From an uncultured cyanobacterium (lineage in GTDB: Bacteria; Cyanobacteriota; Cyanobacteriia; Cyanobacteriales; Nostocaceae), in the NCBI GenBank assembly GCA_903848645.1, contig CAINGU010000083.1, positions 62,001 to 126,000 of the forward strand: a stretch of 64,000 nt of DNA, read 5' to 3'. The translations under genes were made by a program, and so were the position numbers. Positions 1 through 64,000 of the stretch are shown here, in pieces (the stretch's first letter is position 1; every line of letters starts with the position of its first letter). The notes below the pieces were generated by a model. It did not search any database and had not been told where the DNA came from. It saw only the letters and a list, made by a program, of their open reading frames with translations.

Positions 1-375
1 TTGATGATATTAGTAGATAAAGGTTCGGCTAGTGCTAGTGAAATTCTTTCTGGTGCATTACAAGATAATAAACGGGCGACATTGGTAGGAAATCAAACTT
101 TTGGTAAAGGTTTAGTCCAATCTGTGCAACCTTTAAAATCTGGGGCTGGTTTGGCTGTAACTATTGCTAAATATCATACTCCTAGCGGGAAAGATATTAA
201 TAAACATGGTATTGATCCAGATGTGAAGGTAGAATTGACTGATGCCCAACGCCAAGAGTTATGGTTAGGTGGACGGGATAAATTAGCGACTCTTGAAGAT
301 CCTCAATTTGCCAAAGCTGTGGAATTATTAGGTAAAAAAGCTGCTCAAAATACCAATACAATCAAGAAAAATTAA
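1..375 (+). CDS. C-terminal processing protease, S41 family (5' truncated by window)
   Basis: This is the last 124 codons of a tail-specific (CtpA/Prc-type) serine protease; the gene starts before the window. The motif GSASASEIL carries the catalytic serine, and the lysine in FGKGLVQ about 25 residues later is the expected general base of the Ser/Lys dyad. The rest is the C-terminal part of the S41 fold plus a tail ending in KKN. In cyanobacteria this family acts in the periplasm or thylakoid lumen, where CtpA matures the D1 protein; which paralogue this is cannot be told without the PDZ domain. The first in-frame codon is an internal TTG, so no true start is visible. Confidence 0.88.
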
Positions 376-411
376 GTGATTTTTAGCAAATCAATTTATT
401 ATCTCGTTGAT

Positions 412-561
412 CTCGTTCCCAGTCTCTGACTGGGAATGCCTTCGCAGAGGTTATACCTTCCATCTTACAGTTATTTTCATACTAGCAGAAGGCAGAGCCT
501 TCTAAACTGCATTCCCAGGTAGAACCTGGGAACGAGAGAGAGAGAAACCAGGGAACGAGAG
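412..561. repeat. Inverted repeat with CTCGTTCCCAG / CTGGGAACGAG arms
   Basis: The gap between the protease and the kinase is filled by a palindromic repeat. A left block at 412-439 (CTCGTTCCCAG, then CTGGGAATGC) is mirrored by 509-538 (GCATTCCCAG, then CTGGGAACGAGAG). A third partial copy (CCAGGGAACGAGAG) is at 548-561. This looks like a dispersed cyanobacterial intergenic repeat. It could act as a bidirectional terminator for the two converging genes, but no clear T-tract is present. Confidence 0.65.
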
Positions 562-567
562 ATTTGT

Positions 568-1668
568 TTAGCTATTACCAAGAAATTTAGCTTTCATTTC
601 TTCTAATTCTTTATCTATGGGATTATTGCTAGGAGATTGTGATTGAGAACTAACATTTTGTGGTTGAGGTTTACCACCTGTAAATTGAGTTTTCATTTCC
701 TGTAATTCCTTCTCCATTTGACTGGAAGTTTTAACTACAGCCGGAGGTTGAGAACTTGGTGGAGTTATGATTGTGAGAGGTGAAGATGATTGTTGAAAAT
801 TTAAATCTTTGATCACTTCATTAACAGTTTGGTAGCGATGACTGGGAATAGTTTCTACCATTTTGTCAATAATTCGACTCAATTCTTGACTAACAGGAGT
901 TTTCAGATATTGACCCCATATCCAAGCTGCATTATGAGTATCATAGGAATCAAAAGGCGATCGCTCTGTTAACAGATTAATACAAGTTACCCCTAAACTA
1001 TAGATATCACTGGCAAAAAGTGCCTTTCCTCGCATTTGTTCCGGGGCAACATATTCGGGACTACCTATCCTTGTTCCCGTGCGGTTTAGGGCTGTTCCTG
1101 CGGCGGATTTGGCTGCCCCAAAATCAACTATTACTAATTTGCGATCGCTATGGCGACGAATTATATTTTCTGGTTTAATATCTCGATGTATGACTTGTCT
1201 ACTATGACAAAATTGCAGCACTGGCAATAAATCATTCAGTAATTGCCGAATCTGCGTTTCATTGAAAGCCCCATTTTGTCCTAGTTCTTGGTATAAATTC
1301 AGTCCATCAATAAATTCCTGAACTAAATACTGTCTGTCATCTTGATTACAATATGCCAAAAGGGCAGGGATTTGGGGGTGTTGTCCCAATTCATCTAACT
1401 GTACAGCCTCTTGGTTAAATAACTCTATTGCCTTTTGTACCGTATTTGTCCCTTGGGCTTGGGGGAAAAATTGCTTAATTACACAGGGTGGCTTTGAGGG
1501 TTTATCCTCGTCTACAGCGAGAAAAGTTCTGCCAAAACCACCTTGTCCAATGGGTTTAATAGCGCGGTAGCGTTCTTTTAGAAATAATTTTGTCCCACAA
1601 GTTTGACAAAACTTAATATCATTAGGGTTTTCTGGTTTGGAACAATGGGGGTTAAGACAATAACTCAT
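568..1668 (-). CDS. Serine/threonine protein kinase with N-terminal zinc ribbon
   Basis: A soluble 366-residue Hanks-type kinase. An N-terminal Zn ribbon (C4, C9, C21, C24) precedes the kinase domain. The glycine loop is GQGGFG at 41-46, the ATP lysine is K65 (VIKQF), the catalytic loop is HRDIKPEN at 161-168, the Mg-binding DFG is at 182-184, and the APE-like segment is YVAPEQ. The low-complexity tail after about residue 285 holds two copies of a K-E-L-x-E-M-K-x-x-F motif, the second at the very C-terminus; it may be a docking segment. No transmembrane segment is seen. The zinc-ribbon class is typical of cyanobacterial Pkn proteins. Substrate unknown. Confidence 0.93.
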   Translation of the reverse strand: MSYCLNPHCSKPENPNDIKFCQTCGTKLFLKERYRAIKPIGQGGFGRTFLAVDEDKPSKPPCVIKQFFPQAQGTNTVQKAIELFNQEAVQLDELGQHPQIPALLAYCNQDDRQYLVQEFIDGLNLYQELGQNGAFNETQIRQLLNDLLPVLQFCHSRQVIHRDIKPENIIRRHSDRKLVIVDFGAAKSAAGTALNRTGTRIGSPEYVAPEQMRGKALFASDIYSLGVTCINLLTERSPFDSYDTHNAAWIWGQYLKTPVSQELSRIIDKMVETIPSHRYQTVNEVIKDLNFQQSSSPLTIITPPSSQPPAVVKTSSQMEKELQEMKTQFTGGKPQPQNVSSQSQSPSNNPIDKELEEMKAKFLGNS

Positions 1669-1743
1669 AATTAAATAAATGATACTTGTCTTTATTGTGC
1701 CTTATGCTTTGCTAAAGGGTGATTATTAACTTTTATTTTATTT

Positions 1744-2091
1744 TTAAGTAATGTTAAGGGATTTTTTTAATGCCACTTCTACCTGATTAAATAGATCAGA
1801 TGGTAAAATTCCTAATCTTTTGTGAAAAACTAAATTATGGACAGTAGCAATTTTATCAGCCCTAATCAATGATGTTTTCTTCAGTCCTGTTTTTGTAAAG
1901 TCAGTATGTGTCTCTGACATTAATACCCAATTTTCACTTAAATCATCAGTGGGAATTTTGGAAAAAATACCCAATATAATAAATTCTTCTCGATGCACTG
2001 ACAAAATAAGGGCTGGTCTTAATTTTGTAGCCGTTAAATCGCTAAAATGGAAACGAACTAACCAGATTTCTAAAGATTTAGGCTTCATCAT
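1744..2091 (-). CDS. MazF/PemK-like toxin (putative mRNA interferase)
   Basis: About 115 residues when started at the MMKPK double methionine (2091/2088); the longer frame back to 2142 lies inside the upstream gene and looks artefactual. The beginning (E-I-W-L-V-R-F, then LRPALILSV) matches the PemK/MazF pattern in which a short strand is followed by RPALVLS. The later SLIRADKIATVH segment matches the family's second conserved block. Members cleave single-stranded RNA. The start overlaps the stop of the upstream gene, which implies translational coupling. No classical small antitoxin (MazE, AbrB or RHH fold) is adjacent, so one of the two upstream proteins may play that role. That pairing is inference. 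Confidence 0.75.
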   Translation of the reverse strand: MMKPKSLEIWLVRFHFSDLTATKLRPALILSVHREEFIILGIFSKIPTDDLSENWVLMSETHTDFTKTGLKKTSLIRADKIATVHNLVFHKRLGILPSDLFNQVEVALKKSLNIT

Positions 2092-3088
2092 TATAAATAT
2101 CTTCTTCTGGGTCGTTCCACTCCTGAAATCCAGTTTCTGCAAGCTGCATCATTGTTAATATATTACCATTGTCTGCAAGCTTCATTTTAGATGTTAAAGC
2201 TTCTATTCCTAGAATTTTTGATTCTTGATTTAAAATTCTCTCTTCTAATTCTTTCACGCGATTTGCTAATGTTTGGGAGCTTTCTTCAACTGAAATAACT
2301 GCATTGCTAACAGTTTTAGTCATAAGTTGAGATGATTGCTGGTTTTTGATAACTGGTTCAACTTTTGCACCTTGAAAACTATTTTCATCTTTGGGTATCC
2401 CTGTAAAAGATTTGATTGTTTCAGGACTTAAAGACCTAATTAATTCGGGATTATCTTGAATCCTTAAAATTAGTTCTGGTTGTATTTCATTTTCGGGAAT
2501 ACCTGTACAAAGTTCGATGAATGCAGGAGTTAAAGATTTGATGTATTCAGGATTATTTTTAATCTGACCTAAAATTACTTCTGTCATCATTTGGAAGTGA
2601 GATTTTCTTTCTGCTTCTCTTCGTGCTTCTTCTGTTTTTTTATCATTCAATATTTGCTGATTATTGTTAATAAATGCTTTGATCACAGAACCTTCCGCTA
2701 TAAATGAAATACTAGGATATATAGATCCAAAATCCAAAATTACCCGATCTTTATAGTCCTGACTATTCTCACATATCCAGACCGCCATCAATTTTGTACC
2801 CCGAACTAATGAAGTCGCTAATTGATTATTACCAATACTACTATCAGGATAAAAATGGGGATTTTTTCTGGTAAGTTTTTTGGTATTCTTTTCTATTTTT
2901 ACGTCAATTTCATCAGTATCAACAAGAGGAGATAGAGTTATCCATGTAATCTTACGTTCTGTATCTTCAAAATAAAGTTTAACTTGATCAAGACAAAGTT
3001 CATCACCTTCAAATTCTTGATCTTCCTTAGTTGATACTCCTAGTAGAGTTTGTCCAATAGGAAATTCATTGATTACCATATTTATCAC
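2078..3088 (-). CDS. Unknown 336-aa protein with duplicated ~30-aa motif and coiled coil
   Basis: I do not recognise this family. The N-terminal ~145 residues look like a mixed alpha/beta domain. A charged helix with several E/R residues follows (150-163). Residues about 173-200 and 206-234 form an internal duplication (NPEYIKSLTPA..CTGIPENE against NPELIRSLSPE..FTGIPKDE). Residues about 265-300 predict a coiled coil. The start is GTG at 3088 or ATG at 3079, overlapping the previous gene by 14-23 bases. The stop overlaps the MazF-like start. The gene is therefore the middle member of a coupled three-gene unit. It could be an unconventional antitoxin or adaptor, but nothing in the sequence proves that. 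Confidence 0.7.
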   Translation of the reverse strand: MINMVINEFPIGQTLLGVSTKEDQEFEGDELCLDQVKLYFEDTERKITWITLSPLVDTDEIDVKIEKNTKKLTRKNPHFYPDSSIGNNQLATSLVRGTKLMAVWICENSQDYKDRVILDFGSIYPSISFIAEGSVIKAFINNNQQILNDKKTEEARREAERKSHFQMMTEVILGQIKNNPEYIKSLTPAFIELCTGIPENEIQPELILRIQDNPELIRSLSPETIKSFTGIPKDENSFQGAKVEPVIKNQQSSQLMTKTVSNAVISVEESSQTLANRVKELEERILNQESKILGIEALTSKMKLADNGNILTMMQLAETGFQEWNDPEEDIYNDEA

Positions 3089-3332
3089 GCTTTTTCCTTG
3101 CTTGTTTAAGAATTTTAATAGCAGTTTCCGCGTCTGTATCCCCCTTAGCAGCTAAATTAGCTAACTCTCCCACCCTGATATTTTGATAATCGCTGCGTAA
3201 TTGACTAACCTGTCCTTGTCCTCCACCACGTTCACGAATAGCATCAGCAATGAAGTCATCTTTAATATTAACAAGATTGCCAAGTTTTTTCAGTCCACCA
3301 GGTGTGAGTTGAACTTCTCCCTGTTCATCCAT
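3066..3332 (-). CDS. Small unknown protein, first gene of the MazF-containing operon
   Basis: 88 residues, starting with ATG at 3332. It is charged and helical: LTPGGLKKLGNLVNIKDDF, then a Gly/Gln-rich turn (RERGGGQGQ), then two helices with an Ala-rich centre and a strongly basic C-terminus (KQARKKRDKYGNQ). It is too short for a catalytic domain. Size and basic tail would fit a DNA- or RNA-binding or antitoxin-like protein, but no recognised fold such as RHH, HTH or AbrB is visible. It overlaps the next gene, so the three genes are probably cotranscribed and translationally coupled. Confidence 0.6.
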   Translation of the reverse strand: MDEQGEVQLTPGGLKKLGNLVNIKDDFIADAIRERGGGQGQVSQLRSDYQNIRVGELANLAAKGDTDAETAIKILKQARKKRDKYGNQ

Positions 3333-3421
3333 TTAATAAATGCGAGATTAAATTATATAATTTGAGTATGTAAGTCCTTATATTAACATTTTTCCCTCAA
3401 AACAAAGTATAAACATCTAAA

Positions 3422-3445
3422 AACCCGATCAAGGTTGACCGGGTT
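3422..3445 (-). terminator. Intrinsic terminator on the minus strand
   Basis: Read on the minus strand, AACCCGGTCAA, a CC loop and TTGATCGGGTT form an 11-bp stem with one G-T wobble, directly followed by TTTTTAG. It would end transcription coming from the photolyase-like gene, or from an independent RNA encoded in 3446-3780. Confidence 0.75.
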
Positions 3446-3780
3446 CTAGTGAATTTGCAGGTTTCAAATGATTAAACTAAGTAAGTGAATTTAAGTTACT
3501 AAGGGTTGACTTTCTAAAACGCAAACACAGCATCTCTACGTCTTTCCGCTCTGGGATTTGGCTTCGCCATTCACAACTGGCTATTTGCCACTTCATTACC
3601 AATAATGCTGTAATTTGTTGGGCTGATGACGGGGGACACAATATCACTTGCCCTTTCTTTTAGTCGGTTTCTTATCGACTTGGTGTCCTATGGATTCAAT
3701 ATATCATTTCATTTTGGAGATGGAATGTGTTCTTTACATTTATTAACAAAGAGGTGAAAAGGAAGAGGTGAAAAGAAAGT
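3446..3780 (-). ncRNA. Candidate structured RNA or long 3' UTR downstream of the photolyase-like gene
   Basis: This ~335-base stretch has no convincing ORF on either strand but ends in a strong minus-strand terminator. Within it are short complementary arms: AGTCG/CGACT around 3662-3680 and TGGC/GCCA around 3558-3568. Base composition is more GC-rich than neighbouring intergenic DNA. It could be a free small RNA or a 3' UTR. I could not match it to tmRNA, SRP RNA, RNase P RNA or a known riboswitch from memory. Confidence 0.4.
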
Positions 3781-3782
3781 GC

Positions 3783-4622
3783 TTATTTGCGTTTATTGCC
3801 TTTTTGCCAACTTTGGCTATTGGGTTGTTTGCTAAACTCGGCTTTGGGGAAAAGTCGCTGTTCTATTTGTTCATAACTTCCCTCAAAATCACATTTACCA
3901 AAATGGGGACATTGACGACAATAAACACCTTTGCTATAACGTTCTAAATTCTCGCGGTTGAAAAAATAGGGTTTGTGACTAAATGTACTCGCTACCCATT
4001 GCCAGGACATATTGTTACTTGCTGGATCACCGTCAAGTAAATGTTGTAGAAACCATTTTGCACCGGCTTGCCATTGAATCCGTCGCCAATGGATAATATA
4101 AGCTGCTAACCACATTCTGATATGGTTGTGGAGATAGCCTGTGGCTTGCAATTCCTGACTAAAGCTGTCAATGCAAACTAACCCTGTCGTTCCCGTTGTG
4201 ATATCTTCGGGTAGTTGGGCTGCGTAGTCAGTGGATTTATAACCGGTTTTGGATTCTTCCTGATTTTGCCAAATCCCATTTCCTAGTTTGACATATAATC
4301 TTTGCCAGTAGTCGCGCCAAGCTAACTCGTTAATGAGTTTATTAGCATCATCTGGATTTTCAACTCGTTCCAGTATGTATTCTCGAATTTCCCGCAAACT
4401 CAAGACACCATGACGGATGTAAGGTGATAATTTAGTAACGTCACCAGTTAAGAAGTTGCGTGTTTTTGCGTAAGATATAGGGTCAATTTTCTGTAGTGCT
4501 TGCTGTGCTGCTTTTCTTCCTCCTAGAATATCGCTAATCTGATCATCTTGGGCTGCTGCTTGGGGAAACTGTTCTCTTAGATATGCGACTAATTCAGTTC
4601 GATTTTTAAAATCACGTAACAT
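3783..4622 (-). CDS. Photolyase/cryptochrome FAD-binding domain protein (no antenna domain)
   Basis: 279 residues. It aligns by eye with the C-terminal alpha-helical FAD-binding half of photolyases: LSPYIRHGVLSLREI, NELAWRDYWQRLY, TGYLHNHIRMWLAAY and the DGDPASNNMSWQWVAST block, which contacts the flavin. The usual N-terminal Rossmann domain that binds the antenna chromophore is absent, and the gene begins cleanly at an ATG, so this is a genuine short form rather than a fragment. Near the C-terminus a C-x2-C-x5-C cluster (YCRQCPHFGKCDF) could bind metal or an iron-sulphur centre. DNA-repair activity is not assured; it may be a flavoprotein with another role. Confidence 0.85.
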   Translation of the reverse strand: MLRDFKNRTELVAYLREQFPQAAAQDDQISDILGGRKAAQQALQKIDPISYAKTRNFLTGDVTKLSPYIRHGVLSLREIREYILERVENPDDANKLINELAWRDYWQRLYVKLGNGIWQNQEESKTGYKSTDYAAQLPEDITTGTTGLVCIDSFSQELQATGYLHNHIRMWLAAYIIHWRRIQWQAGAKWFLQHLLDGDPASNNMSWQWVASTFSHKPYFFNRENLERYSKGVYCRQCPHFGKCDFEGSYEQIEQRLFPKAEFSKQPNSQSWQKGNKRK

Positions 4623-4704
4623 AGAATTGGTATTAGTAGTCTACAATCAGATGTGGTTTTATACCGCAGATGATTTATCTATACCCTAACTCATTTTACC
4701 TATT

Positions 4705-6615
4705 ATGACAAAACAGCCATCTTTAAGTGAACAACGAGGTTATTATCGCTATCATCCCAGCGGTTTGGAGCAGAAAGGGGCTGCGCGTTTATTTCCCTAT
4801 ACGGGAGAAGATGGGACAATACGCTATATTTTGACTAGATTATCTCACAATTTGTTAGCACAAGGGAAATTATCTGCTCCTTGGAGTTTGTTGTTAACGG
4901 AGTTAGAAAAGAAAGTTAGTAAGTTGGAGGAAGATTGGCTAAATATAGCGACTTTGTTAGTAGATTGTGAAGTGTTTCAGTCGGGATGGTTTAATTTTGA
5001 TTTACCACCAAATGAACAGTTTAATAGTAGTTATATTCAGGAAAGAAAGAAGTTACTAAAAAGGTTTTGTGCGGCAAAAATAGCAATTGCTAAATTAGAT
5101 AAAAATCTGCCTGTTCGTCAACAGAATGAAGAACAAAGAAAGTTATTTTTTGCGGCTTTCACTAAGGTTGATGGGACTAATCCTCCCGTGATGAGTGTAA
5201 TTCATAAACGAGATGGAGGATTGAGTGATCATGAATTTGCTCGACAAAGATTAGCTGGTGCTAACCCCACGGTATTAAGACGAGTACAAGCCACAGATCA
5301 AGGTTTAATTCAATCTTTGGCAACTCAGCTTTATAAATTAGCAAATAATGGCAATATTGATTTAATTAAAGCCGCTGGTGAAAACCGTTTATTTGTTGCT
5401 GATTATCCATTACTGAAAGATTTACAAGTTACTGATTTACAACCGGGTAAATATGTTGGTAGCCCCACAGCTTTATTTTATCGCACTGATAAGGGATTAG
5501 AACCGATATTAATTGAAGTTGAAAAAGGGAGGGTTATTACTCCAGCAATTAGCGGAGGTGCGGCTGATGATTGGATGCGAGCAAAGTTATATGTGCAAAC
5601 TGCGGATGCTACTCATCATCAATTAATTGCTCATGGAACTTATACTCATTTAGCAATGGAAGCTTTAGCTATTGCTACTCCGAGACAGTTACCATATAAT
5701 CATCCTGTTAATCAATTACTTTCCCCTCATTTTCAGTTTTTAATTGCGATTAATAACCGAGAAAATAGTATATTATCAGCAATTGATCATCTGATTGCTC
5801 CAACTTTACAAACTTCTAAAATGTTGATGAGTAAAGCTTATCGAGAAAAGTCTTTTTGGTATTATTCTTTGTTGAATGATATTGAATTGCGGGGAATTGA
5901 ACCTAAGTTTTTACCAGATTTTCCCTATCGTGACGATGCTTTGTTATTATGGGAAGCGATCGCTAAATATGTGACTCGTTTTTTACAACGTTACTATCCA
6001 GACGACAAAGCTGTACAACAAGATCCTTATTTGCAAGCTTGGGCTGAAGAATTAGCCGCACCGTTAAATACTCGCCCCAAATCAGATTTTCCCCAAGTAC
6101 CAGCATGGCTACCGAAAGAATTAGTTGCAGAGTCAGGAATTGCACCTCAAGAATTACCTGCTTATCAACGAATTCCTGGTTTTACTAAAATTGGTAGTTT
6201 GCAACAATTAATAGATATTGCCACTATTACCATTTTTACCTGTGGTCCCCAACACGCAGCGATGAATTTTAGTCAGTTTGATTATTTGACTTATGTTCCC
6301 AATGCACCTTTTGCTAATTATAGCCGCCCAGAAACACCAGCAAGTTTAGAGGAATTTTTGCCACCAATTGATAAAGATTTACTGCAAATGCAATTAACTT
6401 CGGCTTTGGGTGGAATTAATTGGGGAACTTTAGGAAGTTCTGATTTAATTCAATTTGCTCAAAAAAGCGATCGCCAAATCCTTGCTCAATTCCAAAATGA
6501 TTTATCATTAATTGAAAGTACAATCAAGGGACGTAACCAACAACGCTTTACAGATAGCGGTGTTGAATATCCCTATCTTTTACCTTCTCGCATTCCCAAC
6601 AGCATCAATATTTAA
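4705..6615 (+). CDS. Lipoxygenase family protein (mini-LOX without PLAT domain)
   Basis: 636 residues. The catalytic iron ligands of lipoxygenases can be placed: H310 and H315 (H-x4-H, in AHGTYTHLAMEALAIATPRQL), followed by NHPVNQLLSPHF; H517 and N521 in QHAAMNFSQFDYLTYVP; and the obligatory C-terminal isoleucine I636 (IPNSINI). LOX inserts O2 into polyunsaturated fatty acids to give hydroperoxides, the first step to oxylipins. The N-terminal PLAT/C2 lipid-binding domain of plant enzymes is missing, as in several cyanobacterial mini-LOX proteins. The start at 4705 is the first ATG, 82 bases from the divergent photolyase-like gene, so a shared promoter region is likely. Regiospecificity cannot be read by eye. 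Confidence 0.9.
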   Translation: MTKQPSLSEQRGYYRYHPSGLEQKGAARLFPYTGEDGTIRYILTRLSHNLLAQGKLSAPWSLLLTELEKKVSKLEEDWLNIATLLVDCEVFQSGWFNFDLPPNEQFNSSYIQERKKLLKRFCAAKIAIAKLDKNLPVRQQNEEQRKLFFAAFTKVDGTNPPVMSVIHKRDGGLSDHEFARQRLAGANPTVLRRVQATDQGLIQSLATQLYKLANNGNIDLIKAAGENRLFVADYPLLKDLQVTDLQPGKYVGSPTALFYRTDKGLEPILIEVEKGRVITPAISGGAADDWMRAKLYVQTADATHHQLIAHGTYTHLAMEALAIATPRQLPYNHPVNQLLSPHFQFLIAINNRENSILSAIDHLIAPTLQTSKMLMSKAYREKSFWYYSLLNDIELRGIEPKFLPDFPYRDDALLLWEAIAKYVTRFLQRYYPDDKAVQQDPYLQAWAEELAAPLNTRPKSDFPQVPAWLPKELVAESGIAPQELPAYQRIPGFTKIGSLQQLIDIATITIFTCGPQHAAMNFSQFDYLTYVPNAPFANYSRPETPASLEEFLPPIDKDLLQMQLTSALGGINWGTLGSSDLIQFAQKSDRQILAQFQNDLSLIESTIKGRNQQRFTDSGVEYPYLLPSRIPNSINI

Positions 6616-6620
6616 GAAGA

Positions 6621-6668
6621 GTTCGTAGGGGCGCAGGGCCTGCGCCCAACATCCGCGCCCAACATCCT
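6621..6668. repeat. GC-rich palindromic repeat (GGGCGCAGG/CCTGCGCCC)
   Basis: Copy of a dispersed repeat with core GGCGCAGGGCCTGCGCC followed by partial reiterations of GCGCCCAACATCC. Related copies are at 9313-9366, 22053-22235 and 28067-28094. Confidence 0.7.
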
Positions 6669-6687
6669 TATGAGACCAACATCGTAT

Positions 6688-7272
6688 TTACCTTGAAGAT
6701 ACATTAAAAGAACTTAAAAATCCTTCCATACTCTTAGTTAAAAACTTCTGTCTTTTTTTGGTAGTTTCCACACTTACTTGATATAACCGTTTATCAACTA
6801 AATATATTCGTTGTCTGACAATTTTTTCCCCAGGTTTACTATAGTTAATTTCCCTGCCAGAATAACTACCTAAAGTAATCTTTTGTTCACTAATTAAAGT
6901 TCCTTTGGCTTTTTTTACCACACTATCGCGGCCATTGTCTAAAGCTTTTTCCACCAGATTATTGCGATTTAATAATTCAATATATTCAGATGAATAATCA
7001 ACATAGCCCACCGCATATTTAACTTCCTCTTGTTGACGTTCAACTGTAAACATATTTAATTCGATGTTTCCAGATTTGCCATTTACTGTTTGTTTAGCTG
7101 CCTCTGGTTTACCCGGCATTAAAATCCGAAAACTACCATCAGGAGCAGAAAATAACTTCCATATAGATTGAGCTACTTTTGCAGGTTGGTTAGCTGATAC
7201 AGTTTGAGTAATTGGATATCCGCCACATAATACCAATAGCACCAGGGAATAATTTAAAAATCTAGTTTTCAT
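6688..7272 (-). CDS. Exported protein of unknown function
   Basis: About 194 residues from the ATG at 7272; the longer reading uses a TTG nine bases upstream. The start has a classical Sec signal: MKTR, a hydrophobic LVLLVLCGG core, and a probable cleavage near SANQ. The mature part begins WKLFSAPDGSFRILMPGKPE, a pattern common in cyanobacterial periplasmic proteins of about 180 residues, and ends in a beta-rich SSFNVSSR tail. No catalytic motif is seen. It converges on the lipoxygenase gene, with a palindromic repeat between the two. Confidence 0.75.
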   Translation of the reverse strand: MKTRFLNYSLVLLVLCGGYPITQTVSANQPAKVAQSIWKLFSAPDGSFRILMPGKPEAAKQTVNGKSGNIELNMFTVERQQEEVKYAVGYVDYSSEYIELLNRNNLVEKALDNGRDSVVKKAKGTLISEQKITLGSYSGREINYSKPGEKIVRQRIYLVDKRLYQVSVETTKKRQKFLTKSMEGFLSSFNVSSR

Positions 7273-7382
7273 AATTCTCAAATTTCATACAAAAAAGCCA
7301 TTGTAATTAAAGCATAATTTAGCATTTAGGAGTAAAATAAAATTGATATTTGCCTTTATTCAAAATTACAACCTGTTGTAAA

Positions 7383-7625
7383 ATGTCCTTAGAATTCCCA
7401 ATTGGTAGTAAAGTTCGCGTGGTAGCATTACCACCATACCTGAAAACCGCTGAACCAATGCCTATGTTACGTCCTGCTGATGTTATTCATATTGGGGAAG
7501 AAGGTATAGTTCTTGACCGTCGCCCCGGTGGTTATTGGGGTGTACGTTTTACTAGAGGTTCTTTTCTCATAGATAGCCAATACATTGAAAGTATCGAAAA
7601 ACCATCCGAACCTCAGTCAGATTGA
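7383..7625 (+). CDS. sipA: SipA, regulator interacting with histidine kinase NblS
   Basis: 80 residues when started at ATG 7383; the longer frame from 7350 adds nothing conserved. The sequence is a near-textbook SipA (DUF3148): SKVRVVALPPYLKTAEPMPM, GEEGIVLDRRPGGYWGVRF and DSQYIE. SipA is a small SH3-like barrel that binds the NblS/Hik33 histidine kinase and modulates signalling to the response regulators controlling light- and nutrient-stress genes, including nblA and hli. The gene stands 55 bases ahead of an exported peroxiredoxin, so the two may be cotranscribed. Confidence 0.92.
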   Translation: MSLEFPIGSKVRVVALPPYLKTAEPMPMLRPADVIHIGEEGIVLDRRPGGYWGVRFTRGSFLIDSQYIESIEKPSEPQSD

Positions 7626-7680
7626 AAATAGCGGACAACAAGAATGTAAACTTATATTAAGTTATTTTTTTGTTCAGACT

Positions 7681-8238
7681 ATGATTTCCCGTCGCACTTT
7701 TATTAACATTTTATTTGCCACTTGTTTGGCTGTTATCAGTTGGTTAAATTTTACCCCCCATGCTCAAGCTTTAGGTGGTAAATTACCCACAATTAATCAA
7801 CCTGCACCTGAATTTACTTTACCAACTAATACGGGTAATGGTAAGGTTTCCTTGGCTGATTTTCGGGGTAAATGGGTAGTTCTTTATTTTTACCCCAAAG
7901 ATTTTACCTCTGGGTGTACTATTGAAGCCAGACGTTTTCAGCAAGATTTACCTAAATACATTCAGAAAAATACTGAAATTATTGGTATCAGTGCTGATGA
8001 TATTGATTCTCATGCAGAATTTTGTGATTCAGAAGGGTTAAAATTTCCTTTGTTAGCTGATATTAAAGGTGATGTTAGTAAAGCTTATGGTTCTTGGATA
8101 GGTGTTGTCTCTATGCGCCATAGTTTTATTATTGATCCTCAAGGGATTTTACGAGCAACTTTTGTTGGTGTTAATCCTAGTATTCACAGTACGGAAGTTT
8201 TAGCAAAGTTAACAAAATTGCAATCTTCTGTTTTTTAG
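7681..8238 (+). CDS. Peroxiredoxin Q/BCP family, Tat-type signal peptide
   Basis: 185 residues from ATG 7681, chosen because the signal peptide starts there; the open frame upstream to 7585 overlaps sipA. The N-terminus carries a twin-arginine motif (SRRTFI), a hydrophobic core and an AQA cleavage site, so the protein probably acts in the thylakoid lumen or periplasm. The peroxidatic cysteine is C79 in FTSGCTIEAR. Typical PrxQ has a resolving cysteine five residues on (CTxEAC); here that position is R84. The only other mature-region cysteine noticed is C115. It may therefore be a 1-Cys enzyme or use a different resolving partner. It reduces H2O2 and alkyl hydroperoxides; lipid hydroperoxides from the nearby lipoxygenase would be a speculative substrate. 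Confidence 0.88.
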   Translation: MISRRTFINILFATCLAVISWLNFTPHAQALGGKLPTINQPAPEFTLPTNTGNGKVSLADFRGKWVVLYFYPKDFTSGCTIEARRFQQDLPKYIQKNTEIIGISADDIDSHAEFCDSEGLKFPLLADIKGDVSKAYGSWIGVVSMRHSFIIDPQGILRATFVGVNPSIHSTEVLAKLTKLQSSVF

Positions 8239-8261
8239 AGCTAGACGGTGATTAGAAAGAC

Positions 8262-8374
8262 GGCGATTATAAATCGCTACTACACAAACAAAGTCCACCT
8301 GCGTGGACTAACAGTCACAGAAGTTTAACCTGCGAAGGCAGGTTTTGTCTGTGTAGCCGCGATTTATAATCGCC
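8262..8374. repeat. MITE-like palindromic element, copy 1
   Basis: 113-base element: outer arms GGCGATTATAAATCGC and GCGATTTATAATCGCC; second arms CTACACA and TGTGTAG; inner hairpins GTCCACCTGCGTGGAC and AACCTGCGAAGGCAGGTT. A second copy is at 12107-12223. Between copies the outer arm and the second inner hairpin change in a base-pair-preserving way. Confidence 0.85.
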
Positions 8375-8404
8375 AGGGATAATTCATAGGAGTGCTATTT
8401 TTAA

Positions 8405-9274
8405 ATGAATCATGATCCTTATATTGTTAAACCAGGTGATCAAATTTCTTTGATAAAGGACTATAACCCAGGTTATAAATGTGAGTTCCACCCAAAAACT
8501 GATGCGGTTAAAAAATTAAAAACGGGTATTTTACAATTAGCTAAATATCAAGATGTTCTCTATGCTCAAAATAGTTATTCTTTGTTAATTATTTTTCAAG
8601 CCATGGATGCTGCTGGTAAGGATAGCACCATTAAACACGTGATGTCGGGGGTGAATCCCCAAGGATGTCAGGTATTTAGTTTTAAATCTCCTAGTGAGGA
8701 AGAGTTAGATCATGATTATTTATGGCGTTCGATGAAGTCTCTTCCAGAAAGGGGCAGAATTGGTATCTTTAATCGTTCATATTATGAAGAATTACTCATA
8801 GTTCGTGTCCATCCAGGAATTCTCAAAAAACAACAATTGCCCCATTTTCCTCAAGATAATCAGATATGGAAACAGCGATTTGAGGAAATTAATAATTTTG
8901 AAAAATACTTGGTCAATAATGGGGTGATTGTCCTCAAGTTTTTTCTGAATGTCTCAAAATCGGTGCAAAGAAAGCGGTTTTTAGCACGGATTGATTCACC
9001 AGAAAAACATTGGAAATTTTCTGCTAGTGATATCCGAGAAAGGGCTTTTTGGGATGATTACATGGATGCTTATGAGCAAGTTTTTAACCATACAAGTACA
9101 GAATTTGCTCCCTGGTATATTGTTCCTGCTGATCGCAAATGGTTTACACGGTTGGTGGTGGCAGATATTATTTGCACAAAATTACAGGAATTAAATTTGC
9201 AATATCCGCAAATTAGTGATGAATCTAAACAGCAATTATTAGCAGCAAAAAAATCTTTGGAAGCAGAAAATTAG
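8405..9274 (+). CDS. ppk2: Polyphosphate kinase 2 family protein
   Basis: 289 residues with the PPK2 P-loop kinase fold. Walker A is MDAAGKD at 67-73, the Walker B-like segment is FNRSYYEE at 122-129, and the lid region contains [21 protein letters not shown]2 enzymes transfer phosphate from polyphosphate to NDPs or NMPs, or the reverse. The single domain and the SPEKHWKFS signature fit the single-domain PPK2 types; nucleotide specificity is uncertain. A GGAG lies about 12 bases before the ATG. Cyanobacteria store polyphosphate, so the likely role is nucleotide recharging or energy buffering. Confidence 0.92.
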
Positions 9275-9312
9275 CTTTGTTATTTTTGCGGGTTTTACTC
9301 CTGACTCTTTCT

Positions 9313-9366
9313 AGGGCGCAGGTTTTACTTCTGACTCTTTCTAGGGCGCAGGCCCTGCGCCCCTAC
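9313..9366. repeat. GC-rich palindromic repeat with direct duplication
   Basis: The unit GACTCTTTCTAGGGCGCAGG occurs twice in direct orientation; the second copy continues into CCCTGCGCCCCTAC. Same family as 6621, 22053 and 28067, here in the opposite orientation to 6621. Confidence 0.7.
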
Positions 9367-9437
9367 CTTTTGCTCTATGTGTCTACAGGTACAGGGAATG
9401 AATTGAAAATTTTGATATCTTGAGGATGGGGGAAACT

Positions 9438-10046
9438 ATGATCTTCAAGGTAAATATGTCAAATCTGCCTAACTTTGATATTGTGGCTTTAGCTGCTTCT
9501 GCCGGGGGGTTAACGGCACTAATTGAGGTGCTGGGAAATTTACCCGCAAATTTCAGGGCTGCAATTGTTGTTGTTCAACATTTAGATCCTCGTCATCCAT
9601 CCCTCATGGCAGAAATTCTCAGTCGTCGGACTCCACTGAAAGTAACACAGGCAAAGGCAGGAGATGAACTCATTCCAGGGACTGTTTATATTGCTCCTCC
9701 TAATAATCATTTATTGGTAAATAGTGATGGTACAGCTTCTTTATCTCAGTCGGAAATGGTGCATTTTCTCCGTCCTTCGGCTGATTTATTGTTTGAATCT
9801 GTGGCTGGAAGTTATAAAGAAAGAGCGATCGCTGTTGTGCTAACAGGAACTGGCGCTGATGGGGCAATGGGCGTAGAAGCTATTAAAAAAATGGGTGGGA
9901 CGGTAATTGTTCAAGATGATAAAAGTGCTGAATTTTCGGGAATGCCTTCCGCAGCCATTAATACTGGGAATGTAGATTTTATCCTTCCGTTGGCAGAAAT
10001 TTCTTCAGCTTTGATAACTTTAGTCATGCCCCATGGTAGTTCGTAA
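9438..10046 (+). CDS. Stand-alone CheB-type methylesterase domain
   Basis: 202 residues from ATG 9438; a TTG 18 bases upstream is the other option. It contains the CheB catalytic domain only, without the usual receiver domain. The triad can be placed as S21 (AASAGGL), H48 (VVQHLDPRHP) and D141 (GTGADGAMG). CheB hydrolyses methyl-glutamate esters on chemoreceptors. The next gene is a CheR-type methyltransferase, reproducing as two genes the CheB-CheR-PAS arrangement often found fused in one sensor protein. No chemoreceptor, CheA or CheW lies in the window, so a sensory but non-chemotactic role is plausible. Confidence 0.9.
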   Translation: MIFKVNMSNLPNFDIVALAASAGGLTALIEVLGNLPANFRAAIVVVQHLDPRHPSLMAEILSRRTPLKVTQAKAGDELIPGTVYIAPPNNHLLVNSDGTASLSQSEMVHFLRPSADLLFESVAGSYKERAIAVVLTGTGADGAMGVEAIKKMGGTVIVQDDKSAEFSGMPSAAINTGNVDFILPLAEISSALITLVMPHGSS

Positions 10047-10095
10047 TAATATATTACTAATTTAGGTTATTATGAAAATTTGACTATAAGAACAT

Positions 10096-10128
10096 AGATC
10101 CCCGACTTCTTTGAGAAATCGGGGATCT
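10096..10128. repeat. 33-bp palindromic hairpin (AGATCCCCGA...TCGGGGATCT)
   Basis: Near-perfect inverted repeat with a TTG centre, between the cheB- and cheR-like genes. Sister copies are at 19136-19168 and 58147-58179. The third copy changes the arm to AGATACCC with the matching GGGTATCT. Confidence 0.8.
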
Positions 10129-10185
10129 AGGGATTCTGTATCTCTATAACGTAGTTTATTTATTAGCAAAATCCTGATTGATTCT

Positions 10186-12084
10186 ATGAATGCTCCACAT
10201 AAAGACATTGATTTTGAAAATCTCCTGCAATATTTGCGAATCAACCGAGGCTTTGATTTCACAGGTTACAAACGTTCAACCTTAATGCGTCGTGTGATTA
10301 AAGAGATGGAGACTTTAAATATAGATACTTTTGCAAATTATCAGGATTATTTAGAAGTTCATCCAGATGAGTTTAAGGATTTATTTAATACTATTTTAAT
10401 TAACGTGACTGCTTTTTTTAGAGATAGTTCAGCTTGGGAATATTTAGCCAAAGAAGTTATCCCTAATATCATCAAAAATAAACAAAAAGATGAAATGATT
10501 CGGGTCTGGAGTGCTGGTTGTGCTTCTGGACAAGAGGCTTATACTTTATCAATATTGATAGCAGAAATATTGGGAATAGAAGAGTTTCGTCGTCGGGTAA
10601 AAATCTACGCGACAGATATAGATGAAGAAGCCCTGACCCAAGCTCGTCACGCTAGTTATTCACCCAAAAATATTAATGAAGTCCCCTTAGAACTACGCGA
10701 TAAATATTTTGATGTAGTCAATAAAAATTATGTTTTTCGCCAAGATTTGCGTCGTTGTGTGATTTTTGGTCGTCATGATTTACTTCAAGATGCACCAATT
10801 TCTCGGTTAGATTTATTGGTTTGTCGCAATACCTTAATGTATTTTAATTCGGAAACCCAAGGAAAGATTATCAATCGTTTTCATTTTGCTCTTAATAATC
10901 ATGGCTATCTGGTTTTAGGGAAAGCAGAGATGTTAGTTATGCACTCTAATTTATTTATACCTATATACTTAAAAGATCGTGTATTTGCAAAAGTATGTTC
11001 AGGAAACAGCCGCAATCGGCAACTAATTATGACAGATTTACAAAATAAAGAAACAGTTAATAATTTTTCTGCGGAAGAAGTGCGGATTAGAGAGTTGGCT
11101 TTTGATACAGCATCTAGCGCCCAGGTTGTGATTGATAATCAGGGGACCTTAATCATGATTAATGAACAAGCTCGGAGTTTATTTGGTTTAACAATTAGAG
11201 ATTTAAACCGCCCCTTTCAGGATTTAGAATTATCCTATAGACCTGTAGAATTGCGATCGCTAATTGAACAGGTGTATAATGAACGCCATCCGATAACACT
11301 CACAAATGTTGAACGTTATCAACCTAATTCAGAAATTCAATATTTAGATGTGCGGGTTATTCCTTTACAAGATCCTGATCAAACTATTCTCGGTGTGACA
11401 ATTTCTTTTAATGATGTCACCCGTTATCTGAAACTTCAGACAGCATTACAACGCTCTCGACAGGAGTTAGAAACAACCAATGAAGAATTACAATCTACCA
11501 ATGAAGAATTAGAAACAACAAATGAAGAATTGCAATCAACAAATGAAGAATTAGAAACAACAAATGAAGAATTGCAATCAACAAATCAAGAAATGGAGAC
11601 AATGAACGAAGAACTGCAATCTGCTAATGAAGAGTTACAAACAATTAATCATGAATTAAGCGATCGCACATCTGAACTTGACCAAAGTAATATTTTTCTT
11701 TCTTCTATTTTAGGCTGTCTGCAAATGGGAATGGTAGTCTTAGATAATAGTTTTAATATTTTAATTTGGAATCATACCGTTGAAGATATGTGGGGTTTAC
11801 GCAGTGACGAAGTAGTTCATAAATCTTGGTTTAGTTTGGATATCGGTTTACCTGTAGAACAATTGCGAAATCCCATTCGTGATATTATATCTGGTAAGAA
11901 GAAATTCCAGGAAATACTTCTTAATGCCACTAATCGTCGTGGTAAAAAAATCCAGTGTTATATTGCCTGTAGTCCCCTAATGAATGAAAAAGTCCAAGGC
12001 ATTATTATAATGATGACAGATGTTGAAAAAATCAATAGTATGATTTCTCCTACGGAAATCGAGGAAAGACAACGGGAAGCATAA
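10186..12084 (+). CDS. CheR methyltransferase with PAS domains and repetitive coiled coil
   Basis: 632 residues. The CheR domain (about 1-270) shows the helical N-domain, NVTAFFRD at 73-80, the SAM-binding AGCASGQEAYT at 110-120, and LLVCRNTLMYF. A PAS-like domain follows at about 290-410. A coiled coil at about 420-500 is built of near-identical 14-residue units (ETTNEELQSTNEEL and variants). A second PAS (about 505-620) follows, and the protein ends without a histidine-kinase domain. Together with the CheB gene upstream it looks like a split CheB/CheR-PAS sensor. The coiled-coil repeats are also near identical in DNA, so copy number may vary between strains. Confidence 0.9.
   Translation: MNAPHKDIDFENLLQYLRINRGFDFTGYKRSTLMRRVIKEMETLNIDTFANYQDYLEVHPDEFKDLFNTILINVTAFFRDSSAWEYLAKEVIPNIIKNKQKDEMIRVWSAGCASGQEAYTLSILIAEILGIEEFRRRVKIYATDIDEEALTQARHASYSPKNINEVPLELRDKYFDVVNKNYVFRQDLRRCVIFGRHDLLQDAPISRLDLLVCRNTLMYFNSETQGKIINRFHFALNNHGYLVLGKAEMLVMHSNLFIPIYLKDRVFAKVCSGNSRNRQLIMTDLQNKETVNNFSAEEVRIRELAFDTASSAQVVIDNQGTLIMINEQARSLFGLTIRDLNRPFQDLELSYRPVELRSLIEQVYNERHPITLTNVERYQPNSEIQYLDVRVIPLQDPDQTILGVTISFNDVTRYLKLQTALQRSRQELETTNEELQSTNEELETTNEELQSTNEELETTNEELQSTNQEMETMNEELQSANEELQTINHELSDRTSELDQSNIFLSSILGCLQMGMVVLDNSFNILIWNHTVEDMWGLRSDEVVHKSWFSLDIGLPVEQLRNPIRDIISGKKKFQEILLNATNRRGKKIQCYIACSPLMNEKVQGIIIMMTDVEKINSMISPTEIEERQREA
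11464..11650 (+). repeat. In-gene tandem repeat encoding the 14-residue coiled-coil unit
   Basis: About 42-bp units (GAATTAGAAACAACAAATG, then AAGAATTGCAATCAACAAA) repeat roughly three times almost exactly, then degenerate. All lie within the CheR-PAS reading frame and keep it open. Confidence 0.75.
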
Positions 12085-12106
12085 GAGAATATTTAGCCCA
12101 ACTATC

Positions 12107-12223
12107 GGTGACTAGAAGTCGCTACTACACAAACAAAGTCCACCTGCGTGGACTCATGAAAAATCAAGAATCTTTAACCCACGAAGGTGGGTTTTGTCTA
12201 TGTAGCCGCGACTTCTAGTCGCC
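12107..12223. repeat. MITE-like palindromic element, copy 2
   Basis: 117-base element: outer arms GGTGACTAGAAGTCGC and GCGACTTCTAGTCGCC, inner hairpins GTCCACCTGCGTGGAC and AACCCACGAAGGTGGGTT. It is colinear with the copy at 8262-8374. It sits between the CheR-like gene and cobyrinate synthase. Confidence 0.85.
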
Positions 12224-12251
12224 AGGTACAATTATTTTTATTTACTAATCT

Positions 12252-13628
12252 ATGTCTATAATTATTGCTGGAGAACGGAGTGGAGTCGGGAAAACAACAG
12301 TTACACTTACCCTATTAGCATCTTTACGTCGTCGTGGTGTGAAAGTGCAATCTTTTAAGGTGGGACCTGATTATATTGATCCGATGTTTCATCAATATGT
12401 TACTGGTCTTCCCTGTCGAAATTTAGATACTGTGCTAACTTCAGAAAGTTATGTGCAGAAATGTTTTAACCATCATTCTCCCCAGTCTGAATATACTTTA
12501 GTTGAGGGGGTAATGGGTTTATTTGATGGTATTGGCCAATTGTCAAACACAAATGACAAAACCGACTTTGCGAGTACAGCCCACGTTGCTAGATTATTAG
12601 ATATACCAATTATATTAGTGATAGATTGTAGTCGGTTATCGGGTTCAGTAGCTGCAATTGCTCACGGTTATTGTTCTTTAGATAGTAGAATTAAAGTTGC
12701 TGGTTTAGTCTTAAATCGAGTTGGAAGTGATCGCCATTTGTCATTATTAAAAGCTTCCCTTGCCCCTTTACAATTACCTATTCTCGGTGTCTTACGACGA
12801 CAAGATAATATTACCATTCCTGACCGTCATCTGGGCTTAATTCCCACAGCAGAATTAGCAGAATTAGATCAAATAGTTAATAGGTTAGCCGATATAGGTG
12901 ATATTTACTTTGATTGGGATCAACTCCTCCCACTTTTAAAATCACCATCTTCCCCAATTTCCCATTCCCAATTACCAATTCCCAATTCTTCAGTAAAAAT
13001 TGCCGTAGCGCGAGATCAAGCCTTTAATTTTTACTATCAAGATAACTTAGATTTATTAGAACAATTAGGAGCAGAATTAGTATTTTGGAGTCCATTAAAT
13101 GATGCTCAATTACCAAAAGGTATCCAAGGAATGTATTTTGGGGGTGGGTTTCCTGAAGTATTTGCACCACAATTATCTGCAAATATTAGCCTAATTCAAG
13201 CAGTCAAAAACTCAATTCTAGAAGGAATACCCACAATTGCTGAATGTGGGGGATTAATGTATTTATGTGAGCAAATTATTGACTTTGACGGTAACTCTTG
13301 GCCAATGGTAGGAATATTACCGACTCATGCACAAATGGATAAAAGATTAACTTTAGGATATCGTCGTGCAATAGTTTTAGAAAATACTTTTTTAGTTGAT
13401 AGCAATACAAGTATTTTTGGCCATGAATTTCATCGTTCTCATTTAATTACTAATTCTCCCCAACCATTATTTAATACCTATCGTTATGATTGTGATGAAA
13501 ATACAGGTTTTGAAGGTTGGTATTTACCTAATGTCCACGCTTCCTATATTCATCAACATTGGGGAGAAAGTAGCGAAATTCCTCAAAGGTTTATCCAAGA
13601 ATGTCTAAAAAAATCAACTGACAACTAA
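12252..13628 (+). CDS. cbiA: Cobyrinic acid a,c-diamide synthase
   Basis: 458 residues (CbiA/CobB). It amidates the a and c side chains of (hydrogeno)cobyrinate in B12 synthesis using ATP and glutamine. The N-terminal P-loop is GERSGVGKTT at 7-16, followed by SFKVGPDYIDPMFH. The C-terminal class I glutaminase domain has the nucleophile in IAECGGLMYL and the family segment GHEFHRSH. Between the domains (DNA about 12948-12986) lies a Ser/Pro-rich insert encoded by a heptameric repeat (CCCAATTACCAATTCCCAA) of the kind otherwise seen between genes. It keeps the frame and probably forms a flexible linker. It is a monocistronic-looking gene; no B12 riboswitch was recognised upstream. Confidence 0.93.
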   Translation: MSIIIAGERSGVGKTTVTLTLLASLRRRGVKVQSFKVGPDYIDPMFHQYVTGLPCRNLDTVLTSESYVQKCFNHHSPQSEYTLVEGVMGLFDGIGQLSNTNDKTDFASTAHVARLLDIPIILVIDCSRLSGSVAAIAHGYCSLDSRIKVAGLVLNRVGSDRHLSLLKASLAPLQLPILGVLRRQDNITIPDRHLGLIPTAELAELDQIVNRLADIGDIYFDWDQLLPLLKSPSSPISHSQLPIPNSSVKIAVARDQAFNFYYQDNLDLLEQLGAELVFWSPLNDAQLPKGIQGMYFGGGFPEVFAPQLSANISLIQAVKNSILEGIPTIAECGGLMYLCEQIIDFDGNSWPMVGILPTHAQMDKRLTLGYRRAIVLENTFLVDSNTSIFGHEFHRSHLITNSPQPLFNTYRYDCDENTGFEGWYLPNVHASYIHQHWGESSEIPQRFIQECLKKSTDN

Positions 13629-13631
13629 CAA

Positions 13632-14054
13632 CTAACTAATATTTTCATTCAGTTTTCTAATTAAACGAGATAATTCACGAATAATATTCACCGCGATTTC
13701 TGGAGTTTCTTCAATAGCATCATAAAGTTGTTCTTGGGTAAGTTCCAAACATTCACAAGATTCTAAAGTAGTGATAGCAGCGGAACGAGGTTGAGTATCA
13801 AATACTGCCATTTCACCAAAGTAATTTCCCTTGTCAACTTCTGCTAACTTAGTATCACCAATATGGACTTTAACGCGACCTGATACTAGTATATAAAGAG
13901 ATCGTCCCTCTTGTCCTTGTTGAAAGATTGTATAATTAGCTGGATAGGATAACTCATTCATGACAGAAGCGAGTCTAACAATAAAATCATCCCGCAGTTC
14001 TTTAAAAATGGGGACTTGTCGCACAAACAATAACCGATCAACACTGGTAAGCAT
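13632..14054 (-). CDS. Cyclic nucleotide-binding domain protein
   Basis: 140 residues that are essentially a single cNMP-binding (CRP-like) beta-roll. YTIFQQGQEGRSLYILVSGRV is the start of the barrel, and the phosphate-binding cassette is YFGEMAVFDTQPRSAAI, with the Glu and Arg that contact cyclic nucleotide in CRP. The DNA-binding helix-turn-helix of CRP is absent, so it is not a classical transcription factor. It could be a free sensor that binds a partner protein. It converges with cbiA, only 3 bases away. Confidence 0.85.
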   Translation of the reverse strand: MLTSVDRLLFVRQVPIFKELRDDFIVRLASVMNELSYPANYTIFQQGQEGRSLYILVSGRVKVHIGDTKLAEVDKGNYFGEMAVFDTQPRSAAITTLESCECLELTQEQLYDAIEETPEIAVNIIRELSRLIRKLNENIS

Positions 14055-14305
14055 AATTACTGATTTTTAATAAATCATTTACAAAATTAACTAGATACAG
14101 TCTAAGTGCTAAGAAAATCAGCATCTAGATTTATCTTATACCAAAATGATACATATAGTAATTTTCAGCCAAAACTATCTTCCAGTCAATGACGATTTAC
14201 TGGGTTTAGTTAGATAGTGAGTAATTCATAATTCCTCCTGATTAGCTATTCCCTATTTCATAAAATTAGTATAATCTCAAAGTGATATTAACAAGCATAA
14301 AAATT

Positions 14306-17257
14306 ATGTTTTGGCAGCGGTGTTTACGAATATTCATATTATTGCTGGTACTAACGCTATTTTTAGATATAGCTGCTCATTTAGGTGCAGAATTTTTTTG
14401 GTTTCAGGAAGTCGGTTACATAGAAGTATTTTCATGGAAATTATTAACTCAGGGGAGTTTATGGCTAGTTATTGTGAGTTTAAGTGCTATTTATCTTTTG
14501 GGAAATCTGGCTTTAGCTCAAAAGCTGAAATATCCTGATTCTATTAATTATATTTCAGAAAGAGAAATAAAAGTGAGTCGAGTATTAACCACTTTTCTTA
14601 GTCCCCAGCATCACAGAAGTGATCAAACTCATAAATGGCATAAGTATACCAGTAAAATTAAATTACAATGGCTTTTACCACTCATCTTAGGACTAAGTTT
14701 ATTAGTATGTTTAATGTTAGCACACTATGGAGAAATTGCCCTCTCCTATTCAACAGAGAAAGTTAATCATTCCAATTTATCCGTACCATTGCTATTTCGC
14801 ACAAAGATAATTTTACAGTTAGTCAAAAAGATTATTTCTCAAACTTGGTATTTAGGAATAATTGGGGGATTGTTTATTTCTCTATTAATTTATAGCAAAT
14901 TTCTTCTCAGGGCAATTGCTGTAATTTTTAGTCTTGGTTTTGGGTGGATACTGTCTCAATATTGGTCGAAAATTATCTTATCTTTTCACAGTATTTCCTT
15001 TCATCATTCTGAACCACTATTTGGCAAAGATATCAGTTTTTATATTTTCTTACTTCCTGTGTGGGAACTTTTATTATTTTGGTTAATAGGATTATGTTTA
15101 TATGGATTAATTAGTGTTATTCTCACCTATTTGTTATCAGCAAATAGTCTCAGTCAAGGTATATTTCCAGGCTTTTCTTCCTCACAAATGCGTCATTTAT
15201 CCGGCTTAACTGGCTGTTTAATGTTAGTAGCTGCTTTAAGTTATTGGCTCAGTCGTTATCAACTTCTTTATTCTGATAATGGAGTTAGTTATGGTGCTAG
15301 TTATACAGATGTTAAAGCACAATTACCAGCAGATACATTTTTATGTATTTTATCAGTAATTATCGCCTTTTATTTATTATGGCTAACTGCATTTTGGCAG
15401 CGAAAATTATCAAATTATCGTTGGATTAGATTTAGTTTAGCCACTTTTATAAGTTTTATAATTATAGGTAATTTTATTCTTCCCATAGCAGTACAAAATT
15501 TAATTGTTGAACCAAATGAATTACAAAGAGAAGAACCTTATATTCAACGAAATATTGCCCTCACTCGTCAAGCCTTTAATTTAGATGTCATTGATTCGCA
15601 AATATTTAACCCCATAGGAAAACTCACAGAAGCAGATATCAAAGCTAATGATTTGACAATTCGGAATATTCGGCTTTGGGATCAAGAACCATTATTAAAA
15701 ACTAACCGTCAATTACAACAAATTCGCCCTTATTATAAATTCCCTGATGCTGATATTGATAGATATTTAATCAAAAATAATGATAATGAAGAAAAACAAC
15801 AGGTACTAATTGCAGCCAGAGAATTAAATTATCAAGATGTTCCTCCCCAAGCACAAACATGGGTAAACCAAAATATGATTTATACTCATGGTTATGGCTT
15901 TACCATGAGTCCAGTTAATACCGTTGCTGCTGGTGGATTACCAGAATATTTTGTCAAAGATATTAGCCAAAATGGTAGCGTCTTAAATACTTCTAGTTCA
16001 GATATTCGGGAAACTATTCCCATTGGAAACCCCCGCATTTATTATGGGGAAATTACTAATACTCACGTCATGACTGGGACAAAAGTTAAAGAATTAGATT
16101 ATCCCAGTGGCAGTGATAATATTTATAATACTTATGATGGATTAGGTGGCATTAATATCAAATCTCCTTGGAAAAAATGGTTATTTTCCATATATTTAAA
16201 AGACTGGAGAATGCTATTTACACGGGATTTTCTGCCAGAAACAAAAGTATTATTTCGTCGAAATATTAACCAACGTATTCGCACCATTGCCCCGTTTTTA
16301 AAGTTCGATAGTGATCCTTATTTAGTTGCGGCTGATGCCCATATAGACAATCAAAATCAACAATTTCCAGGCAAAGAAAATTATCTTTATTGGATAGTTG
16401 ATGCTTACACAACCAGCGATCGCTATCCCTATTCTGATACAGGTAAAGATGGTATTAACTATATTCGTAACTCCGTCAAAGTTGTCATTGATGCTTACAA
16501 TGGCACAGTCAGATTTTACATTGCCGATCCCTTAGATCCCATCATTACCGCATGGTCAAAAATATTTCCGCAAATGTTCCAACCCATTGGGGATTTACCC
16601 CCCAATCTCCACAGTCATCTTCGCTATCCAGTAGATTATTTCAAAATTCAATCGGAACGCTTAATGATCTACCACATGACAGATCCTCAAGTATTTTATA
16701 ACCGCGAAGATCAATGGCAAATTCCTAATGAAATCTATGGAAACGAAAGCCGTAAAGTTGAACCTTACTATTTAATTACCAGTCTCCCCAATGTCCCTTT
16801 TGAAGAATTTATCCTCTTACTTCCCTACACACCCAAACAACGCACAAATTTAATTGCTTGGTTAGCAGCACGTTCTGACGGCGAAAATTATGGCAAATTA
16901 CTATTATATAACTTTCCCAAAGAACGCTTAATTTATGGACAAGAACAAATTGAAGCCAGAATTAATCAAGATCCAGTTATTTCTCAACAAATTTCTCTGT
17001 GGAATCGTCAAGGTTCTAGAGTCATTCAAGGTAATCTTTTAGTAATTCCTATTGAACAATCCTTACTCTACGTTGAACCAATTTATTTAGAAGCCACACA
17101 GAATAGTTTACCCACGTTAGTTAGAGTCGTTGTAGCCTATGAAAACCGCATCATTATGGCACAAACCTTAGCACAAGCATTCCAGGGCATCTTTCAACCA
17201 GAACTCGCACCACCAGCCATTATTCGTCCCGTAGAGGAAAAAGTACCAACTAGCTAG
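14306..17257 (+). CDS. UPF0182 family large membrane protein
   Basis: About 983 residues from ATG 14306; a GTG at 14282 would add eight residues. The N-terminal ~400 residues contain about seven transmembrane segments separated by polar loops. The C-terminal ~580 residues are soluble and presumably extracytoplasmic, with the family blocks [36 protein letters not shown], the YGE segment and the Tyr-rich [19 protein letters not shown]. This is the length and layout of UPF0182 proteins found in cyanobacteria and actinobacteria. The function is not established. No operon partner is evident. Confidence 0.88.
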
Positions 17258-17409
17258 AAAAGCAGCAAGTATAATATGAAAAAATATCATCTTTGATAAA
17301 TTAACTGCTCACAGGAAGTACACAATACTTTATCTATTTACTGAGATAGAAATTAGATAAATTAACCTATATTGTTGTCATCAAAGCTACTTTTTTTGGC
17401 TTTAAAAAA

Positions 17410-18303
17410 ATGACTACCTTAAAAACTTTCCTTTGCACTACAGCAGTTACCCTTAGTCTCCTGTCATTAGCTGGACAACAAGCAAATGCCGGACAAATTT
17501 ATCAAGATTGGAACTATGGGATTGACTCCTTTAGCGATGCTTATGGTGGATCTGAATATGAAATCAAAGGCATGGCTATCAAAGAGTTTGGGAATCAAGT
17601 TTATGTCGGTATTACTGGTAATATGCCTTTAACAGGCATAAAAGATGAAAATATCAATATTGGTTGGAGCGACTTATTCTTTAATTTTACTGGTCAGAAT
17701 TTCCAAACTGCTAGTAATGATCAGCAACTTTTTGCGGTTAGATTTGTTAATAATAACAATACAAGTATTACCAGTGGTGTTTATACAGCAGTCAAAGCCA
17801 AAAGCACTACCACATCCCATAATGGCTACAGTAGTTTAAAAGAGTATTACGATCATGGATGGGGTAAAACTAATACTCAAGGCACAGACTTTGCTACTAA
17901 ACAATCTGTATACGAATACTACTATCCAACTTCTATAGCTCACCATCCAACCACTTATAATACACTTATACTTAACGCCATTAAGTCAGGTACGAGAATA
18001 GGTGATATATCTATTCTCAGTGAGCTTAATTTAAGTACAGCGGGATTAGATTTTGGACATTTTAATGCTCTAGGAACTCAAACTTTTGGGTTTAGCTTTG
18101 ATAAAAATTTAATTGCCAATGGTGATTACGTTGCCAATTTGTTCTTAGACTGCGGTAATGATGGAATTGCGCTCAAGGGTAAGGGTAAGGTTAAATCCAT
18201 ACCTGAGCCTAATCCTACTACTAGTTTATTTGTTTTAGGACTAGTCTTTAGCATCAATCAAATACGGAAATCTTGCAAAAAATCCTGTTCACAACTCAAA
18301 TAG
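17410..18303 (+). CDS. Exported PEP-CTERM-like surface protein
   Basis: 297 residues. A signal peptide (LSLLSLAGQQANA) starts the protein. The mature part is Tyr/Asn/Ser-rich, beta-type and low in Cys. The C-terminus has the PEP-CTERM layout: IPEPNP, a hydrophobic stretch (SLFVLGLVFSINQI), then a basic cluster (RKSCKKS). Such tails are cut by exosortase/archaeosortase-like enzymes during delivery to the cell surface. It resembles the exosortase-dependent XDD family seen in cyanobacteria, but the assignment to that subfamily is tentative. No exosortase gene is in the window. Confidence 0.75.
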   Translation: MTTLKTFLCTTAVTLSLLSLAGQQANAGQIYQDWNYGIDSFSDAYGGSEYEIKGMAIKEFGNQVYVGITGNMPLTGIKDENINIGWSDLFFNFTGQNFQTASNDQQLFAVRFVNNNNTSITSGVYTAVKAKSTTTSHNGYSSLKEYYDHGWGKTNTQGTDFATKQSVYEYYYPTSIAHHPTTYNTLILNAIKSGTRIGDISILSELNLSTAGLDFGHFNALGTQTFGFSFDKNLIANGDYVANLFLDCGNDGIALKGKGKVKSIPEPNPTTSLFVLGLVFSINQIRKSCKKSCSQLK

Positions 18304-18638
18304 GATCGCCATATTACCAATTACTAGTAGGGTGAGCATTGCTTACCTTACGTATTTTTAATCAATACAATAGCATTCAGATATACAACTAATACTTTCG
18401 GTATATATTGAGATAATAAAAATCAAAACTATTGACAGAGATAACTAAGCTTGTCTTTTGCTAAACCTATAATTGAAAGCCATATTGAGCTTTACCCAGA
18501 CATATCTAGGACTTAAATCAAAAGTTTCAAAATACAACATTAGTCGTCATAAAAACAGATTTTATCGTGAGGGGTTGAGGACTTGGTTCTGTCACTTTCG
18601 TCAATTAAGAACCATTATAGATAATTAAGGGAAATAAG
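18304..18638. other. Intergenic stretch without recognised feature
   Basis: 335 AT-rich bases between the PEP-CTERM-like gene and the next gene. The beginning has a small GGGTGAGCATTGCTTACC imperfect palindrome. The end carries the AAGGGAA ribosome-binding site of the gene at 18639. No ORF, tRNA or larger repeat was seen. Confidence 0.5.
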
Positions 18639-19034
18639 ATGTATATAGAGCAGGTATTGGAAAATACACTTAGAGCTTACAATACCAACTTTGTCATTGC
18701 TCAAAGTGCAATTAAACAAGAAAAAGTACAAGTGGAATATCACAATATCCAAATACCAGATTTAGCGATATCTTTAGCTCCTCTGGGATTTATTTTTGTT
18801 TGGGCTATTTTTCTCCTCCTTTTTCATAAAATCCGTACAAATGCTAATGATAAAATATGCGTGAACAGCAAAGTTTTACAAAAAGTTCCGTGCAAGAAAT
18901 GTCAATTTTTTGCGAATAACCATTATTTAAAATGTGCTGTCAAGCCTGATACTGTTCTCACAGAAGAAGCCATAAATTGTTCTGAATACTCACCTAAAAA
19001 AGTTAGCTTTCCCCATAAAAATTTATTTCACTAA
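18639..19034 (+). CDS. Single-pass membrane protein with Cys4 cluster
   Basis: 131 residues. The N-terminal ~45 residues are polar, one transmembrane helix follows (about 46-65, LAPLGFIFVWAIFLLLF), then a cytoplasmic tail with CKKCQFF, then YLKCAVKP, then INCSEYSP. The C-x2-C..C..C spacing resembles small cyanobacterial membrane proteins with a conserved CxxCxYF..N.YLxCAVxP module and could bind a metal or Fe-S centre. Function unknown. Ribosome-binding site AAGGGAA lies about 8 bases before the ATG. Confidence 0.7.
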   Translation: MYIEQVLENTLRAYNTNFVIAQSAIKQEKVQVEYHNIQIPDLAISLAPLGFIFVWAIFLLLFHKIRTNANDKICVNSKVLQKVPCKKCQFFANNHYLKCAVKPDTVLTEEAINCSEYSPKKVSFPHKNLFH

Positions 19035-19135
19035 TGACCGAAAAATTTTAGATTTTGGATTTTAGATCTTGGATTGGGAATTTTCGGTACAAGCCCTGCC
19101 CCTTGTGGGCGGAATTAACCCAAAATCTATTGACT

Positions 19136-19168
19136 AGATCCGCGACTTCTTAGAGAAGTCGGGGATCT
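19136..19168. repeat. 33-bp palindromic hairpin, second copy
   Basis: AGATCCGCGACTTCT, TAG, AGAAGTCGGGGATCT; one arm mismatch relative to the copy at 10096. It lies just downstream of the recombinase-like gene (minus strand) and could serve as its transcript end. Confidence 0.75.
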
Positions 19169-19174
19169 GGTGAT

Positions 19175-20467
19175 TTAGAAAATAAAAATTATTTGTAAAT
19201 ACCATTCTCTATTTTGGCGAATAATTTGAATTTGTTGGATAAATTCGCGGAAGTAAAATCTTCTTTCTATTTCTGATAAATCTAACCAAAATTGAGGAAT
19301 GGAAACAGCTTGAGCTACAGAACGTAAATTCACAGGAGGAAGAATTGCTAACTTAGCTTGAAGTTCAGAAATTTCTGTGCGGAGTTTATAAGCTCTTAAT
19401 TTTGCAGTTTCTGGATCTAAAATTCCCGTTTCTATGAAAGTGGGTAATTGTTGGAGGATTTCTTGCTGACGAGATATCCTCTCCCCTAAACTATTTTTAA
19501 TTGCATCTAATTGGGGAAAATTCATTCCTGCGACAGCTAAAGGTAAATCTCGACAAACACTGTCAATGGTTTTTTCCAAAACTACTTGGTAAGAAATAGC
19601 ACGACATTTAGGCTGTTGAGGACAGTTGATGGCGCGTAAATATAGATACTCTTTATCCTGATTATTTTGGGTAACACGGGTGACAATCATCTGTGACTGA
19701 CATTGATGACAAATGACTAAACCAGCTAAAGAACGGGGCGCACTAGCCGTCCGCGATGGTAAGCGGCTATTGCGTCGCAATAATCTATCAACTTGCGCTG
19801 CTTCTTCTCTGGATATAATTGCTCCATGAGTATTGGAGATAATTTCACTATTTTGATAAGCGGTATCACCACGATAAACTGGATTAGTTAGCCACCGTCT
19901 CCCAGTAGTTACAGAAATATTTTTACCGTATCTTTTACCTAAGTAACGGACAGAAGCACGTAGAGAGCCATAGAGTAAAAAGTGGTCAAAAAAATCTTTA
20001 ACCACAGGTGAGGTAGTCCGATCAATAATATATTTACCCTGTCCTCTGCGGTAGCCATAGGGGGATTTTCCCGGTGGTGGTGAGGCTTCTAGGCGATTGC
20101 GAGCGTGTCCTTGACGAATCCGACGGCTGCGTTGTTGACGTTGAATTTCTGGCAATAATTCCCAAAGTTCGGCGGGGATTTGACTAGAGTTGGAGGTGTA
20201 TGATTGTTGTGTCGCAATTACCATAACTCCCATTGTTTCCAGTTGATTGAGGCGATCGCTCACTTGTGTTAAACTATCACCTAATTCTTCTAAGCGACGC
20301 ACCAATAGATAATTTACTGTTTCTGTTTGACAGTCAGTTAATAATTGTTGTAATTGGGTCCGTTTCCCCAAATCTTCATAAATTTTATCTACTTCCCAAC
20401 CCCAATCACCTTGGTTGGGAACAGTATCTAGCAATGGATCAGTATAAATATAAACAATTATTTTCAT
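19175..20467 (-). CDS. XisF-like serine-recombinase family protein, catalytic serine missing
   Basis: 430 residues with the large serine recombinase layout: resolvase-like N-domain (YLLVRRLEELGDSLTQVSDRL), a recombinase domain (GKSPYGYRRGQGKY, then GRRWLTNPVYRG), a zinc ribbon (CHQC..C..C around residues 255-290) and a C-terminal coiled coil. The catalytic serine of this family sits near residue 10 in a Y-x-R-x-S context. Here the N-terminus reads MKIIVYIYTDPLLDTVP and no serine occurs before about residue 65. It is therefore probably not a competent recombinase unless threonine substitutes. Anabaena XisF, which excises the fdxN element, is the closest named relative I can suggest. No element ends were seen nearby. 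Confidence 0.8.
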   Translation of the reverse strand: MKIIVYIYTDPLLDTVPNQGDWGWEVDKIYEDLGKRTQLQQLLTDCQTETVNYLLVRRLEELGDSLTQVSDRLNQLETMGVMVIATQQSYTSNSSQIPAELWELLPEIQRQQRSRRIRQGHARNRLEASPPPGKSPYGYRRGQGKYIIDRTTSPVVKDFFDHFLLYGSLRASVRYLGKRYGKNISVTTGRRWLTNPVYRGDTAYQNSEIISNTHGAIISREEAAQVDRLLRRNSRLPSRTASAPRSLAGLVICHQCQSQMIVTRVTQNNQDKEYLYLRAINCPQQPKCRAISYQVVLEKTIDSVCRDLPLAVAGMNFPQLDAIKNSLGERISRQQEILQQLPTFIETGILDPETAKLRAYKLRTEISELQAKLAILPPVNLRSVAQAVSIPQFWLDLSEIERRFYFREFIQQIQIIRQNREWYLQIIFIF

Positions 20468-20679
20468 AGGGAGAAATGGGGGAGAATTGGATATTTTTCT
20501 CCATTATTAATTGCAGAAACTTGATTAATCTCATGATTATAAAATACTGATGACATTTTCTTAGGTGTTTCATAGACTGTGAGTCTGAAAACTGATATAA
20601 AAAAAACAAGAACAAAAAATAAGAATTTATCAGTGATTAGATCCACTCTATAATTTGTCATCCGTAGACATCATAATCT

Positions 20680-22053
20680 ATGAATTCCCTTCCGGTTGAC
20701 ACAGTTGAACCACTGGATATTCAAACTTCCAATCTTGACTCTTCACTAACTAAACATTTTCCTCAGCAATTTGCTAAAAACGATATTCGTACCAGTTTAC
20801 AAGCTTCTACCGTAGATGCTGTTTTTGCATCTATTTTTGGTCTGAGTACGGGGGGAATTTTAGTCAGTAATTTGTTAGTCGAGTTGGATGCTACTCCAGT
20901 GATATTTGGAATGTTATCCTCAATTCCCATGCTGGTAAATTTTATTCAACCTGTGGGTGCTTACATTTCCGAACAGACTACCAGTAGATTTCAATATTCT
21001 CTATTAACCTTTGGAACTTCTCGGTTATTGTGGTTAATTCTAGTTATTGGCATTTTTGCTAACAATTCCAGTTTACTAGATTCTCAACAATTGGTAGTAT
21101 TAACACTGTCAATTGTTCTTTTTAGTCATCTTCTGGGAGGATTAGGAAGTGCATCTTGGCTAAGTTGGTTAGCAATTATTGTTCCTCGCAGGTTACGAGG
21201 TAGATATTTTGGTATCCGTAATAGTGCTTGTAATCTGACGAATTTAATATGTATTCCTTTAGCGGGATTAGTAATATCAAATTGGCATGGTGGAACTATC
21301 CAAGGTTATGGATTAGTTCTATCTTTAGGAACTATTTGTGGAATTATTAGTTTGTGTTGTCAATATTTTCAAGCAGACGTAAATCCGCAATTACAAAATC
21401 AGCATAGTTTGAATGTTTATGAAAATCCTCCTCAAGATATTTGCCAAGAAGAAATTAATTGGACTACTATTGTTTGGCATAACTCTAAATTTCTACTATT
21501 TCTACTTTATTTCAGTATCTGGATGTTTGCCGTGCATTTGAGCGCACCTTTTTTCAACTTCTATTTATTAGATACTTTAGATTTAGATGTGACTTTAGTA
21601 ACTATTTATAGTAGTCTTCAGACCGGGGCAAATCTGTTAGTGCTGATTCTATGGGGTAAATTAGCCGATAGAATCGGTAATCGTTCCATTCTCATCTGCG
21701 TTGGTATTTTAGTCGCAATTACACCATTATTATGGTTAGGAATTGGTCATCATCAACTTGATTTTTGGTTATGGTTGCCGCTTTTACATATTTTTACTGG
21801 TATCACCTGGGCAGGAGTTGATTTATGTAGCACTAATATGTATTTAGGAATTGCCCCCATGAGAAATAAATCTATCTATTTTGCCATTGTTGCGGCTGTC
21901 GGGGGCGTAAGTGGAGCTTTAGGAACAACAATCGGCGGTTTTATTGCCCAAAATCAGGAATTTGGCGGTTTATTAAGCTTATTTGCCCTCTCTAGCCTGT
22001 GCCGACTATTAGGGCTAATTCCCCTAATTTTCGTCCAAGAACCAGGAACGTAG
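20680..22053 (+). CDS. MFS transporter
   Basis: 457 residues with about 12 hydrophobic segments and a polar N-terminus of about 45 residues. Internal loops show the MFS signature in weak form (GKLADRIGNRS, between helices of the second half, and PRRLRGRYFGIRNS in the first half). The PRRLRGRYF motif places it with the cyanobacterial MFS group often found alone. The substrate cannot be inferred. Upstream it is divergent from the XisF-like gene. Confidence 0.88.
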   Translation: MNSLPVDTVEPLDIQTSNLDSSLTKHFPQQFAKNDIRTSLQASTVDAVFASIFGLSTGGILVSNLLVELDATPVIFGMLSSIPMLVNFIQPVGAYISEQTTSRFQYSLLTFGTSRLLWLILVIGIFANNSSLLDSQQLVVLTLSIVLFSHLLGGLGSASWLSWLAIIVPRRLRGRYFGIRNSACNLTNLICIPLAGLVISNWHGGTIQGYGLVLSLGTICGIISLCCQYFQADVNPQLQNQHSLNVYENPPQDICQEEINWTTIVWHNSKFLLFLLYFSIWMFAVHLSAPFFNFYLLDTLDLDVTLVTIYSSLQTGANLLVLILWGKLADRIGNRSILICVGILVAITPLLWLGIGHHQLDFWLWLPLLHIFTGITWAGVDLCSTNMYLGIAPMRNKSIYFAIVAAVGGVSGALGTTIGGFIAQNQEFGGLLSLFALSSLCRLLGLIPLIFVQEPGT

Positions 22054-22235
22054 GGGCGCAGGGCCTGCGCCCTTCTCAATAATTGCGCCCTTCTCAATAA
22101 TTGCGCCCTTCTCAATAATTGCGCCCTTCTCAATGATTGCGCCCTTCTCAATGATTGCGCCCTTCTCAATGATTGCGCCCTTCTCAATGATTGCGCCCTT
22201 CTCAATAATTGCGCCCTTCTCAATAATTGCGCCCA
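22053..22235. repeat. GC-rich palindrome followed by nine 18-bp tandem repeats
   Basis: The palindrome GGGGCGCAGGGCCTGCGCCC is followed by an array of TGCGCCCTTCTCAATAAT units. TTCTCAAT occurs at 22073, 22091, 22109, 22127, 22145, 22163, 22181, 22199 and 22217, exactly 18 bases apart. Units 4-7 have GAT where the others have AAT, so the pattern is A3-G4-A2. The array lies between the stop codons of the converging MFS and accD genes. The minus-strand reading frame it opens is an artefact of the 18-bp period. Confidence 0.9.
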
Positions 22236-22241
22236 GATTTT

Positions 22242-23195
22242 CTACTCAACAGCAGTAGAACTTAATTTCATACTTTCCCACAAAACCATATTTGGTGTAG
22301 TTGTGGGGAGAGGTTGATGTAAAGCAATTAGTTGTGTCAAAGTAGTTTTTAATTGCGTCCGGGAGACGATATCATCAACAAATCCGTGTTTAAGTAAGTC
22401 CTCAGCGGTTTGAAAATCTTCAGGGAGTTTTTCTCTGAGAGTTTGTTCAATTACCCGTCTACCTGCAAAACCAATAGTTGCTTTGGGTTCAGCAATGATG
22501 ATATCACCCAACATGGCGAAACTAGCGGTAACACCTCCGGTAGTTGGGTTAGTTAAAACAGGAATATATAATAGTTTAGAATCTCGGTGACGTTGGAGGG
22601 CGGCGGAAATTTTGGCCATTTGCATTAAAGACAGCATTCCTTCCTGCATTCTCGCACCACCAGATGTGCAAATAATGACGACAGGATAACGCCGTTGGGT
22701 AGCTTGTTCAATCATGCGGGTGAGTTTTTCCCCGACAACAGAACCCATGCTTCCACCCATAAACCGGAAATCCATGACTCCTAAAGCTATGGGTAAGGTG
22801 TTAATTTGTCCTAACCCAGTTTTAACAGCATCTACAAGTCCTAGTTTTTCTTGTGTTTCTTTTAATCTATCACTATAGGGTTTGCGATCGCGGAATTGTA
22901 AAGGATCAGTGGGTCGTAAATGCTCATCCAATGGATTCCAGGTATTAGCATCAATTAATTGACGAATTCGTTCATCACTATCAACGCGATTATGATGACC
23001 ACAATCACCGCAAACCATTTGATTAGCTCTTAAGTCTTTGGTGTAGCTAAGAACACTACATTTAGGGCATTTATGCCATAAACCATCAGCAATTTCCCGT
23101 TCTTGGCGTTCTGAATTGGGACTTCCTGATTTACGCCGATTTGCGAACCAATCAAATAGAGACTTTAAACCGCGTGATTCTTCGTTGTTTGCCAT
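22242..23195 (-). CDS. accD: Acetyl-CoA carboxylase carboxyltransferase subunit beta
   Basis: 317 residues. An N-terminal zinc finger (CPKC, then CGDC) precedes the crotonase-like carboxyltransferase fold. Signature segments are [38 protein letters not shown] and [18 protein letters not shown]. With AccA it transfers carboxyl from carboxybiotin to acetyl-CoA, the first step of fatty-acid synthesis. Complete and of normal length. Monocistronic-looking. Confidence 0.97.
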
Positions 23196-23476
23196 TTTTA
23201 TCTTATGTAATTAGGTGTGAGGTGAAAATCAGAACTATGATTTAGATGATTAAATGTCTTAACTATGATTTGTGTGATTGATTTGATTTATGTGACTGCT
23301 TTTTATGTGGATGATTAGTTAATCATAAAAATCATAAAAATCACAAGAATCATAGTTTAGACATATTACCAATATCTCAAATCTCAATGGGGTAATCACA
23401 GCTACAGTCAGGTGCGATACAGGTTTAAGTGGATAAAACCATAAGCATGAAACAAAAAAAGATTTAAAAAATGATA
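23196..23476. repeat. Low-complexity ATGATT/AATCAT intergenic repeat
   Basis: Between accD and pilD, about 23230-23360 is built from reiterated ATGATT, GTGATTGATTTG and, in the opposite sense, AATCATAAAAATCACAAGA. The halves are complementary, so the stretch can fold. A short piece of the same type lies at 26521-26545. Confidence 0.6.
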
Positions 23477-24298
23477 TTAAGATCCAGGCAAAAATAATCT
23501 CATATATTGGGACAAAATGGTTTCACCGCTAAACACAGTAATTACCGCACCTAAAGCTAGAAAAGGCCCAAAAGGCATTTTTTGTCCCATTTGGTGACGA
23601 GAGAGGATAATTGCGCCACCACCGATGAATACTCCCAAGACGCAGGAAATAAAACCCGCTAGTAGTAAATAACGCCATCCTAACCATGCTCCCATCATAG
23701 CGGCTAATTTAGCGTCACCTGCACCCATGACTGTTTTGCCAAAAGCCATAGAACCTAAAAGGGCGATCGCATCAAACAGCCATAAACCCAGAACTGCACC
23801 AGCTATTCCTGTTATTAAGCGTTTTGATAATCCCATCATAGTCGGTTCTGATAACCAACCAACAGCCATTTGAAAGACTATCCCTAGAATTAATCCCGAT
23901 TTAGTCAAGGAGTTGGGTAAGGTCATTGTATCTAAATCTATGAAAGATAGAGCTAATAACCAACTACAAAAAACCCAATATCCGAGGGTGAAAATTGAAA
24001 ATTGAAAAACCCAAAATACTATTAAAAATATTATCCCCGTCAATGTCTCTACTAATGGATAACGGACAGAAATCTTAGTTTGGCAATAACGACACCGCCC
24101 TTTTAACCACAACCAACCGAAAACCGGGACATTATCATAAGCCTTCAACCTATTTAAGCACTTAGGACAACGAGAAGGTGGCCACAGCACTGATAAGCCA
24201 GCCGGTAGCCGATAAACCACAACATTAATAAAACTACCCAGAGATGCTCCCAAAGCAAAAACAATGATACTAACTGGGATATTCATCAAAATGTCCAT
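23477..24298 (-). CDS. pilD: Prepilin peptidase/methyltransferase (A24)
   Basis: 273 residues. The N-terminal segment GASLGSFINVVVYRLP and the cytoplasmic Cys4 zinc-binding loop (CPKCLNRL, then CRYCQTK) mark the methylating prepilin peptidase family. The aspartate pair of the catalytic site is D in SFIDLDTMTLPN and D in MGAGDAKLAAM. About seven transmembrane segments are present. It cleaves and N-methylates type IV pilin-like precursors needed for motility and natural competence. The small gene at 24326 ends 27 bases upstream of the pilD start, so they may share a transcript. Confidence 0.95.
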   Translation of the reverse strand: MDILMNIPVSIIVFALGASLGSFINVVVYRLPAGLSVLWPPSRCPKCLNRLKAYDNVPVFGWLWLKGRCRYCQTKISVRYPLVETLTGIIFLIVFWVFQFSIFTLGYWVFCSWLLALSFIDLDTMTLPNSLTKSGLILGIVFQMAVGWLSEPTMMGLSKRLITGIAGAVLGLWLFDAIALLGSMAFGKTVMGAGDAKLAAMMGAWLGWRYLLLAGFISCVLGVFIGGGAIILSRHQMGQKMPFGPFLALGAVITVFSGETILSQYMRLFLPGS

Positions 24299-24325
24299 AT
24301 TGTTATTTGTCAGTTGTCAAGTTGA

Positions 24326-24586
24326 CTAATACATATAGGACTCAATTTGATTCAACGGTACAAAACATTCCTGGGGTAACAGCACTGGGTACTGAGTAAA
24401 AATCACTTTACCCCTATGAGTTACCCGACTGATTGCTACTCCTGTGGCTTTTCCTACTATTTCTGGATGGACTTCACAGTAGGTATAGTAGATATGACTA
24501 GCTGCTCTAATTACAGTAGGATCAATCAAAGAAGGATGCTTTTTGGAGTGGGTAAAATTTGCCTGTTCTTGTTGTAAAGCGTACAC
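24326..24586 (-). CDS. Small conserved-looking hypothetical protein
   Basis: 86 residues starting with GTG. It is soluble, without membrane segments or metal motifs. It contains SLIDPTVIRAASHIYYTYCEVHPEIVGKATGV, followed by strands and an FVPLNQIESYMY tail. I do not recognise the family. Position, 27 bases upstream of pilD on the same strand, suggests cotranscription. Confidence 0.6.
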   Translation of the reverse strand: MYALQQEQANFTHSKKHPSLIDPTVIRAASHIYYTYCEVHPEIVGKATGVAISRVTHRGKVIFTQYPVLLPQECFVPLNQIESYMY

Positions 24587-24671
24587 AATTGGCTTTTATG
24601 TGGTTTATAGATTTGTTCTTAGTTTATCTGAAAGTTTTAACAATAAATGCTAAAATTTCCAGATTTATACT

Positions 24672-25766
24672 TTAATGTGATTTTAATTCGAGAATTTCCA
24701 TTAGTGCCTCACCCATAGCCCGACAGCCGACAAGTTTCATTCCTGGGGACATAATATCTCCTGTGCGATAACCTTGTTCTAAAACTTGTAAGACGCTATT
24801 TTCAATTAAGTCTGCTGCTTCTGGTTGGTTTAAAGCATAACGCAACATCATTGCTGCACTTAAAACCTGTGCTAAGGGGTTGGCTTTATCAAGTCCTGCA
24901 ATATCCGGGGCTGAACCGTGAACTGGTTCATAAACACCGGGACCATCAGCACCCAAACTGGCGGAAGGTAACATTCCTATACTACCAGTTAACATTGCCG
25001 CCGCATCAGAGAGAATATCACCAAATAAATTTCCTGTAACAATTGTATCAAATTGTTTGGGAGCGCGAACTAATTGCATGGCGGCATTATCTACATACAA
25101 GTGAGATAATTCAACATCAGTGTATTCTGAAGAAAGTTGTGTAATTCTTTCCCGCCAAAGTTGAGATACTTCCAAGACATTGGCTTTATCCACAGAACAG
25201 AGTTTACCACCACGTTTTTGCGCTGTTTCAAAAGCTACGCGGCCAATGCGTTCAATTTCTGACTCGCTATAAACCATCGTATTTACACCGCGTTTTTCTC
25301 CGGTTTCCGTCACAAAAATGCCCTTGGGTTTACCAAAATAAATCCCGCCGGTGAGTTCACGCACTACCATGATATCTACACCTTCCACAACTTCCCGTTT
25401 TAAAGTGGAAGCGTCAATTAACTGGGGAATAATTTTTGCAGGACGTAAATTAGCAAATAGTTCTAATCCCGCCCGCAATCCTAATAAACCCGCTTCTGGG
25501 CGTAAATTTGAGGGGAGAGAGTCCCATTTGTAACCACCAATAGCAGCGAGTAAGACAGAATCGCTATTGCGGCACATATCTAGGGTGAGTGCGGGTAAAG
25601 GTTCGCCGGTTTCGTCAATAGCAGCACCACCGATTAAAGCTGTGGAAAATTCTAAGGAAAAATCAAAGCGTTTACCGACGATTTTTAGCACGTCCACCGC
25701 TACGGCCATAATTTCGGGACCAATACCATCGCCAGGGAGTAAGGTAATGCGGTAGTTTTGAGTCAT
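24672..25766 (-). CDS. leuB: 3-isopropylmalate dehydrogenase
   Basis: 364 residues. [20 protein letters not shown] is the N-terminal nucleotide-binding part, [16 protein letters not shown] the substrate region, and [27 protein letters not shown] the conserved PS00470-type block. It oxidises and decarboxylates 3-isopropylmalate with NAD+ in leucine biosynthesis. Complete; no other leu genes are in the window, as is usual in cyanobacteria, where they are dispersed. Confidence 0.97.
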
Positions 25767-25830
25767 AGTTAGGTATTACTGGGTAAATGTTTGCAGATAG
25801 AATATCATTAATTGGTAATTGGTGATTATT

Positions 25831-26055
25831 CTAACTTTCATCAATTTCAATTACCTTTTGTCGAGATGTTGTCCCAGATTTAATTCTGATAGAGGATTTA
25901 GGAACATCAAATTTCTTTGCTAATAGTTTAATTAATTCTTCGTTGGCTTTACCGTCTACTGGCGGTGATTTGAGATGTACAGTTAAACTACCATCTGCTA
26001 ATTCTTCAATCTTTTGCTGTTTGGAATTTGGTTTAACTTTTACTCTTTTTTGCAT
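25831..26055 (-). CDS. DUF167 (YggU family) protein
   Basis: 74 residues matching the small alpha/beta DUF167 family: [14 protein letters not shown], then the signature [20 protein letters not shown], then [17 protein letters not shown]. The fold is known from structural genomics but the molecular function is not. Complete. Confidence 0.9.
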
Positions 26056-26166
26056 TATCTATTTTTGGGATTTTTTCTAACCACAGAGAACACAGAGAAA
26101 AGAGGCTAAAAAAGATTTTTTTACAAAATTTCTACTTGCCCTATTCCCTATTCTCTGCTATAAATT

Positions 26167-26478
26167 TTACCCAATACCCAGCATTCTATTTACTTGTCCT
26201 AATGCTAAAGGTTTCCGTTCGATATTTTGGAAACATTCGATTTTCTTAAGTTGTATATAAGCAGTTTTGAAATTACTGATATTCAATAAAACGATATCTT
26301 GATAAACTGCATCTTGAGGACTTTTTATCTCTAGTACCAAGTCTTGTAGTTGATTTTGGCTAATAGCTAAATTCAGATATTTCAAAAATACTTCTCGTTT
26401 TTTAGAACGGACAGTTACCAAATACCAATTATTAGTGCTTTGTTCTGATGAGTTGGAATCTATAGTTTCGATTGGTGG
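26167..26478 (-). CDS. Hypothetical protein with NusG N-terminal-like core
   Basis: About 103 residues when started at MPPIETID (ATG 26478). The open frame extends to an ATG at 26544, but that 66-base extension is made of the ATCACAAAA intergenic repeat, so the internal start is preferred. NNWYLVTVRSKKREVFLKYL resembles the first strand and helix of an NGN (NusG N-terminal) domain. The C-terminal EHF-like region reads IERKPLALGQVNRMLGIG. No KOW domain follows. A role in transcription or translation is only a guess. Confidence 0.6.
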   Translation of the reverse strand, partial: PPIETIDSNSSEQSTNNWYLVTVRSKKREVFLKYLNLAISQNQLQDLVLEIKSPQDAVYQDIVLLNISNFKTAYIQLKKIECFQNIERKPLALGQVNRMLGIG

Positions 26479-26556
26479 CATGATTGACAGTGTAATTTTC
26501 TGGATTTTATTTAAAGAATCTGAACTGTGATTTTTGTGATTCATTAATCACGCAAA

Positions 26557-27744
26557 TCATCGTTCTGAATTTAGCCAATATTTGTAAGCTGCATAGGCTA
26601 ATGTGACTACACCAGTTATAATAGCAGATTCATCAACTTCAAATTGCGGATGATGCAAGGGATGATTAATTATTCTATCTTCATAGCCTACACCTAAACG
26701 AAACATTGAACCAGGGGCGTGTTCTAAATAAACAGAAAAATCTTCTGCACCTAATGATGGTTCTGGTAAAATTTGTACACGTTCATTACTCCACGCTTCT
26801 TCTGCTGATGATTGTAATAATTGTGTTAAGGCATTATCGTTTTGAACACTGGGTACACCTTGACGATAATTAACTTGATATTTGGCATTATAAGAATTAC
26901 AAACATTAGCAACTATATTTTCAATCCATTGTGGTAGTTTATCACGGGTTTCTGGATGAAGCGATCGCACTGTTCCTAATAGTTGGACTTTATCAGCAAT
27001 TACATTTGGCGCTCTCCCGCCATTAATTTGTCCAATACTCAATACTACGGGACGCAAAGGGTTTTGTGTACGACTAATCGCTTGCTGTAATGATGTAATT
27101 ACTTGTGCAGCAATCCAAATAGCATCTATAGCTTCATGGGGACGCGCACCATGTCCAGATTCACCAATAATAATAATTTCTAAACTGTCTGCGGCTGCTG
27201 TTAGCGCACCATAGCGAATACCAACTGAACCAGCGGGAATGGAAGGAAAAACGTGCAACCCTAAAATAGCCGCAACATTATTCATAACTCCATCTTTTAC
27301 CATCCAGTTTGCACCTTGGGCAATTTCTTCGGCTGGTTGAAATAAAAATCTCACCTTTCCACCCAATTCTGAGGCGATTTGGGAAAGTACCATCGCTGTT
27401 CCCAAACCTACTGTAGTATGAATATCATGGCCGCAAGCGTGCATGACTCCTTCAATCCGAGAAGCATATTCTAAACTTGTGCGTTCTTGTATGGGCAAAG
27501 CATCCATGTCAGTGCGAATTGCCAATATCCTATCACTAGGTTGAGTTCCTTGCAATTCACCGATAACACCTGTTTTGCCTATTCCTTCTTCTACGTGCAA
27601 GCCATTGGCAGATAATACACCTGCAATAAAAGCAGCGGTTTGATATTCTTCTCCGCTTAATTCTGGATGTGCATGAATATGGCGGCGAATTTCGACTAAG
27701 CGGGGTACTATATTTGTTGTTAAGTCTTTGATTCGGTTTAGCAT
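26557..27744 (-). CDS. M20 family amidohydrolase (HipO/IAA-amino acid hydrolase-like)
   Basis: 395 residues. The metal-binding blocks are HAHPELSGEEYQTAA, RTDMDALPIQE, MHACGHDIHTTVGLG and the QPAEEIAQGA glutamate. The dimerisation domain follows (SGHGARPHEAIDAI), and the last ligand block is SLGAEDFSVYLEH. It hydrolyses N-acyl amino acids (hippurate or IAA-amino acid types); the true substrate is unknown. Complete and cytosolic. Confidence 0.94.
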   Translation of the reverse strand: MLNRIKDLTTNIVPRLVEIRRHIHAHPELSGEEYQTAAFIAGVLSANGLHVEEGIGKTGVIGELQGTQPSDRILAIRTDMDALPIQERTSLEYASRIEGVMHACGHDIHTTVGLGTAMVLSQIASELGGKVRFLFQPAEEIAQGANWMVKDGVMNNVAAILGLHVFPSIPAGSVGIRYGALTAAADSLEIIIIGESGHGARPHEAIDAIWIAAQVITSLQQAISRTQNPLRPVVLSIGQINGGRAPNVIADKVQLLGTVRSLHPETRDKLPQWIENIVANVCNSYNAKYQVNYRQGVPSVQNDNALTQLLQSSAEEAWSNERVQILPEPSLGAEDFSVYLEHAPGSMFRLGVGYEDRIINHPLHHPQFEVDESAIITGVVTLAYAAYKYWLNSER

Positions 27745-27993
27745 GGCAATAATTTTAATTCATTAACCCTGTATTCCATCATAGAGAACTGCTTATAGCT
27801 AAAATGCTGCTAGTGTAACAAGACAAGTTGGGAAATTTGCTACTTTGGCTAACCTTAAATATAAAGAAATAATTAAAAATATACAAAACTTATATAAATT
27901 GTTATTACAGAACTATGCAGATGGGAATAAAGAGTGTATATTAGTCTCAACTTCAGTATACCGAAAGATTTATAGTCTACCAATTATGAGATG

Positions 27994-28023
27994 CCCCTGG
28001 TTCACAACTAAAAGAACCGGGGG
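27994..28023 (+). terminator. Hairpin followed by T-containing tract, possible terminator
   Basis: CCCCTGGTTC and GAACCGGGGG form a 10-bp stem with one wobble around a 10-base loop. TATCTGTGTTTTA follows. No convincing gene precedes it on the plus strand (the open frame at 27845 is weak), so a small RNA starting near 27800-27900 is possible. Confidence 0.4.
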
Positions 28024-28066
28024 TATCTGTGTTTTAGGGAACAGGGAATAGATCATGAAACTTCTG

Positions 28067-28094
28067 ACTGGGCGCAGGCCCTGCGCCCCTACCT
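28067..28094. repeat. GC-rich palindromic repeat
   Basis: GGGCGCAGGCCCTGCGCCCC plus TACC, the fourth location of the family found at 6621, 9313 and 22053. Confidence 0.7.
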
Positions 28095-28108
28095 CCTGTT
28101 ATAATTTT

Positions 28109-29803
28109 TTATCGCCAACCTAACCAGCGCAAGCAAGGGACAATTAGGTAATAGCTTATACTTAAGCAAAAACTGATTAAGATACTCACCAGACTAAAGA
28201 AACCTATGGGTGAAAATATATTAAGGGCGTTAGGTTGACTGGAAAAATGGAATAAATGTAGTTCCAATCCTAACCGCACGAAAATAGCTATCAGGTTAGC
28301 ACTACCTAAACCTGCGATTACAGCATAAGCTATTTGATGAGTGCGAAGACCTAAACCTAGACTTAAGAGGGGAAGTGATATCAAAATCCATATTCCCAAG
28401 CTTTCAGCAGGATTCTGAGTAGTGATGAATTGACAAGCTATCCAGCCTAAAGCATAACCCAGAAAACCCAGGAAAGCTGCCATGAGAAACCGCCGCTTTT
28501 GCCCAAAACAGCCGGATAAGGTTAATCCCCAAGCTGTTCCTGAACCTGCAAAACCATAAACTATAGTTTCTGCGGCCATATCAGGTTGCTTTTCGACTAA
28601 AGTTGGTAATTGATAGGCTAGTAATTCCAACCAGCGATCGCCTAAACTGGTATGGTAAGCCAGGAAAAAACCAATCATAGTCCCGATTCCCGCGCAGATG
28701 CTAGTCAGAATCATTACCCAAATAGTCGCCAAACAAGCTAATAATAATTCCCATATTCCCTGAATTATAAATAAAGTGGTATTACCTATAGATTGAGTAA
28801 AATCAGCTACTGATTTTACTACAGATTTACCCATGCGGCTAAATAAGCCTTCTTGTGAAGACGGGGAAGCAATATTTAGTAATCTTTTGTGAATAATAGC
28901 TGCATGGGCTGGACGCAATTTTACATCATCCTGTACCATTTCATCGAGCAAATCTGCTAAATCCGGTTTAATCTGTTTGTAATTACGCCATTGTAGTTTT
29001 CCAGTTAAACCATCTTCCAAATCTGATGGATACTTACCCGTAAGTAATTGAATCATTGTCCGTCCCAAAGCATAAAAATCTGCGGCAGGTCCCACATTAC
29101 CGCCACGAATTTGTTCCTGGGGACTATAGCCGGAGGAGTATAAGCGTGTAGAGGTGGGATGTGACCGCAAAACTGAACCACTAAATTGTTTAGCACCGCC
29201 AAAATCAATTAGTACCAATTGATCACTTTTCGCAGGAGATACTGGTGTGGAAGTCCGCAACATTAAATTAGAAGGTTTTATATCTCGGTGAATAATTTGG
29301 CGTTTATGTAATTCCTGTAAAATCTGTACAGCTTGAATAAACCAACTTATTACCAAATCTTCGGAACAACCTTGAGGAGAATTATTCAATACTTCCTCTA
29401 AAGTGTAGCCATTGATTTTTTCCATCACCAAACATGGTAATTGATGCGGTTTTGGGTTAACCAAATTGACTTGAAAATAACCGTCATTATCAACTTTAGG
29501 CACGCCAGAATTACGGAAACTACTTAGAACTTCCGCTTCTTGAATGAACAATTCCAGTGCCTTGGGTGAAGTTTCTACCAGCACCTTCAGCACTTTTTCT
29601 GTCTGTGTCTTTTCATCCCAAATTGTGTAAATTTGGGCAAATCCTCCCGCACCAAGAGGTTTAAGAGAGAAATAGCGGTCTAACAGATGCAGCGGTGCGC
29701 CACAACTGTTACAGAATTTGTTTCCCCAGGGTTGAGGATAGGGACGTTGACAATGGGGATTTATGCAGTTAACCGCACTCTGAGTTATCTGGGTCAAAAC
29801 CAC
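28109..29803 (-). CDS. Serine/threonine protein kinase with zinc ribbon and C-terminal membrane domain
   Basis: 564 residues. A zinc ribbon (CINPHC, then CNSCG) leads into a Hanks kinase: glycine loop GAGGFAQI, lysine in VLKVLVE, catalytic loop HRDIKPSN, IDFGGAKQ in place of the plain DFG, and a YSPQEQ activation-segment end. After about residue 330 come four or more hydrophobic segments (for example LLACLATIWVMILTSICAGI), forming a membrane domain. The sensor or partner is unknown. It shares the zinc ribbon with the kinase at 568-1668 but has a different tail. Confidence 0.92.
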   Translation of the reverse strand: MVLTQITQSAVNCINPHCQRPYPQPWGNKFCNSCGAPLHLLDRYFSLKPLGAGGFAQIYTIWDEKTQTEKVLKVLVETSPKALELFIQEAEVLSSFRNSGVPKVDNDGYFQVNLVNPKPHQLPCLVMEKINGYTLEEVLNNSPQGCSEDLVISWFIQAVQILQELHKRQIIHRDIKPSNLMLRTSTPVSPAKSDQLVLIDFGGAKQFSGSVLRSHPTSTRLYSSGYSPQEQIRGGNVGPAADFYALGRTMIQLLTGKYPSDLEDGLTGKLQWRNYKQIKPDLADLLDEMVQDDVKLRPAHAAIIHKRLLNIASPSSQEGLFSRMGKSVVKSVADFTQSIGNTTLFIIQGIWELLLACLATIWVMILTSICAGIGTMIGFFLAYHTSLGDRWLELLAYQLPTLVEKQPDMAAETIVYGFAGSGTAWGLTLSGCFGQKRRFLMAAFLGFLGYALGWIACQFITTQNPAESLGIWILISLPLLSLGLGLRTHQIAYAVIAGLGSANLIAIFVRLGLELHLFHFSSQPNALNIFSPIGFFSLVSILISFCLSISYYLIVPCLRWLGWR

Positions 29804-30012
29804 GAAAATACAAAGGCTGGATCGATTTTAGCGTCTATTTCACTTTAGTTCTAGATATTCCTGTGAATAAAGCACAAAACTTTTATTTTTAACCTCTGCT
29901 GTGGAAAGTTATCAGCCTCTGGATGCTTTATTATAGATACAAGCGAACCATTAAATTAACAAGAGGATAAGATAATTTGCAGATGATCTGAGGTCATAAT
30001 TTCATCTTTCCG

Positions 30013-31617
30013 TTAACAACTATATCCATCCCCAGTCATAGGAAAATTATAATCAGAAAAGATAGCATGATTACTATGATCACCGCTAGTTTCTTGATCA
30101 AGAACCTCAATAACTTTGTTATAAATATCTTCCGCTTCTTGGGGAGAATCACCAATACTTGTTAGTCCCAATTTACCAAACTGGGAAAGGCAACCCATGA
30201 GATGAAAAACTGTACCTGTTTCCGTGCCACTGTCAAAATGTAATCTATGGTGAGCAATAATATCCATTAAGTCATTAGGTAATAATCCCTGATAACTAGG
30301 TTTTTGTAAATTGTCTGTGGCAATATAATATTTTGGTCTACCTTGCTGACTATAAAATAAACCAGTGGATAAATCATAACGACCATTGGTTAATAATTTT
30401 AAAGTCATAAATGGGTGAGTTGTTCCCCCTTTGCGAAGGTTAATTTCAATGGCTTGAATATCCCATTTACCATCACCTTTATCAACAGTGACAAAATCCA
30501 CTGCAAATCTTTCCAAAGCCCCTTTTTCTGCTAATTTTTTGCCAACTCTTAAACCTAATTCCTGTAATTCACAGCGGTAATTTTTATCCGCAGGAAAACG
30601 ACAACCTATATAAATTTGTCCGTCTGGACCTCCTAAAATTTGGTCATGGGTAGAAAGGATTTCCACTTCTCCCGTCGGTGTAATTCTGCCTTGAACACTG
30701 GGAGAATGTTTAATTTCTCCTTCGATAAAACCTTCAACAATTGCCCCTAATTCGGGAATGCGTCCAGAGAAATTTGCCCAGGTTTCTTGTATAGATTGAA
30801 AACGTAAATAGAGAAAGAGATCGCTAATAGCTGCTACCCTGTGAATATGATCAGCTTTTCCCGGTGCAAAATCCATTATTTCTCTTAAATCTAATAGTGC
30901 ATTTCCCTCTCCTGAAAACCCTTCATTCAACTTAATTACCATTCTTTGTAATGTCGGTTGACGTTCCCACAAATCAGCAGCAGCATTTGCTAAATCTTCC
31001 GAACTCCTAACTAACTCGCTACCGTCTGGAAGGGGTACAGCACTTTCTTGGAAAATTTGTCTACTGCCACTTTTTGTTCCCCAAATTTGTAAATCTGGTG
31101 CAGCCGCATATAAAGGTACACCCAACTTTAAAGATAATTCTGCTTCCCAAAAAGTGGAATTATAACAGACCATAAAAGCTTTATCTAATCGTAAAGCCTT
31201 GTGAATTCTTTCTAATAACCGAGGACGTTCTAATATTTTTTGACTCAGAGGTTTTAAAGAAGCATCATAAGTAGAAAGTAATAATAACCGATGACGAGCA
31301 TGAGAAAAAGGAATCCCCGGAAGTAATTGCAGATAATAGTCAATAATGCTAGGATGAAGTGGCATTGAAGTTACATAAATTAACCTAGTGCGGGGATTTC
31401 GTAACCGCATTAACGAAAAAAGTAACCTTTCCTCATAATGCTCACATCCTTCCACCTTAAGCAACTCTCGCTGATCTATACTCAAAGAAGGAATAATTAA
31501 AATATCCGCTTCGCTATTATCGAATAACTCGCTAGTTTTCCAGCGATCACGTAATGTTAATTGTAAATTACGAAACTTATCAATTTCCTGTAACTCATCA
31601 ATCTTTAATGTCACCAT
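30013..31617 (-). CDS. ATP-grasp carboxylate-amine ligase, PGM1-like
   Basis: 534 residues. The middle and C-terminal parts look like an ATP-grasp fold: MVIKLNEGFSGEGNALLDL (ATP-binding lysine and glycine loop), and VDFVTVDKGDGKWDIQAIEINLRKGGTTHPF, which carries the Mg-binding E-x-N. The N-terminal third is alpha/beta (ADILIIPSLSIDQRELL). The pattern matches the cyanobacterial PGM1-related peptide ligases, named for an actinomycete peptide ligase of pheganomycin biosynthesis. That suggests amide-bond formation between a carboxylate and an amine. No biosynthetic partners sit beside it, so the product is unknown. Confidence 0.8.
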   Translation of the reverse strand: MVTLKIDELQEIDKFRNLQLTLRDRWKTSELFDNSEADILIIPSLSIDQRELLKVEGCEHYEERLLFSLMRLRNPRTRLIYVTSMPLHPSIIDYYLQLLPGIPFSHARHRLLLLSTYDASLKPLSQKILERPRLLERIHKALRLDKAFMVCYNSTFWEAELSLKLGVPLYAAAPDLQIWGTKSGSRQIFQESAVPLPDGSELVRSSEDLANAAADLWERQPTLQRMVIKLNEGFSGEGNALLDLREIMDFAPGKADHIHRVAAISDLFLYLRFQSIQETWANFSGRIPELGAIVEGFIEGEIKHSPSVQGRITPTGEVEILSTHDQILGGPDGQIYIGCRFPADKNYRCELQELGLRVGKKLAEKGALERFAVDFVTVDKGDGKWDIQAIEINLRKGGTTHPFMTLKLLTNGRYDLSTGLFYSQQGRPKYYIATDNLQKPSYQGLLPNDLMDIIAHHRLHFDSGTETGTVFHLMGCLSQFGKLGLTSIGDSPQEAEDIYNKVIEVLDQETSGDHSNHAIFSDYNFPMTGDGYSC

Positions 31618-31912
31618 ATCCCCAACCTGATATTACTTCCCATACTACTTTCCTACCTAATATATACCCCAAGAGAGAGTGCAAATAAAGATTGTAAATG
31701 TATCGTTTTGTTAAATATAAAAATCTCTATCTCTTCTTTCTCTACCTCCGTTACCTCTATGCCTCTGCGGTTAGTTAAAAAAGATTACAGTCCGCTACAC
31801 AAACGATTGCGATCTTAATTACTAAAAACTTCAGACTAAAGAGAGATGAATAAATATTTAATAACTAATACAATCACAAAATGGGAATAGATAAATATTA
31901 AAAAATCCACTT

Positions 31913-32170
31913 ATGGCATCTCCACAACCATTACATGATACAGAATTAGTAGATTGTGCTAGAGCAAATGCTAACCAGGGAATAGAAACCGCTGCGTGTC
32001 AGTGTGGTTATGGGGATGATATTAATACATTTGCTCAAGAATTACGTCAAGCTTGTGAAAAAATGAATTTGCAAGTTAAAGAACTCAAAGAACTGATTAC
32101 CGATCAGGATATGATATTAAAACTGGGGACTGGAGAAATTATTGCCCCCAATACAGCATCAGAACTTTAA
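31913..32170 (+). CDS. Small hypothetical protein
   Basis: 85 residues, acidic: MASPQPLHDTELVDCARANA, an AACQCGYGDDINTFAQEL centre and a helix EKMNLQVKELKELITDQ. It ends in NTASEL. It has three cysteines but no clear metal motif. The family is unknown to me, though the style (soluble, helical) is common among cyanobacterial conserved proteins. A promoter would lie in the 295-base AT-rich gap upstream, where nothing else was seen. Confidence 0.65.
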   Translation: MASPQPLHDTELVDCARANANQGIETAACQCGYGDDINTFAQELRQACEKMNLQVKELKELITDQDMILKLGTGEIIAPNTASEL

Positions 32171-32505
32171 CACTCTCCTTTTGTGGCAAATTTTCAAATC
32201 ATAAAAATTGCAATTTGTCAATTATTTAGCAAAAGAATATTACTGAAAGCTTGATAACTGCGTGTAGTGTCACCACAACATAGCGCAATTCGAGCAGAAA
32301 ACAAATCAACTTATTTATTGATTTTATCCTCAAAAATGGTAAAATATATAGAAAAACAGACTTGTTCTAGTACACAACGGCGTAAGTCAACCAACCATTA
32401 AAAATTTGACAAAAGCTTGTGTAATCTGCTTTTTTAAGTTTTAATTTTTAAGTTTTAATTCCGCACTGCGGTACTAGCTTCGGTCTCAATAGCAAAGGTT
32501 TAGAG
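32171..32505. other. AT-rich upstream region of the site-2 protease gene
   Basis: 335 bases without ORF. It holds a direct repeat of AAGTTTTAATT (about 32438-32460) and a small palindrome CCGCACTGCGG (32462-32472) just before the ATG-proximal leader. This long leader may carry the promoter; nothing more specific is visible. Confidence 0.45.
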
Positions 32506-33993
32506 ATGTTGACTTCATCGGAAACTCCTATAATTGCAGCCATTGTGCTGATAGCGTCCGGCATTTTAGGCTGGGGCTTTTATCGCGCCAGACCTTTTGG
32601 TAAACTAGGTATCTTAGCCTGGTTACAATCCGTAGTCTTAATGACTCCCTGGCTTTTGTTCTTTGGATTATTTGCTGCTGGGATTTATATCAACATCGTT
32701 GGTATCTTGTTCTTAGTAGTAGCTTCCGCTGGATTGTATATTTTCCTGGGCAGAAAATTACGGGACGCGGGACAAGATGCTATTCTCAAACAACGGGCAA
32801 CAGATAGACTCGCTGCCCAAACTGCAAGCGAAGGTGATAAAGACAGTTCAGTTGTAGTCCCAGAACTGCAATTAGCACCAACCCCCATACCTGAAGCAGA
32901 TTTAAGCCTAATTAGAGGCATTTTCGGTATTGACACATTTTTTGCCACCGAAACTATTCCCTACCAAGAAGGAGTAGTTTTTAAAGGCAACTTGCGGGGA
33001 GAACCTGAAGCCGTTCACAACCGACTGACGAAAACTTTACAAGAACGGTTAGATGATAAATATCGGCTGTTTTTGGTAGAAGATACTGACAGTAAACCTG
33101 TGATGATTGTTCTCCCTAGCCGCACAGACCCCCAGCGCACCCAATTAGCACAAAAAGCTTTTGCGGTGATTTTATTGATAGCAACCATCGCTACCAGCTT
33201 AGAAGTGGGGGGTATATTACAGAATTTCGATTTATTCAGTAACCCCGAACGCTTTGCAGAAGCTTTACCTATTGCTTTGGGTTTATTGGTAATTTTGATA
33301 TCTCACGAAATCGGACATTGGTTATTAGCGCGTCGTCACCAAGTCAAATTAAGTTGGCCGTTCTTTTTACCAGCGGTGCAAATTGGTTCTTTTGGGGCAA
33401 TTACTAGATTTGAGTCCCTTGTCCCTAGCCGTAATGCTTTATTTGATATTGCTTTGGCTGGCCCGGCTTTTGGTGGGATTACTTCTTTATTATTACTGGT
33501 AATAGGGTTGCTACTTTCCCACCCAGGGAGTTTATTTCAATTACCCAATCAGTTTTTCCAAGGTTCAATTTTAGTCGGTAGCTTGGCACGGGTTGTCCTC
33601 GGTTCGGCTTTACAATCTCCGCTGGTGAATATTCATCCTTTGGTAATTGTTGGTTGGTTAGGATTAGTTATCACTGCATTGAATTTAATGCCCGCTGGAC
33701 AATTAGACGGGGGGCGGATTGTGCAAGCAATTTATGGTCGCAAAACCGCAGGGAGAACCACTTTTGCAACGATAGTTTTACTGGCTATCGTATCATTAGG
33801 TAATCCTTTAGCGATGTATTGGGCAATTGTGATTTTGTTTTTACAACGGGATTTAGAACGCCCTAGTTTAAATGAAATCAGTGAACCAGATGATGCTAGG
33901 GCGGCTTTATGTCTTTTGGCTTTGTTTTTAATGATTGCTACTCTTTTACCTTTAACTCCGGCTTTAGCTGGGCGTTTGGGTATCGGTAGTTAG
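32506..33993 (+). CDS. Site-2 protease family (M50) membrane peptidase, EGY-like
   Basis: 495 residues. A pair of N-terminal transmembrane helices is followed by a soluble insert of about 130 residues, then the catalytic membrane core. HEIGH at about 267-271 supplies two zinc-binding histidines and the general acid, and NLMPAGQLDGGRI near residue 400 supplies the third ligand. The size and the internal soluble domain match the cyanobacterial and plant EGY (ethylene-dependent gravitropism-deficient and yellow-green) metalloproteases. The likely role is intramembrane cleavage of regulators or stress proteins in thylakoid or plasma membrane. Confidence 0.93.
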   Translation: MLTSSETPIIAAIVLIASGILGWGFYRARPFGKLGILAWLQSVVLMTPWLLFFGLFAAGIYINIVGILFLVVASAGLYIFLGRKLRDAGQDAILKQRATDRLAAQTASEGDKDSSVVVPELQLAPTPIPEADLSLIRGIFGIDTFFATETIPYQEGVVFKGNLRGEPEAVHNRLTKTLQERLDDKYRLFLVEDTDSKPVMIVLPSRTDPQRTQLAQKAFAVILLIATIATSLEVGGILQNFDLFSNPERFAEALPIALGLLVILISHEIGHWLLARRHQVKLSWPFFLPAVQIGSFGAITRFESLVPSRNALFDIALAGPAFGGITSLLLLVIGLLLSHPGSLFQLPNQFFQGSILVGSLARVVLGSALQSPLVNIHPLVIVGWLGLVITALNLMPAGQLDGGRIVQAIYGRKTAGRTTFATIVLLAIVSLGNPLAMYWAIVILFLQRDLERPSLNEISEPDDARAALCLLALFLMIATLLPLTPALAGRLGIGS

Positions 33994-34017
33994 GAATTTT
34001 GGCGTTGCATAGAATTA

Positions 34018-34060
34018 TGTTTCGCGCAAAGACGCAAAGGAGCAAAGGCGCAAAGTTTAC
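34018..34060. repeat. Dispersed repeat TTTCGCGCAAAGACGCAAAG
   Basis: TTTCGCGCAAAGACGCAAAG followed by GAGCAAAGGCGCAAAG. The same unit occurs at 35370-35405 (GAGCAAAGTCGC variant) and a partial copy lies at 46514-46534. Two copies flank the GHL10 gene in direct orientation. Confidence 0.75.
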
Positions 34061-34122
34061 GAGTTTAAATTTTTCACTTTCATCCTTTAATTCTGCAACG
34101 CCAGATTTTCTTTACCAATTAT

Positions 34123-35340
34123 TTACGGTTTCCAATTTGCTAATAGGTTGGGGTAGTTTGTTGGTGTGGGGAATATTTTCTGCCATGTTTGTTGGCGTTG
34201 TTGGGGTTTTTCTTGACTCATGTTCCAGAGGGTTTCGTAGAAGAAGAAGGAAACACCGTCAAATTTTCTCTCTCGCACTTTTTCTATTTGGGTTTTAATT
34301 TGTTCCATTGGAACTGTGCGATTTTTCAAACCACTTAAAATCCCAATGCTGACGGGAATATGAGTTTGGGCTTGTTTGACTTCTGGATATTCTAATTCGC
34401 TGATAAAGACGTTTAAATCATTGCGATAAATTTGTAAAACTAGGTCTTCAATGATTCCCATTCTTTCCCATTTCTGCCAATCTGCAAGAAAGTATTCATA
34501 GGAAAAACGCTGGGGATTAGGCGCAACGGAAACGATACAATCTTTTTTATTAGCTTTAATTGCTGTAAATACCCGCTTCATAAAGTCGGTAATTTTGTTC
34601 GCTCTCCAACTTACCCATTCTGGATCTTTGAAGTCTGCGGGGGGAAGTTTTCCTTGGTGTTCTTTCTTGTATAATGCTGTGGTGTAGGCATCATATCCTA
34701 GTTCTGATGGTAAGCCGAAATGGTCATCAAATTGAATCCCATCAATATCGTAATTTTTAACTATTTCTACTATCAAATCTTGGATAAATTGTTGCACTTC
34801 GGGACGAAAGGGATTTAACCAAACTCGGTTATGTATGCCTTCTTTAACTATTTTTGTGCCATCTCTGCGGTTTGTCAACCAAGTAGGACGATTTTTAGCT
34901 AAAAGGGAATCAGCAGGTGCCATAAAGCCAAATTCAAACCAGGGAATTACTGTTAAATTTTGTTTATGTCCCTCAGATATTACTTCTTTGAGCATATCTC
35001 GCTTTTGGAGTCCGGGGGTGGGGTCAACTGCTTTACCAATGACTTTGGCTGCGACTTTGCTAGGATATAGTGTATATCCCCAATTCCAGACGGCGGGATA
35101 AACGGTGTTAAAGTTGAGTTGTTGTAATGTTCGTAAACTTTGTTTTAGTCTATTACTCTCAAATAAAACATCACTATCAATATTTGTTAGCCATACTCCC
35201 CGTAATTCTGTTGATTTAGGAATTTGGGCATTTAAGGGGAATGATAGCATAATGAAAGCGACCATACTCACGGCCATCATAGCTGCTAAAAATCCTAGTT
35301 TTTTAGTTTGACGTTGCCATTTTAGAGATATTTTTTTCAT
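34123..35340 (-). CDS. GHL10 family (DUF187/YngK-like) glycoside hydrolase-like protein
   Basis: 405 residues. An N-terminal hydrophobic segment after a basic start (MKKISLKWQRQTKK, then LGFLAAMMAVSMVAFIMLS) is a signal peptide or anchor. The catalytic TIM-barrel-like domain begins STELRGVWLTNIDSDVLF and contains the family motifs WNWGYTLYPSKVA and YDIDGIQFDDHFGLP, where the aspartates are the likely active site. Relatives are predicted exported glycosidases acting on cell-wall or extracellular polysaccharide. The gene is flanked on both sides by the TTTCGCGCAAAG repeat. Confidence 0.88.
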   Translation of the reverse strand: MKKISLKWQRQTKKLGFLAAMMAVSMVAFIMLSFPLNAQIPKSTELRGVWLTNIDSDVLFESNRLKQSLRTLQQLNFNTVYPAVWNWGYTLYPSKVAAKVIGKAVDPTPGLQKRDMLKEVISEGHKQNLTVIPWFEFGFMAPADSLLAKNRPTWLTNRRDGTKIVKEGIHNRVWLNPFRPEVQQFIQDLIVEIVKNYDIDGIQFDDHFGLPSELGYDAYTTALYKKEHQGKLPPADFKDPEWVSWRANKITDFMKRVFTAIKANKKDCIVSVAPNPQRFSYEYFLADWQKWERMGIIEDLVLQIYRNDLNVFISELEYPEVKQAQTHIPVSIGILSGLKNRTVPMEQIKTQIEKVRERKFDGVSFFFYETLWNMSQEKPQQRQQTWQKIFPTPTNYPNLLANWKP

Positions 35341-35369
35341 TGCTTATCCCTGGTTTGTTAAATTTAGTG

Positions 35370-35405
35370 TTTCGCGCAAAGACGCAAAGGAGCAAAGTCG
35401 CAAAG
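35370..35405. repeat. Dispersed repeat TTTCGCGCAAAGACGCAAAG, second copy
   Basis: Upstream of the GHL10 gene; differs from the 34018 copy at one position in the trailing GAGCAAAGTCGCAAAGG. Confidence 0.75.
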
Positions 35406-35429
35406 GAAGAAATAGATTAATTTGGAGTT

Positions 35430-35960
35430 TTATTGTGTCAACCCAACCTTGTATATTAGAGGTATGTTAGAAGAAGTAGTCGTTTGGCTTACAGTATCTC
35501 TTTTCTGCTGTTTCAATTTAAGCAGTTCTTTGGCTTGAAGCAATTGAATTTCACTATTTAAACGGTTGTAAGTTGCTTGAAGTACATACTCTAGACCACC
35601 ATTATACATAGGGTCGGAAGCCATACTTCGTCTAAATTCTTCTATTCGTTTGGCAATTTTAACTTGCTGTTCTCGAAGCATGATTTCTTCTGATGTAATC
35701 GCTAATGGAATGAGTTGAGCAGATGATAAAATCGAACCATCGTCTAATGTAGAAGACATTGTTAGAGATGGCTTTAAAGAGAGACTTCCAGTTGTTGGTT
35801 GTTGTTGGGATACTTTAGAGGATGAGATATTTGAATATGCTAAATTTGTCTGCTGTGATTGAGATATTTGTGGAAAAAAGGCAATACAACTGAAAAGTGT
35901 AATGAACACACAAACAAATAGCAAATTTTTTACCCATTTCTCTTTAATCCAGCCAATCAT
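35430..35960 (-). CDS. Exported or membrane-anchored hypothetical protein
   Basis: About 176 residues from ATG 35960, chosen for its GAGGAG ribosome-binding site about 7 bases upstream (a longer frame starts at 35996). A hydrophobic segment (NLLFVCVFITLFSCIAFF) near the N-terminus is a signal peptide or anchor. The rest is Ser/Thr/Gln-rich, then a long amphipathic helix (residues about 100-160, ITSEEIMLREQQVKIAKRIE). The C-terminus is Ser/Thr-rich. No family recognised. Confidence 0.65.
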   Translation of the reverse strand: MIGWIKEKWVKNLLFVCVFITLFSCIAFFPQISQSQQTNLAYSNISSSKVSQQQPTTGSLSLKPSLTMSSTLDDGSILSSAQLIPLAITSEEIMLREQQVKIAKRIEEFRRSMASDPMYNGGLEYVLQATYNRLNSEIQLLQAKELLKLKQQKRDTVSQTTTSSNIPLIYKVGLTQ

Positions 35961-36009
35961 AAAAAACTCCTCAAAAGGTTGTTTGTCAAAAAACAAATGT
36001 AATAATACC

Positions 36010-36128
36010 TAATTTTATTCTATTAAACAACAAAATCAAACAAATAATGCGCCATTTCCAACTTAGAACAAGCCGGAATTTCTACCTCTCTTCCTAACCT
36101 ATCTAAAAACACCGCTTGATTATTATCA
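36010..36128 (-). pseudogene. Duplicated 3' end of coaBC (35-codon fragment)
   Basis: 119 bases with about five differences from 36446-36564, which is the true 3' end of coaBC plus 13 downstream bases. The copy still encodes an open C-terminus ending [12 protein letters not shown] on the minus strand, but has no start. Together the two copies form direct repeats around a 317-base segment containing only the antitoxin-like gene. Confidence 0.85.
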
Positions 36129-36187
36129 ATAACTCAAAGTTTATATTATAGTGTACTTAAGTGTACACAATTTGTCAATTCACTATT

Positions 36188-36448
36188 ATGGACATCCAAT
36201 CTGTAGGCATCAAAGAATTTCGGGCTAATTTACATAAGTACACACAACAAACATCTGAACCAATCGCAATTACTTCTCATGGAGTGCCAATAGGTTACTA
36301 CATACCAACACAACCTACTCCTCAAAAACAAGATTTAATGGCTTTACAAGCAGCAGTCCAAAAAATCCAACAATTGCTGGAAACAAGAGGTATTAGTGAA
36401 GATGAATTATTTGCCGATTTCCAGAATGCTAACGAAAGTACAATATAA
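36188..36448 (+). CDS. Phd/YefM-like antitoxin, orphan
   Basis: About 86 residues from ATG 36188; the frame is open from 36161, but MDIQSVGIKEFRANLHKY is the family start. It resembles Phd/YefM antitoxins: a strand with IKEFRANL, then EPIAITSHGVPIGYYIP, then a charged helical C-terminus for toxin binding. No toxin gene follows; coaBC lies immediately after on the other strand. The gene sits between two direct copies of the coaBC tail, so it was probably inserted there. An imported or decayed toxin-antitoxin locus is the likely origin. Confidence 0.75.
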   Translation: MDIQSVGIKEFRANLHKYTQQTSEPIAITSHGVPIGYYIPTQPTPQKQDLMALQAAVQKIQQLLETRGISEDELFADFQNANESTI

Positions 36449-36458
36449 TTTCATTCCA

Positions 36459-37670
36459 TTAAACAACAAAATCAAACAAATAATGCGCCATTTCCAACTT
36501 AGAACAAGCCGGAATTTCTAACTCTCTTCCTGACTTATCTAAAAACACCGCTTGATTATTATCACTCTCAAAACCACTATCAACTTTATCAATAGGATTC
36601 GCTACAATTGCATCTAATTTCTTTCTTTGCAATTTCTCTTTTGCTGGGGTAATAATATCCCCAGTTTGTGCTGCAAAACCAATTAAATATTGATGGGGTT
36701 GTTTACGATTTCCGATTTCAGCAACTATATCCGGTACTGCTGCTAGAGGAAGATTTTCAGGAAGCGATCGCTTGGGCAATTTTTCGCTACTATAATCTCT
36801 AGGCTTTACGTCTGCAACTGCGGCTGACATGATAATGATATCTGCATTGGCTAAATGCTTGAACATCGTCTGCTGCATTTCCTCTGCACTAACTACCGCA
36901 ATTGCTTCTACTCCCAAAGGTACTTCCCAACTGGCAGGACAATGGACTAATATTACCTTTGCACCTCTGTGCAGTGCTGCCTGTGCCAATGCTAAACCCA
37001 TTTTACCAGTTGAGGGATTGCCAATAAATCGCACCGGATCTAAATATTCTCGCGTTCCCCCAGCACTGATTAAAACCTGTTTTCCGGCTAAATCTCTGAT
37101 TCCTTGGGTGTGTAATAAAGATTGAATATAAACAAATATTTCGGCGGCTTCTGCCATTCTACCAGCACCAATGCGATCGCACGCCAACAAACCAGAAGCG
37201 GTTTTCATACCATAAAATCTACTATCTGTCAATAACTGCCGCCAATTTCTTTGTACCGCCACCTGTTCCCACATATCTGTATTCATTGCTGGTGCTAACA
37301 ACACAGGGCAGGTAGAAGCGAGAATAGTATTTGTTAGCAAATTATCCGCCATTCCATAAGCTAACTTAGCCAAAGTATTAGCAGTTAAAGGCGCAATCAC
37401 AATTAAATCAGCCCATTCACCTAACTCAATATGTAGCGGACGAGCATAAATTGGCTGCCAAAAATCATCATCTGTACAAGCTCGATGACGAGATAAAGTA
37501 GATAAAGTTAAAGGAGTAATAAATTCTTGGGCAGATTTAGTGAGAATAACTCGTACTTCTAGCCCAGATTTGAATAGTGTAGACACCAATTCACAGACTT
37601 TATAGGCGGCGATACCACCGCCTACACAGATAAGAACCCGTTTAGATTTGAGATTTGTAGATGATGGCAT
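36459..37670 (-). CDS. coaBC: Bifunctional phosphopantothenoylcysteine decarboxylase / phosphopantothenate-cysteine ligase
   Basis: 403 residues. The N-terminal flavoprotein half (CoaC) has [19 protein letters not shown], the flavin-binding [18 protein letters not shown], and the substrate-binding PAMNTDMW. The C-terminal CoaB half has [18 protein letters not shown] and [10 protein letters not shown]. It makes phosphopantothenoylcysteine and decarboxylates it in coenzyme A synthesis. The last 35 codons are duplicated at 36010-36128. Confidence 0.96.
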
Positions 37671-37749
37671 TTTGGGGCAAAATTCCGATTACCTTTGATT
37701 TTAGCCCGTTCCACCCAATCTAAAATCCCAAATCCAAAATCTAAAATTC

Positions 37750-37962
37750 TTAGGCTTCGTCGTAAGCTTCTAAATCTAAGAGGTGGATATAAGCTTCAAC
37801 TAACTCTGGACGCTGAAAAGCAATTGCCCGCAGTAGATGCCAATCATTTAAACCCTCAAAAGCATTACTATAATTATCTAATTCCAGACGTGTAGCCAAA
37901 TCTTTTACCTCTGTCGCCGTCATAGCAGAAATTTCTGTTTTGGAAATGCTTAGAGTTTTCAT
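37750..37962 (-). CDS. DUF2555 family small protein
   Basis: 70 residues matching a small conserved cyanobacterial family: VKDLATRLELDNYSNAFEGL, DWHLLRAIAFQRPELVEAY, and an acidic end LDLEAYDEA. All-helical and soluble. The function is not known. Two divergent upstream elements (AT-rich) separate it from the esterase gene. Confidence 0.85.
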   Translation of the reverse strand: MKTLSISKTEISAMTATEVKDLATRLELDNYSNAFEGLNDWHLLRAIAFQRPELVEAYIHLLDLEAYDEA

Positions 37963-38108
37963 AATGCTTGCCCCTCCCTTTTGCAGCGCTTATATTCAGC
38001 TTAGGGTGGAGTTGCTTCCACCTGTTCTATCTTACTCATTAATGAGCATTAAATTTGTAAAAATTCTTGTGATTTTTACCGGAATTTGTAAAAATTCTGT
38101 AACTAAAG

Positions 38109-38735
38109 CTAACCAATTGTGTTGACAACAAAAGTTCGTAGCACTTCTAACATTTGGAAATTAATTTCATGTCCCATGGCAAATTCATGATATTCCACGG
38201 CTACTCCTAGAGATTGTGCCACATCTCTCGACTTAATCGCCGCTTTTAGTGGTACAACTTCATCCTGTGTCCCGTGCATGATTAATGTCGGCGGAAAATT
38301 GCCTTTATTCAGCGTTGCTACACTAGGATGTAAATAGCCACTCATGACCACTAAACCAGCCAAAGGTAAGCTTAATCCTACATCTAAAGTCATCGCCCCA
38401 CCTTGAGAAAATCCGCTCAAAATTGTGCGGGATAAGGGAACACCTGTATTACTTTCTAAAGATTGCAACCAGTCTATGAGTAGTTGTTTACTTTCTATCA
38501 ATCCATCATACATATTCTCTGCTCGTAGGTCATACCATGCCCTACCTGTATCACCATGAGGATAAGGATAGGGGGCATTGGGGAGTAAAAATTCGTAATC
38601 AGGTAAATTGACATGAGGGATTAAAGATGCCACATCTTGGGCATTTGCACCCCAACCATGTAGAGTGACGATTAAAGCGTCTGGTGTTTGGTTTTTTGGT
38701 GGAGAAACCCTAATAAAATCTAATGTTGGAGTCAT
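38109..38735 (-). CDS. Alpha/beta hydrolase, phospholipase/carboxylesterase type
   Basis: 208 residues. The oxyanion-side segment IVTLHGWGANAQD precedes the nucleophile elbow GFSQGGAM with its catalytic serine. The acid is in THG-like MHGTQDEVVPLKAA and the histidine in FAMGHEINFQML. This is the esterase/acyl-protein thioesterase-like group (DUF/abhydrolase_2). It is cytosolic, with no signal peptide. The substrate is unknown. Confidence 0.92.
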   Translation of the reverse strand: MTPTLDFIRVSPPKNQTPDALIVTLHGWGANAQDVASLIPHVNLPDYEFLLPNAPYPYPHGDTGRAWYDLRAENMYDGLIESKQLLIDWLQSLESNTGVPLSRTILSGFSQGGAMTLDVGLSLPLAGLVVMSGYLHPSVATLNKGNFPPTLIMHGTQDEVVPLKAAIKSRDVAQSLGVAVEYHEFAMGHEINFQMLEVLRTFVVNTIG

Positions 38736-38765
38736 GGGTAATTGAGTTAAGAATTAAAGATAATT

Positions 38766-38839
38766 GTAGGTTGGGTGGAGCGATAGCGTTACCCAACATT
38801 TTGAGATTTTGTTGGGTTTCCTTTGTCAACCCAACCTAC
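38766..38839. repeat. Palindromic repeat GTAGGTTGGGT...ACCCAACCTAC
   Basis: Long inverted repeat: GTAGGTTGGGTGGAGCG, ACCCAACA, TGTTGGGTTTC, then CAACCCAACCTAC. It is a common Nostocales interspersed repeat and lies upstream of purH. Confidence 0.75.
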
Positions 38840-38947
38840 GCATTTTCATATTTTGCCAATATTCCCCCAGCTAATTATGATTCTGACCACCCTTTCGGTA
38901 GAATGTTCATCTAGAAAGCAATTTAGTTCAAAGGAATCTGGGGAATT

Positions 38948-40471
38948 ATGGCGCGTTTAGCCCTGCTGAGTGTATCTAATAAAACTGGTGTAATTGATTT
39001 AGCCCGGAGCTTAGTTGAGGAATTTGGCTTTGATATCATCAGCAGTGGGGGAACAGCCAAAACCCTGAAAGATGCAGGAATACCAGTTACTAAGGTTTCT
39101 GATTATACAGGTTCACCGGAAATTTTAGGCGGTCGGGTGAAAACTCTTCATCCTCTTATTCATGGCGGCATTTTAGCACGGCGAGATGTGGAACAAGATA
39201 TCACGGATTTGGCAGATAATCAAATTCGACCAATTGATTTGGTAGTTGTGAATCTTTATCCTTTTGCGGAAACTATTGCTAAACCAGGAGTTACCCTAGC
39301 TGACGCAGTGGAACAAATTGATATTGGTGGCCCGGCAATGTTAAGGGCTTCATCGAAAAATTACGCCCATTTGACGGTATTATGTGATCCTGCCCAATAT
39401 GGTGAGTATTTGCAAGAATTACGCCAAAATGGAGAAGCTTCTTTAGAGTTTCGCCAAAAATGCGCTTTAAAGGGATTTTTGCATACTGCTAGTTATGATA
39501 ATGCTATAGCAGCCTATTTAGCTGGGACACAAACAGAAGAATTTACTATTTCTGGTACACAACTCCAATCTTTGCGTTATGGGGAAAATCCCCACCAACC
39601 CGCAGCCTGGTATCAAACAGGAAGTGAAGCCACTGGTTGGGCTGCGGCCACCAAACTGCAAGGTAAGGAACTCAGTTATAATAATTTGGTAGATTTGGAA
39701 GCTGCACGGCGGATAATTGCTGAATTTACAGATAGTCCCGCAGCGACAATTATCAAACATACTAATCCCTGTGGAACTGCGGAAGCAGCAAACATTTTCG
39801 ACGCTTATCGAAAAGCCTTTAATGCTGATTCTACCTCGGCTTTTGGGGGAATTGTGGCTTTAAATAGTCCTATTGATGCAGCCACCGCGACGGAATTAAC
39901 TAAGACATTTTTAGAGTGCGTGGTTGCTCCTGGTTGTGACGAAGAAGCTAAAGAAATTTTAACTAAAAAAGGCAATGTCCGAGTTTTGATTTTACCAGAT
40001 TTGCTGACAGGACCAAAAGAAACTGTGAAAGCGATCGCAGGTGGGTTTTTAGTCCAATCTGCTGATGATATCATTGCTGATCCCACTCAATGGCAAGTTG
40101 TCACGGAACGTCAACCCACACCCAGCGAGTTAGCTGAGTTGCTGTTTGCTTGGAAAGTTTGCAAACACGTTAAATCCAATGCTATCGTAATTGCGAGCGA
40201 TCGCACTACACTAGGCGTAGGGGCTGGACAAATGAACCGCGTTGGTTCGACAAAAATCGCTCTCGAACAAGCTGGAGAAAAAGCCCAAGGAGCATTCCTA
40301 GCTAGTGACGGCTTCTTCCCTTTCGATGATACCGTCAGAGCCGCAGCAGCAGCCGGAATTACTGCCATTGTCCAACCAGGAGGAAGTCTCAAAGATAAAG
40401 ACTCTATCAAAGCCGCTAATGAACTCGGTTTACTCATGGTTATAACTGGTGTCAGGCACTTTTTACATTAG
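38948..40471 (+). CDS. purH: Bifunctional AICAR transformylase / IMP cyclohydrolase
   Basis: 507 residues. The MGS-like N-domain with IMP cyclohydrolase activity starts MARLALLSVSNKTGVIDLAR. The AICAR-formylating domain contains LRYGENPHQPAAWYQ, TIIKHTNPCGTA, and the C-terminal QPGGSLKDKDSI. It performs the last two steps of purine synthesis to IMP. Complete, and followed by a GGTAATG repeat run. Confidence 0.97.
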   Translation: MARLALLSVSNKTGVIDLARSLVEEFGFDIISSGGTAKTLKDAGIPVTKVSDYTGSPEILGGRVKTLHPLIHGGILARRDVEQDITDLADNQIRPIDLVVVNLYPFAETIAKPGVTLADAVEQIDIGGPAMLRASSKNYAHLTVLCDPAQYGEYLQELRQNGEASLEFRQKCALKGFLHTASYDNAIAAYLAGTQTEEFTISGTQLQSLRYGENPHQPAAWYQTGSEATGWAAATKLQGKELSYNNLVDLEAARRIIAEFTDSPAATIIKHTNPCGTAEAANIFDAYRKAFNADSTSAFGGIVALNSPIDAATATELTKTFLECVVAPGCDEEAKEILTKKGNVRVLILPDLLTGPKETVKAIAGGFLVQSADDIIADPTQWQVVTERQPTPSELAELLFAWKVCKHVKSNAIVIASDRTTLGVGAGQMNRVGSTKIALEQAGEKAQGAFLASDGFFPFDDTVRAAAAAGITAIVQPGGSLKDKDSIKAANELGLLMVITGVRHFLH

Positions 40472-40472
40472 G

Positions 40473-40556
40473 TAATGGGTAATGGGTAATGGGTAATTGG
40501 TAATTGGTAATTGGTAAAAACTTTATCCCCAGTCCCCAGTCCCCAGTCCCCTGTTC
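40473..40556. repeat. Heptameric tandem repeats (GGTAATG, GGTAATT, CCCCAGT)
   Basis: Three or four GGTAATG-like units are followed by GGTAATT units (40473-40517), then three CCCCAGT units (40528-40551). These short tandemly repeated heptamers are well known between genes of Anabaena-type cyanobacteria. Confidence 0.85.
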
Positions 40557-40595
40557 CCTCTTTCAAACAATTTCCAAAATTGTTGTCTCAGGTAC

Positions 40596-40624
40596 TTGCC
40601 ATTTAATTAAAAGAGTGATAAATT
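40596..40624 (+). promoter_or_regulatory. Sigma70-type promoter of a candidate small RNA
   Basis: TTGCCA at 40596-40601 and TAAATT at 40619-40624, separated by exactly 17 bases, six to eight bases before the presumed RNA start at about 40631. Confidence 0.5.
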
Positions 40625-40630
40625 ATATTT

Positions 40631-40697
40631 GTGTGTGAGGAGCAAGTTTAAAAAGCGTCTGGGGTGGAAACACGGCAACACTCCCAGGCGCTTTTTA
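40631..40697 (+). ncRNA. Candidate Yfr2-like small RNA
   Basis: The segment begins GTGTGTGAGGAGC, followed by a stem AAAAAGCGTCTGGG (40650-40663) and CCCAGGCGCTTTTT (40683-40696) around a loop GTGGAAACACGGCAACACT. The loop holds two near-identical units GGAAACA and GGCAACA. The hairpin with its T-run looks like an intrinsic terminator. From memory, a repeated GGAAACA-type loop is the hallmark of the Yfr2 cyanobacterial RNA family; this could not be verified. A well-spaced promoter sits upstream. Confidence 0.5.
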
Positions 40698-40741
40698 ATG
40701 TCAAAAATTTTCTGATAGCAAATATTTCATAAAACACAATT

Positions 40742-40905
40742 GCAGAGACGTTCCATGCAACGTCCCTACATTCTTTTGCCTTAAGAGAACTCCACAAAAA
40801 AGATGAACTGCTTGCAGCAGCGCTAGTTCCCTCCGGGACGCAATCGCGTTCGCTATCCAATGGCATCTTGCCCGTCCTGGTATTATTAGCGGGCAAGATG
40901 CCCGC
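40742..40905. repeat. Cluster of palindromic repeats
   Basis: Contains GCAGAGACGTTCCATGC with its AACGTCCCTAC partner (40742-40770, same family as 43864-43888) and GGCATCTTGCCCG opposing CGGGCAAGATGCCCGC (40862-40905). The open frames in this stretch are by-products of these repeats. Confidence 0.6.
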
Positions 40906-41429
40906 ACTACAAGAAATTTTGGGATATTTTTTAAATTGGAAGTCTCTAAATACTTTTTCAGGTTCTAGATTATCTCCTGACTCGGTGACTCCTTTAAACC
41001 AAATGCTCGCTTCATGTGCAAAATATGGAATTCCAGAAATGTTCCGGTCATGATCTCATATTTTGGCAATTTGGCAGACAACCATTTTAGTTTACAGCTT
41101 TAATGGAATATCAACAGGGTGAAGGAGAACGTTGAGAAGTTATTGATGTAGGGAGTTCCCCAGCAATACACACTTCTAAACCTGGTGACAAACGATAGAT
41201 GCGGTGCTGTCAAATTCAAGGAAACATTGTGACATTCAAGTCATAGCCACTGGTGACATCTTAACAGAAACTGGATCAGAAGCGCAAAGAAAATATACAG
41301 TATTTTAATTGACCGATTGCCTAATGAACAAGCGAATATATTCAGTACAATGTTCAACTGTACGGGTACAAATTAACTTGAAAATGGTTGAGTTGTGAAA
41401 AAAAGTATGAAAAGTTAATAATTTAATTC
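40906..41429 (+). other. Noncoding stretch, possible remnant of decayed ORF
   Basis: No intact gene. Around 41103-41310 plus-strand readings give short protein-like pieces interrupted by stops and frame changes (MEYQQGEGER, stop, EVIDVGSSPAIHTSKPGDKR, then TGDILTETGSEAQRKYTVF). This may be a decayed small gene; the family is unknown. The rest shows no structure. Confidence 0.25.
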
Positions 41430-41810
41430 TTAGTCACGAAGCATTTGAGAGATAATTGCATCTGCTTGTAATCGTTTGTAAGTCAAGTGAACTAAATTAG
41501 CTTCATCGGATTGTCCACAAATGTAGCAAGCTAGGCTGAGAGCATCTAATAACATTAAAGTGGTAAGACCTTCTGCCGCTAAAGATGAAATGTATTCGGA
41601 AACGCCTTTAGCACAGGTTTCTGCTGGCATTAGTACCAGTAGCAACCGTAAACAGTCTGCTGATGCCATCATCCCATCTAATTCATGAGTCTGGGTAGCT
41701 AACTGAACAATACCCAGGACGATTTGATTGGGGGAAATGCCTTCTTTCATGAGTAAGGCAAAGAAGGAAGTTAAATGACATGGGGTGCTGTGATCAAGTT
41801 TGATATTCAT
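41430..41810 (-). CDS. Hypothetical helical protein
   Basis: 126 residues, almost entirely helical: SFFALLMKEGISPNQIVLGI, QTHELDGMMASADCLRLLLVLMP, then LTTLMLLDALSLACYICGQSDEA. It ends in RLQADAIISQMLRD. It has several cysteines but no evident motif. I do not recognise the family. It sits alone in a repeat-rich, gene-poor region. Confidence 0.6.
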   Translation of the reverse strand: MNIKLDHSTPCHLTSFFALLMKEGISPNQIVLGIVQLATQTHELDGMMASADCLRLLLVLMPAETCAKGVSEYISSLAAEGLTTLMLLDALSLACYICGQSDEANLVHLTYKRLQADAIISQMLRD

Positions 41811-42159
41811 AGTGCTTATTAAAATCAGTGTAACAATAATCGCAGATTTTTTTGCTAATCCGGAAAAATCTCAGAAATTTTTTTGGTTTTTTTCCTGGTG
41901 AGATTCTAAAAACTTTTAGCAGATGCCACCCTAATCTGTCAACTTGAGTTTTGATTAATCTTTGGAGACAAAAGACCGGACGATTTAACTGACTGATCGT
42001 TCGGTATCTCTTGATAGTGTAAATAAACAAATTGTTCCTGTTAAATCATTTTTACATCTTATAACACTAGAACGTCGAGTAATTTTTGGTCTGCACCAAA
42101 TAAACTATTTTTGATGAACCTTTTCAGCTAAATTGGTAGTTTATGTAACCGACAAAGGG

Positions 42160-42575
42160 AATTTAAAGATGTATTGTTGATTAAATAGGCTTTTGCTGCT
42201 GTTTTGTGGATGGGACAGAGTAAGTTTGACAATCTTTACTTGATGTTGATATCCAATAGACATCTCCATAAATTAAATATGCGGTTTCTAGAACTCTGGT
42301 AGAAACGTGACCTGGGTAGAGATTCTCGGCTCAATGGGGATAAACGTAAGTTACATCTAATGGTTCTGGATGTAAATGCCTGAAACCGGGAAAAAATAGT
42401 TAAGAACTTGACTAAATTTTATCTATGCGGTAATAACTTTTGGCTATGCAATAGATATGAACATGGCTGTGATCTTCGTCAATACTTTTCGGTGATGTTG
42501 CTACCCATACTGATGATAGGAGCAAAAGGCAGCATAGATTCTGGCATTTTTGGTAGCATCATAGTAGATTAAAGC
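42160..42575 (-). pseudogene. Decayed gene on the minus strand
   Basis: Minus-strand readings in two frames give gene-like segments: MLPKMPESMLPFAPIISMGS at about 42555, then after a frame change HSHVHIYCIAKSYYRIDKI, then DVTYVYPH, a stop, and AENLYPGHVSTRVLETAYLI, YGDVYWISTSS. There are at least one stop and one or two frameshifts. I cannot name the parent family. The surrounding 41811-42605 otherwise holds nothing recognisable. Confidence 0.35.
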
Positions 42576-42605
42576 CAGTGACTATATTCTTAGCAAAAAA
42601 TCTGT

Positions 42606-43085
42606 ATGGCAAGCTACCTAGAAACCCAATCTCCAGATGAGTTGCTGGATGAACTTATTCAAGAAACCACAGCACCAAATCACGTCGAAGTAATTGAAAA
42701 TGTGATTGATACCTTAGCACAAGATGACAGTGCCATGGTTAGTCATGGGGCTGAGGGTGGATATCTGTGGAAATTTCAGTATGGAAGTGTAGAAGTATTT
42801 GTACAGTTAACGGGAACTACTGACGAAGATACGATCACGGTTTGGTCTGCGGTACTGAAGTTACCGGCTAAAGATGAAGCTAAATTGACGCGATATCTGT
42901 TAGAGTTAAATTGTGTCAGTACCTTTGAAGCCCGTTTTGGGATTATTGACAATCAAGTGGTGGTGATTTCTACACGCACTCTAGCAGAATTATCTCCAGG
43001 GGAAGTTTCCCGGATTATTACTATCGTTGCGACTATAGCTGATGATAATGATGAACTTCTGCAATCTGAGTTTGGTGCAGTTTAG
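42606..43085 (+). CDS. YbjN-like domain protein
   Basis: 159 residues. An acidic N-terminus (SPDELLDELIQETTAPNH) precedes an alpha/beta domain of the YbjN / type III secretion chaperone-like fold, with QYGSVEVFVQLTG and LLELNCVSTFEARFGIIDNQVVV. It is soluble, with no catalytic motif; the exact role of cyanobacterial YbjN-like proteins is unclear. It lies 35 bases upstream of the lipoate ligase-like gene and is probably cotranscribed. Confidence 0.75.
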   Translation: MASYLETQSPDELLDELIQETTAPNHVEVIENVIDTLAQDDSAMVSHGAEGGYLWKFQYGSVEVFVQLTGTTDEDTITVWSAVLKLPAKDEAKLTRYLLELNCVSTFEARFGIIDNQVVVISTRTLAELSPGEVSRIITIVATIADDNDELLQSEFGAV

Positions 43086-43120
43086 GTTTCAATAATTTTA
43101 GCTTGGGGATTTGATATTTA

Positions 43121-43861
43121 ATGCCTGATCAGCAGGTGTGGCGACTTATTCCAATTTTAGCAGCTTCTGGTCATGTGCAGATGGCTGTTGACCGCTGGTT
43201 ATTAGCACAGCATGAGTCGGGAAAACATCCAGCAACTTTACGTTTTTATACTTGGTCGCCCCCGGCAATTTCCCTCGGTTATCATCAACGTCAATATCCC
43301 GAATTTTGGGAAAATTTAACTTGGAAAGGTGAAAAATTGGATTTAGTCCGCCGTCCTACTGGGGGGAGGGCGGTTTTACACCAAGGTGATTTAACTTACG
43401 CTGTGGTGACATCTGGACTGGGGAGAAATCGTTTAGATGTGTATGCAAAGATTTGTGAGTTTTTGATTCAAGGATGGCGATCGCTTGGTGTCGAGTTGTA
43501 CTATGGCCAGGCTGGACGCGGTTATATTCACAATCCTAATTGTTTTGGCACGGCCACAGGTGCAGATTTAGTTTTAGTAGATGGTTCTAAACTGATTGGT
43601 AGCGCCCAATTGCGGAAAGGTGACGCGGTTCTCCAACATGGTTCTATGCGGTTAAATCCAGATGCAGATTTGTTTGCAAAAGTATTTAATCAGGAGTCTT
43701 TTACTTCTGTACAGTTTTCCCAAAGTCTTAATCAAGAAATCATAATTAATGCTTTAATAGCCGCAGCTTGTGATTGTTTTGCTATGGAAATAGAGGTAAT
43801 ACCTCTGTCTGAAGATGAGTGGGCTGAAATATCTAATAATTCAAAATTCAACAATAAATAA
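43121..43861 (+). CDS. Lipoate-protein ligase A family protein
   Basis: 246 residues with the biotin/lipoate ligase (BPL_LplA_LipB) fold. DLVRRPTGGRAVLHQGDLTY is the lipoate-binding RRxxGGG(A/R)xxH motif, and KLIGSAQ holds the catalytic lysine. It would activate or attach lipoate (or octanoate) to the E2 subunits of dehydrogenases or GcvH. The start at 43121 follows the YbjN-like gene closely. Confidence 0.9.
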   Translation: MPDQQVWRLIPILAASGHVQMAVDRWLLAQHESGKHPATLRFYTWSPPAISLGYHQRQYPEFWENLTWKGEKLDLVRRPTGGRAVLHQGDLTYAVVTSGLGRNRLDVYAKICEFLIQGWRSLGVELYYGQAGRGYIHNPNCFGTATGADLVLVDGSKLIGSAQLRKGDAVLQHGSMRLNPDADLFAKVFNQESFTSVQFSQSLNQEIIINALIAAACDCFAMEIEVIPLSEDEWAEISNNSKFNNK

Positions 43862-43863
43862 TG

Positions 43864-43888
43864 TAGAGACGTTCCCTGGAACGTCTTT
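43864..43888. repeat. Palindromic repeat GTAGAGACGTTCC/GGAACGTC
   Basis: GTAGAGACGTTCCCTGGAACGTC directly after the lipoate ligase stop. Same family as 40742; probably also terminates transcription. Confidence 0.6.
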
Positions 43889-43896
43889 TGCTGTTA

Positions 43897-44100
43897 TTAC
43901 TTTTTGTCTTTGGTATGATGTTTACTTTTTAGGTTGTCATTTTTTACTTGCAGTTCATACCATTCATTTAAACAGTATTCTGACCAACAAAAGCTATATT
44001 CATTCCAGCAAAAATCACATAATCCCTGTTCTTGAGTTTGATCATTATTTGCTGGTTTTTGAAGTAAATAAGTTCGCGGACAGTGGATGTAGTTATTCAT
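43897..44100 (-). CDS. Small cysteine-rich ORF, doubtful
   Basis: 67 residues, five cysteines and four tryptophans: YIHCPRTYLLQKP, GLCDFCWNEYSFCWSEYC, then a basic tail. The composition (C-x2-C and C-x5-C pattern) is not what random AT-rich DNA gives, so it may be a real small metal-binding protein. No strong ribosome-binding site precedes the ATG, and a comparable plus-strand frame overlaps. Low certainty. Confidence 0.3.
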   Translation of the reverse strand: MNNYIHCPRTYLLQKPANNDQTQEQGLCDFCWNEYSFCWSEYCLNEWYELQVKNDNLKSKHHTKDKK

Positions 44101-44152
44101 GATTTTATTTTTGATAAGTTAATAATTTGTAAGTTGTAAAAGGAGGAAAATG

Positions 44153-45370
44153 CTATTTTCCTAAACAAACTTTTTCATAACGTTGACCGGCAATTTCCCA
44201 GGTAAATTCACTTTCTATCAGTTGTCTAGCATGAAGAGAAAGTTGAAGTCGTAGTTCTGGGTTTTCAAATAGTTGAGAAATTGCATTGACATATTCTGCG
44301 GGTTGATTTGCCCGAAGTGCGCGTAATGGCGTTGTTTTACCGTCTACGGCTAGTCCTTCTAAACCACGATCACTTCCTACTACTGGGACACCTGCGGCCA
44401 TGGCTTCTAGGGTTTTATTTTTAATCCCAAATCCTGTTCGCATAGGGATAACGCAAACTGTAGATTTATGCAGATATTCTACCATTGAAGGGACTCTACC
44501 AGTTACGTTAACACCTGGTTGATTTTGCAGTTCTAAAACTTCGGGAATAGGACGAGAACCGACAATATAAAAAACAGTATTGGGATATTTTTTTTGAATT
44601 TCCGGTAATATCTCTTTGCTAAAAAATCGCGCTGCATCTATGTTAGCTATATAATCCATTGCGCCAATAAAAATCAGTCTGTATCCTCCTGGATCATGAT
44701 TACGCATGGGAAATAAATCTAAATCTACACCATTAGGAATGACGGGAATTTCTTGTTTATTGCTAAATTGTTGAAATTGCAGTTTATCTTCTTCTGTGGT
44801 GACAACAATGTCAGAAAATTTAGGACAATATCCTTGTTCATAGCGACGTAAAAGGGGTAAATATAAACTATCTCGGAGTTTGTTTTCGGCTGTGCCTGTG
44901 GCTAATTGATTTTGACAAGTTGCATAAACGGAACTATGAATATCAACTATGGTTTTTACTTGGTTTTGGAAATGGGGACGGATATAAATTTCGTTGACGC
45001 TATGTTCACAGGTAATGACATCACATTTACCCGATTCGACAAATTTATCAATCCATTGCTGCATTTCTACTGAATAGCGGTTCAGGACATTGGGGGAAGT
45101 TCCTTGGATTAAAAATGTACTAAATCGCTGGATTTTTTGGAGGATTCCTGAGAAGTTACGACTAGGAAGAGGACGCGGGAAAATTACCAAATCATCAGCA
45201 TAATCACGTAATTTGGCAATTTCCGTATCTGTAACATAAGTATCACGCTGTGTTACTAGGGTAATATGATGACGTTGACGCAGGTACTTGAGTAAATAAA
45301 AAGTCCTGATTTCCGTTCCTCCTCTGGTGGGTGGGTAGGGAAATGTGGAAGAAAGCATGAGGATTTTCAT
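44153..45370 (-). CDS. Family 4 glycosyltransferase (GT-B)
   Basis: 405 residues. MLSSTFPYPPTRGGTEIRTFYLL is the N-terminal GT-B donor/acceptor strand-loop. The C-terminal half has RLIFIGAMDYIANIDA, GRVPSMVEYLHKS, VIPMRTGFGIKNKTLEAMAAGVPVVGSDRGLEG, the GT4 glutamate motif. It probably transfers a sugar to an exopolysaccharide or glycolipid; acceptor unknown. It is divergent from the next gene, with about 110 bases between them. Confidence 0.92.
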   Translation of the reverse strand: MKILMLSSTFPYPPTRGGTEIRTFYLLKYLRQRHHITLVTQRDTYVTDTEIAKLRDYADDLVIFPRPLPSRNFSGILQKIQRFSTFLIQGTSPNVLNRYSVEMQQWIDKFVESGKCDVITCEHSVNEIYIRPHFQNQVKTIVDIHSSVYATCQNQLATGTAENKLRDSLYLPLLRRYEQGYCPKFSDIVVTTEEDKLQFQQFSNKQEIPVIPNGVDLDLFPMRNHDPGGYRLIFIGAMDYIANIDAARFFSKEILPEIQKKYPNTVFYIVGSRPIPEVLELQNQPGVNVTGRVPSMVEYLHKSTVCVIPMRTGFGIKNKTLEAMAAGVPVVGSDRGLEGLAVDGKTTPLRALRANQPAEYVNAISQLFENPELRLQLSLHARQLIESEFTWEIAGQRYEKVCLGK

Positions 45371-45481
45371 AAACAGGACAGTGAAGTTTGGTATGTTACT
45401 GAGTCAAGCAATAACATAATATACTACAATGACTTTATGTTTCGGCTTGATGTCATCTTACTCGCAGAAAGGATTTGTGAA

Positions 45482-46489
45482 ATGGAATCTTTTGGTATTT
45501 ACACTCTTGCCAATGATGTTGTTTATGATCAGCTAGTTGCATTACTCAACAGTATTGAGGTGAATATTGGCACAGATATTCCTGTTTGCATTATTCCTTA
45601 TGATGATCGCCTAGATATGGTTAGGCAAGAAGTTAATTCTCGTCAGAATGTAACTCTTTATGATAATTATGATTCTATTCAACGTTGGGAAGAATTTGCT
45701 CATCAAGTTTGGGCGGCACATCCTAGAGAAATGCAGAGGAAAACACCGCGTCCTGGGTGGTACAAAGGTCATTTACAGCGCAAGTTTGCTGCTTTTGATG
45801 GTATTTTCGATAAATTTGTTTTTTATGACGGAGACAGTCTAGTAATGAAGGTAGTTACAGATGTTATAGAAAAACTAGAAACTTATGATTTTGTTTTTGA
45901 CGATTGGGAACATATTAAGCCTTCTTCTGTAACTGCATTAAATATTTCAGTTATAGAAAAATCTGGACTGTATACAGAAGCCAATATTCGTCCTCAACTT
46001 CACTGTTCTAGTTTTTTTGGTTCTAAACGCGGATTGTTTACTGCTGAAGAAATGGAGGTTATGAAACAGCAGTTAATTGCTCAAAATGAAGTTGAATGGA
46101 TTAATGAACATGGTTGGTGGGATGATGCTTTTTTATTTAATTACATGACCTTGCGGTGCAATCGCTCACTATTTAACTTTACACTCAGTCCCAATAGTCA
46201 AGACAGAACTGGCAATTGTGCCAATGCTGACCCCTTTGTGAATATTAATAATGTCCTTTACAATCAAGAAGGCTTGAAACCAATTCATCGCCTTCACTAC
46301 ATGAGCTATTCTTCTCAGGAATTTGCCCGTTTATCCCAAGGAGAAGATGTCAATATTCGTTATAAAGATGAGTTTTTATACTATCGTTTTCTTAAACAAC
46401 CAGAACTCAGACCAAAACAACTAAAACCACCGAGTATTCTTTTGAAAACTAACCGAAAGATCCAAAAATTTTTAGGTAAGATAATATGA
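45482..46489 (+). CDS. Npun_R2821/R2822 family putative glycosyltransferase
   Basis: About 335 residues from ATG 45482, preceded by AGGA; an open frame extends to 45437. The alpha/beta core IYTLANDVVYDQLVALLNSI and the DxD-like YDGDSLVMK segment (FVFYDGDSL) resemble GT-A fold nucleotide-sugar transferases. Later blocks are NEHGWWDDAFLFNY and PIHRLHYMSYS. I recall this as the Nostoc Npun_R2821-type family. Substrate unknown; probably linked to cell-surface polysaccharide together with the GT4 gene. Confidence 0.7.
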   Translation: MESFGIYTLANDVVYDQLVALLNSIEVNIGTDIPVCIIPYDDRLDMVRQEVNSRQNVTLYDNYDSIQRWEEFAHQVWAAHPREMQRKTPRPGWYKGHLQRKFAAFDGIFDKFVFYDGDSLVMKVVTDVIEKLETYDFVFDDWEHIKPSSVTALNISVIEKSGLYTEANIRPQLHCSSFFGSKRGLFTAEEMEVMKQQLIAQNEVEWINEHGWWDDAFLFNYMTLRCNRSLFNFTLSPNSQDRTGNCANADPFVNINNVLYNQEGLKPIHRLHYMSYSSQEFARLSQGEDVNIRYKDEFLYYRFLKQPELRPKQLKPPSILLKTNRKIQKFLGKII

Positions 46490-46513
46490 TTTTGCGTCAA
46501 TTGCGGAGGAAAG

Positions 46514-46534
46514 GTTTCGCGCAAAGACGCAAAA
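46514..46534. repeat. Partial copy of the TTTCGCGCAAAGACGCAAAA repeat
   Basis: Third location of the family at 34018 and 35370, between the glycosyltransferase-like gene and the ParB-like gene. Confidence 0.55.
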
Positions 46535-46541
46535 AAATCAA

Positions 46542-47309
46542 CTATTCTGTAGGTATTTCTGCCACATTTTTTAGTTTTTGGTAAGTCGCATTCGCAAAAT
46601 TTGTAATCTTATTTTCTCCAGATTTAGTTGATTTGTGAAGATTTTCCCAAGTTAAAATTTTACCTGAATTCTGCCAGTATTCAATTGCTTTTAATGCAGC
46701 TTTGATTTGATTGGTATTTGCTCCAACTTTACTCAAAGCATTCATCACTTGTTCATCTGTTGCTGTAAGTAAATTCAATTTTGATGGAGGTGGTGGTGGT
46801 ATCAGTTTTTCAAGAACGGATAAAATATGTTCTAGTTTATTTTCAATTGACTTGAATCTTTGTTCAGAATCCACTGTTTCTGTATTTGCAGGAGGATTAG
46901 CAATGATCTGGTTTATTTTGGCATAAATTTGTTTATTTTGATCAAGTAATTTACCAATTTCAGTTTCTCTATTGGGTGGTTTAAATTGGTTATCGGGAGT
47001 ATCAACTTTTTGAATAAATGCAACTTGATTTAACACTGCATCTTCTTTTTCAGCAGGGATAATAAAGGCATTAACAATTTCTCCCCTATTAGGATTTTTT
47101 TCTCTAGCTCTAACAGCAGCATAATATTCAAAATGTCCATCAATTACTTCATATTTTTCAAAACCAATTTTTTTGAGTACCAATGGTTTTAATATCCCTC
47201 CAGATTCTAGTATTGAATCAGCAAGAATATCTAAATCAGCTTCTTCAAAATTAGAACGAGGAACGCTTGAAGTTACACCTTCAATTTCTACAATTAAAAA
47301 TTTAGTCAT
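46542..47309 (-). CDS. ParB-like nuclease domain protein, atypical
   Basis: 255 residues. The N-terminal ~80 residues follow the ParB/Srx layout: DLDILADSILESGGILKPLVLKK, then VIDGHFEYYAAVRAREKNP. The usual arginine-rich GERRxRA box is replaced by DGHFEYYAA, so CTP handling may differ. A middle part with an Asn/Pro-rich linker and coiled coil (RFKSIENKLEHILSVLEKL) is followed by PPPPP and a C-terminal helical domain (TATDEQVMNALSKVG, AALKAIEYWQNSG). It starts 2 bases after the nuclease-ParA stop, with a GGAG ribosome-binding site, so the two are one operon. Confidence 0.75.
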   Translation of the reverse strand: MTKFLIVEIEGVTSSVPRSNFEEADLDILADSILESGGILKPLVLKKIGFEKYEVIDGHFEYYAAVRAREKNPNRGEIVNAFIIPAEKEDAVLNQVAFIQKVDTPDNQFKPPNRETEIGKLLDQNKQIYAKINQIIANPPANTETVDSEQRFKSIENKLEHILSVLEKLIPPPPPSKLNLLTATDEQVMNALSKVGANTNQIKAALKAIEYWQNSGKILTWENLHKSTKSGENKITNFANATYQKLKNVAEIPTE

Positions 47310-47311
47310 GA

Positions 47312-48685
47312 TTATATCTCCATTTTTCTAACTACTTCTAAAGCTAAAGACTCAAATTCAAAAGCTGATACACTGGCCGATGATTCATATTTAGCAAAAT
47401 CAAAAATTGATTTGGGATCTGGTATTTCTAGATTTCCTACAATTAAATTTTTGTTAATACAATGTGACAATGCTGCTCTTTCTGTAATCATGTTATCCAT
47501 TAATGGTAGTTCATAGCGTTCTGGAATTAAATCTCTATGACGTGGGAATGAATGTTTTAGATATTGATTATTACTAGAGATTTTTGATGGCAGAACACCC
47601 ATAATCTGAATAGGTGGTTTTCCCATATTTTCCCTATTTTCATTAATTTCTCTTTTGATGAAGTTTTTCACACTTAACAAACCTTGGTTAGAAAATGGCT
47701 TCAAATCTGAAGGAATAATTAGGTAATCAGCAGCAGTCAAAGAAGCTGTAGCATATAAATCTAATGAAGGAGGAGTATCAATTATAGTAATATCATAACT
47801 ATCCTGAACCAATGCTAATTTTTTAGCTAGTCTAGTTATGCTTGCAGAAGATACAGCTAAACGTGGTTGACGTTCAATTAAAGTAATGTGGGAAGGAATA
47901 ACATCTATTTCTGTTGAATTAAACCCATTTGATTTACGAACAATATCAGGTATAGAAAATGATTTTTCTTCACCTGCAATTAGCAAATGAAAAACATTGC
48001 GATCTTTTAAATCATCATCATCCTCAAATTCAAATTTTATTAATCCTGTAGCAAAGGTGGTATTAGCTTGAGCATCAATATCAATCAAGAGAACCTTTTT
48101 CCCTTGATTACTCAAGGCTGCCGCTAAGTTAACAGCAACAGTTGTTTTACCAACTCCACCCTTATGATGATAAATTGCAATTGTCTTCATAGAATTCTCC
48201 CTATTCCTTTCTAAATCCATTAGTTGAACTGATAACTTTTCCTTAACCTGCCTATTTTTCAAACTCTCCCTACCAATTAACCCCCCAATTTCCTCTATCT
48301 TTGTTTCAACATCATTACCATCACATTGAAAAACCAACTTAACATCATCTCGTAACTTTTGATAAATTCTGATTTCTTTACCATTAGTTAATAAACCATA
48401 GCGCACATTCAAACTCGTTAAATAATGCCTAAGTCTGAGAACGTGATGATTTAAATTTTGCTTGGGACTTTTTGCCTCCATTACTACACTCATGGGTGAG
48501 TCAGTATCCAACACAAAGGGAATAGACTGTGCTGCAAATGCTAAAAAATCCAAGCGAATGCTACCCATAGCAACTTCTTGATGCCACGTATCCTGGGTAT
48601 ACCCTAGCCGTGGTAGCAAATATTGAACTATAAGTTTGCTCTCAACTTCACTTTCATTACGGCACAATTCCGGGTTAAAAAGCAA
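47312..48685 (-). CDS. HsdR_N-like nuclease domain fused to ParA ATPase
   Basis: 457 residues. Residues about 1-130 look like the N-terminal nuclease domain of type I restriction enzymes (HsdR_N, PD-(D/E)xK fold): E15, D46 in IRLDFLAFA, E70-x-K72 in VVMEAKSPKQ, and GLLTNGKEIRIYQ. A linker follows (130-165). A ParA/MinD ATPase fills about 167-457 with deviant Walker A KGGVGKT (175-181), Walker A' IDIDAQAN at 201-208, and switch segment IIDTPPSLDLY. M166 has its own GGGAG ribosome-binding site, so a free ParA could also be made. Operon with the ParB-like gene; divergent from a second ParA. The fusion is intact and not recognised as a described family. Confidence 0.85.
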   Translation of the reverse strand: MLFNPELCRNESEVESKLIVQYLLPRLGYTQDTWHQEVAMGSIRLDFLAFAAQSIPFVLDTDSPMSVVMEAKSPKQNLNHHVLRLRHYLTSLNVRYGLLTNGKEIRIYQKLRDDVKLVFQCDGNDVETKIEEIGGLIGRESLKNRQVKEKLSVQLMDLERNRENSMKTIAIYHHKGGVGKTTVAVNLAAALSNQGKKVLLIDIDAQANTTFATGLIKFEFEDDDDLKDRNVFHLLIAGEEKSFSIPDIVRKSNGFNSTEIDVIPSHITLIERQPRLAVSSASITRLAKKLALVQDSYDITIIDTPPSLDLYATASLTAADYLIIPSDLKPFSNQGLLSVKNFIKREINENRENMGKPPIQIMGVLPSKISSNNQYLKHSFPRHRDLIPERYELPLMDNMITERAALSHCINKNLIVGNLEIPDPKSIFDFAKYESSASVSAFEFESLALEVVRKMEI

Positions 48686-49053
48686 TGTTTTTTACCTCTC
48701 ATCAAGTAGTACGCATCTATGAAAATATTTCACTTGCATAATTATGACATAGTAATAAGTATGAACGTTATTAGAATTAATCAATACATATCATTTATGC
48801 AAGCAAGATATATATAGTAAATATACTTATAAAAGCCAGCAGAATATGATCGCAGTATTTTTGGATTCAGCCAATTTCAATAGGTTTATGCTTGTTGTTG
48901 GCAATTGATTTTGTGGCTTTTGTCCATTGGTGCAATACTCTATAAGTAAAAAAACTTTTCGACATCCTCCAAAAGGCTAAATTAATCAAAGTTAAAATCT
49001 ATTAGATAATATGTACGCTACCTCAATGGAAAAGCGTCAGTAGGGGAATTAAA
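48686..49053. promoter_or_regulatory. Divergent control region with spaced inverted repeat
   Basis: 368 AT-rich bases between the divergent nuclease-ParA and ParA genes. CTTGCATAA at 48733-48741 and TTATGCAAG at 48795-48803 form an exact 9-bp inverted repeat spaced 53 bases apart. It lies near the nuclease-ParA start. It could be an operator or a centromere-like (parS) site for the ParB-like protein. Nothing else was recognised. Confidence 0.5.
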
Positions 49054-49938
49054 ATGGGATATGTAATTGCAACTGCAAACATGAAAGGTGGAGTCGGTAA
49101 AACCACCCTCACCGTCAATATAGCCACTTGTTTAGCCAAAAATCACGGTAAAAAGGTACTTGTTTTAGATTTAGATAGTCAAATTAGTGCCACACTGAGT
49201 TTAATGTCACCAGTAGACTTTGCCAAACGTCGCAAACAACGAAAGACATTTAGATATTTGCTAGATCAAATTATCAACCCTGAACCAGAGGCAAAACTGA
49301 CCATTCATGACATCATTCAATCTCAAGTTTGTAATCTGCCTGGATTAGATATATTACCAGGAGATATTGACTTATATGATGAATTTGTGGTTTCCGAAAT
49401 GCTGCATAATCAATCAATGGCATTAGGAGAACAGGATTTTGAAACCATCTGGAACCGCTTTGAAAGAGTCTTAATTAGAGATATTTTAAAACCCGTGCGA
49501 GATGAATATGATTTTATTCTTTTAGATTGCGCTCCTGGTTATAATCTCATGACTCGCAGTGCTTTAGCTACTAGTGATTTCTACATTCTTCCAGCTAGAC
49601 CAGAACCGTTGTCTGTAGTCGGAATTCAACTTTTAGAAAGACGCATTGCTCAATTAAAAGACAGTCACGAACACGAAGCCAAAATAGATATTAAAATGTT
49701 GGGAATCGTCTTTAGTATGTCCAGTGCAAATCTCCTGAATGGCAGATATTATAAACAGGTAATGCACCGAGTTGTTGAAGATTTTGGAGTAGATAAAATC
49801 TGTAAAGCCCAAATACCAGTTGATGTTAATGTTGCCAAAGCTGTTGATAGTTTTATGCCAGTTTCTTTACTAAGTCCGAATACAGCCGGTTCTAAAGCCT
49901 TTATGCAATTAACTCAGGAATTATTGCAGAAGTTGTAA
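49054..49938 (+). CDS. ParA family ATPase
   Basis: 294 residues. NMKGGVGKTTLTVNIATCLA is the deviant Walker A with its signature lysine; LDLDSQISATLSL follows as Walker A', and LLDCAPGYNLMTRSALATSD is the Walker B/switch region. It has no HTH extension, so it is a short (type Ib-like) ParA. Divergent from the nuclease-ParA/ParB-like operon, with which it likely functions. Partition of a DNA element or subcellular positioning are the usual ParA jobs. Confidence 0.9.
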   Translation: MGYVIATANMKGGVGKTTLTVNIATCLAKNHGKKVLVLDLDSQISATLSLMSPVDFAKRRKQRKTFRYLLDQIINPEPEAKLTIHDIIQSQVCNLPGLDILPGDIDLYDEFVVSEMLHNQSMALGEQDFETIWNRFERVLIRDILKPVRDEYDFILLDCAPGYNLMTRSALATSDFYILPARPEPLSVVGIQLLERRIAQLKDSHEHEAKIDIKMLGIVFSMSSANLLNGRYYKQVMHRVVEDFGVDKICKAQIPVDVNVAKAVDSFMPVSLLSPNTAGSKAFMQLTQELLQKL

Positions 49939-50023
49939 AATCACAATAACTCAATTGAAATCTGCATTTTCTCGAATATAGGACTCCTATAGCGATATAA
50001 AGAAATGAATCAGTGACATCATA

Positions 50024-50110
50024 GCCCCCTCCTCGCACCCCCCTCAATCCCCCCGCAACGGGGGGAAGAAAAGGATAAATTTTTGATATTGGAGGGGGTT
50101 GGGGGTGGGG
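50024..50110. repeat. C-rich/G-rich inverted repeat
   Basis: C-runs (CCCCCTC, CACCCCCCTCAATCCCCCCG) face G-runs (CGGGGGGAAG, GGAGGGGGTTGGGGGTGGGG). It separates the converging ParA and WGR genes. A transcription-termination function is likely. Confidence 0.65.
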
Positions 50111-50127
50111 TTCTTTAGATGAAACGT

Positions 50128-51552
50128 CTATTCCGCTAACTTTTTAATATCACCATAGACACGGTAAAAGCCTCCATTAGCAGACTCTCGCACTTCTTGA
50201 ACCCAATAACGCTGTCCTTCTTCCCGAATATCTCTGGGAAACTGCACTTTCCAGTCAGAGTGATAATTAGGAGAAACAACCCGAATTCTTAATTTACTCC
50301 CCTGACGGAAACATTCCACAATCACACCCGCACTTGTATCTGTGGTAGTCTCCAAAACAGTAGAAGGTACAGCCCCCTCTCCTTTTGGTGCTTTAATAAT
50401 AGTAGCTTCGGGAATAGTTCCCATTTGAGCCGCACTAATTGCTGCTGCACTGGCATCAATACAAGCTAAAGAACCATCAGTTGTCACTATATATATGCGG
50501 TTATCAAAAAATTGCATAGATAAAGCCGAACCGCAACCCGTTCCTAGCTTCCATAACCGTTCTCCTCTTTGATTAAAACAGTAAATTGAAGAACTATTAT
50601 CACCCGCAAAAACATATTTACCATCTAAAGCTGTAGCACAGGAGTACACAGCAGCATCACATTTATAAACTGCACCGGGTTCACCTTTTTTACTAAAGGA
50701 ATAAACCTTTTGATCGCTAGTACCAGCATAAACTACAGATGCTTCTTGCCAACCAAATAAGACAGAACCAGCAGTTTTTTGATGCCAAAGCATTCTTCCT
50801 TCTTTGTGATCATACATGGTTACACCTGCGCTATGTCCGTGATAAACACCATTCTGATCACAACGAACCATCCAACCAGCAGAACCTTGACTCAAACGTG
50901 TCCATTGCAATTCATCATCATGCCCAATCGTAGTTAGACCACCTTTAGCGTCAGATACTCCCAGCAAACCATCATGTATATCTAACCAGAAAATATCCAC
51001 ATTTTCATCAATTTGGTAAGCGACTCGTGGTAACTTCCCTGTTAAGTCGTAGACATTCCCATCATCACAACCCGCATAAATCCAGATATCATCAGCCACT
51101 AAACATTTGACCCCTTCAGAAAGTTTAAATTGATTGATAACCTTCCCTTCATTATTCAGTGCAAATACTTGTCCAGCTTGGTTTCCTAGCCAACAACGTT
51201 CAGCGTCTATAAAAATCCCAAAAGCCGCAGAATTGGAGTTAAATTTCCAAATAATTGGCGATTGTTTTGCTGTCGAAGTAGTGCTATTAACTTGACGACG
51301 GGTAATGGAGCGTTTTTGTCGCACTCCCATCACCGCTTGTTCATAGCCTTTTTTTAGCTTTTCGTTAATTTTTTTCTGCGCTTCTGCTTGTGCTTTTTCT
51401 GGAGTGGGGTAAGTTTTGCTTTGGGTTTGTCCTGTATCCCCAATCCGACCATAACGGATAGTTAATTCAGTATTATTAATAACAACCTCATAAAATTTAT
51501 GAGAGCCGCTATCACCTTGGGAAAGTTCTAAATAGGTCTTTTCTTCAGCCAT
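50128..51552 (-). CDS. WGR domain protein with C-terminal beta-propeller
   Basis: 474 residues. Residues about 1-75 form a WGR domain (YEVVINNTELTIRYGRIGDTGQTQSK), with the motif here YGR. A basic linker (residues 76-95) follows. From about 95 to 385 is a propeller of about six blades with repeated FAG/YAG-type strands (for example WIYAGCDDGNVYDL, VYAGTSDQKVYSFSKKGE, YVFAGDNSSSIYCF). The C-terminal ~75 residues form a separate small domain. WGR is known from PARP and MolR regulators, where it binds nucleic acid or nucleotide-modified proteins. Here the combination suggests a sensor or scaffold; function unknown. Confidence 0.85.
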   Translation of the reverse strand: MAEEKTYLELSQGDSGSHKFYEVVINNTELTIRYGRIGDTGQTQSKTYPTPEKAQAEAQKKINEKLKKGYEQAVMGVRQKRSITRRQVNSTTSTAKQSPIIWKFNSNSAAFGIFIDAERCWLGNQAGQVFALNNEGKVINQFKLSEGVKCLVADDIWIYAGCDDGNVYDLTGKLPRVAYQIDENVDIFWLDIHDGLLGVSDAKGGLTTIGHDDELQWTRLSQGSAGWMVRCDQNGVYHGHSAGVTMYDHKEGRMLWHQKTAGSVLFGWQEASVVYAGTSDQKVYSFSKKGEPGAVYKCDAAVYSCATALDGKYVFAGDNSSSIYCFNQRGERLWKLGTGCGSALSMQFFDNRIYIVTTDGSLACIDASAAAISAAQMGTIPEATIIKAPKGEGAVPSTVLETTTDTSAGVIVECFRQGSKLRIRVVSPNYHSDWKVQFPRDIREEGQRYWVQEVRESANGGFYRVYGDIKKLAE

Positions 51553-51589
51553 GACACTTGATAATGTAATGAACTTAATTCAGTATATA

Positions 51590-52549
51590 TTAACACTTCA
51601 CACAATCAAACAGATGTAACCCCAACCGTTGTGATAGTTCTTCACACACTTTCACACCGCGCACACTATTACCCCGTGTATCTAACAGCGGTGAAAAGAC
51701 ACCAATTCCCATTTGTCCGGGAACAACGGCGATAATTCCCCCAGAAACCCCGCTTTTTGCCGGAATCCCCACTTTATAAGCCCATTCCCCGGCAAAGTTA
51801 TACATACCGCAGGTGTACATAACACTTAATATATCTTTGATGTAACGAGTATCTACTGCTTGTTCTTTTGTAATTGGGTTAATTCCTTTATTAGCGAGAG
51901 TAGCAGCCATAACTGCCAAATCTCGACAATTAACCATTGCAGAACATTGCTGGAAATATAAATCTAGTGATTCTTCAATATTTTGGTCAATCATGCCAAA
52001 ATTTAACATTAAATGGGCATTAGCTCGGTTGCGATGTCCGGTACTACGTTCTGATGTAAATACAGAAATATCTACAAATATATCTCTACCAATATAACGC
52101 CGATACATTTCCAATAATCTGTTTAATCTTTCTGTTGCTCCATTGCCTTTAATTAAACTGGTAGTGGCTATAGCTCCGGCATTTACCATGGGATTGTAAG
52201 GGCGTTTAGACTGTTCATCAAGAACAATGGCGTTAAATGCGTCTCCCGTCGGTTCTACCCCAACTCTAGTTAAAATATAATCTCTGCCATGATCCGCTAA
52301 TGCTTGTCCATAGACAAAGACCTTGGAAATTGACTGGATAGTAAACAGTTGTTCAAAATCCCCAACTTCGTAAATTTGACCATCTGTGGTAACAATACAA
52401 ATACTAAATAAGTCGGGATTTACTTTAGCGAGTTCGGGAATATAGTTGGCTACTACACCATCTTTCAGGGATTTATACTGGGAATGTAATTCTTTGAGAA
52501 TGTCTAAAAGTGTTGGTGGTAACATTTCTGAATTTTCTGGATTAGACAT
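51590..52549 (-). CDS. glsA: Glutaminase
   Basis: 319 residues with the glutaminase fold: the serine/lysine site in [15 protein letters not shown], then [30 protein letters not shown] and [24 protein letters not shown]. It hydrolyses glutamine to glutamate and ammonia. Single-copy, complete and normal length. No regulatory gene beside it. Confidence 0.95.
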
Positions 52550-53284
52550 AAGGTTGATAGCTTGATATAAAATTGATTACTGATTTAATACTGTGGGAAA
52601 CAAGCAAGTATGTATTTTTGTATACTTACAATATCCATGTATATGCGCTTATTACCCTTTTTTATTGTCTCATTAATTATTGAACTTGGGATAAGAATAA
52701 ATACTTACTAGATATAAATCACTTCTATTACCTTGCGACACAAGTAACTTCTGCTACTGTAAATACCAAGAAAATAGTAGTATTTACTTATTTAAAATGT
52801 AGATAAAAAACTATGTATTTATCGAAAGCATTTTTTTCACAAATCCTTATAAACCCTGTCCAATTTGAAACCTGGAGTAATGCGAGCATCTTGCTCGCTA
52901 CTCATCACCAGGGAGCAAGATGCTCCCACTACTTTCAATAACTATGGCTCTCAAAATAGACGTGGTATATAAAATTCATCTGCACAAATTATGTTGCAGA
53001 TCATAAAAATATTGAAAGTCAAATTGGATCTAAATATTAATTAACCCCATAATTTTTTAATACTAAGTAATTTATAAATATTCACAAGGCAAGTTAGGTA
53101 CTAACCCTGGAATAGAGCGATCGCTCAACATAAACTTTTCATAAGAAAATATAGAAATCTTCAAAAAAACGTTACATAGCCAAAATCCGCAATTGAACAA
53201 GGTTTTCAAGGTCAAACCTGACTGCAAATTTTGTCAGTTAGTTCAGACTTACGCTAAAACCCTGATCCCCAAGCCCAAAAATTC
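52550..53284. other. Long AT-rich intergenic region
   Basis: 735 bases between glutaminase and rlpA. It contains one repeat at 52882-52927 (GCGAGCATCTTGCTCGC opposing GGGAGCAAGATGCTCCC, two separate hairpins). Nothing else was identified: no ORF, tRNA or iron-box-like site. The promoters of both divergent genes presumably lie here. Confidence 0.5.
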
Positions 53285-54556
53285 ATGCTAGTCTATTCCA
53301 GTTACAAAACACAAAGTGAAAGCGGAACGAGTTCGAGTTTCCAAAGGGAGTCACTATCACAAGTGAAAACCCCAATTAAAGAAAACTTAAGTTCTACAGT
53401 CGCTTTAAAAATCGGACGCATGAATCAAAGACATTTGTGGACTACTGTTGCTGTATTTCTATCTGTGCTAGGTCTACCCTCAGTTGGTCGGACTCAAACC
53501 AGTGAGGGAATTTTTCCAACTAACCAAGCATCATCTGTCAGTGATGCCGTCAAAGTAGGAGAATACCAATCCTCAACAGAAAACCCCACCTCAACTCCTG
53601 TGATTACGAGAATTCATCCTCACAGTGTTCGAGGTTTACAAGCAGCAACTCTTTATGTTCGGGACATTCCTGTTCTGACTTTTCTGGGTTCTACCCCAGT
53701 TACTAACAACAAAACAAAAGTTGGAGTAATTGGCAATGATGAGGATTCAAATTCTTACCCTCATGTTGCTACCAACTCAGCCAAATTTACCAGTTTTAGC
53801 AATACTGGTAATACAATCAATGTCAGTAAACAAGTTAGCTCCATTGACAATGATCCAGTTCAGAAAGCTAGTGTCATAGCAGCTAGAATTAATGAACTCA
53901 TCGAGAACAATGTAGACGCAAGCAAAATTACTGTCAGTTGGAAAACAGCGGATAACCCCGTAACTAATAATAAAGCCCACAAGCCACGCTTCTTAGGTCA
54001 AAAACCGTCAGGAGATTCCTCCGGAACACTCCGCGATCGCTACACCATTACAATTGACGGTCAAGAACTGGTAGAAGTCAATCAAGGAACGCGACTAGCA
54101 GATAGCACCCAAACTCTGGCGCAAGATGCCTTACAAGCAACTAATAGACTGCGGAGACTCATAGGCAACGCATCTCCCATTAATGAAATTGCCAACTTAC
54201 CTGCTAGGAAATCAGTTTCCACACCAAAGCTACCGCAACAGATTGCCTTCGGAAATGTCAATCTCAATTTTCAAGGCATGGCTTCTTGGTACGGTTATGA
54301 TGGCTCTGGCAGTCAAACAGCTAGTGGTGAAAGATATAATCCCGAAGCCTTAACTGCTGCTCACCGCAGTTTACCTTTGGGGACAAAAATCCGTGTCACT
54401 AACACCCGCAATGGTCGCTCTGTCGTCGTGCGAATCAATGACAGAGGGCCATACATCCGTGGTCGAATTATTGACCTTTCCGCTGGTGCTGCTCGCCTAT
54501 TAGGCATGATTGGCAGTGGCGTAGCCCCAGTCAATCTTGAGGTTTTAGGAAGATAA
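53285..54556 (+). CDS. rlpA: RlpA-like septal ring lytic transglycosylase family protein
   Basis: 423 residues from ATG 53285. A second ATG at 53420 would give a clean signal peptide (MNQRHLWTTVAVFLSVLGLP), so the true start may be there. The middle is a low-complexity Ser/Asn/Thr-rich linker of about 200 residues. The C-terminal ~90 residues are the RlpA double-psi beta-barrel: GMASWYGYDGSGSQTASGE, NPEALTAAHRSLPLGTKIRV, RVNDRGPYIRGRIIDLSAGA. RlpA-type proteins cleave or bind denuded glycan strands of peptidoglycan at the septum. Confidence 0.88.
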   Translation: MLVYSSYKTQSESGTSSSFQRESLSQVKTPIKENLSSTVALKIGRMNQRHLWTTVAVFLSVLGLPSVGRTQTSEGIFPTNQASSVSDAVKVGEYQSSTENPTSTPVITRIHPHSVRGLQAATLYVRDIPVLTFLGSTPVTNNKTKVGVIGNDEDSNSYPHVATNSAKFTSFSNTGNTINVSKQVSSIDNDPVQKASVIAARINELIENNVDASKITVSWKTADNPVTNNKAHKPRFLGQKPSGDSSGTLRDRYTITIDGQELVEVNQGTRLADSTQTLAQDALQATNRLRRLIGNASPINEIANLPARKSVSTPKLPQQIAFGNVNLNFQGMASWYGYDGSGSQTASGERYNPEALTAAHRSLPLGTKIRVTNTRNGRSVVVRINDRGPYIRGRIIDLSAGAARLLGMIGSGVAPVNLEVLGR

Positions 54557-54712
54557 CTCGCTTCCTAGTTCCGACTCTCTTGTCCTCTTTTCGCTCTTCA
54601 CTATTAAATTCCCCTGGTTCATTCATCTTATCCCCCAATTATCGCTTGCGCCACGCTGCGCTATCAGATATACACTAACGGGGGAAAGGATTATTGGAAC
54701 TAGGGGTATTTT

Positions 54713-56332
54713 GTGCGTGTGCTGACTACAGTTGCAGCCTTACGCTGCTATTTAAATCAATGCCGCTGGCAAAGCCATCTCCGGCCACCAGAGGATCTCG
54801 GACTTGATGAACAAACCAGTTGGTATCCCACAGCAGTTGGTTTAGTCCCCACTATGGGGGGTTTACATCAAGGTCATTTAAGCTTAATTAAACGGGCTAG
54901 ACAGGAAAATTCGACGGTGATTGTCAGTATTTTTGTCAATCCCCTGCAATTTGGCCCGAATGAGGACTATCAACGCTATCCCCGCACTCTAGAACAAGAC
55001 CGACAATTTTGTGAACAAGGGGGCGTTGATGTAATTTTTGCCCCGACTCCGGAAGAAATCGGCGTGCCTGGGAAGAATATAGCAGAAACTCAGGTGACAC
55101 AAGTGATCCCTCCATCTGATATGATATCTAGCTTGTGTGGTAATTTTCGGCCAGGTCATTTTACTGGTGTGGCAACGATTGTCACTAAGCTTTTAAACTT
55201 GGTACAACCTGACCGAGCTTACTTCGGACAAAAAGATGGTCAACAACTAGCAATTATTAAACGGTTAGTAGCCGATTTAAATTTGCCAGTAGAAATTGTT
55301 GCTTGTCCCACAGTGCGGGAAGTGTCCGGCTTGGCTTTAAGTTCTCGTAATCAATATTTGACGGCTACAGAAAAAGAGCAAGCAAGGGTGTTATTTAAAG
55401 GTTTACGGCAAGCTGAAGCGGCGTTTCGGGCTGGCGTTCGTCACAGCAGTGAACTAATAGCATTAGCGCGGCAAGAAATCGCAAAAGTTAGCACTATCAG
55501 CTTGGAATATATTGAATTAGTTGAACCGACTACGTTGATGTTTTTAGAAAAAGTTGAGGATGAAGGAATGTTGGCGATCGCTGCTCGTCTTGGTTCTACA
55601 CGCTTGATTGACAATACGATTCTGCGCGATGTCAACGACGGGCTACGCCAACCAATCATTGCTATTGATGGTCCGGCTGGTGCTGGTAAATCTACAGTCG
55701 CTCGTCAAGTGGCACACCAATTGGGTTTGGTATATCTAGATACGGGTGCTATGTACAGGGCCATTACTTGGTTAGTGCTGGAACAGGGGATTGCCATTGA
55801 TGATGATTGTGCTGTGGCTGAATTAGCGACTCGGTGTAAAATTGAACTGACTCCTAGCCAAAGTCTACAATCTCCCGTCAAAGTCCAGATTAATGATATT
55901 GATGTCACTCAAAAAATTCGCACTGTTGAAGTCACTTCTCAAGTATCGGCGATCGCTGCCCAAAGTGCAGTGCGTCAGGCATTGGTTCAACAACAGCAAA
56001 GTTGGGGACAACGTGGGGGTTTAGTCGCTGAAGGCCGAGACATTGGCACTCACGTTTTCCCAGATGCGGAAATTAAAATCTTCTTAACTGCCTCTGTGGG
56101 TGAAAGAGCGCGTCGTCGTCTGCAAGACTTTCAAAAGCAAAATCAACCCGAAGTTAGTTTACAACAACTAGAACAGGACATTGCGGAAAGAGACTTGAAA
56201 GATAGCACTCGTAAAGTTTCCCCTTTACAAAAAGCGGCTGATGCCATTGAACTCCAAACCGATGGTTTAACTGCTTCTGAAGTTGCAGCGCAAATTATTA
56301 GCCATTACAATCAGCGGCTATCCCATTGGTAG
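54713..56332 (+). CDS. panC-cmk: Bifunctional pantoate-beta-alanine ligase / cytidylate kinase
   Basis: 539 residues from a GTG start. The N-terminal half is PanC: VPTMGGLHQGHLSLI (HIGH-like site), NPLQFGPNEDYQRYPRT, then ARVLFKGL. The C-terminal half is cytidylate kinase with P-loop IAIDGPAGAGKSTVARQVA, YLDTGAMYRAIT and LVAEGRDIGTHVFPDA. This fusion is typical of cyanobacteria. It serves coenzyme A synthesis (pantothenate) and CMP/dCMP phosphorylation. Confidence 0.96.
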   Translation: MRVLTTVAALRCYLNQCRWQSHLRPPEDLGLDEQTSWYPTAVGLVPTMGGLHQGHLSLIKRARQENSTVIVSIFVNPLQFGPNEDYQRYPRTLEQDRQFCEQGGVDVIFAPTPEEIGVPGKNIAETQVTQVIPPSDMISSLCGNFRPGHFTGVATIVTKLLNLVQPDRAYFGQKDGQQLAIIKRLVADLNLPVEIVACPTVREVSGLALSSRNQYLTATEKEQARVLFKGLRQAEAAFRAGVRHSSELIALARQEIAKVSTISLEYIELVEPTTLMFLEKVEDEGMLAIAARLGSTRLIDNTILRDVNDGLRQPIIAIDGPAGAGKSTVARQVAHQLGLVYLDTGAMYRAITWLVLEQGIAIDDDCAVAELATRCKIELTPSQSLQSPVKVQINDIDVTQKIRTVEVTSQVSAIAAQSAVRQALVQQQQSWGQRGGLVAEGRDIGTHVFPDAEIKIFLTASVGERARRRLQDFQKQNQPEVSLQQLEQDIAERDLKDSTRKVSPLQKAADAIELQTDGLTASEVAAQIISHYNQRLSHW

Positions 56333-56677
56333 TCCGGGACTTTTTGACTTGAAAATGGTGGTGAGTGCCGACTAACTCACCATTGTTACCATTCTTAAAT
56401 TTTAGTGCTTTGAACTACATCCTAAACTATTTGCAGATTGATTCATCTACCTTGAGATAGATATTAGCCTTGATGGGTGATTAAACTCGCTGTTTTCCGG
56501 TTATTTGCTTTATTTACAAACTACTTGGTGGAAATTTTCACTTTGGTAGTAGAATAACAATGTTAAGTTTTGTATTGCAGGATTAAGTAGATAAAACTGC
56601 TGAAGACAAAACCTGTAATTTGCCTAGCTCTGGCAATAGCTTTCAACTAGAAAACAGTAAAAAGAGGATTTCATCAA

Positions 56678-57277
56678 ATGGCATTTACACAACCAGCTTT
56701 ACCTTTTGCTTCGGATGCTTTAGAATCCTATGGCATGAAGGCTGAAACCTTTGAATATCATTATGGTAAGCATCATAAAGCTTATGTAGATAATTTGAAT
56801 AAGCTTGTTGATGGTACAGAATTAGCTAACAAGTCTTTGGAAGAAGTAATTCAAATTGCTTTTGGTGACTCTGCTAAAGCAGGAATCTTCAATAATGCTG
56901 CTCAAGTTTGGAATCACTCTTTCTTCTGGAATTGCTTAAAACCAGCGGGTGGCGGCGCACCTACAGGCGCATTAGCTGCTAAGATTGACCAAGATTTTGG
57001 TAGCTTCGACAAATTCAAAGAAGAATTTTCCACTGCTGCTGCAACTCAATTTGGTAGTGGTTGGGCTTGGTTGGTTGACGATGGTGGTACACTGAAAGTC
57101 ATAAAAACCCCCAACGCCGAAAACCCCCTCGCGCACGGTAAAAAAGCACTGCTGACCATTGATGTTTGGGAACACGCATATTACATTGATTTCAAAAATG
57201 CCCGTCCTGGATTCATCAAGAATTTCTTAGATAATTTGGTGAACTGGGATTTTGTCGCTGCAAATTTCGCTGCTTAG
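56678..57277 (+). CDS. sodB: Iron superoxide dismutase
   Basis: 199 residues. HHKAYVDNLNKLV and NNAAQVWNHSFFWN supply the first metal histidines and the Gln typical of Fe-SOD; WEHAYYIDFKNARPGFIKNF supplies the last ligands. It dismutates superoxide in the cytosol. A ribosome-binding site AAGAGGA lies about 9 bases upstream of the ATG. Complete. Confidence 0.96.
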   Translation: MAFTQPALPFASDALESYGMKAETFEYHYGKHHKAYVDNLNKLVDGTELANKSLEEVIQIAFGDSAKAGIFNNAAQVWNHSFFWNCLKPAGGGAPTGALAAKIDQDFGSFDKFKEEFSTAAATQFGSGWAWLVDDGGTLKVIKTPNAENPLAHGKKALLTIDVWEHAYYIDFKNARPGFIKNFLDNLVNWDFVAANFAA

Positions 57278-57385
57278 ATTTTAATTAATAATTAATAATT
57301 GATAATTGATAATTTTTAATTGTCAATTGTCAATTACCCAAACTAATGCTATTTAATTTTTTTAACCGTGATCAAATCTAAATTT

Positions 57386-58060
57386 TTATAGTGTATTGAT
57401 ATCAATTCCTTTAGCTTGCAATTTTGCTAACAAGTCTTGATATTTTTGATGTTCTTGTTCTGCCCGTTGATATTCTTGTTCTGCCCGTTGATTTAACTCC
57501 AAAGATGTGAGAAACTTTTTTCCATCAGGATAATAAATTTCTAAATTACTTGATGTTAATTCAAAACGTATTCCTAAACGGGGACTTACCCAATTATTAA
57601 TTTCTTCAATGTCTTCTAACCATTCTTCTTGAAGAATAAATCCGGTTAACTCAATTTTTTCTGGATGATAAACATAGTATTCTTCTACACCATGACGTTG
57701 ATAAAAAAGGAGTTTTTTCGCCATTTCTTGACTGCGATTTCCTGGAGATAGAATTTCAAATACTACTTGAGGGGCAATATTATTTTCTTCCCATTGTTTA
57801 TAAGAACCTCGTTTACCTTTTGTCCTACCGAAAATCACCATAACATCAGGTGCTTGACGGGTTTTTACATTTCCCTCAACAGGATACCAAAGTAAATCAC
57901 CTGCTATGAATATATCATTTTCTGAAGCAAATAATATTTCTAAATTTTCTTTAATTTTGACTATCCATTCATAATGTTCTGTATTATCAGCCATTGGATT
58001 TCCATCGCTATCAGGGTAGATGATTTCTGTTTGAGTTTCTGGTGTAAGTTGCTGTACCAT
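57386..58060 (-). CDS. Uma2 family endonuclease (DUF820)
   Basis: 224 residues. TEIIYPDSDGNPMADNTEHY begins the family, followed by the PD-(D/E)xK-like core: KTRQAPDVMVIFGR, then QVVFEILSPGNRSQEMAKKLLFY, a pattern seen in hundreds of cyanobacterial copies. The C-terminus carries a short coiled coil containing the repeated YQRAEQE motif. The catalytic identity of the family is predicted, not demonstrated. Often associated with mobile or repeat-rich regions. Confidence 0.88.
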   Translation of the reverse strand: MVQQLTPETQTEIIYPDSDGNPMADNTEHYEWIVKIKENLEILFASENDIFIAGDLLWYPVEGNVKTRQAPDVMVIFGRTKGKRGSYKQWEENNIAPQVVFEILSPGNRSQEMAKKLLFYQRHGVEEYYVYHPEKIELTGFILQEEWLEDIEEINNWVSPRLGIRFELTSSNLEIYYPDGKKFLTSLELNQRAEQEYQRAEQEHQKYQDLLAKLQAKGIDINTL

Positions 58061-58146
58061 ATCTCTAGCTCCATTTTTAACTTGACAGTGGCACTGGTGA
58101 ACCTATTGATAATTATATGTTAGTTGGGAATCACTTGTGAAAAACC

Positions 58147-58179
58147 AGATACCCGACTTCTTTGAGAAGTTGGGTATCT
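58147..58179. repeat. 33-bp palindromic hairpin, third copy
   Basis: AGATACCCGACTTCT, TTG, AGAAGTTGGGTATCT. Relative to 10096 the arm changes at paired positions (CCCC/GGGG to ACCC/GGGT), keeping the hairpin. Confidence 0.75.
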
Positions 58180-58330
58180 CAACAACAGGAAATATTTTAC
58201 TTAAATCAAGCTGTAAATCAGGAAATCAATTGTAGTCATAAATCTTGCTCCTTGAGGAATTGCCATTACATATATTCTAAAATGTGCCAGGAATTGCTAT
58301 GCTAAAACTATAATAACTATTAAGGAAACA

Positions 58331-60352
58331 ATGCGATTGCCTACTCTTACCCCGACAATGACTGCTTTTCCCTTGGCTGCTGTAGTTGGTCAAGAAGCAA
58401 TTAAGATAGCCTTGCTGTTAACAGCAGTTGATCCCGTTTTGGGGGGTGTGGTAATTGCGGGTCGTCGTGGTACGGCTAAATCTGTGATGGCGCGTGCCAT
58501 TCACGCTTTATTACCACCTATTGAAGTTGTTAAAGGTTCTGTTAGCAACTGTGACCCCAACCACCCGGAAGAATGGGATGATAAACTTTTAGCGGAACAA
58601 AGACAGGAGATAGAAACGGAAATTATCCCTGCACCTTTTTTACAAATTCCTCTGGGGATTACGGAAGATCGGCTTTTAGGTTCTGTGGATGTGGAACAGT
58701 CGGTTAAACAAGGTGATACAATTTTTCAACCGGGGTTACTCGCTACAGCTAACCGAGGTGTGCTGTATGTGGATGAAATCAATTTATTAGATGACCAAAT
58801 TAGTAACCAACTTTTATCTGTATTATCAGACGGACGTAACCAAATTGAACGGGAAGGGATAAGTTTTCAACATCCTTGCAAACCGTTGTTTATTGCCACT
58901 TATAATCCAGAAGAAGGGGCGTTAAGAGAGCATTTACTTGATAGAATAGCGATCGCCCTATCAGCAGATGGAGTTCTGGGTATAGATCAAAGAGTACAGG
59001 CAGTTGAACAAGCAATTTCTTATTCCAAGTCTCCCTCAGAATTTCTCCAGCAATACAGCGAAGATATAGACTCACTCAAAACCCAAATTATCCTGGCACG
59101 GGAATGGTTAAAAGAAGTCACCATTACCCAAGAACAAATTGCCTATCTCGTCAATGAAGCCATTCGCGGGGGTGTGGAAGGACACCGTGCAGAATTATTT
59201 GCGGTGCGTGTAGCCAAAGCCGCTGCGGCTCTAGAAGGACGGAACAGCGTCACCGCTGATGATTTGCGTCGCGCTGTGGAATTGGTGATAGTACCTAGAA
59301 CTACAATAGTGCAGACACCGCCGCCGGATCAACCACCCCCACCTCCCCCACCACCACAAGAAAATCAAGACGAGTCGGAATCCGAAGAAGAACAAGAGGA
59401 AGAACAGGAAGAGGAAAAAGAAGAAGAACAAGAACAGCAAGAACCCCCAGACATTCCCGAAGAATTTATCTTTGATCCAGAAGGGGTAATTCTTGACCCA
59501 GAAGTGCTTTATTTTACCCAAATGGCACAACGGCAAGGTAAATCTGGAAGTCGCAGTATTATCTTCTCTGACGACCGGGGACGGTACATCAAGCCGATGA
59601 TTCCCAAAGGTAAAGCTAGAAGAATAGCCGTAGATGCCACGTTGCGAGCCGCAGCCCCGTATCAAAAATCACGTCGTGCCAGACAACCAGATAAAAAGGT
59701 AATTGTTGAACAGGGAGATATCCGTTCTAAGCGGTTGGTGAGAAAAGCCGGTGCTTTAGTGGTATTTGTTGTAGATGCTTCTGGTTCAATGGCTTTAAAT
59801 CGGATGCAATCTGCTAAAGGTGCGGTGATGCAGCTTTTAACAGAAGCCTATCAAAATCGTGACCAAGTATCTTTAATCCCCTTTCGAGGAGAACAAGCAG
59901 AAGTATTGTTACCTCCTACCCGTTCCATTGCTTTAGCCAAAAATCGCTTAGAAAGATTACCCTGTGGTGGTGGTTCACCCCTCGCACATGGGTTAACTCA
60001 AGCCGTGCGTGTCGGTGTAAATGCCCAAATGGGTGGGGATATCGGTCAAGTTGTGATTGTGGCAATTACTGACGGTCGCGGTAATATTCCTTTGGCTCGT
60101 TCTTTAGGAGAACCCATAGAACCAGGTGAAAAGCCCGATATCAAAGCCGAATTATTAGAGATTGCGGGCAGAATTCGGGCTTCAGGGATGCAATTGTTGG
60201 TAATTGATACTGAGAGTAAGTTTGTTTCTACTGGCTTTGCAAAGGAATTGTCAAAAACAGCCGGAGGTAAATATTATCACCTACCGAAAGCCACCGATAA
60301 AGCTATTGCGGCTATGACCAGGGGAGCGATCGCAGACATGAAAGCAAAGTAA
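58331..60352 (+). CDS. chlD: Magnesium chelatase subunit ChlD
   Basis: 673 residues. The N-terminal AAA+ domain has [14 protein letters not shown] and [11 protein letters not shown]. The middle linker (about 335-380) is proline-rich then strongly acidic (Glu/Gln runs). The C-terminal von Willebrand-type integrin I domain carries the MIDAS motif [13 protein letters not shown]. With ChlH and ChlI it inserts Mg2+ into protoporphyrin IX, the first committed step of chlorophyll synthesis. The ribosome-binding site AAGGA precedes the ATG. Full length. Confidence 0.97.
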
Positions 60353-60396
60353 GGTGTTTTGGGATTGACAACTACAAAATATCCCCATAAATGTAG

Positions 60397-60417
60397 GGGT
60401 TTAGCAGTGCTAAACCC
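60397..60417. repeat. Palindrome GGGTTTAGCA/TGCTAAACCC downstream of chlD
   Basis: Perfect 10-bp arms with a single base centre. It could act as the chlD transcript end, though no T-tract follows. Confidence 0.6.
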
Positions 60418-60514
60418 TTACCCACTGGCCACACCACTAAGAAATTAGATCATTTATTTTGTAGATAATTAATTTATGACTCATACTAAAATAGTAACAA
60501 TGGAGTTTAAACCC

Positions 60515-60832
60515 ATGACACAAACAACCCCAAAAACAGCAAGAAGAAGAGGAAGGATTTTCCCTGAACTGACTTTATCACCAGAAGAATTAGCTAGACG
60601 GAAAGCAGAAGATGAACAATTTTATCAACGTTGTTGGACAATTTTTCAAAAATTGCTTCCTGAGTTTATAAAAGATCATTATGGTTGGTATATTGCCATA
60701 GAACCCAATAGTGGTGATTATTTTATTGATCAAAATAAGGAAGTTGCTAGTAAGAAAGCAAGGGAGAAACATCCTAATGTGATACATTTTTTATTTGGCA
60801 TCAATGAAACTGGAGTAACTGGGAGAATATGA
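60515..60832 (+). CDS. Small hypothetical protein
   Basis: 105 residues from ATG 60515, chosen because GGAG lies 9 bases upstream; ATGs at 60476 and 60500 are in frame. It begins basic (TPKTARRRGRIF), then a helical segment (SPEELARRKAEDEQFYQRCW), then YGWYIAIEPNSGDYFID and a conserved-looking HPNVIHFLFGINETG. It resembles small genes found next to retroviral-type aspartyl protease-like genes in cyanobacteria, and such a remnant follows directly. Confidence 0.65.
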   Translation: MTQTTPKTARRRGRIFPELTLSPEELARRKAEDEQFYQRCWTIFQKLLPEFIKDHYGWYIAIEPNSGDYFIDQNKEVASKKAREKHPNVIHFLFGINETGVTGRI

Positions 60833-60977
60833 TAGAAGGTAATATTGGATAATCAAGAGTATGAAATTCCCGTTTATGTTGGAGATAAATTAACGGAAAT
60901 TTTATTGGGTTCAGAGTGGTTGGAATTTTTGCCTTTGGTGGTGAATTTTCCAGATGGTATTTTGACATTGGGATGAT
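60830..60977 (+). pseudogene. Remnant of aspartyl protease-like gene
   Basis: The ATG at 60830 overlaps the previous stop. It reads MIEGNIG then a stop. In another frame the DNA from 60846 encodes DNQEYEIPVYVGDKLTEILLG plus EWLEFLPLVVNFPDGILTLG and a stop. This is the C-terminal end of a cyanobacterial clan AA (retropepsin-like) protein; the catalytic DTG region is missing. A deletion and frameshift are inferred. Confidence 0.6.
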
Positions 60978-61016
60978 TTTTTTGATAAAATTAAAATATT
61001 CGTAAACAGAAAAATA

Positions 61017-61283
61017 ATGAATATTCAAATTCAACCAGAATTAGAGCAAATTATTGAATCACAAATTGCTACAGGTAGATATGCAAATCCTGAAGAAGTA
61101 ATTAGTCAAGCGTTGAAATTGCTTTTGCAGTGGGAAAAAGGTTATCAGAATTGGGTTTCAGAAACACGGGAAAAGGTTGATGTTTCTATTGAACAATTAG
61201 ATAGAGGGGAAGGTATTGATGGGGAAGTTGTGATTGAAAAATTGCGGGATAAGTTGCGTAAAGCCAGAGAGATACAAGGATGA
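61017..61283 (+). CDS. ParD-like antitoxin
   Basis: 88 residues. The N-terminal ribbon-helix-helix (IQIQPELEQIIESQIATGRY, then NPEEVISQALKLLL) is typical of ParD/CopG-type antitoxins. The charged C-terminal helix is the toxin-binding part. It overlaps the next start by 4 bases (ATGA), the standard coupling of parDE. The toxin that follows is truncated, so this antitoxin is currently orphan. Confidence 0.85.
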   Translation: MNIQIQPELEQIIESQIATGRYANPEEVISQALKLLLQWEKGYQNWVSETREKVDVSIEQLDRGEGIDGEVVIEKLRDKLRKAREIQG

Positions 61284-61354
61284 AACAGCATATTATTTCT
61301 CCAGAAGCAAGTCGGGATTTATCAGAAATTATTGATTATTTTGTTTTCCAATAA
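61280..61354 (+). pseudogene. Truncated ParE-like toxin
   Basis: Starts ATG at 61280 and reads MKQHIISPEASRDLSEIIDY, then FVFQ and a stop after 24 codons. Intact ParE proteins are about 95-100 residues, and this beginning (SPEASRDLSEI) is typical. The rest of the gene is gone; 61355-61423 contains nothing. Confidence 0.8.
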
Positions 61355-61423
61355 TCTTCTTTAATTCTTCCCAAGTAACCTGTAAATTGAAAATTTAAGT
61401 CTCAGTAATGACAACAAAATTTT

Positions 61424-62725
61424 TTAAATATTAATATTTTTAATTTCTTCCCAAGCATCATTAATTTTATCACGATTACGAACTATCTTTTCGGGTGTTG
61501 TATCTCTTCTAACTGCTTGCAACATAGTCAGACTTTCCTTAGCAAAGAATAACCATTGAGGCAAATTAATAGCTAAAGGATTACCAGCGTATGTAAAAAT
61601 TTTTAGCGCATTGCCACTAGCTGATATTGCATGAGCTAAAAACAACATTTTATGAAGTTTTAGATTAGATTGAATTTGATACATTTCTCTATTTACAATA
61701 GAAGTATGCAAGGAGTATTGAAGTTGTTCTGCACTATCCAAACATGAAAGATAGTGATAAGCTCTGACAATTATTTCTATAACAGCTACAGGAACTGACA
61801 TTGTAATAAAGTGTCTTAGATCATAACCATTTAAATACATCCATCTAGATATATCTGCTATGGTTTTTGTATCCGATCCATAAAAACCAAATTGTATAAG
61901 TTGGAGAAATGCCCATCCAGGAATAGGAACTCCCATTTTAGTAGACATATCAGATATAATATGACCCAACCAAATCAAAGGAGCAAAGGCTTTATCTTCC
62001 AATGACATATCAAATGTTTTCAAAATATGAAGATTCCCATTGATGTCGAAAGCAGTCATATTGCCATTGATAATGTCTAGCGTTCCAAATATCAGACCAA
62101 ATAGCGGATCATGGCCAAGACTTAATAACCTATGAGTTTTGGGATTAAATCCTTTAATATTCGGATTAATACTTTGGTCATAAGAAACTTTACAAGTATC
62201 TTCACACCACTTTAAAAATGGATTTAATTCTCCTTCTTGATCAATACCTAAAGTTTTTAAGCATTGTGTAAAATTACTTCCTTCTTGTTTATATTTTCCT
62301 AGATAGTTGATATCTTTGGGAATTTTGACCACTAAAAAATCAAGAATAGTAGCAACTAAACCTGATATACCAACTATTGCATAATCTAAGTTAGATAATG
62401 GAGGCAAAAATTCTGGGTTTCTGAAAACCTCTTCTTTGACCCTATCCTCAATAATCAGAAAGTTGTTATTTAAGAAAATTTCATCTTCCCAAATTAGTTG
62501 CCTTTGTGATTTAGATGGTTGTAAATTAGTATCTAAGATATTCCTGATAATATCTTCTGAAACTCCAATATCTTTAGCTAGACTAATTACATCATTTTGT
62601 AATTGTGTCAATTTTTCTGTTTCCTGTTTCTGAGTCTGATTAATTGTGGCAAAAGAAAAATGAATATCTCTAACTCTTTGAGACATTTCCAAAAACTCAT
62701 TATCCCAATTCAATATCCTAGACAT
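61424..62725 (-). CDS. Putative membrane metal-hydrolase-like protein (weak YdjM/DUF457 resemblance)
   Basis: 433 residues. The N-terminal ~65 residues are predicted helical and coiled-coil-like. Hydrophobic segments occur around 114-135 and in the C-terminal half. The motifs H198-R, LGH205D206PLFG and GH255-IISD259 with MGVPIPG recall the HR..H...D and LSHxxxDxxTPxGVP pattern of YdjM/DUF457-type membrane hydrolases. That resemblance is by eye only and should be treated as a hypothesis. It starts 14 bases after the previous gene's end, so the pair is one operon. Defence or toxin function is speculation. Confidence 0.5.
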   Translation of the reverse strand: MSRILNWDNEFLEMSQRVRDIHFSFATINQTQKQETEKLTQLQNDVISLAKDIGVSEDIIRNILDTNLQPSKSQRQLIWEDEIFLNNNFLIIEDRVKEEVFRNPEFLPPLSNLDYAIVGISGLVATILDFLVVKIPKDINYLGKYKQEGSNFTQCLKTLGIDQEGELNPFLKWCEDTCKVSYDQSINPNIKGFNPKTHRLLSLGHDPLFGLIFGTLDIINGNMTAFDINGNLHILKTFDMSLEDKAFAPLIWLGHIISDMSTKMGVPIPGWAFLQLIQFGFYGSDTKTIADISRWMYLNGYDLRHFITMSVPVAVIEIIVRAYHYLSCLDSAEQLQYSLHTSIVNREMYQIQSNLKLHKMLFLAHAISASGNALKIFTYAGNPLAINLPQWLFFAKESLTMLQAVRRDTTPEKIVRNRDKINDAWEEIKNINI

Positions 62726-62739
62726 AAAAAATTTCCTAT

Positions 62740-63543
62740 TTATAGCAAGTCTTGGTTTCTCTTTAATGCGTTTTTTAAATACTCAATTGCTTTTTCCAGA
62801 TTTTCTATTTTTTGCCTGTTTTGTTCCTTATTCAGAATTAAATCATCTTTTTGATCTTCAAGAGAGCGAATAGCTTGTCTTTGCTCCTTAATAATTTCTT
62901 GAGCTAAACGAATATCTTTTTGAATGAGGACAATTTCTTTCATTACAACTTCTAACTTAGCTGCTTGTGTTAAAGCAGCATCTGGCGATTGAGCAAACAA
63001 AGCACCAACACCAACACCCGCACCTGCACCAAGAATCGCACCACCACCAACAATGACTGCAAAACCACCCGCCATTCCCAAACCACCTGCTGCTATTGCA
63101 CCTCCTCCAAGAGCGGCTAAAACAGCTGATACCGCTGCTGCACCAGATAACCCAGGCGCTAGTATAGGTGCTAATAAACCTGCGATTACTGGCGTGAAAA
63201 ATGCTGCTGTGATGGCTAAAGCAACTGCACCCAAGACACCGATTAGCCAGGGATTTAAACCACCTTTAATTCCTTGAATCGCCTCATTATAGTTCGACTT
63301 AAAACGTGTAACAACATCTGAATCTAAATCTAGGCTTCTGGCAAAAAATCTTAATTTATGTGTAAGTTTGTATTCGTCAGATATTTTTAGATTTTTATAT
63401 TTGTCATCATTTGTGTTACCAAGGTTATAATATGGCTTAAAAATAACTACCTCTAAGAACATTATATATAGAGTTAATTTATTTCCCACATCTGTCTTAA
63501 TCGCTGTAATTAATTGTTTGAGTAATTCAAAATCTGTGATCAA
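62740..63543 (-). CDS. Gly/Ala-rich membrane protein with C-terminal coiled coil, frameshifted start
   Basis: 267 residues from a TTG at 63543. Residues about 97-185 are strongly hydrophobic and Gly/Ala-rich (AAAVSAVLAALGGGAIAAGG, then VIVGGGAILGAGAGVGVG), suggesting membrane insertion or pore-like packing. Residues about 195-265 form a coiled coil (MKEIVLIQKDIRLAQEII, then EEQRQAIRSLEDQKDDLI). The frame continues upstream without an ATG (QWLYQWKESTELFLQ) to a stop near 63640; a better start with AAGGA exists at 63686 in another frame. A frameshift is probable. Family unknown. Confidence 0.55.
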   Translation of the reverse strand: MITDFELLKQLITAIKTDVGNKLTLYIMFLEVVIFKPYYNLGNTNDDKYKNLKISDEYKLTHKLRFFARSLDLDSDVVTRFKSNYNEAIQGIKGGLNPWLIGVLGAVALAITAAFFTPVIAGLLAPILAPGLSGAAAVSAVLAALGGGAIAAGGLGMAGGFAVIVGGGAILGAGAGVGVGALFAQSPDAALTQAAKLEVVMKEIVLIQKDIRLAQEIIKEQRQAIRSLEDQKDDLILNKEQNRQKIENLEKAIEYLKNALKRNQDLL

Positions 63544-63686
63544 ATTAGAGGAAGAATGACTATGATTTTCTTGATTAATTTGTCCTTGTAAAAAAAGTTC
63601 AGTTGATTCTTTCCACTGATATAACCATTGCCTTGATAGCTAAACATGATTCTTGTTTGTTCCAGAGTTAAACCAAATTCTTTCAT
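63544..63686 (-). pseudogene. Frameshifted 5' portion of the 62740 gene
   Basis: ATG at 63686 with AAGGA ribosome-binding site about 7 bases upstream begins MKEFGLTLEQTRIMFSYQ. That frame runs on to a TGA overlapping the TTG start of the 62740 gene (TTGA). From about 63640 the other frame, QWLYQWKESTELFLQGQ, joins the downstream protein in frame. A single indel between 63640 and 63543 (for example in the seven-T run) would reunite them into one ~315-residue protein. Confidence 0.5.
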
Positions 63687-63788
63687 TGTCTTTTTCCTTA
63701 AAGTTGTACTACTGAATCTTAATTACAACAAATTCTAATTTTATTAAGCACATTTGCTTAAATTTGTTTATTTAATTTGGAAGTTTTA

Positions 63789-64000
63789 TTACATTGAGAC
63801 TAATTTATACAAATTATCCTCACTATGCAAACCCGCCTTTAACACATCTAAACCCGTCTGTGACGTGAGAGTATAACTAATTGCAGAACCCTTTTTAGTA
63901 ACAGTAACAGCCCCCTGTGCTTCCAAATCCTCTAAAATACCCTGATAGTCAGCCTTATTCTTACCTTTGGAATCTATCCGCTTCGTCAATTTACCCTTAG
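63789..64000 (-). CDS. C-terminal fragment of an unknown protein (window edge)
   Basis: About 70 residues, gene beginning beyond the window; the in-frame TTG at 63989 is an internal codon because the frame is open to the edge (KGKLTKRIDSKGKNKADYQG). It is charged and helical, with a segment ILEDLEAQGAVTVTKKG and a strand-like SYTLTSQTGLDVLKAGL, resembling a winged-helix-like C-terminal module. Family not determined. Confidence 0.6.
   Translation of the reverse strand, partial: KGKLTKRIDSKGKNKADYQGILEDLEAQGAVTVTKKGSAISYTLTSQTGLDVLKAGLHSEDNLYKLVSM

Follow-up and report, generated by a model that had tools for sequence, protein, structure and literature searches.

A nuclease-like ParA fusion and its ParB-fold partner alternate with an FtsK/exonuclease operon in Nostocaceae genomes

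Gene content of the locus

The window, a stretch of 64,000 nucleotides from an uncultured cyanobacterium of the family Nostocaceae, contains all three ORFs that a first-pass annotation had described as a divergent module. On the minus strand, an intact ORF with a TTG start (47312..48685) encodes a 457-amino acid nuclease–ParA fusion, of the form that we call class A. It is followed on the same strand by the gene of a 255-amino acid partner (46542..47309), which consists of a ParB/Srx-fold N-domain, a helical middle part and an exchangeable C-terminal tail. The two genes had been thought to overlap but are separated by a 2-bp gap. On the other side, an intergenic region (48686..49053), with GAGAGG 5′ of the TTG start, separates the fusion from a stand-alone ParA of 294 amino acids on the plus strand (49054..49938). 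This divergent ParA had been counted as a component of the module, and the three-gene divergent operon was considered as the conserved unit. The gene is present in 213 of 217 genomes of the window's family, however, with or without the pair; we therefore dropped the three-gene unit and regard the stand-alone ParA as a near-universal core neighbor that marks the slot and lies outside the module. Across the genomes compared, the conserved unit is the two-gene pair of fusion and partner.

Domains of the fusion protein

Residues 1–125 of the fusion (48311..48685, minus strand) form a PD-(D/E)xK (HsdR_N-type) nuclease-like domain with the residues E11, E15, D46, E70, K72 and Y88. The proposed profile check of the N terminus gave a divided answer: HSDR_N_2 matched at 27.1 bits in a whole-frame search, above the 25-bit cut-off, but at 24.3 bits, slightly below it, when the TTG-started protein was used. 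In the AlphaFold model (pLDDT 80.8), a helix (residues 11–26) is followed by three strands (34–40, 43–50 and 66–71), a second helix (79–92) and two further strands (96–100 and 104–111), an order that we take to fit the PD-(D/E)xK core topology; E15 sits within the first helix, strand 2 carries D46, and E70 is part of strand 3, which K72 immediately follows. Among 122 distinct ParA-fused domains, counted with the plasmid and viral loci L154–L187 left out, D46, E70, K72 and Y88 were kept in every case, E11 in 121 and E15 in 118, and the invariance of the first four argues that the active-site residues are not a product of chance. The HsdR_N-like homology proposed from E15, D46, E70 and K72 is thus backed by the profile match, the invariant D46, E70 and K72 and the fitting predicted fold. 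The classes differ in a further motif, QxxxY being kept in all seven aligned class B sequences and RxxxY or KxxxY in all eight aligned class A sequences. The Foldseek search was dominated by the other half of the protein: the 50 matches listed were all ParA/MinD-type ATPases, with no nuclease-only match among them. BpuSI and an HsdR subunit occurred among PDB matches, but at nonsignificant E values (0.04 and 0.16).

The ParA/Soj ATPase domain spans residues 166–455 (47321..48190, minus strand) and is complete (AAA_31, E 3.5e-50), which bears out the earlier description of an intact ORF joining a nuclease domain to a full ParA. Its deviant Walker A motif, KGGVGKTT, was conserved in 25 of 25 aligned sequences, and Soj is the closest in fold; the fusion thus has the deviant Walker A and the Soj-like fold of the ParA ATPases of ParABS systems.

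The ParB-fold partner

The partner has a fold of the ParB/Noc type, and its residues 14–69 (47103..47270, minus strand) match ParB_N at 31.7 bits, above the cut-off. At the position expected for GxxR, the window's protein has GHFE; the altered ParB box of this conserved, ParB-like partner had been recognized correctly. A regular expression for the GxxR (box II) CTP motif region matched in 65 of 72 partners, one match (L152) being visibly misplaced, and the arginine was present in none of the 65 (E in 32, W in 25, others in 8). The motif LG-R/K-GL, described in passages of PMC12704722 as the ParA-binding motif near the ParB N terminus, was found in the first 60 residues of none of the 72 partners. 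HTH_ParB was not among the matches in profile searches of partner proteins; the genome of the window has four HTH_ParB matches, all in ParBs at other places and none in the window's partner. As the partner has neither GxxR nor the ParA-binding motif nor the HTH, we conclude that the pair is not a standard ParABS locus. In the sequence upstream of 40 fusions (up to 350 bp) we found no iteron array, in a search that a single degenerate site would escape. Short repeats are seen upstream of some fusions, for example in L088 and L102.

The C-terminal tail of the window's partner (46542..46784, minus strand) shows a weak helix-hairpin-helix-type match (E 0.085), and matches among partner tails include Rho_N/SAP and HHH_3. 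In the nearest relative, L064, the tail is replaced by one matching Rho_N at 23.7 bits, slightly below the cut-off of 24.9.

Distribution of the pair

The pair is found across Cyanobacteria in differing neighborhoods. Despite the varied surroundings, the conserved-neighborhood analysis suggested for the locus showed the partner adjoining the fusion in 41 of 41, 17 of 20 and 30 of 36 loci in three overlapping sets. A partner-like match (E ≤1e-8) but no counted fusion was found in eleven genomes (G021, G031, G032, G074, G108, G165, G178–G181 and G214).

We ran three tblastn queries, the fusions of classes A and B and the partner, against 72,556 plasmid records and found nothing covering 80% of a query, two of the three queries being judged on the best 5,000 records. 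The nuclease domain alone matched six plasmid records, three of them at a coverage of at least 80% and with annotations of methylase or HsdR_N protein. A plasmid tblastn match also led to a more distant form, class C, which is found on cyanobacterial plasmids; of the six such records examined, one is 12.6 kb in length. Two class C plasmids also carry other annotated partition-type genes, and plasmid unnamed10 has, at a distance of a few genes from its class C pair, an annotated ParB next to an AAA-family ATPase. When searched alone, the nuclease domain also matched 21 phage records. The search for a phage origin of the fusion gave no support for one: across 25 viral-contig loci, none of the 23 ORFs called with the nuclease domain contained ParA.

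Exchange of domains

As read from pairwise identities, the nuclease domain tracks the host lineage, the ParA domain and the partner N-domain change jointly, and the partner tail is swapped separately. The identities of ParA and partner N-domain covary (rho 0.87–0.88); nuclease identity follows neither of the two (rho 0.06–0.17) and follows the core ParA gene (rho 0.73). Among the nine pairs of loci that we chose for profiling along the nucleotide sequence, breaks in identity were seen at domain borders. Between L071 and L074, for example, identity was 92% in the nuclease domain, 69–74% in ParA, 69% in the partner N-domain, 95% in the tail and 90% downstream. The tails could not be aligned in 50 of 104 partner pairs with N-domains at least 70% identical. 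Since the ParA–partner core and the tail are exchanged and the nuclease follows the host lineage, the pattern suggests that recognition rather than cutting is under diversifying pressure.

Mutual exclusion with the FtsK/exonuclease operon

In nine chosen genomes without the pair, the slot before the core ParA was occupied by another operon, intact in eight and in fragments in the ninth. It consists of c17 (a small protein of unknown family), c9 (an AAA ATPase) and c27 (an RNase D-like exonuclease/FtsK translocase with SspH-, FtsK- and exonuclease-type matches). Among the 217 genomes of the window's family, 102 have the pair only, 84 the operon only, 20 both and 11 neither (Fisher p 4e-28), counts that rest on thresholds of our choice, on lists compiled by hand and on species that are not independent. 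The exclusion was retained when each genus was represented by a single species (median p 2e-6) and within the genus g37 (p 4e-4). The pair was counted in 122 of 127 matching family genomes, the other five having weak other HsdR_N proteins (G051, G074 and G196) or fragments (G031 and G032). Of 209 genomes matching the operon, 104 were scored as carrying it on the basis of a best E ≤1e-100, weaker matches being taken as paralogues or remnants (for example in G206, G209, G212 and G213). Outside the family, with c27 counted at 1e-80 and one of the 44 fusion matches dropped (G258/L143, 1265 amino acids without Walker A), the exclusion was not seen (43 pair, 17 operon, 2 both); 20 of these 44 loci were fetched. 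Both systems are lacking in many cyanobacteria from outside the family. A c9-like ATPase that neighbors the pair in L064, L068 and L070 was considered as a relic of the operon and rejected, being only 36–41% identical to the operon c9 query.

Discussion

The explanation that we tentatively prefer, while short of being convinced, is that the pair is a nuclease-armed, ParA/ParB-like DNA-surveillance module able to replace a translocase–nuclease operon. We infer DNA cutting by the pair, and its target. The partner would bind DNA through its tail and engage the ParA domain; the ATP-bound ParA would dimerize on DNA such that two nuclease domains meet and the DNA is cut, and partner-stimulated ATP hydrolysis would reset the complex. 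The role would be surveillance and clearance of unwanted DNA, that is, foreign or extrachromosomal replicons and possibly mis-segregated DNA, and in the window's family the c17–c9–c27 operon could fill the same role instead. As the genomes of the family mostly carry one or the other, the pair and the operon may do the same DNA-guarding job. It is also conceivable, though doubtful, that two unrelated machines share a near-universal genome-guarding task and repeatedly replace each other, with the pair telling self from non-self replicons through the exchanged ParA–ParB core and the DNA-binding tail and with its nuclease fixed. If the pair cuts DNA, a ParA engine would be aiming a nuclease instead of moving DNA. 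The mutual exclusion points to a testable functional equivalent in the FtsK/exonuclease operon, and a constant effector with swapped recognition would provide natural chimeras for the mapping of specificity.

Either the pair or the operon is present in 206 of the 217 family genomes, a frequency more typical of a housekeeping function than of an optional defence. The pair could maintain the polyploid chromosome by clearing or resolving trapped, broken or surplus copies at division, a task that the operon next to the core ParA would do in other species. This would agree with the slot beside the near-universal core ParA, which also occurs in one locus from outside the family (L250), with 24 of the 40 fetched loci, selected by us, lying on contigs longer than 5 Mb, and with the lack of a defence-gene excess nearby and the FtsK-type motor in the alternative operon. 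The rapid exchange of the ParA–partner core and the tail would be unusual for such a machine, however, and the 11 family genomes with neither system, of which six have a completeness of 99% or more, as well as the many such genomes outside the family, also make us consider a chromosome-maintenance role rather unlikely.

In six of 41 loci, the pair is flanked by a split or eroded c27; in L078, for example, residues 1–478 of c27 are found on one side of the pair and 820–895 on the other. In G206 and G209, C-terminal c27 remnants lie between the core ParA and the fusion. These patterns are those expected if a selfish or antagonistic cassette inserts into, and disables, the FtsK/exonuclease operon as a restriction machine of the host, so that the exclusion reflects sabotage or gene conversion at a shared slot and not equal function. 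We find this improbable, given that the exclusion holds in g37, a genus in which the six operons fetched have no core ParA beside them, that the pair is a two-gene unit without integrase or transposase, that 20 genomes hold both systems, and that a full-length c27 adjoins the pair in four of the 41 loci (L080, L084, L088 and L091).

An ordinary partition locus, in which the restriction-fold N-domain of ParA only binds DNA, would explain the operon of a ParA with a ParB-fold protein and the class C relatives on plasmids, but is very improbable in view of the invariant catalytic residues, the partner without GxxR, LG-R/K-GL and ParB HTH, the upstream scan that showed no repeat array, the four HTH_ParB ParBs elsewhere in the genome and the separate ParB and ATPase of unnamed10. 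The case of an ordinary plasmid partition locus, raised in the first-pass annotation as one that would overturn its reading, is very improbable too, as the plasmid searches gave no place covering 80% of a class A or class B fusion and the partner has none of the three ParB motifs sought; the same absent motifs, the upstream scan and the long contigs speak against its suggestion that the window's copy is the partition machinery of an integrated element. Its defence reading may be right, but PADLOC 2.0.0 gave only partial ParA-, Cas4- or mad2-type matches and no whole-protein system match, the mad2 match of the pair being weak and partial (E 0.007). Nor was there an excess of known defence genes among the neighbors scanned, with PADLOC matches at 1e-10 for at most seven of 90 close and at most nine of 90 distant neighbors. 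The two samples come from different lineages, and the 90 proteins scanned in each were taken from selections of 101 and 111.

In agreement with the initial impression that no such system had been described, we found no earlier description of the fusion in the literature searched, the coverage of which excluded bioRxiv and most subscription journals. The pair resembles ParABS in combining a Soj-like ParA and a ParB/Noc-fold partner in one operon, but differs in the nuclease-like domain on ParA, in showing no parS-like repeat array and in the missing partner motifs. With the HsdR of Type I restriction (Pfam HSDR_N_2/HSDR_N) the fusion shares the nuclease domain family and the active-site pattern, but it has no SF2 translocase/helicase motor, the motor being ParA; HsdM and HsdS are absent among the six window proteins searched and the families listed in the neighbor scans. 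The ParB-CTPase-fold fusions discussed in passages of PMC12704722 similarly combine a ParB fold with other domains and lie next to a parA homologue; in these passages, only the ParB–DUF3850 fusion is consistently encoded with parA, and the main text of the paper does not use the terms "helix-hairpin-helix," "HsdR" or "Rho." The ATPase–translocase defence modules of the SspFGH and MADS types resemble c27 of the alternative operon, but are linked to the nuclease–ParA pair through the shared slot, the pair itself having only its weak partial mad2 match. As c27 scores to both the SspH and the mad8 models, a restriction-like machine can occupy the slot.

The Fusion and Its ParB-Fold Partner

All three ORFs proposed in the first-pass annotation proved to be real. 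The fusion (47312–48685, minus strand) encodes 457 amino acids from a TTG start codon with GAGAGG upstream; a TTG start is common to several relatives, there with GAGGTA upstream. Residues 17–112 match HSDR_N_2 and residues 166–349 match AAA_31. The HsdR_N-type homology suggested earlier was recovered by profile search, with the cut-off falling between the HSDR_N_2 scores of the open frame (27.1 bits) and the TTG-started protein (24.3 bits). In the AlphaFold model (pLDDT 80.8, pTM 0.62, 25 sequences), the N-domain is ordered as helix, three strands, helix and two strands, a predicted arrangement that fits the topology of a PD-(D/E)xK core; a helical linker joins it to a ParA domain whose nearest structure is Soj. 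Among 122 distinct ParA-fused domains, D46, E70, K72 and Y88 are invariant, and E11 and E15 are kept in 121 and 118. The nuclease domain is under strong constraint, a pattern to be expected if the enzyme is active.

The partner (46542–47309, minus strand) gave a model (pLDDT 77.2, pTM 0.38, 12 sequences) with structural matches to ParB, Noc, PadC and sulfiredoxin folds. Using motif definitions from PMC12704722, we found LG-R/K-GL near the N terminus in 0 of 72 partners and GxxR in none of the 65 in which a regular expression located box II, in agreement with the altered ParB box described earlier. HTH_ParB was absent from the window's partner and present in four other ParBs of the same genome. 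Lacking these three features, the partner is, as judged from its sequence, a non-canonical ParB. The C-terminal tails matched Rho_N/SAP or helix-hairpin-helix models, in part under the cut-off. Two loci (L150:7422-9866 and L196:5439-7665) carry two close-set partner genes with different N-domains or tails downstream of a single fusion, as if several recognition subunits were usable with one fusion.

A Conserved Two-Gene Unit

The conserved unit is two genes, the fusion and its partner. Within the family (217 genomes), the fusion N-domain had matches in 127 genomes and the partner in 129 (E 1e-3). These sets differ, and 11 genomes, including all four of genus g45, have a partner-like match (1e-8 or better) with no counted fusion. 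Two classes were found: class A, the window's form, of about 460 aa and class B of about 500 aa, the latter with an N-domain 27–33% identical to that of the window. A phylum-wide search with the N-domain profile gave matches in 65 of 386 genomes and 37 of 142 genera, two of the 65 (G055, G258) being weak matches in other proteins.

The conserved-neighborhood analysis proposed in the first-pass annotation bore out the association: in three overlapping sets (L188, for example, is L141), the partner adjoins the fusion in 41/41 family loci (40 chosen loci and the window; the L101 fusion is split), 17/20 loci from other families and classes, and 30/36 loci retrieved with a class B pattern from 84,980 species genomes. 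The three exceptions in the second set are L138, L142 (fusion split) and L143 (1265 aa, lacking Walker A); of the six in the third, four lie at the ends of contigs and two are non-cyanobacterial, the other 34 of the 36 being cyanobacterial by title. Twenty-four of the 40 fetched family loci lie on contigs longer than 5 Mb.

Exchange of Cassettes within the Unit

Pairwise comparison of 26 class A fusions (325 pairs) gave mean identities of 83% in the nuclease, 61–66% in ParA and 53% in the N-domain of the partner. ParA covaried with the partner N-domain (rho 0.87–0.88) and the nuclease followed neither (rho 0.06–0.17); these figures are descriptive, the pairs not being independent. Across 18 loci (153 pairs, likewise descriptive), the nuclease tracked the core ParA gene (rho 0.73), and the fusion ParA (0.24) and partner N-domain (0.19) did not. 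Several of the nine pairs chosen for profiling show a break in nucleotide identity where domains meet: from 98% in the nuclease to 62–69% in ParA for L065/L066, and for L071/L074 from 92% to 69–74%, with 69% in the partner N-domain, 95% in the tail and 90% downstream. L067/L068 and L088/L097 are among the pairs with no such break in ParA. Partner N-domains of the window and L064 are 95% identical and their tails unrelated; of the 104 partner pairs whose N-domains share 70% identity or more, 50 had unalignable tails (E 1e-3). At L072:11565-12443, a second module-type ParA, with no nuclease domain, sits immediately upstream of the fusion and is perhaps a leftover of cassette exchange.

An Alternative Operon Beside the Core ParA Gene

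The divergent second ParA (49054–49938, plus strand), previously taken for a module component, is instead a near-universal core gene, with homologues in 213 of 217 family genomes (E 1e-60 or better) and 56 of 56 genera. In 21 of 41 loci it is divergent from the fusion at a distance of less than 600 bp, and it marks a slot where the pair and another operon often alternate. Beyond it, 50128–51552 encodes a WGR-domain and beta-propeller repeat protein next to a glutaminase gene, common to L064.

Nine genomes that lack the pair were fetched, and in each this operon occupies the slot before core ParA, eight times intact and once, in L229, as fragments. It comprises c17 (~280 aa; no family assigned, the sole match weak and HepT-like), c9 (~680 aa; AAA_16/KAP ATPase) and c27 (~870 aa; RNase D-like exonuclease with a weak Cas4-like match, FtsK_alpha, FtsK motor and SspH similarity); no single library model covered the whole operon. 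Representatives from different genomes are L091:14032-16737, L088:1967-4003 and L084:1801-2658. At E 1e-100 or better, c27 occurs in 104 of 217 family genomes. The window's own genus has c27 in 14 of 16 species and the pair in two; in the five of these species that were fetched, the operon lies between a homologue of the left flank (43121–43861) and core ParA. Among 20 further c27 loci (the display for L245 centered on a fragment), core ParA was among the displayed genes in eight, but neither in the six from g37 nor in another six.

Of the 217 genomes, 102 have the pair only, 84 the operon only, 20 both and 11 neither (Fisher p 4e-28). Over 2,000 draws of a single random species from each genus, the median p was 2e-6 (95th percentile 4e-5). 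Fifteen genera hold both single states, and the counts within g37 are 43 pair only, 5 operon only, 3 both and 2 neither (p 4e-4). Outside the family, exclusion was not seen (43 pair, 17 operon, 2 both). Beside the pair, c27 is split or eroded in L077, L078, L090, L093, L100 and L102 and full-length in L080, L084, L088 and L091; G206 and G209 keep C-terminal c27 remnants between core ParA and the fusion. Among the 20 genomes with both, four have a c27 frame of only 492–495 aa (G059, G060, G064, G065) and two an apparently eroded c27 (G085, G192). Partner-like genes with no recognized fusion adjoin or lie within 3 kb of c27 operons in L248 (G326, near c17), G178:C479 and G181:C71, and are possibly relics of lost pairs.

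Role and Novelty

The combination of a nuclease domain kept by selection, an ATPase motor that binds DNA and a recognition part that diversifies points to DNA surveillance. Interchange with a translocase-nuclease operon, with 206 of the 217 genomes carrying one or the other, fits a regular duty better than an optional immune function. Scans of neighbors against PADLOC families (1e-10) gave few matches, no more than 7 in 90 for proteins near the pair outside the family and no more than 9 in 90 for proteins distant from it inside the family, a control not matched for lineage; there was no defence-island signal. Weighing these signs, we therefore tentatively favor DNA clearance as the role, and regard chromosome housekeeping as less likely. 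Cutting would be gated by dimerization, by extension from the behavior of ParA proteins.

As first supposed, no description of a nuclease–ParA fusion was found in the literature searched, and its matches in PADLOC, NCBIfam and PHROGs were all partial. We rate the pair as new as a system, with parts from known domain families.

Plasmid and Viral Relatives

A third form, class C, has a recognizable yet divergent N-domain and a shorter ParB-like partner. Its own profile scored the N-domain at 13–20 bits in five of six cases, with none reported for L155; ExK was seen by eye in all six. Class C occurs on plasmids of Nostoc sp. UHCC 0870 (three), Leptolyngbya boryana (pLBA), Pseudanabaena sp. ABRG5-3 (12.6 kb) and P. 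galeata. Near the pair on plasmid unnamed10 there is also an annotated ParB, next to an AAA-family ATPase. Plasmid unnamed9 has a ParM/StbA gene and a separate AAA-family ATPase with a chromosome-segregation tag, so that partition alone might be redundant on these plasmids. On viral contigs (L163–L187), the called ORFs that contain the nuclease domain are mostly ~340–380 aa long and carry it N-terminally, without ParA.
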